Of a DNA stretch of 32,629 nucleotides, positions 1-32,629 are shown in pieces. A program made the translations under genes and the position numbers. Location of the stretch: the NCBI GenBank assembly GCA_027485815.1, contig JAIXQE010000117.1, positions 1 to 32,629 of the forward strand, given 5' to 3'. How positions within the stretch are numbered: position 1 is the stretch's first letter; each line of letters opens with the position of its first letter. The DNA is from Opitutaceae bacterium. Lineage in GTDB: Bacteria > Verrucomicrobiota > Verrucomicrobiia > Opitutales > Opitutaceae. Under the pieces are notes generated by a model. That model searched no databases. It was not told where the DNA came from and saw only the letters and a program-made list of their open reading frames with translations.

Positions 1-1263
1 ACGCTCACGCCCTACCTGCGCGAGAACGCGATGGAGCTGAACGCCTCGTTCACGCTGAGCTCGGATCCCCGGATCGACCGCGGACAGAACCGCTCCGCGG
101 GTCTGCTCGCGAAGTGGCGGCAGGACTTCGCGCCGGGCCGCACGCGGCTCATCGCCGGCCTCGACCTCGACCGCAGCCCCGGTTCCCGCCGCGAGGACAA
201 CCTCCTCGTCACCCGCACGGGCAGCGGCGCCAGCACGGTCTACACCAGCTACGTGCGTGGCACGCGGATCTACGACTACGCGGTCACGTTCCGGAGCGCC
301 GCGCCCTACCTCCACGTGGAGACGTCGCCCCTGCCACCGCTGCGCCTCACCGCGGGCCTGCGCCACGACACCCTGGAGTTCGACCTGAACAACCGGCTGC
401 CCGCAGGCACGGTCGCGGCGAACGTCTACGGCGCGACGCGCCATTACGGGCAGATCGCGAGCCACGCCGCCCGCTACAATCGCGCCAGCCCCAAGCTGGG
501 CGCCACCTGGGCGCTGAGTCCGGCGCTCCACCTATACGGCTCACTCAACGAGGGGTTCCGCGCCCCCTCCGAGAGCCAGCTCTTCCGCGCCGGCGGCGAA
601 GCCCAGCCGGCGAACGCGCTCCACCGCGCCCGCCTCGCCCTCGCCCTCCAGCCCATCCGCGCCCGCCAGGCCGAACTCGGCCTCCGCGGGGACCTCGGCC
701 GCTGGTCCGGCCACGTCGTGGCCTACGACCTCGTCAAGCGCGACGACCTCGTGAGCCAGCGCGACCTCGCCACCAACCTGACCACGAGCGTCAACGCCGG
801 CCGCACCCGCCACCGGGGCGTCGAGGCCGGCCTTGGCGGGCCGCTCCCCGGCCGGCTCCGGCTCGACGTCGCCTTCTCGCACGCCCGGCACACCTACGAG
901 GACTGGGTGACCGCCACGGCCAACTTCAGCGGCAAGGAGATGGAATCCGCCCCCCGGCTGCTGACCAACACGCGGCTCAGCTGGACCCCCGGCGGCCGCG
1001 TCTTCCTCCAGGCGGAATGGGTGCGCCTCGGCGCGTACTGGCTCGAGGCGGGCAACTCGCCCTTCTTCGGCCGCTATCCCGGCCACGACCTGGTGAATCT
1101 GCGCGCCAGTTGGCAGGCCACGCCCCGCTTCAGCCTCTTCGCCCGCGTCCTCAACGCCGGCGACCGCCGCTACGCCGACAGCGCCTCGGTTTCCTCCAAC
1201 ACGCCCGTGTTCACCCCGGGCCTCCCCCGCTCCGCCTACGGCGGCGTGGACTACCGCTGGTGA
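1..1263 (+). CDS. TonB-dependent outer membrane receptor, C-terminal part (5' truncated)
   Basis: The frame is open from the first base, so the N-terminal signal, TonB box and plug lie outside the window. The remaining 420 residues look like a TonB-dependent receptor beta-barrel: alternating polar and hydrophobic strands, the motif NEGFRAPSESQLFR typical of the mid-barrel, repeated strand/turn blocks, and a C-terminal strand ending in an aromatic residue (GGVDYRW). Such receptors import chelated metals or other large ligands across the outer membrane using TonB energy. The next gene starts 16 bp downstream and encodes a copper-domain protein, so a copper or other metal ligand is plausible, but the substrate cannot be read from the barrel. 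Family assignment is firm; substrate is inference. Confidence 0.85.
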   Translation, partial: TLTPYLRENAMELNASFTLSSDPRIDRGQNRSAGLLAKWRQDFAPGRTRLIAGLDLDRSPGSRREDNLLVTRTGSGASTVYTSYVRGTRIYDYAVTFRSAAPYLHVETSPLPPLRLTAGLRHDTLEFDLNNRLPAGTVAANVYGATRHYGQIASHAARYNRASPKLGATWALSPALHLYGSLNEGFRAPSESQLFRAGGEAQPANALHRARLALALQPIRARQAELGLRGDLGRWSGHVVAYDLVKRDDLVSQRDLATNLTTSVNAGRTRHRGVEAGLGGPLPGRLRLDVAFSHARHTYEDWVTATANFSGKEMESAPRLLTNTRLSWTPGGRVFLQAEWVRLGAYWLEAGNSPFFGRYPGHDLVNLRASWQATPRFSLFARVLNAGDRRYADSASVSSNTPVFTPGLPRSAYGGVDYRW

Positions 1264-1279
1264 CCCCTCCCGTCCCCCG

Positions 1280-3250
1280 ATGACCGCCCGTTCCCTGCTG
1301 CTCAGCCTCACGCTCCTCCTCGCCGGCCCCGCGTCCGCCGCCGACGCCCCGCACGCCCACGCCGCCCCCCCGCCGACCCCGGTCGACGGCCCCGACCTGC
1401 GCGCGTCCGCCACCGTGGACCCGCAGGGCCGGCTGTGGGTGGTGACCCACGAGCACGGGCGGGTCTTCGTGCGCCGGTCCGACGACGCGGGCGCCTCGTG
1501 GACGACGCCGGTGGTGGTCAACCCCGTGGCCGAGACGCTCGATCCCGGCGCCGACGCCCGGCCCAAGGTGCTGGTCTCCGCGGGCGGCGAGGTGTTCGTG
1601 ACGTGGACCCAGGCCCTGGCCAAGCCCTACAGCGGCGCGATCCGCCTCGCGCGTTCGCTCGACGGCGGGCGCACCTTCACCGCGCCGCTGACCGTGCACC
1701 GGCACCGCGACGAGATCACGCACCGCTTCGATGCGCTGGCGTTCGACGGCCAGGGGCGGCTCTTCGTGGCGTGGATCGACAAGCGCGACGCCGTCACGGC
1801 GGCGGGGGCCACCCCGAAGTACCGCGGGGCGGCGCTTTACTTCGCGGTTTCCGAGGACCGCGGCGCGACCTTCAAGGGCGACTTCAAGGCGGCCGACCAC
1901 GCGTGCGAGTGCTGCCGCATTGCGCTCGCCACCGACGCCACGGGCCGCGTCCACGCCCTCTGGCGCCACATCTTCGCACCCAACGTCCGCGACCACGCGA
2001 CGGCGCGGCTCAACCCCGACGGGACGGCGAGCGGCTTCCGGCGGGCGACCAGCGACGACTGGCGGCTCGACGCCTGCCCGCACCACGGACCGTCGCTCGA
2101 CTTCGACGCGGAGGGCACGGCCCACGCGGTCTGGTTCACCGCCGACGCGGAGGGCGGCATCGCCGCCTACGGCCGGCTCGGGGCGGGTGCGGCTCCGGAG
2201 GGGCGGCGCCGGCTGGGTGGCAAGTTCGCGGCCCACGCGGACCTGGCCGTGGCGGGGCGGCGGATCGCGGTGGCCTGGCGGGAGTTCGCCGAGGGCCGGA
2301 TGCACCTGCGCGCGGCGCTCTCCGAGGATGCCGGCGCGACCTGGCGGGAGCAGGCGGTGACCTCCGTCGCCGGACCCACGGGCCAGCCGCGGGTGCTCGC
2401 GCGGGGCGGCTCCTTCCTGATCTTCTGGCACACCGCGGAGCAGCCGCTGCGGGTCCACCCGCTCGAGGCGACCGTGGCGCCCCCGGCGGCGGCCGCGCCG
2501 CGTTACGACCTCCGCGGGGAGGTGATCGCGACCACTCCCGACGGCAACGGCCTGATCGTCCACCACGAGGAAATCCCCGGCTACATGCCGGCGATGACGA
2601 TGGAGTTCCTCCTGCAAGGGGCGAAGGCCGCGGACTTCCGCGAGGGGCAGAAGATCCGGGCGCGGATGTACGAGTCCGCCCCGGGCGAATTCAAGCTGGA
2701 GGACATCCGGACGGAAAGCCCGGCCCCCGCCGGAGCGGCGAAGAAGGGTGTCGAGCACGAGGCCTTCGTGGAACTGGGCGAGCGAGCGCCGGAGTTCGAG
2801 CTGCTGAACCAACTGGGGGAGAAGGTCGGGCTGGAGCGGTACCGCGGGAAGCGGATCGTCCTGAACTTCATCTTCACCCGCTGCCCCGTCGCCACGATGT
2901 GCCCGGCGGCCACCGCCCGGATGATCTCCCTCCAACGCCAGGCGGCCGCGCGCGAGATCAAGGACTTCCAGCTGCTCTCGATCTCGATGGATCCCGTCTA
3001 CGACACCCCCGCGGTGCTGCGCGAGTACGCCGAGGCGCGCGGGGTCGATCCGTCCAACTTCCAGTTCCTCACCGGCAGCGAGGCCGCGGTGCGCCGGATG
3101 CTCGCGCAGTTCGGCGTGATCGCCGAGCCCAGCGAGAACATCTGGAAGCACACCCTCGCCACCGTGCTCATCGACCGCGACGGCCGCATCAGCCAGCGCG
3201 TCGAGGGCGCCAGCTGGGACCCCGAGATCTTCCTCCGCCTGCTCCAATGA
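1280..3250 (+). CDS. Secreted three-module protein: Asp-box (BNR) propeller + CusF-like copper domain + Sco/SenC domain
   Basis: The product has 656 residues with a signal peptide (about 1-21). Residues about 40-400 form a sialidase-like propeller with four Asp boxes (67-74 SDDAGASW, 126-133, 191-198, 348-355). It carries an unusual CECC at 209-212 and CPHHG at 266-270, likely metal or redox sites. Residues about 409-477 match CusF-like copper domains (HHEEIPGYMPAMTMEF), with Met where E. coli CusF has the ligand Trp. Residues about 499-656 are a thioredoxin-fold Sco domain with Cys535, Cys541 and His624. Sco proteins deliver copper to the CuA site of cytochrome oxidase. The two C-terminal modules repeat in the gene at 4626. 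The propeller probably is not a sialidase; copper binding is inferred from the attached modules. It is closely spaced after the receptor gene and before the Cys-rich CusF gene. Confidence 0.85.
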   Translation: MTARSLLLSLTLLLAGPASAADAPHAHAAPPPTPVDGPDLRASATVDPQGRLWVVTHEHGRVFVRRSDDAGASWTTPVVVNPVAETLDPGADARPKVLVSAGGEVFVTWTQALAKPYSGAIRLARSLDGGRTFTAPLTVHRHRDEITHRFDALAFDGQGRLFVAWIDKRDAVTAAGATPKYRGAALYFAVSEDRGATFKGDFKAADHACECCRIALATDATGRVHALWRHIFAPNVRDHATARLNPDGTASGFRRATSDDWRLDACPHHGPSLDFDAEGTAHAVWFTADAEGGIAAYGRLGAGAAPEGRRRLGGKFAAHADLAVAGRRIAVAWREFAEGRMHLRAALSEDAGATWREQAVTSVAGPTGQPRVLARGGSFLIFWHTAEQPLRVHPLEATVAPPAAAAPRYDLRGEVIATTPDGNGLIVHHEEIPGYMPAMTMEFLLQGAKAADFREGQKIRARMYESAPGEFKLEDIRTESPAPAGAAKKGVEHEAFVELGERAPEFELLNQLGEKVGLERYRGKRIVLNFIFTRCPVATMCPAATARMISLQRQAAAREIKDFQLLSISMDPVYDTPAVLREYAEARGVDPSNFQFLTGSEAAVRRMLAQFGVIAEPSENIWKHTLATVLIDRDGRISQRVEGASWDPEIFLRLLQ

Positions 3251-3275
3251 ACGACCTTTCCAGATTCGCTTCCCA

Positions 3276-3686
3276 ATGAAAACCATCCGCCTCCTCCCCC
3301 TCCTCCCCCTCCTCCCCCTCGCCGCGGCCGCCCTGTTCGCCGCCGAGGGCAAGAACTGCGGCTGCGACTGCTGCAAGGACCGCCCCAAGGGCACCGCCTG
3401 CTGCTGCTTCGAGGACACGCCCGCCGCGCCCGCGGCCGCCGCCGCCAACGACGGCATCAAGCGCCACGATCTCCGCGGGGTCGTCACCAACGTCTACGCG
3501 GACCGCTCCGCGCTGCTCGTCCGCCACGAGGAGATCCCCGGCTTCATGAAGCCGATGACGATGCTCTTCAAGGTGGACGCCGCCACGCTGCAGGCAGCGC
3601 GGAAGGGCCAGACGATCACGGCCCGGATGTCCCGCCAGGGCAACGACTGGGTGCTCGAGGACGTCAAGGTCGTCGCGCAGCCGTGA
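3276..3686 (+). CDS. Small exported Cys-rich protein with CusF-like copper-binding domain
   Basis: The product has 136 residues with a signal peptide (1-22) whose hydrophobic core is Leu-Leu-Pro repeats. A short segment holds seven cysteines (28, 30, 32, 33, 42, 43, 44; CGCDCC and CCC), followed by an Ala-rich linker. A CusF-like domain spans about 64-133 with the motif RHEEIPGFMKPMTMLF. The His/Met set fits periplasmic Cu(I) binding, and the Cys cluster could add a second metal site or serve redox. It lies 25 bp after the Sco fusion gene, and its stop codon overlaps the GTG start of modA (GTGA), so translation of modA is probably coupled to it. Domain assignment is good; the role as copper chaperone or metal buffer is inference. 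Confidence 0.8.
   Translation: MKTIRLLPLLPLLPLAAAALFAAEGKNCGCDCCKDRPKGTACCCFEDTPAAPAAAAANDGIKRHDLRGVVTNVYADRSALLVRHEEIPGFMKPMTMLFKVDAATLQAARKGQTITARMSRQGNDWVLEDVKVVAQP
3291..3319 (+). repeat. 9-bp tandem repeat (ctcctcccc, about 3.2 copies) in the signal peptide
   Basis: Three full copies of ctcctcccc plus a partial copy encode the Leu-Leu-Pro repeats in the signal peptide core of the Cys-rich CusF-like protein. Slippage by one unit would change the leader by three residues without breaking the frame. Confidence 0.8.
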
Positions 3687-4465
3687 TCCGCTCCGGGGCC
3701 GCGTTCCTCCTGGCGGCCCTGCTCGCCGCCCCTTTGCCGGCCGCCGCGCCGGTGGCGGTCGCCGCGGCCGCCAACCTGGCCCCCGTGCTCGGGCCGCTGG
3801 AGGCCGCGTTCCGCGCCGCGCGGCCGGCGGTGCAGCTGACGCTCACCGTCGGCGCGTCCGGCAGCCTGCACGCGCAGATCCGGCAAGGCGCCCCCTTTGA
3901 CGTGCTGCTGGCGGCCGACGTGGACTACCCGCGCGCGCTGGTGGCGGCGGGAGACGCCGACCCCGCCACCTTTCGGGTCTTTGCCCGCGGCCGCCTCGTG
4001 TTCTGGACCCTGCGCGGGCCCCTGGCGGGCGACGATCTGCGCGCGGCGCTGTCCGGCCGTCCCTGGGCGACCCTCGCCCTCGCGCAGCCGCGCACGGCGC
4101 CCTACGGCCGGGCCGCGGAGGCGGTGCTGCGGGAGCTGGGTTTCCCTCCCGATGCCGGCACCCGGCTGGTTCTGGGCGAGACGGTCGCCCAGGCGGCGCA
4201 ATTCGTGGAATCCGGCGCCGCGGAGGCGGGCTTCGTGGCGCTGGCGGCGGTGCTCTCGCCGCGCCTGGCGGGTCGCGGGCACTGGCGGGAGGTGCCGGCG
4301 GACCTGCATCCGGGGGTGGTTCTGGATCATGCCGCCGTGCTCACCCGTCGCGGCGTGGCACGGGGCGAGGCGCGCGCGTTCCTCGACTTCCTCGATGGGC
4401 CGGAGGCGCGGTCCATCCTGCACCGGTTCGGCTACGCGACCCCTGCTGCCCCGGCGGCGCCCTGA
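3683..4465 (+). CDS. modA: Molybdate-type ABC transporter periplasmic substrate-binding protein
   Basis: The product has 260 residues with a signal peptide (about 1-22). It shows the ModA family landmarks: AAAANLAPVLGPLEAAF at the mature N-terminus, GASGSLHAQIRQGAPFDVLLAAD (oxyanion-contacting Ser and Ala), and GETVAQAAQFVESGAAEAG in the second lobe. ModA binds molybdate or tungstate in the periplasm and hands it to ModB. The GTG start overlaps the preceding stop codon (GTGA), tying it to the copper-protein operon. A perfect hairpin follows the stop directly. ModB lies 1.1 kb downstream beyond a CusF-Sco gene, and no ModC ATPase is present. The family is clear; molybdate as ligand is from family knowledge, and another oxyanion cannot be excluded. 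Confidence 0.88.
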   Translation: MIRSGAAFLLAALLAAPLPAAAPVAVAAAANLAPVLGPLEAAFRAARPAVQLTLTVGASGSLHAQIRQGAPFDVLLAADVDYPRALVAAGDADPATFRVFARGRLVFWTLRGPLAGDDLRAALSGRPWATLALAQPRTAPYGRAAEAVLRELGFPPDAGTRLVLGETVAQAAQFVESGAAEAGFVALAAVLSPRLAGRGHWREVPADLHPGVVLDHAAVLTRRGVARGEARAFLDFLDGPEARSILHRFGYATPAAPAAP

Positions 4466-4468
4466 GGG

Positions 4469-4502
4469 CGCGAGGCCGGTGCCTCGCGGGGTGGCCCACC
4501 CC
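4469..4502 (+). terminator. Hairpin pair after modA (possible terminator or attenuator)
   Basis: Four bases after the modA stop there is a perfect 8-bp stem (CGCGAGGC / GCCTCGCG, 4-nt loop CGGT, 4469-4488). A second dyad, GGGGTGG-C-CCACCCC (4488-4502), follows at once. There is no T-run, so it is not a classical intrinsic terminator. It may stop or stabilise the upstream transcript. Confidence 0.5.
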
Positions 4503-4530
4503 TACGCAATCGATGCACGCCAGTGCGTAG
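4502..4530. other. Inverted repeat CTACGCA-15 nt-TGCGTAG upstream of the CusF-Sco gene
   Basis: A perfect 7-bp inverted repeat with a 15-nt spacer lies in the 160-bp gap between modA and the CusF-Sco gene. It could be an operator for the downstream genes, but it does not resemble a ModE box. No convincing -35/-10 pair was seen in this gap. Confidence 0.3.
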
Positions 4531-4625
4531 AAGATGAACGGGCCGACCGCTGGACGCCGCCGCACCTCCCGCTAGCCTCACGGTCACCAACCCGGGCCCT
4601 TGGTCCGATTCAACCCGTTCCCGCC

Positions 4626-5510
4626 ATGAACCTTCTCCGCCGCATCCTGCCCGTCTTCCTGGCCGTGGGAGCCCTGCCCTTGGCGGCCGCCACCGCCCCG
4701 CGCCACGACCTCACCGGCAAGGTGGTGGCGGTCGATCCGGCTCGCCACGTGATCCGCGTCCACCACGAGCCGATCCCGGGCCTGATGCCGGAGATGGCGA
4801 TGGACTTCACCGTGCCCGGCGCGGATCTCGGCGCGTTCCAGCCGGGCCAGCGGGTGAAGGCGCGGCTCTACGCCGTGGACAAGGGGGAGTTCGCCCTGGA
4901 GGGCCTGCGGGTCGCGGACCCGGAGCAGGAGCGCCTGCTCGCGGACGCGGCCTTCATGCTGCAGTCCGACACCGCCGCCCGCGAGCCGCACGTGTTCCGC
5001 GAGATCGGCGAGGACGCCCCGTACTTCAAGCTCTACAACCACCGCGGCGAGGTGGTCTCGCTCGAGTCCTACCGCGGCCAGCGCGTGGTGCTGAACTTCA
5101 TCTTCACCCGCTGCCCGGTGCCGACGATGTGCGCGGCCGCGACCGCGCGGATGATGGAGATCCAGCAGCAGGCGCGCCTGCGCGGCCTGCGGGACATCCA
5201 GTTCCTCTCCATTTCTCTCGACCCCGACTACGACACGCCAGCGGTCCTGCGCGCCTACGCGGCCGCCCGGGGCATCGACACCAGCAACTTCAGCTTCCTC
5301 ACCGGTCCCGCCGGGGCCGTGCGCAGCCTGCTCGCCCAGAGCGGGGTCTTCGTCGTGCCTTCGGCCGGCCTGTGGAACCACACCATCTCCACCCTCGTGA
5401 TCGACCGTACCGGCCGGATCGCCGACCGCTACGAGGGGGCCAACTGGGACATCGGGGCGATGCTGCAGCGGCTCTCGCCCGAGGCCGAGGGCACCACCGC
5501 CGCGCGCTGA
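4626..5510 (+). CDS. Exported CusF-like / Sco (SenC) fusion protein
   Basis: The product has 294 residues with a signal peptide (about 1-22). A CusF-like domain at about 27-96 carries HHEPIPGLMPEMAMDF. A thioredoxin-fold Sco domain spans about 124-285 with Cys163, Cys169 (TRCPVPTMC) and His252 (WNHT). Sco domains bind copper through two Cys and one His and help assemble the CuA centre of cytochrome c oxidase. The usual Sco spacing is CX3C; here it is CX5C, as in the 1280-3250 protein, to which this gene is clearly paralogous over both modules. It lies between modA and modB after a 160-bp gap with hairpins, so it may start its own transcript. Fusions of a copper domain with Sco are known; the insertion into a mod locus is unusual. 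Confidence 0.87.
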   Translation: MNLLRRILPVFLAVGALPLAAATAPRHDLTGKVVAVDPARHVIRVHHEPIPGLMPEMAMDFTVPGADLGAFQPGQRVKARLYAVDKGEFALEGLRVADPEQERLLADAAFMLQSDTAAREPHVFREIGEDAPYFKLYNHRGEVVSLESYRGQRVVLNFIFTRCPVPTMCAAATARMMEIQQQARLRGLRDIQFLSISLDPDYDTPAVLRAYAAARGIDTSNFSFLTGPAGAVRSLLAQSGVFVVPSAGLWNHTISTLVIDRTGRIADRYEGANWDIGAMLQRLSPEAEGTTAAR

Positions 5511-5566
5511 GCGGCCGGGTGTTTGGGCGTTGAGCTGCGCCGGGGCGCCCGCGAGGCTCCCGGCGC

Positions 5567-6262
5567 TTGCCCGACGCCGCCTCCAGCTTCCTCGGGCTGC
5601 CGGCCCCGCTCTGGCAGTCCCTCTGGCTCACCCTGCGGCTGGCCGCGCTCACGACCTTGGTGCTGGGCCTGATCGGGCTGCCGCTGGCGCACTGGCTCAA
5701 CACCACCCGCTGGCGGCTCGCGCCCGCCCTCGAGACGCTGGTCGCGCTCCCCATCGTGCTCCCGCCGACGGTGATCGGATTCTACCTGCTGGTCGCGTTC
5801 TCACCGCGGCATCTTCCCGGCAGCTGGTGGCGCGACGCCACCGGCGCCCCCCTGGCGTTCTCCTTCACCGGCCTCGTCATCGCCTCGGTGATTTACTCCC
5901 TCCCCTTCGCCGTGCAGCCCTTCCAGGCCGCGCTGCGGGCAGTGCCGCGGGATCTGCTGGACGCCGGGCAGGCGCTGGGGGCGGGACCGCTCCGCGTTTT
6001 CCTGCGCCTGCACCTGCCGCTGGCGCGGCGGGGCATCACCGCCGGCCTGACCCTCGGGTTCGCGCACACACTGGGCGAGTTCGGCGTGGTGCTGATGATC
6101 GGGGGCTCGATCCCGGGCGTGACCCGCGTGGCGAGCATCGCGTTGTACGACGAGGTGCAGGCGCTCGACTACCCTCAGGCCCACGCCTTCGCGGCGGTAT
6201 TGCTGGTGCTCTCGTTCGCCCTGCTGCTGGTCGTGACCCTGCTGCAGCGGCGTCGGGGCTGA
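5567..6262 (+). CDS. modB: Molybdate-type ABC transporter permease
   Basis: The product has 231 residues with about five or six membrane segments. ModB/CysT-type permease landmarks are LPPTVIGFYLL (65-75), the cytoplasmic EAA loop (about 130-150, DAGQALGAGPLRVF) that contacts the ATPase, and HTLGEFGVVLMIGG (167-180). It forms the inner-membrane channel for the oxyanion delivered by ModA. The only start giving the full first membrane segment is TTG at 5567, because an in-frame stop lies just upstream and no ATG occurs near the N-terminus. It lies 56 bp after the CusF-Sco gene. No ModC follows within the window, so it must use an ATPase encoded elsewhere, or the system is incomplete. Confidence 0.88.
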   Translation: MPDAASSFLGLPAPLWQSLWLTLRLAALTTLVLGLIGLPLAHWLNTTRWRLAPALETLVALPIVLPPTVIGFYLLVAFSPRHLPGSWWRDATGAPLAFSFTGLVIASVIYSLPFAVQPFQAALRAVPRDLLDAGQALGAGPLRVFLRLHLPLARRGITAGLTLGFAHTLGEFGVVLMIGGSIPGVTRVASIALYDEVQALDYPQAHAFAAVLLVLSFALLLVVTLLQRRRG

Positions 6263-6410
6263 CGGTTGTCGGTGGGCGGTGGACGGGGGGCAGATGACGG
6301 GGGTGTGGGAACGGTCACGACATAGTATCCACTACCCCGAGCCTTGTCGCGCGGGACTGCCCCTTACCGACACTTGACGCCCGCGCCTCTTTCACGTCCT
6401 TCTCGCTCTG

Positions 6411-6773
6411 ATGCCGCCCGTCCGCCGAGTCGAACCGTCCCTCCCGTGCCGCTTGGGCGCCGGGTTGGCGGCGGCCCTCGTGCTCATACTGACGCTGCTG
6501 GCCGCGAGTCCGGCCGCGCACGCCTGGCTCCACGCGGAAACCGCGGAGTGCGCCGGTCACGCCCACGCCCCCGCGCCCGAGGACCACGACGCCGACCGGG
6601 GTTGCGCGGTGGTGCTGATGATGTCCGGCGTCGAGCTCCCGCTGGAACCCCTCTCTCCCCTGCCGCCCCGGCTGATCGCCGGGAGCGACCTGCGGGCCAC
6701 GGCCGCCGCGCCGGACCTGCGCCGCCCGCGCTACCTCCGCCAGCCGGAGCGTGGTCCGCCCGGGTTGAGCTGA
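6411..6773 (+). CDS. Small membrane-anchored or exported His/Cys-rich protein
   Basis: The product has 120 residues with one hydrophobic segment (about 16-36) acting as signal or anchor. A short His/Cys/acid-rich stretch follows: His37, His41, Cys47, His50, His52, His59, Cys65, including CAGHAHAP and EDHD. The C-terminal third is Pro/Arg-rich and probably disordered. I recognise similar small proteins beside metal-related TonB receptors in Opitutaceae-like genomes, but can give no family name with confidence. A role in holding or sensing zinc or copper at the membrane surface is inferred from the ligand-rich segment and from the ZnuD-like receptor gene 113 bp downstream. The 148-bp gap before it shows no clear promoter; the only AT-richer patch is at about 6320-6334. 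Confidence 0.65.
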   Translation: MPPVRRVEPSLPCRLGAGLAAALVLILTLLAASPAAHAWLHAETAECAGHAHAPAPEDHDADRGCAVVLMMSGVELPLEPLSPLPPRLIAGSDLRATAAAPDLRRPRYLRQPERGPPGLS

Positions 6774-6823
6774 AGCCTGCGTTCCCGCGCCCGGCCGGAC
6801 GAAACCCGGCGGGCTCCCTGCCT

Positions 6824-6841
6824 GGACGGTGCCCACCGTCC
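6824..6841. promoter_or_regulatory. Perfect 8+8 bp dyad 45 bp upstream of the ZnuD-like receptor start
   Basis: GGACGGTG-CC-CACCGTCC is a perfect inverted repeat with a 2-bp centre. It lies between the small His/Cys-rich gene and the receptor gene. Its symmetry and position suit a dimeric repressor operator, such as a metal regulator. It is GC-rich, unlike known Zur or Fur boxes, and could instead be an RNA hairpin. Confidence 0.4.
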
Positions 6842-6886
6842 CGCGTCCGGCGTCCCCGCTGCCGCGTCCCTTCCGCTCCTCCCGTC

Positions 6887-9052
6887 ATGCAACCTTTCCT
6901 GCTTCCTTCCCTTCCCTCGTTCCTTGCCTGCACCGCATTGGCGGTCGCCGGTGGCCTCGCCCCGCTGCGGGCCGCGGCCCCGACCGCCCCCGCGGCGCCG
7001 GCCCACGCCCACGATCCGGTCGCCCTCGACCAGTTCGTGACCTCCGCCACCCCGTTCCCCCGCAACCAGGTCGACCTCGCCCAGTCGACGACCGTCCTGA
7101 GCGGCCGGCCCCTGCTGCTGCGCCAGCAGGCGACCCTCGGCGAAACCCTCGCGCAGGAGACCGGCATCCACGCCTCCGCGTACGGACCGGGCGCGAGCCG
7201 GCCCGTGATCCGCGGACTGGACGGGGAGCGCATCCTCATTTTGGAGAACGGCACGGCGCTCCTCGACGCGTCGACCGTGAGCCCGGACCACGCCGTGAGC
7301 GTGGAGCCATTCCTCGTCGACCGCATCGAGGCCGTGCGCGGCCCGGCCTCGCTCCTCTACGGGAGCACCGCGGTCGGGGGCGTCGTCAACGTGATCAGCC
7401 ACCGCATCGAGACCGAGCTCCACGAGGAGACGGTGCGCGGCGGAGCCGAGGTCCGTTACGACACGGCCACGCGGGGCTTCGCCCGCGGCGGGGTCCTCGA
7501 TCTCCGGCTGCTCGGCGGTCGCGACCACGCGCTGGTGCTGCACGTCGACGCCTTCCGCCGCGGCGGGGAGGACCTGCGGATCCCGGGCTACGCGGAGTCC
7601 GCGGCCGTGCGCCGCGCGGAGACGGAGGAGGCGCGCCGGGAAGGCAAGCCGGCGCCCGACTTCGACCGGTATCGCCTGCCGAACAGCGCGCTGACGAGCG
7701 AGGGTGGCGCCGCCGGCCTCTCCCTGGTCGGCCGCCAGGGCTTCGCCGGGTTCAGCCACACGCGGTTCAACACCGAGTACGGCGTGCCGGGCCACGCGCA
7801 CGCCCATGAGGGGGAGGAGGAGGGCGGCGTCCGGATCCGCCTGCGCCAGCAGCGCAACGACGTGCAGGCCGAATGGCGTGGCGAGCCCACCGCCGCCGTG
7901 CAGGGCTTCCGCTTCCGCCTCGGCCACGCCGACTACGGTCACGATGAACTCGAGCCGGACGGCGCCGTCGGCACCCGTTTCACCAATCGCGGCCACGACG
8001 CGCGGGCCGAACTGCTCCACGGCGGCGCGCCCGGCTGGAGCGGCGCGGTCGGCGTGCAGTCCACCCGCAGCGCCTTCACCGCGGAGGGCGAGGAGGCGTT
8101 CCTCCCCTCGTCCACGACCCGCGGCGCCGCCCTCTTCGCCTTTCAGGAAGTCGCGCGCGGCCCGCTCACCGGGCAATTCGGGGCGCGCGTCGAGGAGACC
8201 CGGCTCGCCGCGGAACGCACCCGTGCGCGCCGGGACCGCGAGTTCAGCGGCTCCGCCGGCCTGGTCTGGAAATGGGACGCGGCCTGGTCGTTGGCGGCGT
8301 CGGTTTCGCGGACCGGCCGTGCCCCCAACGCGCAGGAGCTCCACGCGGATGGCGCGCATGCCGGTACCCAAGCCTTCGAGCTCGGAGACCCCGGGCTGGA
8401 CTCCGAGGTGTCAACCGGGATGGAGGTCAGCCTGCGCCGCCGCGCCGGGGACGTGACCGGGGCGCTCACCCTGTTCGCCAACCGGTTTCGCGGCTACATC
8501 TTTGAGCGCCCGACCGGCGAGGTGGCGGTGGAACACGACGGGGAATGGGAATTCGTCGCGGCGGATGATCCGGAGGCGAAGGAGCACGGCGGCCTGCCGG
8601 TTTACCGGTTCGTGCAGCGGGAGGCGCGCTTCCGGGGCGTGGAGGCGGAGGTGCTGTGGCACCTGCACGAGGCGCGCGACAGCCAGTTCGACCTGCGCTT
8701 CAGCGCGGACCTCGTCCGGGCGACGGCGGACGGCGAGCACCTGCCGCGCATCCCGGCGACGCGCGTGAGCGTCGGGGCCCTGTGGGCCACCGAACGGTGG
8801 AGCCTTGGCGCGGAGGTGCAGCGCACCTTCACCCAGGAACGCACCGCGCCCGGGGAACCGACCACCGCGGGCTACGGCCGGCTCGGGGCGCACGTTACCC
8901 GGGTGCTCACCACGGGCCGGATCCGCACCGAGGCGTTCCTGCGCGGCTCGAACCTGACGGACCGGGAGGCGCGGCCGCACCCCTCGTTCCTCAAGGAGCT
9001 GGCGCCGCTCCCCGGCCGGTCGTTGACCGCCGGCGTGCGCCTCACCTTCTGA
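6887..9052 (+). CDS. ZnuD-like TonB-dependent outer membrane receptor (probable zinc or metal importer)
   Basis: The product has 721 residues. The ATG at 6887 is chosen because it gives a signal peptide (about 1-30) followed by His-rich residues (HAHDP). An in-frame extension to 6344 would be Pro/Arg-rich and overlap the previous gene. The plug domain (about 45-172) holds VIRGLDGERILILENG and the typical VRGPASLLYGSTAVGGVVNVI. The barrel has a His/acid-rich external loop (HAHAHEGEEEGG, about 303-314). The C-terminus, HPSFLKELAPLPGRSLTAGV plus a terminal Phe strand, resembles ZnuD-type zinc receptors. It would import zinc or another divalent metal using TonB/ExbBD. It follows a His/Cys-rich small protein and a dyad that may control it. 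Receptor identity is firm; zinc specificity is inferred from resemblance and the His loop. Confidence 0.88.
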   Translation: MQPFLLPSLPSFLACTALAVAGGLAPLRAAAPTAPAAPAHAHDPVALDQFVTSATPFPRNQVDLAQSTTVLSGRPLLLRQQATLGETLAQETGIHASAYGPGASRPVIRGLDGERILILENGTALLDASTVSPDHAVSVEPFLVDRIEAVRGPASLLYGSTAVGGVVNVISHRIETELHEETVRGGAEVRYDTATRGFARGGVLDLRLLGGRDHALVLHVDAFRRGGEDLRIPGYAESAAVRRAETEEARREGKPAPDFDRYRLPNSALTSEGGAAGLSLVGRQGFAGFSHTRFNTEYGVPGHAHAHEGEEEGGVRIRLRQQRNDVQAEWRGEPTAAVQGFRFRLGHADYGHDELEPDGAVGTRFTNRGHDARAELLHGGAPGWSGAVGVQSTRSAFTAEGEEAFLPSSTTRGAALFAFQEVARGPLTGQFGARVEETRLAAERTRARRDREFSGSAGLVWKWDAAWSLAASVSRTGRAPNAQELHADGAHAGTQAFELGDPGLDSEVSTGMEVSLRRRAGDVTGALTLFANRFRGYIFERPTGEVAVEHDGEWEFVAADDPEAKEHGGLPVYRFVQREARFRGVEAEVLWHLHEARDSQFDLRFSADLVRATADGEHLPRIPATRVSVGALWATERWSLGAEVQRTFTQERTAPGEPTTAGYGRLGAHVTRVLTTGRIRTEAFLRGSNLTDREARPHPSFLKELAPLPGRSLTAGVRLTF

Positions 9053-9104
9053 GCGCGCGCCGGGCCTCCGCGCCGGTGCGCAGGCGCCGGTGCGGGCGGC
9101 CGGC

Positions 9105-10034
9105 TCACTCCAGCCCGAACACGGCGCGGGCGTAGTTCTCCGCGTTGAAGGGCTGGAGGTCCTCGGGCTGCTCCCCGAGGCCGAGGAAGTAGATGGGAAT
9201 CCGCAGCTGGCGGTAGATGCCGACGAGGGCGCCGCCCCGGCTGGTGCCGTCAAGCTTGGTGACGATCAGGCCGGTAAGCCCGAAGCTCTGGTGGAACACG
9301 CGCGCCTGCTCCAGCGAGTTGCTGCCGAGGGAGCCATCCACCACCAGCCACCGATGCTGCGGGGCGGCGGGGTCGTGCTTCTGCAGCACGCGCCGGATCT
9401 TCGCCAGCTCCTCCATCAGGTTGCCCTTGGTGTGGAGGCGGCCCGCGGTGTCGACGATGAGGAAGTCACGCCCGCGGGCGGCCGCGGCCTGCCACGCGTC
9501 GAAGGCGACGGCGGCCGAGTCGGACCCCGTGTGGCTCGCGACGATATCGAGTTCCAGGCGCGTGGCCCACGCGCGCAGCTGCTCCACGGCGGCGGCGCGG
9601 AACGTGTCGCAGGCGGCGAGGAGGACCGAACGCCCGTCCTGCCGCAGGCGCCAGGCCAGCTTGGCGGCGGAGGTGGTCTTGCCGGAACCGTTCACGCCGA
9701 TGAGGGCGATCGTCACCGGCCGGCCTGGGGTGGTGGCGGCGGCGCTCTCCCAGCGGCCCTCGCTGCCCTCGAGCACGCGGCGGAGGACGGCCGCGCCGAT
9801 CTCCGCGGCCTGCCGTCCCTGCAGTTCGGGGTCGCGGGCGTAGGCGCGCTTGATCTCGGCGAGGATCTCGCCGGTGGTCTCGACGCCGAAGTCCGCGGTG
9901 TAGAGCGCCTCCTCCAGCTGCTCGAGAGAGGCGGCGTCGATCTTGCGCCCGCCGAAGAGCCCGCGCGTCTTCTGGGCGATCGCGGCGACGGTCTTCGCCA
10001 GACCGTCCTTGAACTTCCGGAAGAGTCCCAGCAT
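9105..10034 (-). CDS. ftsY: Signal recognition particle receptor FtsY
   Basis: The product has 309 residues, the NG core with only a short N-terminal lead and no long acidic A domain. G-motifs are visible: P-loop GVNGSGKT (113-120), DTFRAAA (143-149), DTAGR (195-199), TKLDGT (259-264) and the closing GLGEQPEDL. FtsY is the SRP receptor GTPase that docks ribosome-nascent chain complexes at the membrane. One segment reads VVDGSLGSNSLEQA (231-244) where most FtsY proteins have a DATTGQNA-like sequence, possibly a lineage trait. A GGAG Shine-Dalgarno lies upstream of the ATG. It is the last gene of a ribH-nusB-ftsY operon, 6 bp after nusB. It converges with the receptor gene across 52 bp of GC-rich repeats. 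Confidence 0.95.
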   Translation of the reverse strand: MLGLFRKFKDGLAKTVAAIAQKTRGLFGGRKIDAASLEQLEEALYTADFGVETTGEILAEIKRAYARDPELQGRQAAEIGAAVLRRVLEGSEGRWESAAATTPGRPVTIALIGVNGSGKTTSAAKLAWRLRQDGRSVLLAACDTFRAAAVEQLRAWATRLELDIVASHTGSDSAAVAFDAWQAAAARGRDFLIVDTAGRLHTKGNLMEELAKIRRVLQKHDPAAPQHRWLVVDGSLGSNSLEQARVFHQSFGLTGLIVTKLDGTSRGGALVGIYRQLRIPIYFLGLGEQPEDLQPFNAENYARAVFGLE

Positions 10035-10040
10035 CGGCGC

Positions 10041-10484
10041 CTACTCCGCCTTGCGCGCGTCCCGGCCGAGCTGGTCCTTCAACCGGTCGAGGATGCCGTT
10101 GATGAAGCGCTTGGAATCCGCGTTGGAGAACTGCTTGGAGAGGTCGATCGCCTCGTTGATCGAGACGACCGGCGGAATGTCGCGCCGGTGGATCATCTCG
10201 AACATCGCCAGCCGGAGGATCGCGAGGTCGATCTTGGCGATGCGCTCGAAGTCCCAGTTCTGGGCCAGACCCTTGATGCGCGCATCAATGTCCACCTGCT
10301 GGGCGATCACCCCCTGGATCAGCTCCTCCCCGTAGGCGTAGTGCGCGCGGGGCTCCGGACAGCCCTCGAAGAACACCTGGAGGTCGTCCTGGAGGTTGCG
10401 GGGCGCGTTGATGCTCCACGCATAAAGGAACTGGAGGGCCGCGACGCGCCCGTCGCGCCGCTGGGCAAAGATCGCCTTGCTCAT
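10041..10484 (-). CDS. nusB: Transcription antitermination factor NusB
   Basis: The product has 147 residues, normal for NusB. Landmarks are the N-terminal RRDGRVAALQFLYAW, the central IAKIDLAILRLAMFEM and the C-terminal PPVVSINEAIDLSKQF...KRFINGILDRL, all hallmarks of the all-helical NusB fold. With NusE (S10) it binds boxA RNA and supports antitermination of rRNA operons. The start ATG overlaps the ribH stop (ATGA), implying translational coupling, and ftsY follows 6 bp later. The ribH-nusB pairing is common in bacteria, which supports the identification. Confidence 0.95.
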   Translation of the reverse strand: MSKAIFAQRRDGRVAALQFLYAWSINAPRNLQDDLQVFFEGCPEPRAHYAYGEELIQGVIAQQVDIDARIKGLAQNWDFERIAKIDLAILRLAMFEMIHRRDIPPVVSINEAIDLSKQFSNADSKRFINGILDRLKDQLGRDARKAE

Positions 10485-10954
10485 CGGGCCAGCTGGCGGC
10501 GCAGGGCCGCCATGGTCAGGGCGGCGGCGGCGAATTCCGCCCCGCGGTTGATCCGGCCGACGCAGCGCGCGCGGCCCTGCGCCAGGGTGTCCACCACCAT
10601 CACCCCGTTGATGACGGGGATCCGGGTTTCCAGGGCCACCTGCTGCAGGGCGTGCGAGACGCTCTCGCCCACGAGCTCGTGGTGGTTGGTCTCCCCCGCG
10701 ATCAGCAGGCCGAGGCCGATCACGCAGTCAAAGCGGCCGCTCGCGGCCAGGGCCTGCGCCGCCCACGGCACCTCGTGGGAACCCGGGACGCGCACCACCC
10801 GCAGGCGGTCCGGCCGGACCCCCGCGGCGCACAACCCCTCCTGCACCCGGGCGAGCAAGGCGTCCACCAGCGCGGCGTTGAAACAGGCCGCGACGATCCC
10901 GATGCGGAAGCGGGCGCCGTCGGGCGACGGCGCGGCCGGGGCATCGAGGCTCAT
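10481..10954 (-). CDS. ribH: 6,7-dimethyl-8-ribityllumazine synthase
   Basis: The product has 157 residues. Lumazine synthase condenses 5-amino-6-ribitylamino-uracil with 3,4-dihydroxy-2-butanone 4-phosphate, the penultimate step of riboflavin synthesis. Landmarks are GIVAACFNAALVDALL (substrate-binding N-terminus), VPGSHEVP (57-64, for the usual VPGAFEIP), GETNHHELV (87-95) with the catalytic His91, and NRGAEFAAAAL near the end. The ATG at 10954 is preferred over an upstream in-frame ATG at 11023: it has a GGAGGGG ribosome site about 10 bp upstream and gives the normal length, while the extension is a low-complexity Pro run. Its stop overlaps the nusB start by 4 bp. Confidence 0.93.
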   Translation of the reverse strand: MSLDAPAAPSPDGARFRIGIVAACFNAALVDALLARVQEGLCAAGVRPDRLRVVRVPGSHEVPWAAQALAASGRFDCVIGLGLLIAGETNHHELVGESVSHALQQVALETRIPVINGVMVVDTLAQGRARCVGRINRGAEFAAAALTMAALRRQLAR

Positions 10955-11067
10955 CGGGAGAGCCCCTCCGGGGAGGGGCGGCGGAGGTGGGCGGCGCGTG
11001 GCGAAGGCATCTCGGACCCGCAAGCGTGCCGCACCGCGCGCCCGGCCGGCAACCTGATTCTTGCCCC

Positions 11068-11079
11068 GACGGCGCCGTC
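11068..11079. other. 12-bp perfect palindrome GACGGCGCCGTC at a stop codon
   Basis: The palindrome overlaps the last codons of the minus-strand gene at 11078-11485, ahead of the ribH leader. It could contribute to a weak terminator, but there is no T-run after it. Confidence 0.3.
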
Positions 11080-11485
11080 AGCCCCCGTCCGCCCGGAACT
11101 CCGCGGCGTGCACCTCGACCGGCTGCTCCGCGCCCGCCGCGAAGAGCAGCACCGTAACCCGGAATACGTGGGGCGGCCGGACGATCCGCGTCGACTGGAG
11201 CGCCTTGCCGTCCGCCGACAACTCCAGCAGGTGCGACTCGGGGCCGGTCTTCCGGCCGGCCGGCGTCCAACGCACCACGGCCCGCGGCACCTCCGGCACC
11301 AGCGGCCGCCGCTCCGGCGAAAAGAAGCGCAGCTCAAAGCCCCCGCCCGCGAGCCGCAGCGCGAGGAAGCCCTTCTCCCCGCGCGGGATCAGCACGCCCT
11401 CGATCCGCGCCTCCGGCCGGGCCGGCTCCCCGCCCGCCAGCACTCCGGCCAACAGGAGGAAGAAGGCGCACCACCGCGGGATCAT
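11078..11485 (-). CDS. Small secreted protein of unknown function
   Basis: The product has 135 residues. The ATG at 11485 is chosen because it gives a clean signal peptide (about 1-19, MIPRWCAFFLLLAGVLAGG). The in-frame extension to 11629 is low complexity and would run into the divergent carbonic anhydrase gene. The mature part looks all-beta, with alternating hydrophobic strands, a stretch FELRFFSPERRPLVPEVP and a final VTVLLFAAGAEQPVEVHAAEF. I do not recognise a family. It lies 123 bp upstream of ribH on the same strand and 91 bp from the divergent carbonic anhydrase start, so the two may share a promoter region. No -35/-10 pair is convincing. Confidence 0.65.
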   Translation of the reverse strand: MIPRWCAFFLLLAGVLAGGEPARPEARIEGVLIPRGEKGFLALRLAGGGFELRFFSPERRPLVPEVPRAVVRWTPAGRKTGPESHLLELSADGKALQSTRIVRPPHVFRVTVLLFAAGAEQPVEVHAAEFRADGG

Positions 11486-11576
11486 GACCCCAGCCTGCCG
11501 GCCCGCGGCGCCCCGCGCAAGGCCGCTCCCGGGGTTCTCATTGACCCCGGCGGCCGCCCGCGCCTCCCTGCCGGGG

Positions 11577-12221
11577 ATGGACGAGACCAAGGAACTCTTC
11601 GCCCGCAACGTCGCGTGGTCGGAACGCATCCGGCAGGAGACGCCCGACTTCTTTGTCCAGCTGGCCCGGCAGCAATCCCCGGCCTACCTCTGGATCGGTT
11701 GCGCCGACAGCCGCGTCCCCGCCAACGAGATCGTCGGGCTGCTGCCCGGGGAACTGTTCGTTCACCGGAACATCGCCAACGTGGTCGTCCACACCGACCT
11801 GAACTGCCTTTCGGTGATGCAGTTCGCGGTCGATGTGCTCAAGGTGCGGCATATCATTGTCTGCGGGCACTACGGCTGCAGCGGCGTGCACGCGGCGCTG
11901 ACGCGGGACCGGATCGGGCTGGCCGACAACTGGCTCCAGCACGTGCAGGACGTCCGCCAGAAGCACGAGGCCAAGCTGGCCTGCGTCGCCGGGGAGGGCA
12001 CCGCCCGCTGCGACCGGCTCTGCGAACTCAACGTGGTGGAACAGGTGGCCAACGTCTGCCGGACGACGATCGTGCGCGACGCGTGGGCGCGAGGGCAGGA
12101 CTTGCGGGTCCACGGCTGGATCTACGCGATCCGCGACGGCCTGCTCCGGGACCTGCGGTGCTCCGCCGGCACGGTAGAGGAAGCGGCCGCCGCCTGCCCC
12201 CGCGCGATCGCCGCCCTCTGA
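11577..12221 (+). CDS. can: Beta-class carbonic anhydrase
   Basis: The product has 214 residues, the usual length. Zinc ligands Cys42 (GCADSR), His98 and Cys101 (CGHYGC) and the catalytic dyad Asp44/Arg46 are all present, so the enzyme should be active in hydrating CO2 to bicarbonate in the cytoplasm. The ATG at 11577 starts the conserved MDETKELFARN N-terminus; the longer in-frame reading back to 11061 is an antisense artefact over the neighbouring minus-strand gene. It stands alone on the plus strand between two minus-strand genes. A role in supplying bicarbonate for carboxylation is the usual one; nothing nearby suggests a special job. Confidence 0.95.
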   Translation: MDETKELFARNVAWSERIRQETPDFFVQLARQQSPAYLWIGCADSRVPANEIVGLLPGELFVHRNIANVVVHTDLNCLSVMQFAVDVLKVRHIIVCGHYGCSGVHAALTRDRIGLADNWLQHVQDVRQKHEAKLACVAGEGTARCDRLCELNVVEQVANVCRTTIVRDAWARGQDLRVHGWIYAIRDGLLRDLRCSAGTVEEAAAACPRAIAAL

Positions 12222-12242
12222 GGGCGGCGTCAGCCGCCGCGT

Positions 12243-12443
12243 TCAGCGGGGCAGCGAGCCCACCGGGCCCTCGCCCGGCGGCAGCGAGGAGGGAACCCGC
12301 GGCACGGGTTCGGGACCGAGGTGGAATCCAGTCTCATCCTCGAAGCCGTCGTCCGCCGCCTGCACCGACCTGAGGATCATCCATCCGCCCAGCCCCAAGG
12401 CCGCCAAGGCGGCCAGGGAAAGGACGAGGAGGAGGGGATTCAT
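12243..12443 (-). CDS. Small single-pass membrane protein, unknown function
   Basis: The predicted product has 66 residues. The ATG at 12443 opens a strong hydrophobic helix (about 3-27, ending GGWMIL). An acidic patch (DDGFEDETGF) and a Pro-rich tail follow. I do not recognise it. The in-frame extension to 12632 reads Arg- and Pro-rich sequence and is unlikely. No good Shine-Dalgarno is seen. It lies 240 bp downstream of rarA on the same strand, across a palindrome-rich gap, and converges with the carbonic anhydrase gene 21 bp away. Confidence 0.5.
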   Translation of the reverse strand: MNPLLLVLSLAALAALGLGGWMILRSVQAADDGFEDETGFHLGPEPVPRVPSSLPPGEGPVGSLPR

Positions 12444-12620
12444 CAGGCGGGCGGAGGAGAGCGGACTCAGGCGGGCGGCAGGCCCCCCCGGCAACGGCAA
12501 CGCCGACTCAGCGCCACCTCGATCCGGGACCAGCCAACCCGCGGTCTCGTTCCCCTTAACATTGGAGCGACGAGAACTTCGCGCGGCGCGGGTGATCAAG
12601 CCTAATACAGCAAATGGCCC

Positions 12621-12679
12621 GACTTTTTCCACGCGCGGGCAAAGTCGTTACAACAAACCGCGGTTATTGAAGGATCCTT
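12621..12679. other. AT-richer gap with three dyads between rarA and the small membrane protein gene
   Basis: Within 60 bp there are three dyads: GACTTT-14 nt-AAAGTC (12621-12646), the perfect palindrome AACCGCGGTT (12656-12665) and the perfect palindrome AAGGATCCTT (12670-12679). Base composition is clearly lower in GC than the surroundings. This may be the rarA transcript end, a promoter or operator region for the small gene, or a small RNA locus. The rest of the gap (12444-12620) shows nothing clear. Confidence 0.4.
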
Positions 12680-12683
12680 GTAT

Positions 12684-14042
12684 TTAACGCGGGGAATGGG
12701 CGCCGCCGCGCTCCGCCTTCAGGGCCCGCCAGCGCGCGAGGCGCTCGGCGATCTTGGCCTCCCAACCCGCCGTCTTGGGCGTATATAAAGTCACCGGCCG
12801 CTCCAGGTAGTCCTGGCCGGAGATGTTTTCCGGGAAATCGTGGGAATAGTCATAGCCGACGCCCTGGCCCAGCCGGCGATTGGCCTCGCCGCCCTTGGAG
12901 CGCAGGAAGGCGGGCACGGGCTGGACGGGCCGCTCCTTGAGTTCGCGGTGGGCGGCGGCGAGGGCGAGCGTGGCCGAGTTGCTCTTGGGCGCGGCGGCGA
13001 CGTAGAGCGTCGCGTGCGCGAGGGTCAGTTCCGCCTCAGGCAGGCCGACGAAGTCGACCGCGTGGTGCGCCGCCACCGTCAGCGGCAGCGCCTGCGGATC
13101 CGCCAACCCGATGTCCTCGCTCGCCAAAATCACCAGGCGGCGGGCGATGAACCGGGGGTCCTCGCCCCCGGCCAGCATCTTGGCCAGCCAGTAGAGGGCG
13201 GCGTCCGGATCGCTGCCCCGGCAGCTTTTGATATAGGCGGAAATGGTATCGTGATGCTCGTCCTCGTCGGCGTCGTACCGGATCCGGCGCTCGCGGGCGA
13301 AGGTCTCCAACTCGGCGGCGGTGATCTCGGCGCCCTCCGGCAGCCCCAGGGCGATGACCTCGAGGGCGTTGAGCGCGCGGCGCAGGTCGCCGTCGGCCAA
13401 CCCGGCCAGGTCGAGCAGCACCGCCTCGGCGGCCGTGTTCCCCCGCCGGCCCAGACCGCGCTCCGCGTCAGCCAAAGCCCCGCGCAACACCGCGGCGATG
13501 GTCGCGGGGGCGAGGGGTTCCAGCCGGAACAGGTGGCTGCGCGAGAGCAGCGGCGGGTTCACGTAGAAGCCGGGGTTGTGGGTGGTGGCGCCGATCAGCC
13601 GCACCACCCCCTCCTCCACGTCCGGCAGCAGCAGGTCCTGCTGCGCCTTGTTGAACCGGTGCAATTCGTCGATGAAGAGGAGCGTCCCCGCCTCCGGCCG
13701 CCGCCGGGCGCCCGCGAGGATCTCGCGGAGTTCCGCAACGTTCGACATCACCGCGTTGATCCGCAGGAAACGGCTGCCGGTCTCCCGGGCGATGGCCTCG
13801 GCGAGGGAGGTCTTGCCGCAGCCGGGCGGCCCGTAGAAGAGGAGCGAACCGAAGCGGTTCTGCGCCACGAGGCGCGGGAGCAGGCTGCCCGGCCGCAACA
13901 GGTGCTCCTGCCCCACCACCTCCGCCAATCGCCGCGGCCGCATCCGCGCCGCCAAGGGCGCCGGAGGCGCGGAGACGGACGCCGGCCATTCCGCGCCCGC
14001 CTCCGGGGCGGCGAACAGGTCGGACTGCTCGGACGACGCCAT
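12684..14042 (-). CDS. rarA: Replication-associated recombination protein A (AAA+ ATPase)
   Basis: The product has 452 residues, the usual RarA/MgsA length. Walker A is GPPGCGKT (71-78), Walker B LLFIDELH (121-128) and sensor 1 GATTHNP (151-157). The clamp-loader-like C-terminal domain carries SDPDAALYWLAKMLAGGEDPRFIARRL and ends with a family-typical QDYLERPVTLYTPK region. RarA acts at stalled replication forks and is related to the clamp loader and RuvB. The ATG at 14042 is chosen because it starts a QxxLF-like leader (SEQSDLF) and avoids overlap with divergent comEC; the extension to 14192 has no family features. A GAGG-type ribosome site lies upstream. The gene is divergent from comEC, 115 bp apart. 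Confidence 0.94.
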   Translation of the reverse strand: MASSEQSDLFAAPEAGAEWPASVSAPPAPLAARMRPRRLAEVVGQEHLLRPGSLLPRLVAQNRFGSLLFYGPPGCGKTSLAEAIARETGSRFLRINAVMSNVAELREILAGARRRPEAGTLLFIDELHRFNKAQQDLLLPDVEEGVVRLIGATTHNPGFYVNPPLLSRSHLFRLEPLAPATIAAVLRGALADAERGLGRRGNTAAEAVLLDLAGLADGDLRRALNALEVIALGLPEGAEITAAELETFARERRIRYDADEDEHHDTISAYIKSCRGSDPDAALYWLAKMLAGGEDPRFIARRLVILASEDIGLADPQALPLTVAAHHAVDFVGLPEAELTLAHATLYVAAAPKSNSATLALAAAHRELKERPVQPVPAFLRSKGGEANRRLGQGVGYDYSHDFPENISGQDYLERPVTLYTPKTAGWEAKIAERLARWRALKAERGGAHSPR

Positions 14043-14157
14043 CCGGGAATCCTCGGCTCCCCCGCCCCGCGTGGGAAGGGCATTTTGCGGCTGCCCCGCG
14101 AATCCGGGACACGCGCGCCTCGCGGCGACGCCGCCACGACCTTGGGTTGCCGCCCCG

Positions 14158-16182
14158 ATGTCCCTCCTGCTCTCGACCGATCCTCCCGTCACCCCGGAGT
14201 CCCCGGCCCGCAGCCTGGGCCATCGCGCCCCGCTGCTGCACCTCGCGCTCCCCTACTTCGCCGGGCTGGCGGCCGGCCACGCCGCGGGGTCCATCCCGGC
14301 CGGACCGCTGCTGGCGGTGGCCCTCGCGCTGGGCGCCGCCGCGATGGGGCTCGCCGCGCGGCCCGCCCCCTGGGCCCTCCTCCTGCACCTCGCCCTCGGC
14401 GCCGCCGGCGCGGCGAGCCACGCGCTGCATCGGGATTGGCTGGGCGACTGGGACCAGCTGCCGCCGCGGGAGGCGGAGCTCGAACTGCGCGTCGACCGCC
14501 TTTACTCGAGCCCGGGCGAACGTCGCGCCACCGGACTCGGCCGCATCACCCGCGCCCCACCCCACCTCGCCGACCTGACCGGCCGGCGGGTCTCTTTCGC
14601 GCTGACCGTCCCGCCGGGAACCGACCCGCCGCTCCGCGGAACCGAGCTGGCTGTGCGGGCGATCCTCACGGCGCTGCCCCGCGCGCCGCCGCCGGGCGGA
14701 TTCGACGCCTACCTCACCGCCATCGGGGTCCAGTTCCGCCTCCAGCGCGGGACCATCACCACGGAAACGCGCCCGGCCGGCGTCTACGCCCGGTTCTGCG
14801 CCGCCGCCGCGGAACGCTTCCGGCGGATCCTCGACCTCGGTCTCGCGGATCGCCGCCCGGAGCTCGCCGCCCTCCTGCGCGGGATGATGCTCGGGGACAC
14901 CAAGGAACTCGCGGCCGACCAGCGGGATCGGTTCCAGCGTTCCGGCACGATGCACCTCTTCGCCATCAGCGGCCTTAACATCGGGGTCATCGCGGTGGCC
15001 CTGCGCTCCCTGCTCTCCCTCGCCCGCGTCCCGCCCTGGCCGGCCCTCGCGCTGGGCAGCGCCACCCTCTGGTTGTTCGTGGACATCACGGGCGCCTCGC
15101 CCTCGGCGGTGCGGGCCTGGGCGATGGCGACCTTCCTGCAGGCGGCGCAAGTCGGCCGCCAGCCAGGCAACCTCGTCGCCGCCCTCGCCGCCTCCGCTCT
15201 CGGTGTGCTGGTCCTGGAGCCGCTCGACGCCTTCTCCACCAGCTTCCTGCTCAGCTACGCGATCGTGCTCGCGTTACTCGTGCTGGGCCTGCCGCTCGGG
15301 GACTGCTGGCAAAAACGGTGCCGCCTCTGGCCCCTGCGGCCGGAGGCCGAACGCCGCCCGTGGCACCGCGCGGCGGAAGCCGGTTTGCGCGGGCTCGCGC
15401 TGGCCGGGGCGGTCGGGCTCGCGACCACGCTGGTCAGCCTGATCACCGGCGTGCATTTCTTCGGGCTGCTGACTCCTGGCTCCTTCGGGACCAACCTGCT
15501 GCTGCTGCCAGCCGCCACGCTGGTGACCCTCGCCGGGTTCACGGCCCTGCTGGCGGGACTGGTCGGAGCGGACCTCGCCGCGGTGGTCGCCAACCACGCC
15601 GCCGCGCTGGTGCTCGCCGGGATCGACACCGTGATCTCCGCCACGGTCGACCTGCCGGGCTTCTGCTTCCCCGCGCGCTTCACCGCCCCCTGGATCGGTC
15701 CCGCGGCGCTGACGCTGCTGCTGGCCACCTTGCTGGCGGGTTACGCGCTCGGCTGGCGACGGCGGTTTGGCGGTTGGTGGCCGCCCTTCGGCATCGTCGC
15801 GGCATTCGTCGTGCTAGGGGTGGAGGCGGAGGCGGCCGGATCCGCGATGAGGGTTGAAGTCCCGCCCGCCGTGCACAGGTTTCACGGCATGAAAAGCGCG
15901 TACGAACTCGCGATGGAGCGCCTCGCCAAGCACGAACCCGCCCCCGGCCGGGGCCTGACCCCGGAACAGAAGTCCCGCCTGGCGGACATTGACCGGGTCT
16001 ACCAGGGTCGCTGGGCGGAACGGGAAATCTTCCTCCGGCAACAGCTGGACGCCGCGCTCGCCGCCTCGAACTTCGAGGAGACCCGCAAGATCCAAGAACA
16101 GATGGCGAGCGAGAAGGCCCGCCTCGAGGAAGACCGCGAGACCGAGAAGAACAAGGTGCGCCGGGAAGCCGAGGAGGGCTGA
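14158..16182 (+). CDS. comEC: ComEC/Rec2-type DNA uptake channel fused in frame to a charged coiled-coil tail
   Basis: The product has 674 residues. Hydrophobic helices at about 25-90 are followed by an OB-like DUF4131-type region (about 100-205). The competence domain (about 235-530) carries RSGTMHLFAISGLNIGVIAV, the ComEC signature, and many membrane helices. There is no metallo-beta-lactamase domain, so this is a short ComEC. ComEC carries single-stranded DNA across the inner membrane. Membrane helices end near residue 560. The frame then continues into about 97 charged residues from Met578 (ATG at 15889), with LTPEQKSRLADIDRVYQGRW and a long coiled coil. That tail resembles a stand-alone small cytoplasmic protein, so either a real fusion or a lost stop or frameshift joins two genes. 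The ATG at 14158 fits the divergent spacing to rarA. Confidence 0.85.
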   Translation: MSLLLSTDPPVTPESPARSLGHRAPLLHLALPYFAGLAAGHAAGSIPAGPLLAVALALGAAAMGLAARPAPWALLLHLALGAAGAASHALHRDWLGDWDQLPPREAELELRVDRLYSSPGERRATGLGRITRAPPHLADLTGRRVSFALTVPPGTDPPLRGTELAVRAILTALPRAPPPGGFDAYLTAIGVQFRLQRGTITTETRPAGVYARFCAAAAERFRRILDLGLADRRPELAALLRGMMLGDTKELAADQRDRFQRSGTMHLFAISGLNIGVIAVALRSLLSLARVPPWPALALGSATLWLFVDITGASPSAVRAWAMATFLQAAQVGRQPGNLVAALAASALGVLVLEPLDAFSTSFLLSYAIVLALLVLGLPLGDCWQKRCRLWPLRPEAERRPWHRAAEAGLRGLALAGAVGLATTLVSLITGVHFFGLLTPGSFGTNLLLLPAATLVTLAGFTALLAGLVGADLAAVVANHAAALVLAGIDTVISATVDLPGFCFPARFTAPWIGPAALTLLLATLLAGYALGWRRRFGGWWPPFGIVAAFVVLGVEAEAAGSAMRVEVPPAVHRFHGMKSAYELAMERLAKHEPAPGRGLTPEQKSRLADIDRVYQGRWAEREIFLRQQLDAALAASNFEETRKIQEQMASEKARLEEDRETEKNKVRREAEEG

Positions 16183-16183
16183 C

Positions 16184-16250
16184 CCCTTCGACTGGCTCAG
16201 GGCAGGCCCTTCGACGGGACTCAGGACTAGCCCTTCGACGGGACTCAGGG
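16184..16250. repeat. Three tandem copies of a 19-20 bp repeat between convergent genes
   Basis: Copies lie at 16184-16202 (cccttcgactggctcaggg), 16207-16225 and 16231-16250 (the last two begin cccttcgacgggactcagg), spaced 23-24 bp. Each begins CCCT and ends AGG or AGGG, allowing a short stem. The first copy starts 2 bp after the comEC-fusion stop, and the third contains the stop codon of the minus-strand gene. It resembles the dispersed cccttcgac...ctcaggg elements I recall from many environmental genomes and may act as a two-way terminator. Confidence 0.75.
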
Positions 16251-16799
16251 TATCCGTCCGCCCGCCGGCGTCACCGGCGCCCCCGGCAGCGCTCCACCCG
16301 CCTCGGGCGGATTCTTGCGGAAGACGAAGCGGTTGAGCTTCACGGTGGTCGCCTGATCGAGCGCCGGGAACCGGGCCATGTTGGCCGCGCTGGCCGCGTC
16401 CAAACTCTCTTGGAACCGCGCCACCTTGGGCGGGGTGACCTGCTGGCTGGTGGCGATCTCGGCGGGACGATGATCCAAGGCGCTGCGCCGCGGCTGCGGC
16501 GCCTGCGGTCGGGTCGAGACCTTGTCCTGAACCTCCTTCGGCCTCGCCTCCTGCACGTCCAGAGGGGAGCGCCGCCCGTCGAGCGGAGATTCCTTCCGGG
16601 GCACGACCTCGGTCCCGAAGCGGCGGGCCTGCAGGGAGTCATTGGCCTCGTCCGTGGGCGTCCGCCGGGCGGGGGTCACGGTACCGCCCGGGGCGAACGC
16701 CTCGTTGCGCCGCGCCGGGTCGACCGGGCTGGTGGCGTCGGCCGCCGCCCCGCCGGTCGCGAGGACCAGGGCAAGCAAGGGGGCGAGGCGCGACTTCAC
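16245..16799 (-). CDS. Secreted Pro/Arg-rich hypothetical protein
   Basis: The product has 184 residues. No ATG is available. The GTG at 16799 gives a good signal peptide (KSRLAPLLALVLATGGAAA); a TTG at 16841 would add 14 residues. The mature part is charged and Pro-rich, probably largely disordered (repeated PxxARR and PLDGRRSPLD motifs). A more structured end holds MARFPALDQATTVKLNRFVFRKN. I do not recognise a family. It lies 51 bp after thyX on the same strand and is the last gene of the nuo-thyX run. Its stop codon sits inside the third copy of the 16184-16250 repeat, so its C-terminus may have been altered by repeat insertion. Confidence 0.55.
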   Translation of the reverse strand: MKSRLAPLLALVLATGGAAADATSPVDPARRNEAFAPGGTVTPARRTPTDEANDSLQARRFGTEVVPRKESPLDGRRSPLDVQEARPKEVQDKVSTRPQAPQPRRSALDHRPAEIATSQQVTPPKVARFQESLDAASAANMARFPALDQATTVKLNRFVFRKNPPEAGGALPGAPVTPAGGRIP

Positions 16800-16850
16800 G
16801 ACCGCAGTTGAAGGGACGGGCCTGGCGGCGGGCAACGGCAAAGCCGACGC

Positions 16851-18197
16851 CTACTCGGGCTCGGCCGTGCCTTCGACGACCCAGTCCCGCGCCTCCGGCA
16901 CCTGCGCGCAGAAGGCCCGCAGGGCGGCACTCAAGTGTTCGGCGTACCGGAAATGCGCGCCCATCCCGGTCCGCAACTCGGCCTCGTAGATGAACTTGTC
17001 GGCGTGGGTGCTGTGCTCGAACGGGGTCTGCGCGCCCAGCAGCAGCGAGTACACGTAAGCCGGGCTGCCCCTCGCGAGCAGCTCGCGGGTGAGCTCCAGT
17101 TGCTCCGCCAGCAGGGCGGCGTGCGGCGAGCGGTCGATCTCGGGCGGCAGATAGAAGCCAGCCTGAATGAGCGGCGTGTACCGGTGGCCGGTGCGGTGGC
17201 GGTTCAGGTCGCGCAGCTCCGCCAGCGCCATGTTGTTCCACGCGAAGGTCACCCGCATCCGCCGCGTGGCCAGGCCCTGCTGGCCGTAGCGGTTCGCCCG
17301 GTGCCGCAGCGCCTCCGCGACGGGCTGGGTCTCCGCCAGCCACGGCGGCGCGGCGCGGTCCACGTGCACCCAGACGTCATCCGCCAACGGGGCGTGCGAC
17401 AGGCGTTCGCGCCCCAGGGCGAGGGAACGCGCCAACTCCTGGGTCGCCTGCTCGACGTGCGAGGCTTCGGCCTGGCTGTGGCGCATCAGGCGCGGGGACT
17501 GCTTGAGCAGTTCGCCGCGGATCAGGTCGGCCGCGGCCCGGGCCTCGGGGTGCGGGAGGGATGCGAGGTGCTTGACCGTCGCCGCCCACATCCGCGCCGT
17601 CTGGACGAGACCGACGTTGGTCCGCGTGGCGAAGGGGATGAAGTAGCGGGCGCGATCGAGCGCGTAATTCTTGCGCAAACGGCCCGCCACGGCCGGCGTC
17701 GCCCCCGCCGGCAACCGGACGCGCTGCGGCTCCGCCGTTGCCAGGGTATCCAGCCGGGCGTACTCGGCCTGGTAGGCGGCGAAGGCCCGCGCCATCACGT
17801 CACGCCAGCGCGGCGCAAGGTCGGCGGGCACGCCGAGCTCCTCCGCGGTCGGCAGGTTCTCCGGGGCCAAGGTGATGTAGCGGGAGCTCGACTCCTGCCC
17901 GTCCGCCATCGTGGCGAGCTCGAACAGCTTGTAGGCGAGCCACATCGAGACGTCATCGAGGGCCACCGCGAGGCCGCCGGTGAGCCCGCCGATCGAGGCG
18001 TGCCCGTAATCGACGAACTTGAGGATCCGGTCGATCGAGGCGTCCGGGTTCACCGGGTCGACCTTGGCGAGGATGGCCCCAAGCCCCTCGTTGCTGCGCG
18101 AGTAGCGCGCGAGGACGGAGGCGAGCAACTCCGGCGTCACCCGGGGCAGGTCCGCCGCGCCGGGAGGGGGAACCAGGGCGAGGCCGGTGATCTTCAT
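16851..18197 (-). CDS. thyX: Two-domain ThyX-like FAD-dependent thymidylate synthase
   Basis: The product has 448 residues, about twice a usual ThyX. ThyX makes dTMP from dUMP using FAD and methylene-tetrahydrofolate. Residues about 60-240 look like one ThyX unit: YGHASIGG (64-71), ESSSRYI (102-108), and ARYFIPFATRTNVGL (183-197, like the family's AR-x-LP-x-x-T segment). Residues about 310-440 look like a second: LNRHRTGHRYTPLI (331-344) and HFRYAEHLS. The signature RHRxxSxNExSxRY is thus split: the SxRY half lies in the first unit, and the RHR half, with S/NE replaced, in the second. A small palindrome (CGGTT-A-AACCG, 18202-18212) lies just upstream of the ATG. It is 40 bp after nuoN, probably in the same transcript. 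Enzyme activity is likely but not certain. Confidence 0.8.
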   Translation of the reverse strand: MKITGLALVPPPGAADLPRVTPELLASVLARYSRSNEGLGAILAKVDPVNPDASIDRILKFVDYGHASIGGLTGGLAVALDDVSMWLAYKLFELATMADGQESSSRYITLAPENLPTAEELGVPADLAPRWRDVMARAFAAYQAEYARLDTLATAEPQRVRLPAGATPAVAGRLRKNYALDRARYFIPFATRTNVGLVQTARMWAATVKHLASLPHPEARAAADLIRGELLKQSPRLMRHSQAEASHVEQATQELARSLALGRERLSHAPLADDVWVHVDRAAPPWLAETQPVAEALRHRANRYGQQGLATRRMRVTFAWNNMALAELRDLNRHRTGHRYTPLIQAGFYLPPEIDRSPHAALLAEQLELTRELLARGSPAYVYSLLLGAQTPFEHSTHADKFIYEAELRTGMGAHFRYAEHLSAALRAFCAQVPEARDWVVEGTAEPE

Positions 18198-18237
18198 GGG
18201 GCGGTTAAACCGGCGTCCGACCTGCGGGGCAACGCGC

Positions 18238-19764
18238 TCACCGCATCGCCAGCCAGTGCCCGAGCGGGCCCGGATAGAAGCCGATCACGATGGACGCGAG
18301 CGCGAGCGCGCCCAGGGTGACGCCGGCGAGCAGGCCAACGGGGGTGCGGGCAGGCCGGGTCGGACCCGCGGCGGCATCGGCAGGGGGCGTCCAGGTTTCG
18401 AAGTAGGCCGCCCGCAGCCACCCGAAGTAATAGTAGATGGAGATCACCACGCCGACGATCGCGACGGCGAGCAGCGCCCGCGCCCCGGCCTGGAAGGCGG
18501 CGAGGAAGATGAAGAGTTTCCCCATGAAGCCCGCCAGCGGGGGAATCCCCGCCAAAGAGCCCAGGCCCACGGTGAGCACGCCGGCAAGGAAGGGGCTCTC
18601 CTTCGCCAAGCCGGCGTAGTGGTCGAGTTCCTGGTCGGCATCGTCGGGACCCGCCACGTGCGCCATCACCCCGAAGACCGCGAAGGCCGCGAGCAGGTAG
18701 GCGAAGAGGTAGAAGTAGATCGCCCCGAGGGCCATCGGGGTGGCTCCGGCCGCCACCACGCCCAGGAGAAGGAACCCCGCATGGGAGACGCCCGAAAGTC
18801 CGAGCAGGCGCTTCACGTTGTGCTGGGTCAGCGCCGCGAGGTTGCCGAACAGCAGCGAAGCGGCCGCCATCGCCGTGAGCACGGGGGTCGTGAGCCACGC
18901 GTAAGCCGAGAAGACCGCACCGGGCCCGCACAGGCCGAGGAGGACCGCGAAACCCGCCGCCTTCGAAGCCACGGCCAGGAAGGCGGTGACGGGCGTCGGG
19001 GCCCCCTGGTAAACATCGGGCACCCAGATCTGGAACGGGAACGCACCGATCTTGAAGGCCACGCCGGCCAGCACGAGCACGATGCCCAGGCTGGCGAGGA
19101 AATGGTTCGGGTTGGCGGTCAGGAACGCCGCGAGGTCCGCGTAATGGAAAGGCCGCGCCGCGTGGCCCGCGAGCGACGGGTTGCCCGCCACGCCGTAAAG
19201 CAGCGTGATCCCGAACAGCAGCAGGCCGGAACTGAGCGCGCCCATCAGCACGTACTTCAGGCCCGCCTCAAGGGAGGCTGGGCTGGTGCGGTGGTACGCC
19301 ACCATCACGTAAAGGGCGATCGTGAGCGTCTCGACCGTCACGAAGAGCATCAGCAGGTGATTGGTCTGCGCCAGCAGCATCATCGCGGCGGTGACGATCA
19401 GCAGGAGATGGTAGAACTCGACCCGCGGCATCTTCTGGCGGGCCAGGGTCAGCCTCGCGATCACGCAAGTGAGGAAGGCGGCGATCAGGAAGAAGGCGCG
19501 CAGGAGCTGTCCGGAGGTGCTGTGGTAGAGGAGCCCGCCAAAGGTCTCCGCGCCGAGCATCCCGGAGTCCCAGTTAAGGCAGAGCCCCAGCAGGGTGCCG
19601 AGGATGCCGGCGCTCGCGAGGTCGGGCAGGACGGCGTGTTGCCGGCGCGGCAGGAAGATCTCGAGGGCCAGCAGCAGGAGGGCGACCCCGGCGAGCATCA
19701 GCTCGGGGAGGATGGCGCCCCAGAGGTTGTTGGCGGCGGCGAGCTTGGCGGCTTCGAGGGTCAT
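18238..19764 (-). CDS. nuoN: NADH-quinone oxidoreductase subunit N
   Basis: The product has 508 residues with about 14 membrane helices, an antiporter-like proton-pumping subunit of complex I. Typical signs are FVTVETLTIALYVMVAY with the helix-5 glutamate, KIGAFPFQIWVPDVYQGAPTPV with the conserved lysine and WVPDVY, and GLSGVSHAGFLLLG. The ATG at 19764 overlaps the nuoM stop (ATGA). It is the last subunit gene of the nuo cluster; thyX follows 40 bp on. The upstream in-frame extension is a shadow of nuoM. Confidence 0.96.
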   Translation of the reverse strand: MTLEAAKLAAANNLWGAILPELMLAGVALLLLALEIFLPRRQHAVLPDLASAGILGTLLGLCLNWDSGMLGAETFGGLLYHSTSGQLLRAFFLIAAFLTCVIARLTLARQKMPRVEFYHLLLIVTAAMMLLAQTNHLLMLFVTVETLTIALYVMVAYHRTSPASLEAGLKYVLMGALSSGLLLFGITLLYGVAGNPSLAGHAARPFHYADLAAFLTANPNHFLASLGIVLVLAGVAFKIGAFPFQIWVPDVYQGAPTPVTAFLAVASKAAGFAVLLGLCGPGAVFSAYAWLTTPVLTAMAAASLLFGNLAALTQHNVKRLLGLSGVSHAGFLLLGVVAAGATPMALGAIYFYLFAYLLAAFAVFGVMAHVAGPDDADQELDHYAGLAKESPFLAGVLTVGLGSLAGIPPLAGFMGKLFIFLAAFQAGARALLAVAIVGVVISIYYYFGWLRAAYFETWTPPADAAAGPTRPARTPVGLLAGVTLGALALASIVIGFYPGPLGHWLAMR

Positions 19765-21284
19765 CGCGCGGAAGGGGCGGCGGCCGCGGTGGCCGGGGCG
19801 GCCAGCGCCGCGTGGATCGGATCGGAGATGGCCCGCGGCCAGAAGCCGAGGCCCAGCAGGGCCAGCAGGAGCACGAGGGCCGGCACGCGCTCGGACCAGC
19901 GCAGGTCCACCGGAGGCTGGCGGGCCGCGACCTCCTCCATCCGGGGCGTCGCGGGACCGAAGCACACCCGCGCGAGCGCGCGCAGGCCGTAGATGGCGGA
20001 GATCACCACGCCGGCCACGGCCACGGCCGTGACCGCCGGCGAGAACTGCCAGAGCGCCACGAACACCGCGAGTTCACCCCAGAAGTTCGCGAAGCCCGGC
20101 AGGCCGATGCCCGCGAAGGTCGCCGCCACGAGGAACGCCGCCAGCACGGGCGCGGGCCGCGCGAGGCCGCCCATCTCGTCGAGGGCGAAGGTCTGGGTCC
20201 GGTGGTGCACGCTGGTCGCCAGCAGGAAGAGGAGCGCCACGGAAAGCCCGTGCGCCACCATCAGGAACACCGCCCCGCCCACCCCCACCGCCGTGCCCGT
20301 CGCGATGCCCAGGAACGCGTAGCCCATGTGCATCACGGAGCTGTAACCGATCATCTGCTTCAGGTCCCGCTGGGCCAGGGTGACCAATCCGATGATCAGG
20401 ACGTTGCCCAGCACCGCGAGCCACGCGAGGGGCGACGCCCACGCGGCGTGACCCGCCGGCAGCAGGGGTAGCGCGACCTGGATCAGGGTGTAGAGGCCGA
20501 ACTTCTTGAGCACGCCGGCGTGCAGCATCGCGTTGGAACTCGGCGCCGCCCCGTACCCGAGCGGCGCCCACGTGTGCAGGGGGAAGAGGGACACCAAAAT
20601 CCCCAGCCCCACGAGCAGGAGGCCGAACAGGTTGCCTTGGAGCGCCTGGTCCAGGGGGAAGCGCGACAGGTGCTCGCGCAGCGCCATCAGGTCGAACGAG
20701 TTCGCTCCGCTCCGGGCGTAGATCGCGATCAGCCCCGCCAGCGACAACATCGCGCCGAGGGTCAGGTAGATCGTCAGCTTCATTGCCGCGTACGCGCGGT
20801 CCCGCCCGCCCCACACGCCCACCATGATGAAGGTCGGGATGAGCGCGAGTTCGTGGAAGAAGTAGAGGAACAGGATATCCACGCTGGCGAACACGCCCAT
20901 CAACCCGCCCTGCATCACCAGGAGGAGCAGCAGGTAGAGCTTGAGCCGCTCGGCCTGCGATTGCAGGGCGTACAACCCCGCCGCGAAGCCCACCAGCCCG
21001 GCCAGGAGGAACAGCGGCATCGCGATGCCGTTGAGGCCCAACTTCAGGGAGATGCCCACCGCGTCCAGGCCGGTGGAATACTGGGTGAGGAACGCGTAGC
21101 CGGCCACCTTGGGCGAGGCGTCGAAATGCCACCAGGTGTGCAGCGCGAGCAACAGGGGCACCGCGAAAGCGACATAGGCGAGCCGCACGGACCAGCGCTT
21201 CGGCAGGCCGCAGGCAATGACGAGCGCCGACGCCAGCGGGAAGGCGATCGCGGCCAGCAGGGGATCAAAGGGCAGCGTGCGCAT
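19761..21284 (-). CDS. nuoM: NADH-quinone oxidoreductase subunit M
   Basis: The product has 507 residues, a polytopic antiporter-like subunit of the complex I membrane arm. Landmarks are FFHELALIPTFIMVGVWGG with the key glutamate, the helix with FPLHTWAPLGYGAAPSSNAMLHAGVLKKFG (conserved Lys residues), and RDLKQMIGYSSVMHMGY. It takes part in proton pumping. It starts 3 bp after nuoL stops and overlaps nuoN by 4 bp, consistent with translational coupling in one operon. Confidence 0.96.
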   Translation of the reverse strand: MRTLPFDPLLAAIAFPLASALVIACGLPKRWSVRLAYVAFAVPLLLALHTWWHFDASPKVAGYAFLTQYSTGLDAVGISLKLGLNGIAMPLFLLAGLVGFAAGLYALQSQAERLKLYLLLLLVMQGGLMGVFASVDILFLYFFHELALIPTFIMVGVWGGRDRAYAAMKLTIYLTLGAMLSLAGLIAIYARSGANSFDLMALREHLSRFPLDQALQGNLFGLLLVGLGILVSLFPLHTWAPLGYGAAPSSNAMLHAGVLKKFGLYTLIQVALPLLPAGHAAWASPLAWLAVLGNVLIIGLVTLAQRDLKQMIGYSSVMHMGYAFLGIATGTAVGVGGAVFLMVAHGLSVALLFLLATSVHHRTQTFALDEMGGLARPAPVLAAFLVAATFAGIGLPGFANFWGELAVFVALWQFSPAVTAVAVAGVVISAIYGLRALARVCFGPATPRMEEVAARQPPVDLRWSERVPALVLLLALLGLGFWPRAISDPIHAALAAPATAAAAPSAR

Positions 21285-21287
21285 CGA

Positions 21288-23177
21288 TCAGAAGGACAGG
21301 AGACCCGCCGCAAAGGCCCACAGGGCGAGGAGGCCAAGCAGGAACCAGTAGGCGTAGGCGTTGGCGTTGCCGACGTGCAGGGCCCGGGCGCCAAGGCCCA
21401 GCAGGCCCACCACTCCGGCGAGGCCGCGGACGATCAGACCCGCGAGGAAAATCTGCTCCAGGAAGTTCAGCAGCATCGCCAGCCGCTGCTGCACCTTCGC
21501 CACGTAGGCGCCGTAGGCCCGGTCAAACGAGGCCTGCAGGCCCCCGAGCAGCCCGAAGAGCCCGGGCGCACGCCGCGCCAGCGCATCGTCGCCCGCCGCG
21601 GGATACAGCAGCCACGCGCCGAGCGCGCCGGCCACCAGCACCGCCACGCTGGTGAGAAGAATCACGGTGTGGTCCGCCCCCGCGGGGTGCACGACTGAGT
21701 CGATCACGCCGTCGAACCGGCCGCCGAGCAGGCCGCCGTAGAACCAGCCGTAGCCGCCGATGACCGACAGCACCGCCAGCACCAGCAACGGCCCGGTCAG
21801 GGCGAGCCCGCCCTCGTGCGCGTGCGCCGCGCCCTCGCCGCGCGCCGTCCCCAGGAAGGTGATCCGCCAGAGCCGCACCATGTAGAACGCGGTCAGGACC
21901 GCGGTCAGCGCCAGCACCGCGAAGACCCCCGGATGCTTCGCCCACGCGAGGTACAGGATCGCGTCCTTCGAGAAGAACCCGGCCAGCCCGGGCATCCCAA
22001 TCAGGGCCAGCACGCCGATGGTAAAGGTGATGAACGTCACCGGGATCCGGCGCGCGAGCCCGCCCATCTTAAAGATATCCTGCTCGTGGTGGCAGGCGTG
22101 AATCACCGAGCCGGCCCCGAGGAAGAGCAGCGCCTTGAAGAACGCGTGAGTGGTGAGGTGGAACATCGCCGCCCCGACCCCCGCCGCGATGAGGTGATGA
22201 TGATCGCCGTGGGCCACCTTGAGGGAGCCGAGGCCGAACGCCGCCACCATGTAGCCGAGCTGCGAGAGCGTGGAATAGGCCAGGACCTTCTTGATGTCCC
22301 GCTGCGTGACCGCGCACAGCGCCGCATAGAGGGCGGTCACGGTCCCCGTCCAGAGGATCACCTCCAGCGCCGCCGGAACCATCAGGAAGTGGATGCGGCA
22401 GAGGAGGTAGATGCCGGCCGCGACCATCGTCGCGGCGTGGATGAGGGCGGAGACGGGGGTCGGGCCCTCCATCGCGTCGGGCAGCCAGACGTGGAGCGGC
22501 AGCTGGGCGGACTTGCCGACGGCGCCGCAGAACAGCAGCAGCGGCAGCCCGGCCGTGACGACCGCGCCGCCCTCGACCGCCTTCGCGAGGGCGTCGAGCT
22601 GGGTGGTGCCGAACTGCGCCTGGCACCAGACGAGACCGAGCAGGAAGCCGAAGTCGCCGACGCGATTGACGATGAAGGCCTTCTTGGAGGCCTCGGCCGC
22701 GGCATTCCGATCGAAGTGATGGTTGATCAGCAGCCAGGAGCTGAAGCCGACCAGCTCCCAGAAGATGAAGAGCATCAGCAGCGAGTCCGCGAACACGATG
22801 CCGAGCATCGAGAACATGAAGATCGCGAGTCCGCCGAAGTAGCGCGCGCGGTCCGGATCCTCGTGCATGTAGCCCACCGAGAACACGTGAACGCAGAGGC
22901 CGACCACGCCGACGATCGCCAGGAGCAGGGCGGCGAGGTCATCGAACTTGATCCCGAGCGAGAGCCCGAAGGTTCCCAGCCGGAGCAGCTCGACGGACGC
23001 GGTGAAGTCGCGCGCGGAGCCGAGGGCGAGCATCAGCGAGCCGCCGGCGACGACGGCCGCGGCGAGGAGGGCCACGGCGGTGGCAGCCCCGGGCGCGCGG
23101 CGCAGGCCAAGGGCGATGATCGCCGCCGCGAGGAGGGGCGCCAGCAGGACGCCGGAAGCGAGGAGGGCGGGGCTCAT
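21288..23177 (-). CDS. nuoL: NADH-quinone oxidoreductase subunit L
   Basis: The product has 629 residues, the distal proton-pumping subunit of complex I. Landmarks are FIFWELVGFSSWLLINHH (key glutamate), the segment LPLHVWLPDAMEGPTPVSAL, HAATMVAAGIYLL, and RDIKKVLAYSTLSQLGYM. Near the C-terminus a long helix region (about 520-600) fits the lateral helix that runs along the membrane arm. It begins 1 bp after nuoK ends and precedes nuoM by 3 bp. Confidence 0.97.
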   Translation of the reverse strand: MSPALLASGVLLAPLLAAAIIALGLRRAPGAATAVALLAAAVVAGGSLMLALGSARDFTASVELLRLGTFGLSLGIKFDDLAALLLAIVGVVGLCVHVFSVGYMHEDPDRARYFGGLAIFMFSMLGIVFADSLLMLFIFWELVGFSSWLLINHHFDRNAAAEASKKAFIVNRVGDFGFLLGLVWCQAQFGTTQLDALAKAVEGGAVVTAGLPLLLFCGAVGKSAQLPLHVWLPDAMEGPTPVSALIHAATMVAAGIYLLCRIHFLMVPAALEVILWTGTVTALYAALCAVTQRDIKKVLAYSTLSQLGYMVAAFGLGSLKVAHGDHHHLIAAGVGAAMFHLTTHAFFKALLFLGAGSVIHACHHEQDIFKMGGLARRIPVTFITFTIGVLALIGMPGLAGFFSKDAILYLAWAKHPGVFAVLALTAVLTAFYMVRLWRITFLGTARGEGAAHAHEGGLALTGPLLVLAVLSVIGGYGWFYGGLLGGRFDGVIDSVVHPAGADHTVILLTSVAVLVAGALGAWLLYPAAGDDALARRAPGLFGLLGGLQASFDRAYGAYVAKVQQRLAMLLNFLEQIFLAGLIVRGLAGVVGLLGLGARALHVGNANAYAYWFLLGLLALWAFAAGLLSF

Positions 23178-23178
23178 C

Positions 23179-23487
23179 TCAGTTGCGCAGGGAATTGAGC
23201 TCGTCCACCTGGACGGTCTGGCGCCGCCGGAAGAGGGCCACGATGATGGCCAGCCCCACCGCCACCTCGGCGGCGGCCACGGTGAGGATGAAGAAGACGA
23301 AGACGTTGCCGTCGAGGATCCCGTTGTACCGCGAGAACGCCACCAACGCCACGGTCGAGGCGACGAGCATCAGCTCGAGGCACATGAAGACAACCAGCGT
23401 GTTGCGGCGGAGCAGGACGCCGAGGAGACCGAGGGCAAAGAGCGCCCCGCTCACCAGCAGATGACCGTCCAAGGTTGCGGGGATCAT
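23179..23487 (-). CDS. nuoK: NADH-quinone oxidoreductase subunit K
   Basis: The product has 102 residues with three membrane helices, the normal NuoK size. Motifs are [22 protein letters not shown], with the conserved membrane glutamate essential for proton transfer, and [19 protein letters not shown] with the second conserved glutamate. It overlaps the nuoJ stop by 4 bp (ATGA). Confidence 0.97.
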
Positions 23488-24002
23488 TTCACGTCCTCCA
23501 GGCCCTCGAACTTCTTACTCAGGACAATCACCCCGATCATCGCGGCCAGCAGGAGGAAGCCGAGCACCTGCACGGGCAGCAGGTAGGTGGTGAACAGCTG
23601 GTAGGCGTAGGGTTTGAGGGCGCCGCCCACCCCGGGCGCCGCCGCCACGGCCTCGGACACCGGCAGTCGCGCCCGCGCCGAGAACGAAAGCACTCCGCTG
23701 GCCACCAGCCCGCCGGCCAGCACGCGGGCCACCAGCGGAAGGCGACGCGGCAGGGACCGGGGCGCACCCGAGGTGTCGAGCAGCATCACGATGAAGAGGA
23801 ACAGCGCCACCACCGCGCCCGCGTAGACCAGCAGGAGGACGAAGGCCAGGAGGTAGGCCTCGAGCACGACGAAGAGCCCGGCGACGCCGGTGAGGCACAG
23901 GAGCAGGCAGAGCGCGGCGTTGACCGCGTTGCGGTTGATCACGACCCCGGCCGCGCTCAGCAGCGTGAACCAGGCGAGGAGGTTGAAGGTGAGCTCGCCC
24001 AT
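23484..24002 (-). CDS. nuoJ: NADH-quinone oxidoreductase subunit J
   Basis: The product has 172 residues with five membrane helices. NuoJ landmarks are [26 protein letters not shown] and [19 protein letters not shown], with the Tyr-Ala-Gly segment near the quinone-side proton path. The ATG at 24002 lies 2 bp beyond the nuoI stop; the much longer in-frame reading to 24461 is a shadow of nuoI. Its stop overlaps the nuoK start. Confidence 0.96.
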
Positions 24003-24004
24003 TT

Positions 24005-24547
<543 letters not shown>

Positions 24548-24554
24548 GGCGGGT

Positions 24555-25733
24555 TTACGGCGTGAGCGCGGCGATCGCGCCCAGGTAGAAGAGCAGGTTC
24601 ACGATCGAGAGGGGAAGCAGCTTCTTCCACCCCAGCTCCATCACCTGATCGTAGCGGAAGCGGGGCACCGTCCAGCGCACCCACATGAAGAAGAAGACCA
24701 GCGCGAGCACCTTGCCGAGGAAGATGCCGATCGAGAGCAACCCCACGGCGATCGGGTGCGCGGCCAGCGGGGTGAGCGCCCCCAGCCAGCCGACGAGGGT
24801 CGCCAGCGGCACCCACGGGAGCGGGTTCCAGCCCCCGAGGAAGAGCAGGGTGAACACCGCCGAGCCGATCAGCATGTGGGCGTACTCGGCCACGAAGAAC
24901 AGGCCCCACTTGAAGGCGCCGTACTCGGTGTGGAAGCCGCCCACGAGGTCTGACTCGCCCTCCGCCATATCGAACGGGTGACGGTTCGTCTCCGCGAACA
25001 GCGCGATCAGGAAGATCAGCGCCGACACCGGCATCAGGAACAGGAACCACACTCCGCCCCACGAGGCCGCCGTGAGCCCCTGCCAGGCCCCCGACTGGAA
25101 TTCCACCGCGCGCGAGAGGCTCAGCGAGCCCGGCGTGCCCGGCGCGTTGATCCACAGGAAGACCGGCACCACCGAAAGGGTCAGCGACAACTCGTAGGCG
25201 ATCAGCTGCGCCGAGGCGCGGATGCCGCCGAGGAACGGGTACTTCGAGTTCGAGGCCCACCCGGCCAGGATCAGCGCGTAGACGCCCAGGGAGGACACCG
25301 CGAAGACCGCGAGGATGCCGATGTCGACGTTCGCCAGCACGAGCGGCACCGCCTTGCCCGCCGCGTCGAGGTAGGCCCCCACCGGCACCGTGGTCACGGT
25401 GGTCAGGGCGGGCATCATCGCCACCAGGGGGGCGAGCACGAAATAGAACTTCCGCACGTGCCCCGGCAGCGCGTCCTCCTTGAACAGCATCTTGCCGCCG
25501 TCCGCCATCACGTGGAACACGCCAAGCCGCTGCAGGAACGGGCCCACGAAGGGGATCCACGATACCCAGGGCACGACGGCGCGGTTCGGGCCCGGCCGAC
25601 CCTGGATCCAAGCCGAAACCTTGCGCTCCGCCATCGAACAGGCGCCACCGATGGGGAAGATCACCATGATGACCGCCAGGCCCTTGAGGAGGCCCTGCAC
25701 GAGGGGGGGAAGACTGAGGTAGAGGTCGACCAT
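24555..25733 (-). CDS. nuoH: NADH-quinone oxidoreductase subunit H
   Basis: The product has 392 residues with about eight to nine membrane helices. Signature stretches are AERKVSAWIQGRPGPNRA (family signature 1 with the quinone-site loop) and FAETNRHPFDMAEGESDLVGGFHTEY (acidic loop near the quinone chamber). It forms the ubiquinone or menaquinone entry chamber with NuoB and NuoD. It starts 1 bp after the 73-residue small membrane protein gene ends, so the two are probably translated together. Slightly longer than the E. coli form, with extra loops around residues 100-150. Confidence 0.97.
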   Translation of the reverse strand: MVDLYLSLPPLVQGLLKGLAVIMVIFPIGGACSMAERKVSAWIQGRPGPNRAVVPWVSWIPFVGPFLQRLGVFHVMADGGKMLFKEDALPGHVRKFYFVLAPLVAMMPALTTVTTVPVGAYLDAAGKAVPLVLANVDIGILAVFAVSSLGVYALILAGWASNSKYPFLGGIRASAQLIAYELSLTLSVVPVFLWINAPGTPGSLSLSRAVEFQSGAWQGLTAASWGGVWFLFLMPVSALIFLIALFAETNRHPFDMAEGESDLVGGFHTEYGAFKWGLFFVAEYAHMLIGSAVFTLLFLGGWNPLPWVPLATLVGWLGALTPLAAHPIAVGLLSIGIFLGKVLALVFFFMWVRWTVPRFRYDQVMELGWKKLLPLSIVNLLFYLGAIAALTP

Positions 25734-25734
25734 C

Positions 25735-25956
25735 TCAGAAGAGGAAGAACAGGACCAGCGCCAGGCCGAGGCCCGCGCTCACCGCCGCTGCGATCCGCAT
25801 CTTGCGCATCTCCACCACCCGGGCCGCCTGCTCCCGCAGCTGCGCCTTGGTCGGCTCCGCCGGCGACGCCTTGGCCTTGGTGAGGGTGAGGGCGTAGAGG
25901 CCCGCGCCCATCAGGACAAAACCGAGACCGACCGCGATGAAGGCTTGGGAGACCAT
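25735..25956 (-). CDS. Small two-helix membrane protein inside the nuo operon
   Basis: The product has 73 residues with a hydrophobic helix at about 5-25, a basic linker (KAKASPAEPTKAQLREQAARVVEMRKMR) and a second helix at about 54-73 ending in FFLF. It lies between nuoG (12 bp) and nuoH (1 bp) on the same strand, so it must be co-transcribed with complex I genes. I do not recognise a named family. It is not NuoA: it has two helices rather than three, no acidic NuoA loop, and is too short. It might be an accessory or assembly subunit of this lineage's complex I. The tight spacing makes it a convincing gene; its function is unknown. Confidence 0.8.
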   Translation of the reverse strand: MVSQAFIAVGLGFVLMGAGLYALTLTKAKASPAEPTKAQLREQAARVVEMRKMRIAAAVSAGLGLALVLFFLF

Positions 25957-25968
25957 GGGCAGCAGGGA

Positions 25969-27660
25969 TCAGGCGCGCGCCGGGGTGAAGTGGAGGCCGG
26001 GGCCCTCCACGAAGGGCAGGCCCGCGAACGGCGCGGGATCCAAAGGTAGACCGAGGTCGGGTACGCTCGTGAAGGTGCGCCCCGCCAACGCCGGCACCGC
26101 CGCCGCCAATTCGCACCAGACTCCGGCCAGGTCGGCCGGGGCCGCCGCGCCGCCCGCGGCGCCGATCAGGCGCGCGAGCGATTCGAGGTCGTCGTGGGTG
26201 CCCGCCGGGCCCGGCACCGCGCGCTGGAAGCGCTGCAGGCGGAACTGCTGGTTCACGAAACACCCGGCCTTCTCGAAGACCGTCAACGCCGGCAGCAGCA
26301 CCGCCGCCGCCTGGCTGGTCGGACTCTCCGCCGTTCCCAAGTGCACCACCTGCACCTTCGCGAGTTGGGCCGGCGTCAGGCCGGCGGCCGCCAGGTCCTC
26401 GCCCACGGAGACCACGGTCGTGACCCGGCCCGCGTCGATCGCCGCCGCCAACTCGTCCAAACGCTGCGCCGGCAAGGCCCGGAGGAGGCCCGTCACCAGC
26501 GCGCCGCGCACGTTCGGGTTGCGGTCCGCGGAGACGAGCAGGCCGTCGCCCTCCCCCACCCGGCTGACGAGGTACGCCGGCGCCTGCAGGGCCTCGGCGA
26601 GCCGGCGCGTGAGCCACTGCTCCTCCACGGAACTGCGGCCCGAACCGACCACGGCCACGCGGCCCGCCGCCGCGCGGAACAACTCACCCGCCCGGGCGAC
26701 CGCCGCGTCGAGCGTCGCCGGAGTACCCGCCACGCGCACGCCCGCCAACCGGCCGGGCGCCCGCACCTGCTTGTAAAGCTCGCGGCCGCTGTCGGCCATC
26801 CACGCGTCGTTCACCGCGTCGTTCTCCCGCGGGGTGATGCGGTAGATCACGCCCTCGCGCGACCAGACCACGGTGTTGGCCCCGGCGCTCGACTCGGGAT
26901 CGATCCCCGGCGTCTGCTTGAGGAACCACACCCGCATCTTGAAGCGGAAATCCGTGCTCGTCAGCGCGCCCACCGGGCACAGGTCGACGGTGTTGAGCGA
27001 ATAATTGTTGGTTAGCTGCCGGCCCGGGTAGCAGGTCAGCGTCGAGTAGCTGCCACGGTCGGTGAAACCGAGGACGTCATCCTTGGCGATCTCCTTGCAG
27101 AACCGGATGCAGCGCGAGCAGAGGATGCAGCGCTCGTCGTCGAGCATCACCCGGGGCCCGAGCTGGGTCCGCTTGGGCTTCACGTTCTTCTGCTCGATGA
27201 AGCGGGAGTAGCCGCGGCCGTAGCCGGTCGCCTGCTCCTGCAGCTTGCACTCGCCCGCCTGGTCGCAGATCGGGCAGTCCAGCGGGTGGTTGATGAGCAG
27301 GAACTCCATCACGCCCTCGCGGCAGGCCTTGATCTGCGGGGTCTGGGTGCGGACGTGCAGGCCGGGGGTGACGGAGGTCGCACAGCCGATCTGGGGTCGC
27401 GGGATCCAGTTGATGCGCTGGCGGCCGGTGACGGGATCCATCACGGGCGCCTTGGTGGCCGGGTCGACCGCGGGCTGGCCGAGCTCGACGAGGCACATCC
27501 GGCAATTGCCCACCACCGAGAGCTTCGGGTGGTAGCAGTAGAAGGGGACGTCGACGCCGACCCGCCGCGCGGCCTCGATCACGTTCGTGCCCTTGGGCAC
27601 GGCGATCTCCTGGCCGTCGATGGTGACGGGGACGAGGTCGGTCGGGGGGGCGGCGCTCAT
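25969..27660 (-). CDS. nuoG: NADH-quinone oxidoreductase subunit G (short form)
   Basis: The product has 563 residues, shorter than the roughly 900 of E. coli NuoG. Cluster ligands are clear: [2Fe-2S] N1b Cys42, 53, 56, 93; [4Fe-4S] N5 His125, Cys129, 132, 138; [4Fe-4S] N4 Cys178, 181, 184, 228. The region after 240 keeps a degenerate molybdopterin-oxidoreductase-like fold. It lacks the four Cys that would bind the extra N7 cluster of E. coli NuoG. It passes electrons from NuoF through the peripheral arm. The ATG at 27660 fits the 16-bp gap after nuoF; the longer frame to 27849 is a shadow of nuoF. Confidence 0.95.
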   Translation of the reverse strand: MSAAPPTDLVPVTIDGQEIAVPKGTNVIEAARRVGVDVPFYCYHPKLSVVGNCRMCLVELGQPAVDPATKAPVMDPVTGRQRINWIPRPQIGCATSVTPGLHVRTQTPQIKACREGVMEFLLINHPLDCPICDQAGECKLQEQATGYGRGYSRFIEQKNVKPKRTQLGPRVMLDDERCILCSRCIRFCKEIAKDDVLGFTDRGSYSTLTCYPGRQLTNNYSLNTVDLCPVGALTSTDFRFKMRVWFLKQTPGIDPESSAGANTVVWSREGVIYRITPRENDAVNDAWMADSGRELYKQVRAPGRLAGVRVAGTPATLDAAVARAGELFRAAAGRVAVVGSGRSSVEEQWLTRRLAEALQAPAYLVSRVGEGDGLLVSADRNPNVRGALVTGLLRALPAQRLDELAAAIDAGRVTTVVSVGEDLAAAGLTPAQLAKVQVVHLGTAESPTSQAAAVLLPALTVFEKAGCFVNQQFRLQRFQRAVPGPAGTHDDLESLARLIGAAGGAAAPADLAGVWCELAAAVPALAGRTFTSVPDLGLPLDPAPFAGLPFVEGPGLHFTPARA

Positions 27661-27676
27661 GCGGGAAGGGCGGGCT

Positions 27677-29026
27677 TCAGGCGAGGGGCACGGACTCCGG
27701 CCGCGGCGTGGCCTTGGTCCCGGGATAGGCGCGGAACTCGTCGCCGAACTTCGCGAGGAAGCTCTGGGTGGGCCACGAACAGGCCTCGCCGAAGGCGCAG
27801 ATGGTGCGGCCAGCGATCTGGTCCGCGACGCCCAGCAGCAGGGCGCCATCCTCCGCCCGGGCCTGGCCGTGGACCATCCGCGTGGTGATCTTCTTCATCC
27901 ACAGGGAACCCTCGCGGCAGGGGGTGCACTGGCCACAGCTCTCGTGGGCGTAGAACGCGTTGATGTTGGCGAGGGCCTCGACCATGTTGACCGAGTCGTC
28001 CATCACGATCACCCCGCCCGAGCCGCCCATCGTGCCGCAGGCGGCGAGGGTGTCGAAGTCCATCGGGATGTCCTCGACCGCGAGGGTGCGGGTGGAGCCG
28101 TCCTTGTTCTTCAGGGTAAAGGTCTCGCCCCAGCGGAGCACCTTGGCGGAGGAACCGCCCGGGATGATCGCCTTGAAGGTGCGGCCCGGCAGGGGCCCGC
28201 CGCAGACCTCGTGCAGCAGCTGCCCGAGCGTGATCCGGCCGACCTCGAACTCAAAATAACCCGGCCGGCGCACGTGCCCGCTGACGCAGAGGACGCGCGT
28301 GCCGGTGTTGCCCGGCGTGCCGATCTTGGCGAACTCCTCGCCGCCCACGTCGACGATGTGCTTCACGTGACACAGCGTCTCGACGTTGTTCACGATGGTC
28401 GGGCACTGGTACAGTCCGAGCACCGCCGGGAAATACGGCGGCTTGATGCGCGGGTACGGCCGCTTGCCCTCGAGGGACTCAATCAGCCCCGTCTCCTCGC
28501 CGCAGATGTAGGCGCCGGCGCCGCGGTGGACGTAGATCTCGCAGCTGTAGCCGCTGCCAAGGACGTTCGGGCCGACCAGATTCGCGGCGCGCGCCTCGGC
28601 GATCGCCTTTTCCAGGATCCGGGCCCCGTGCGGGAATTCGCCGCGGATATAGATGTAGGCCTGGCGGACGTTGTTCGCCCAGCTCGACACCATGATGCCC
28701 TCCAGCAGCTGGTGCGGGTCCTGGTGGATGATGTAGCGGTCCTTGAAGGTGCCGGGCTCCGACTCGTCGGCGTTCACCACCAGGTAGATCGGCTTGCCAC
28801 TCTTGCGGTCGACGAGCGACCACTTGAGCCCGCAGCCGAAGCCGGCGCCGCCGCGGCCGCGGAGGCCGGACTTCTTGACCTCGTCGATGATGGCCGCGGG
28901 CGCCATCGCCAGGGCCTTGCGCAGGATGGCGTAGCCGCCGTGGCGGAGGTAGCACGCGAGGTCGGGCGTATAGCCCGGCTCGTCGATGTGCTTGAAGATG
29001 ATCCGGCGTTCGGCGGGGGCGGGCAT
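27677..29026 (-). CDS. nuoF: NADH-quinone oxidoreductase subunit F (NADH/FMN/[4Fe-4S])
   Basis: The product has 449 residues. NADH- and FMN-binding segments GRGGAGF (57-63) and NADESEPGT (85-93) are intact. GAGAYICGEETGLIESLEG (169-187) is the family signature. Cluster N3 ligands are Cys364, 367, 370 (ESCGQCTPCREG) and Cys410. It oxidises NADH at the tip of complex I. The ATG at 29026 lies 11 bp after the nuoE stop; the in-frame extension to 29392 is a shadow of nuoE. Confidence 0.97.
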   Translation of the reverse strand: MPAPAERRIIFKHIDEPGYTPDLACYLRHGGYAILRKALAMAPAAIIDEVKKSGLRGRGGAGFGCGLKWSLVDRKSGKPIYLVVNADESEPGTFKDRYIIHQDPHQLLEGIMVSSWANNVRQAYIYIRGEFPHGARILEKAIAEARAANLVGPNVLGSGYSCEIYVHRGAGAYICGEETGLIESLEGKRPYPRIKPPYFPAVLGLYQCPTIVNNVETLCHVKHIVDVGGEEFAKIGTPGNTGTRVLCVSGHVRRPGYFEFEVGRITLGQLLHEVCGGPLPGRTFKAIIPGGSSAKVLRWGETFTLKNKDGSTRTLAVEDIPMDFDTLAACGTMGGSGGVIVMDDSVNMVEALANINAFYAHESCGQCTPCREGSLWMKKITTRMVHGQARAEDGALLLGVADQIAGRTICAFGEACSWPTQSFLAKFGDEFRAYPGTKATPRPESVPLA

Positions 29027-29037
29027 GGCGGGGCGGT

Positions 29038-29526
29038 TCAGCGGCGGGCGGCGGCCTCGGCGCGGAGGCGGGCGGAAAGTTCCCGGGCGCGGGCGCAGTC
29101 CACGTTCTCGTGCAGGTCGTCGTCGATCATCACCACCGGCGCGGTGCCGCAGCTCGCGAGACACTCGACGAACTCGATCGTGACCTCGCCGTCGGCGCTG
29201 ACCTCGCCGCGGTGGACCTTGAACTCTTCCTCGAAGGTGGCGCAGGTCTGGTACCCGCCGCGCAGCGCACAGGACAGGGTGCGGCACACCTTGATGTGCC
29301 GGCGGCCGATCGGCTGCTGGCGGAACATCGGGTAGAAGGTGACGACCTCGAGGACATTGATCGGCTGCAGGCCCAGCCGCGCCGCCACCCACTCGGCGGC
29401 CTCGGCGGAGATGTAGCCCGCGTCCTCCTGGATCAGGTGCAGCAGCGGGAGCACGGCGCTCCGGGCCACGGGGTAGTGCGGGATCACTTCCTCGATGCGC
29501 TGGAGGGTTTCCGGTTTCAGGTTCAT
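29038..29526 (-). CDS. nuoE: NADH-quinone oxidoreductase subunit E ([2Fe-2S])
   Basis: The product has 162 residues with a thioredoxin-like fold. Ligands of cluster N1a are Cys81 and Cys86 (CRTLSC), Cys122 and Cys126 (CLASCGTAP). The helical N-terminus (RSAVLPLLHLIQEDAGYIS) is typical. It partners NuoF in the NADH dehydrogenase module. Spacing is 33 bp after nuoD and 11 bp before nuoF. Confidence 0.97.
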   Translation of the reverse strand: MNLKPETLQRIEEVIPHYPVARSAVLPLLHLIQEDAGYISAEAAEWVAARLGLQPINVLEVVTFYPMFRQQPIGRRHIKVCRTLSCALRGGYQTCATFEEEFKVHRGEVSADGEVTIEFVECLASCGTAPVVMIDDDLHENVDCARARELSARLRAEAAARR

Positions 29527-29559
29527 CGCGCGGCGGATTCGGTCAACGGGCCCGGGGGC

Positions 29560-30819
29560 TCAGCGGTCGCATTCCCCCATCACGAAGTCCATCGAGCCCA
29601 GCAGGGCGACGACGTCCGAGATCAGGATGCCCTGGCAGGCCTTGGGCAAAATCGAGAGGTTGCAGAAGGAAGGGGAACGGATCTTCAGACGGTAAGGCAC
29701 GCCGCCGCCGCGGCTCACGATGAAGAAGCCCAGCACGCCCTTGGGGTTCTCCGCCTCGAAGTAGACCTCGCCGGGCGGAATCTGCGGCCCCTCGGTGACG
29801 ATCATGAAGTTCTGGATCAGCTCCTCCATCGAGGTGAGGATCTTGTCCTTGGGCGGCGCGAAGATCCGCCGCGCGTCCGGCGCGTACCACGGGCCGTCCG
29901 GGAACCGGGCGAGCACCTGCCGGATGATCCGCACCGACTGGCGCATTTCCTCGCCGCGGACGAGGTACCGGTCGTAGCAGTCGCCCGTGGTGCCCACCGG
30001 CACGTCGAACTCGTACTGCTCGTAGCCCGAGTAGGGCTTGTCCTTGCGCAGGTCGAGGCCCACGCCGCTGCCGCGCAGGTTCGGGCCGGTCAGGCCGTAC
30101 GCCAGCGCATCCGCCCGCGAGATGACGCCCACGCCGACCGTGCGGTCCATGAAGATCTTGTTCCGCGTCAGCAGCTTCAGAATCTCCTCCAAAATGGGCA
30201 GGAACTGGTCGCAGAACGCGCCCACGCGGCCCAGCCAGCCCTCGGGAACGTCGCGGGTGACGCCCCCGATGCGGGTGTAACTGGTGGTGAAGCGCGCCCC
30301 GGTGAGCTCCTCGAACAGCTTGTAGAGTTTCTCCCGCTCCTCGAGGGAGTAGAGCAGGACGGTCCACGCGCCCACGTCGAGGCCGAAGGCCCCCAAGCCC
30401 ATCAGGTGGGCCGAAATGCGCGCCATCTCCGCGGTGACGACCCGGATCGCCTGGCAACGCGCCGGGACCTCGAGCTTGGCCAGCCGCTCCACCGCGATCG
30501 CATAGGCCATGTTGTTGGCCAGCGGGGCGAGGTAATCCAACCGGTCCGTGTACGGCACGAACTGGTTGTAGGTCATGTTCTCGGCGATCTTCTCGTCGCC
30601 GCGGTGCAGGTAGCCGAGCACCGGATCCGCGCGCGTCACCGTCTCGCCGTCCAACTCGAGCTGCAGGCGGAGCACGCCGTGGGTCGAGGGGTGCGAGGGT
30701 CCCATCGCGAGGGACATCTTCTCGGTCTGGAACTCCGCGGGCGCCTCCTGGGCCGCGGCGGCGGCGCGGGCGGCGGAATCGGGGAAATTGTAGTCGGTGG
30801 CCATCGGCGTGCGGTTCAC
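29560..30819 (-). CDS. nuoD: NADH-quinone oxidoreductase subunit D
   Basis: The product has 419 residues (414 if translation begins at the second ATG, 30804). The quinone-site motif GPSHPSTHGVLRLQLELDGE, the helix LGYLHRGDEKIAENMTYNQFVPYTDRLDYL and the C-terminal LGSMDFVMGECDR are family hallmarks. It is homologous to the large subunit of NiFe hydrogenases but lacks the nickel-binding cysteines. With NuoB it forms the quinone reduction site. The ATG at 30819 overlaps the nuoC stop (ATGA), which favours it. The N-terminus is Ala-rich and poorly conserved, so the start is uncertain by 5 residues. Confidence 0.96.
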   Translation of the reverse strand: MNRTPMATDYNFPDSAARAAAAAQEAPAEFQTEKMSLAMGPSHPSTHGVLRLQLELDGETVTRADPVLGYLHRGDEKIAENMTYNQFVPYTDRLDYLAPLANNMAYAIAVERLAKLEVPARCQAIRVVTAEMARISAHLMGLGAFGLDVGAWTVLLYSLEEREKLYKLFEELTGARFTTSYTRIGGVTRDVPEGWLGRVGAFCDQFLPILEEILKLLTRNKIFMDRTVGVGVISRADALAYGLTGPNLRGSGVGLDLRKDKPYSGYEQYEFDVPVGTTGDCYDRYLVRGEEMRQSVRIIRQVLARFPDGPWYAPDARRIFAPPKDKILTSMEELIQNFMIVTEGPQIPPGEVYFEAENPKGVLGFFIVSRGGGVPYRLKIRSPSFCNLSILPKACQGILISDVVALLGSMDFVMGECDR

Positions 30820-31466
30820 TCCTTCACCTGGCGCAGCGGGGTGTGCCCGGGCTGCGGCGCGCGGTCACTCCAGCTCTCGTCCTTGGCCCGCGGCTCAGCC
30901 TCGGTGAGGTTGATCTCGCCTGCGGACGCCACGAACGGGCCGCCGGCCATCGGGGCGGCCACGACCCGCGCGCCCGTCTCCGCCGCGACATCCTCCGCCG
31001 GCAGTTCGGTCTCGATGCCCGCCAGCGGGAAGTCCTTCCGCAGCGGATGGTAGGGATAACCGTCCCACATCAGAATCCGGCGCAGGTCCGGGTGACCCTC
31101 GAACCGGACGCCCATCAGGTCGAAACACTCCCGCTCGTGCCAGTCCGCCCCCGCCCAAAGGCTCGTGACGCTCGGCGCCACCGGAGCCTCTTCCGTGCCC
31201 GCGCAGGGCGCCGCCACCCGCACGTAAGCGCCGGCCCGCGTCGTCGACAGCAGGTGGTAGACGACCGTGAAGCGCGGCGCGGCCCCCGGGGCCCAGTCGA
31301 TCGCGGTAACGTCCGTCAGCAGGTCGAACCCGTGCTCGTCGCGCAGGCAGCGCAGCAGCGGCACGACCTCCTCGAGCGGCGCGTTCACCGCCGGGTGATC
31401 GGCCGAGGGCCGGGGCGCCAGCCGCGGGAATCGGGCCTGCAGGGTGGAGACGAGGTCGGCGGACAT
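30816..31466 (-). CDS. nuoC: NADH-quinone oxidoreductase subunit C
   Basis: The product has 216 residues. The family signature is visible as ADWHERECFDLMGVRFEGHPDLRRILM, followed by PLRKDFPL. It is a separate NuoC, not fused to NuoD as in E. coli. The C-terminal about 50 residues are a variable, charged tail. It forms part of the connecting module between the NADH arm and NuoB/D. It starts 14 bp after nuoB and overlaps nuoD by 4 bp. Confidence 0.96.
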   Translation of the reverse strand: MSADLVSTLQARFPRLAPRPSADHPAVNAPLEEVVPLLRCLRDEHGFDLLTDVTAIDWAPGAAPRFTVVYHLLSTTRAGAYVRVAAPCAGTEEAPVAPSVTSLWAGADWHERECFDLMGVRFEGHPDLRRILMWDGYPYHPLRKDFPLAGIETELPAEDVAAETGARVVAAPMAGGPFVASAGEINLTEAEPRAKDESWSDRAPQPGHTPLRQVKE

Positions 31467-31480
31467 CGGTGCGGGGGACT

Positions 31481-31990
31481 TCAGGCCGAGAGCAGCCGCC
31501 GGGCCGCCGGCTCACGGCGCACCTGGCCCTGGAGTTTCATCAGCGCGTCGAGTAGCGCCTCGGGCCGCGGGGGGCAGCCGCTCACGTACACGTCGACCGG
31601 CACGATGCGGTCCACCCCCTGCAACGTCGCGTAGGACCGGTACATGCCGCCCGAGCTGGCGCAGGCGCCCATCGCGATGACCCACTTGGGCGACGCCATC
31701 TGGTCATAGATCCGGCGGACCTGAGGGGCCATCTTGTAGGTGACCGTGCCGGCGACGATCATCACGTCGGCCTGCCGGGGCGAGAAGCGCATCACCTCGG
31801 CGCCGAAGCGGGCGATGTCGAACCGGGCGCCGCCGACCGCCATCAGCTCGATCGCGCAGCAGGCGAGGCCCATCGGCATCGGCCACATCGAGTTGGTGCG
31901 GATCCAGTTGATGGCCGCATCCGCGCGGGAGACGATGACGCCCCCCTCAACCTTGCTGTTGTAGCCGAGTTCGGTGTTGGCGGTGACCAT
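31481..31990 (-). CDS. nuoB: NADH-quinone oxidoreductase subunit B ([4Fe-4S] N2)
   Basis: The product has 169 residues. The N2 cluster ligands are the tandem Cys44-Cys45 (GLACCAIE), Cys110 (GACASSGG) and Cys139 (GCPPRPEAL). It gives electrons to quinone together with NuoD. It is the first nuo gene of the cluster in this window: nuoA, which usually precedes it, is absent. The upstream 288 bp runs to the divergent tRNA-Ser. The ATG at 31990 has no clear Shine-Dalgarno. Upstream on this strand there is an A-rich run (about 32011-32016) and a small TTAAAA patch (32078-32084), but no convincing promoter pair. Confidence 0.97.
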
Positions 31991-32278
31991 GGTGTGTGAG
32001 CCGTCGGCGGGAAAAAATCCGGAGCAGGCTTGGGTTCGGCCCGCGCCCGCGCAAGACGCATTTCCATCCGACTTCCCCTTTTAACGTCCGAACGCCCCCC
32101 GCGGGCGCGCGGCAGAAGGCCGGCGAATGTCACGCATCAGCTGCCGTTGTGGTCCGCCCCCGAGCGTGGCGAAAGGCGTGGGCGAGGCGGATTTGCGGGT
32201 TGACCCGCGGACGTCGCGCCCGTTGCGTGTCCCCTCGCCCAGCGGACGGACCCGGAAACGGGACCGTCCGAGCGCCCC
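31991..32278. other. Divergent intergenic region between nuoB and tRNA-Ser
   Basis: No convincing gene is seen on either strand, and in particular no nuoA. It must hold the nuo operon promoter on the minus strand and the tRNA promoter on the plus strand. A TTGACC hexamer at 32200 lies within the inverted repeat GCGGGT-TG-ACCCGC (32195-32208), but no matching -10 box follows, so no promoter is called. Confidence 0.5.
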
Positions 32279-32395
<117 letters not shown>

Positions 32396-32495
32396 GCGGC
32401 CATCCTAACCGATGGTTCACGCTCCCCTCGAGACGCGCGTCCTCCTTGGGCGAAGGATGCCCTGCGAAGCTGCAGCGCAGCAGGGCCGCCCCGGC

Positions 32496-32629
32496 TCAGA
32501 AGAACTTCTTCGCCTTCTCGAAGAAGGAACGCGAGGTCGGCTCGTTGGCATCGCCGCTCACCTTCGCGAACTCCTCGAGAATCCGCCGCTGCTCGGCACT
32601 CAGGCTCGTCGGCACCTCCACCTGCACCC
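32496..32629 (-). CDS. dnaJ: Chaperone DnaJ, C-terminal end (partial)
   Basis: The last 43 or so codons of a minus-strand gene enter from the right edge. The readable C-terminus is [20 protein letters not shown], then a short charged linker, and FFEKAKKFF before the TGA stop. The VPxxLSxxQRxLLEEF pattern is the typical end of DnaJ, the Hsp40 co-chaperone that stimulates DnaK. The J domain, Gly/Phe region and zinc domain lie outside the window. The 127 bp between it and the tRNA contain only the hairpin repeat and its inverted 9-bp echo. Confidence 0.85.

Follow-up and report, generated by a model that had tools for sequence, protein, structure and literature searches.

What is the function of an Asp-box propeller whose gene directly follows that of a TonB-dependent receptor and whose chain runs on into two copper-protein domains? 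The question is posed by a stretch of 32,629 nucleotides of Opitutaceae DNA (hereafter the window), which starts at the first base of contig C132 of genome G000. The features concerned are the following.

1-1263, + strand: TonB-dependent receptor, C-terminal 420 residues (PF00593, E 6.6e-41)
1280-3250, + strand: fused Asp-box propeller, CusF and Sco protein, 656 aa (ORF, Pfam, AlphaFold2)
1400-2479, + strand: propeller domain, residues ~41-400, with four Asp boxes (AlphaFold2 model, Asp boxes)
1904-1915, + strand: CECC, residues 209-212 (motif position, conservation, DSSP)
2075-2089, + strand: CPHHG, residues 266-270 (motif position, conservation, DSSP)
2504-2707, + strand: CusF-like domain (PF11604)
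2561-2602, + strand: CusF motif HH...M-T-M, residues 428-441 (motif search)
2789-3187, + strand: Sco domain with Cys535, Cys541 and His624 (PF02630, motif search)
2882-2902, + strand: Sco motif CPVATMC, holding Cys535 and Cys541 (motif search)
3276-3686, + strand: separate CusF-like protein with a Cys-rich N-terminal part, CGCDCC...CCCF (PF11604, E 1.2e-9)
4626-5510, + strand: second CusF-Sco protein, without propeller (PF11604 and PF02630 in frame 3897-5507; start counted by hand)

The frame at 1280-3250 opens with ATG. Reading frame, Pfam matches and motif positions together confirm the initial annotation, which had described a three-domain protein with four Asp boxes: propeller, CusF domain and Sco domain follow one another in a single chain. 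SCO1-SenC (PF02630) is matched at residues 504-636 (E 2.6e-24, 86.1 bits against a cut-off of 22.8) and CusF_Ec (PF11604) at residues 409-476 (E 1.6e-8, 34.7 bits, cut-off 27). The propeller is matched by BNR_2 at residues 61-230 just below threshold (E 5.6e-7, 29.6 bits, cut-off 31.4) and by BNR likewise below it (25.5 bits, cut-off 27); its Asp boxes lie at residues 67-74, 126-133, 191-198 and 348-355. Of the six cysteines of the whole chain, four belong to the propeller and two to the Sco domain; the chain reads like an exported protein, with an N-terminus resembling a signal peptide. The ligands of CusF are His and M-x-M, and the fused CusF domain has both. Sco proteins, which themselves have the thioredoxin fold, hold copper by CxxxC and a conserved His; the fused Sco domain spaces its cysteines as C-x5-C and possesses His624.

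The receptor gene is cut because the contig begins at window base 1. Fuller-length receptor homologues stand directly upstream of the propeller gene in two other Opitutae assemblies, L004 and L005, which also share the separate CusF-like gene, and a gene similar to the second CusF-Sco gene comes after the fused gene in L004. Since the host genome (4.08 Mb, placed in Opitutae by its nearest loci) contains five Sco and four CusF matches, the fused locus is not its sole source of either.

The same 656-residue architecture is encoded in L004 (92% identical) and L005 (91%). Among these two and the window, each of the three domains has a dN/dS of about 0.05-0.11, rising to 0.20-0.83 in the first 40 residues. 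An assembly chimera was considered and rejected, because two further assemblies have the same architecture under the same constraint. Locus L003, from a bin labelled Rubrivivax, is 100% identical to the window and is for that reason not counted as an independent case. Among the genes profiled, the C-terminal extension of 259 residues occurs only in L003, L004 and L005 (and in the second fetches L094 and L095), and elsewhere in the core set the frame stops within 21 residues of the end of the propeller match. The fused protein is evidently real and under purifying selection, but local, being shared by three close Opitutae relatives. Fusion to two copper-protein domains under such selection counts in favour of a copper relay.

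Next, we followed the propeller itself. Searching the genome collection with it returned 26 loci, spread over Opitutae, Nitrospirota and the beta-, gamma- and alphaproteobacteria. Among 398 Pseudomonadota genomes, 16 match at E <= 1e-30, counting the search centre (the Nitrosomonas genome G072) and one genome, G360, with a distant member only; a scan of viral contigs found nothing. The family is thus scattered, not universal.

What its members share is a set of cysteines. C-x-C-C, followed about 50 residues on by C-P-x-x-G, is present in all 45 core genes (those scoring at least 240 bits), a set that leaves out duplicates and partial genes (L003, L009, L022, L094, L095) and stands apart from L001 and the window itself. 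The first motif reads CECC in 44 and CQCC in one; the second reads CPHHG in 38, CPHQG in four, CPHNG in two and CPEHG in one. Because 24 of the 45 come from loci found with a six-peptide seed that included ADHACECC, the motif is in these partly by construction; the profile searches were not seeded with the motif, though the profile contains it. Both motifs recur in ten of 11 distant, lower-scoring genes, where the first takes the forms CTCC, CSCC, CACC, CDCC or CECC, the sole exception (in L026) being a gene without its middle part. They recur also in all 47 matches of a partly overlapping profile set, 23 of which score below 200 bits and in whose lower-scoring members CPMDG or CPVNG is common. 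Their co-occurrence exceeds chance. A degenerate DNA pattern (CECC plus a partial codon) was uninformative: it matched 143 of 288 Verrucomicrobiota genomes, and a reversed control also matched often.

The initial annotation had placed CECC at residues 209-212 and CPHHG at 266-270, exactly where we find them, and had described both as resembling metal ligands. In an alignment of 25 sequences including the window, H207, C209, E210, C211, C212, C266, P267, H268 and G270 are invariant. Across the core genes His268 is kept in 44 of 45, His269 in 39 and His207 in 33. The constant feature of the family is therefore four cysteines, not histidines, and of the proposed ligands the cysteines are constant while His269 is not. 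The varying histidine ligands, together with the CPVNG or CPMDG of distant members, are an observation against a copper relay, although that reading rests on the cysteines.

The AlphaFold2 model of the propeller, made from 25 sequences, has a pLDDT of 86.8 and a pTM of 0.88, and our reading of the predicted strands is seven blades. CylK heads its structural matches (Z 30.7, rmsd 3.5 with 344 aligned), along with PLL-type lectins (Z about 28-29, rmsd about 3 with some 307 aligned); YncE follows with Z 23.9 (rmsd 3.0, 285 aligned), 36 entries ranking higher. Foldseek places a putative neuraminidase and PLL2 at the top. By DSSP, CECC (model residues 189-192) sits between strands 179-187 and 195-198, and CPHHG (model 246-250) between strands 230-235 and 252-255. 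The two motifs thus appear to occupy equivalent loops leading from an outer to an inner strand, CPHHG one blade further on. Counted back from where the inner strand begins, the candidate ligands of both loops (C-x-C-C and C-x-H-H) would stand at -6, -4 and -3. A motif repeated in register on adjacent blades near the central channel makes a shared metal site plausible in the model. The periplasm is, on the other hand, oxidising, and four cysteines can form two disulphides, which speaks against a copper relay. In a full-length model of the fused protein (pLDDT 70.2) the CusF and Sco domains came out poorly, being covered by only three sequences; in alignment A3, two added CusF-Sco rows became spread across the propeller. 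The CusF piece gave no real match among PDB sequences.

We then examined the gene context. A same-strand open reading frame lies upstream of 44 of the 45 core genes, and in 38 of the 44 it is, by Pfam, a TonB-dependent receptor barrel; the remainder include two ExbD and one aminotransferase. A count of 40 from a receptor profile was set aside, because that profile had been built from all 44 frames, six of which are not receptors by Pfam. Downstream, counting 46 core genes including L009 and two that end at contig edges, a thioredoxin-like gene with CxxC was found by profile within 600 bases in 38 of the 44 with sequence there. The exceptions are L004, L005, the first copies in L020 and L098, L091 and L028. 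A simple ORF picker had missed this gene in L101, L104 and L107, where the profile found it, and had assigned some genes to the opposite strand by mistake (in L118 and L126, for instance). In 34 aligned thioredoxin-like proteins CxxC, one Trp, one Pro and one Gly are invariant; they weakly match AhpC-TSA and thioredoxin models (AhpC-TSA in 24 of 34), and solved structures of ResA/TlpA type match them. The fused genes of the window, L004 and L005 lack the thioredoxin-like gene and have CusF-Sco fused instead, while six of seven unfused Opitutae genes with downstream sequence have it (L006, L007, L008, L009, L090 and L092, not L091). The earlier proposal that the propeller feeds the chaperones attached to it is partly supported and needs refining: as a rule the propeller is encoded on its own, flanked by the genes for a TonB receptor and a thioredoxin-like protein.

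Further neighbours point to copper. We scanned 128 of 157 called neighbours (18 longer than 700 aa were left out, and 11 more by hand as repeats, near-duplicates and a few others), which matched 106 families. The commonest are DUF2946 (nine), PCuAC (six) and then ExbB (three); PepSY_TM is not among the 25 listed. Whole-genome scans of 32 propeller genomes gave 34 PCuAC matches in 21 genomes, the other 11 having none anywhere, and 39 matches to DUF2946 (PF11162) in 16. Read from the coordinates, ten of the PCuAC genes follow the propeller on its own strand at a distance of no more than about 3 kb (G215, G276, G368, G293, G457, G111, G460, G411, G322, G064), and a DUF2946 gene precedes it on that strand by about 2.2-3.2 kb in 13 genomes (G322, G400, G111, G457, G368, G293, G460, G276, G215, G411, G263, G076 and, under the cut-off, G075). 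One or both adjoin the propeller in 14 of the 32 genomes and neither does, by these tests, in 18; 24 of the PCuAC and 26 of the DUF2946 matches are located away from the cassette. These absences and remote copies weigh against a copper relay. At these thresholds neither family was found in the Nitrosomonas genomes G072 and G073, nor in G000 and five other given genomes of its genus. In 14 named control genomes PCuAC occurs in three and DUF2946 in one. By rough arithmetic the chance expectation for either beside a propeller is far below one, related genomes among the 32 not being independent events; the 32 were chosen, and propeller genomes such as G059, G060, G066, G068, G071, G074 and G360 were left out.

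The fullest cassette runs from leader and receptor through propeller and thioredoxin-like protein to PCuAC. In the leaders of seven loci, proteobacterial or similar (nine if L112 and L113 are counted), CxxC and the last PP are 44-49 residues apart. The close Opitutae relatives have a frame with CxxC and PPR upstream of the receptor; the one scanned, that of L004, has no Pfam match. According to the abstract and sections 9-10 of PMC9426467, DUF2946/CruR is a copper-sensing upstream ORF that senses via CXXC and heads a TonB-receptor operon in Bordetella, its CXXC and C-terminal RAPP being 45 residues apart; cruR operons include AhpC_TSA genes.

Among solved structures, the Nitrosomonas receptor is closest to YncD/PqqU (E 5.5e-39), with CrtA (9RVQ) third by a partial match (E 8.9e-15). 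The Opitutae receptor matches YncD (E 1.1e-15) and the colicin I receptor (about E 1e-15), and CrtA is absent from its matches at E <= 1e-5. The OprC-type model TIGR01778 is not among the NCBIfam matches of three receptors scanned singly; a pooled scan listed 25 of 44 families. That the best solved match of the receptors is a PQQ transporter, YncD/PqqU, and that CrtA does not appear for the Opitutae receptor, speak against a copper relay; the CrtA match of the Nitrosomonas receptor speaks for it.

Distant members of the family reside in copper clusters as well. Relatives 27-29% identical, labelled 'sialidase family protein' in public records, were found on Roseobacteraceae and Methylomagnum plasmids (four of 63 matched records), next to genes for copper oxidase, plastocyanin/azurin-type proteins, CopC, CopD and cytochrome c. 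Twelve Opitutae regions with distant members, picked by hand from the distant matches (Pfam was run on one or two members per cluster, the rest being taken as alike), include multicopper oxidase in six, CopB in four, heavy-metal ATPase in three and TonB receptors in three. None of the twelve matches the thioredoxin-like profile, and of 11 distant genes only one, in L100 from Nitrosomonas, has a thioredoxin-like gene. The family thus appears in settings resembling copper import and in copper-resistance settings alike.

Taken together, what is labelled a sialidase looks like a periplasmic copper-handling propeller. The reading we favour, and hold with somewhat better than even confidence, is a periplasmic copper relay between a TonB copper importer and the chaperones of oxidase assembly that runs via the propeller thiols. 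Copper would cross the outer membrane through the TonB-dependent receptor and be accepted by the propeller, where it is probably bound as a Cu(I)-thiolate. Four constant cysteines, CxCC on one blade and the CP cysteine on the next, would hold the Cu(I), His268 and often also His269 standing close by, and the thioredoxin-like partner would keep these thiols reduced. The propeller would then hand copper to oxidase-assembly chaperones, the acceptor being perhaps PCuAC in some Proteobacteria and Nitrospiria, and CusF and Sco in these Opitutae. Fusion of the three parts would hard-wire the hand-off in this lineage, and the fused Sco may supply the thioredoxin fold in place of a separate thioredoxin-like gene. 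The analysis shows the architecture, the conservation of the motifs, the gene order, a link to copper genes in part of the family and the predicted fold; that the cysteines bind copper, in which oxidation state, in which direction it is passed on and what the thioredoxin-like protein does are points that we infer. A copper role for the propeller had been suggested earlier. Gene context ties many members to copper, and this context is good, while metal binding by the propeller itself would be a step beyond it. Whether the family as a whole forms an unnamed superfamily of seven-bladed Asp-box propellers, with a Cys4 (+ His) Cu(I) site across two adjacent blades, belonging to copper-import and copper-resistance operons of several phyla, labelled sialidases, and with the fusion marking a route from propeller to CusF to Sco, we regard as an evenly balanced question.

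A different explanation of the same cysteines is that they form structural disulphides stiffening the top loops, the propeller binding receptor or chaperones and not copper. Propellers are common protein-docking folds, structural disulphides would likewise be conserved, a thioredoxin-like partner could serve disulphide shuffling, and the histidines near the cysteines are not constant. We consider such a scaffold unlikely, however, as the two adjacent cysteines of CxCC would make an awkward disulphide pattern, His268 goes with the cysteines in nearly all core genes, and CxCC is kept in copper-resistance clusters that lack the cassette.

The propeller might instead be a thiol-driven reductase, its cysteine pair turning the Cu(II) of an imported chelate into Cu(I) and being re-reduced by the thioredoxin-like protein, in the place that PepSY_TM takes in CrtA operons. 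The main text of PMC12914433 describes CrtA (BfrG) as bringing in chelated Cu(II) for haem-copper oxidases, a PepSY_TM gene as coming next in more than 75% of crtA loci (PCuAC and ScoI in few), and FoxB, a distant homologue of the PepSY_TM protein, as a reductase. The propeller gene here also comes after the receptor and is mostly followed by the thioredoxin-like gene. The near absence of that gene around distant members (one of 11 genes, none of the 12 Opitutae regions) argues against this reading, which we judge rather improbable.

It is more doubtful still that the cassette takes up an organic cofactor or chelate, PQQ for example, and that this molecule is what the propeller binds, as could be supposed for E. 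coli YncD-YncE. YncD/PqqU is indeed the best solved match of both receptors searched, and the propeller has YncE among its structural matches; the neighbours DUF2946/CruR, PCuAC, CusF and Sco are, however, copper proteins, and 36 entries outrank YncE. The public label of distant relatives, the Asp boxes and the propeller fold would suggest an active sialidase or another enzyme that hydrolyses glycans, a reading rejected as extremely improbable: the BNR matches are sub-threshold, the 656-residue translation contains no RIP tripeptide and hence no FRIP/YRIP, the arginine motif typical of GH33 sialidases, the model reads as seven blades whereas GH33 sialidases have six, and constant cysteine motifs go together with copper gene neighbours. 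The propeller does not look like a typical sialidase, in support of the initial annotation, and its CxCC and CP motifs are hallmarks of the family. Our searches brought up no characterised homologue that does something else.

The copper relay would bear on a wider problem. Copper import in Gram-negative bacteria is described in the abstract of PMC12914433 as poorly characterised, and who takes copper from the outer-membrane receptor seems to be a gap in the picture. The conserved propeller, whose gene comes straight after that of the receptor in ammonia oxidisers and other bacteria, is a direct candidate for that step. If so, the Asp-box propeller would gain a role in metal trafficking and a 'sialidase' label in public genomes would be corrected. 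Since the three-part fusion hints at the sequence in which copper is passed along one chain, the idea is testable on a single purified protein.

In the literature searched we found no CxCC propeller in copper operons: neither 'propeller' nor 'sialidase' occurs in the main text of PMC12914433, and no propeller is named in the abstract and sections 9-10 of PMC9426467, though the supplementary operon tables of both may carry the gene under another name. Several known systems nevertheless resemble parts of what is described here. GH33 sialidases and PLL lectins share the fold, and the sialidases the Asp boxes, but the present family has a constant cysteine motif, a copper context and no FRIP/YRIP. 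In E. coli the gene of YncD (PqqU) neighbours that of YncE, a periplasmic seven-bladed propeller, and our receptor and propeller both match this pair; YncE is to our knowledge not an Asp-box propeller of the CxCC family, and nothing in our analysis ties the pair to copper. The pcuABCDE operon of Bradyrhizobium japonicum, a copper-starvation operon, combines a TonB receptor (PcuB) with a PCuAC chaperone (PcuC), as do cassettes here; we know of no propeller in it. This operon is cited in PMC12617631. PMC12362111 reports a Deinococcus Cu/Zn-SOD fused to a propeller lactonase, which likewise joins propeller and copper protein in nature, though both the propeller and the copper domain are different ones. 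The likeness to the CruR-CrtA-PepSY_TM copper-uptake operon of Bordetella extends over gene order, with a DUF2946 leader first, a TonB-dependent receptor next and PCuAC or Sco in some operons; here, however, the place after the receptor, which PepSY_TM takes there, belongs to the CxCC propeller, with a thioredoxin-like protein next in most cases.

The cassettes of Opitutae, in which a TonB-dependent receptor and a CxCC propeller gene follow one another, are headed by short leader ORFs of 126-140 aa. All seven that were aligned carry a CxxC motif and a C-terminal PPR; they are located as follows (L004 and L005 being the loci with the same three-part fusion as the window, the others loci with propeller relatives).

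L004:3236-3649, leader ORF
L005:3236-3649, leader ORF
L007:361-738, leader ORF
L008:3164-3541, leader ORF
L090:8416-8796, leader ORF
L091:10784-11173, leader ORF
L093:3708-4127, leader ORF

The distance from CxxC to the last PP is 62-66 residues in these ORFs, whereas it is 44-49 in seven such ORFs from proteobacterial or similar loci. Pfam and NCBIfam scans of the L004 leader gave no match. The Opitutae leaders are possibly copper leader peptides of the CruR-like kind that form a class of their own, a new one.

The Opitutae fusion is also present on a contig from a bin labelled Rubrivivax (L003, JAIYCN010000074.1), which is 100% identical to the window across the match and has probably been mis-binned.

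The Nitrosomonas genomes searched (loci L020, L098, L099, L100) contain two to three propeller matches each, and next to the first copy in L020 and L098 the receptor-sized ORF lies downstream, not upstream. A short copy in Nitrosomonas eutropha Nm24 (L026:3-641), detected as two matches, lacks the middle part, where CxCC would fall. On a Methylomagnum ishizawai plasmid (L031), a CTCC propeller gene is directly followed by a CopC gene, and genes that carry amoA and amoB annotations are about 5 kb away from it.

Within the copper cluster of the window, the second CusF-Sco gene has molybdate transporter-like genes on its two sides.

3683-4465 and 5567-6262, ModA- and ModB-like genes

No ModC-like ATPase was found among the nine window proteins scanned with Pfam. 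The Sco domains of this second gene and of the fusion protein (window 2882-2902) both have their cysteines spaced as C-x5-C, the usual Sco spacing being CxxxC.
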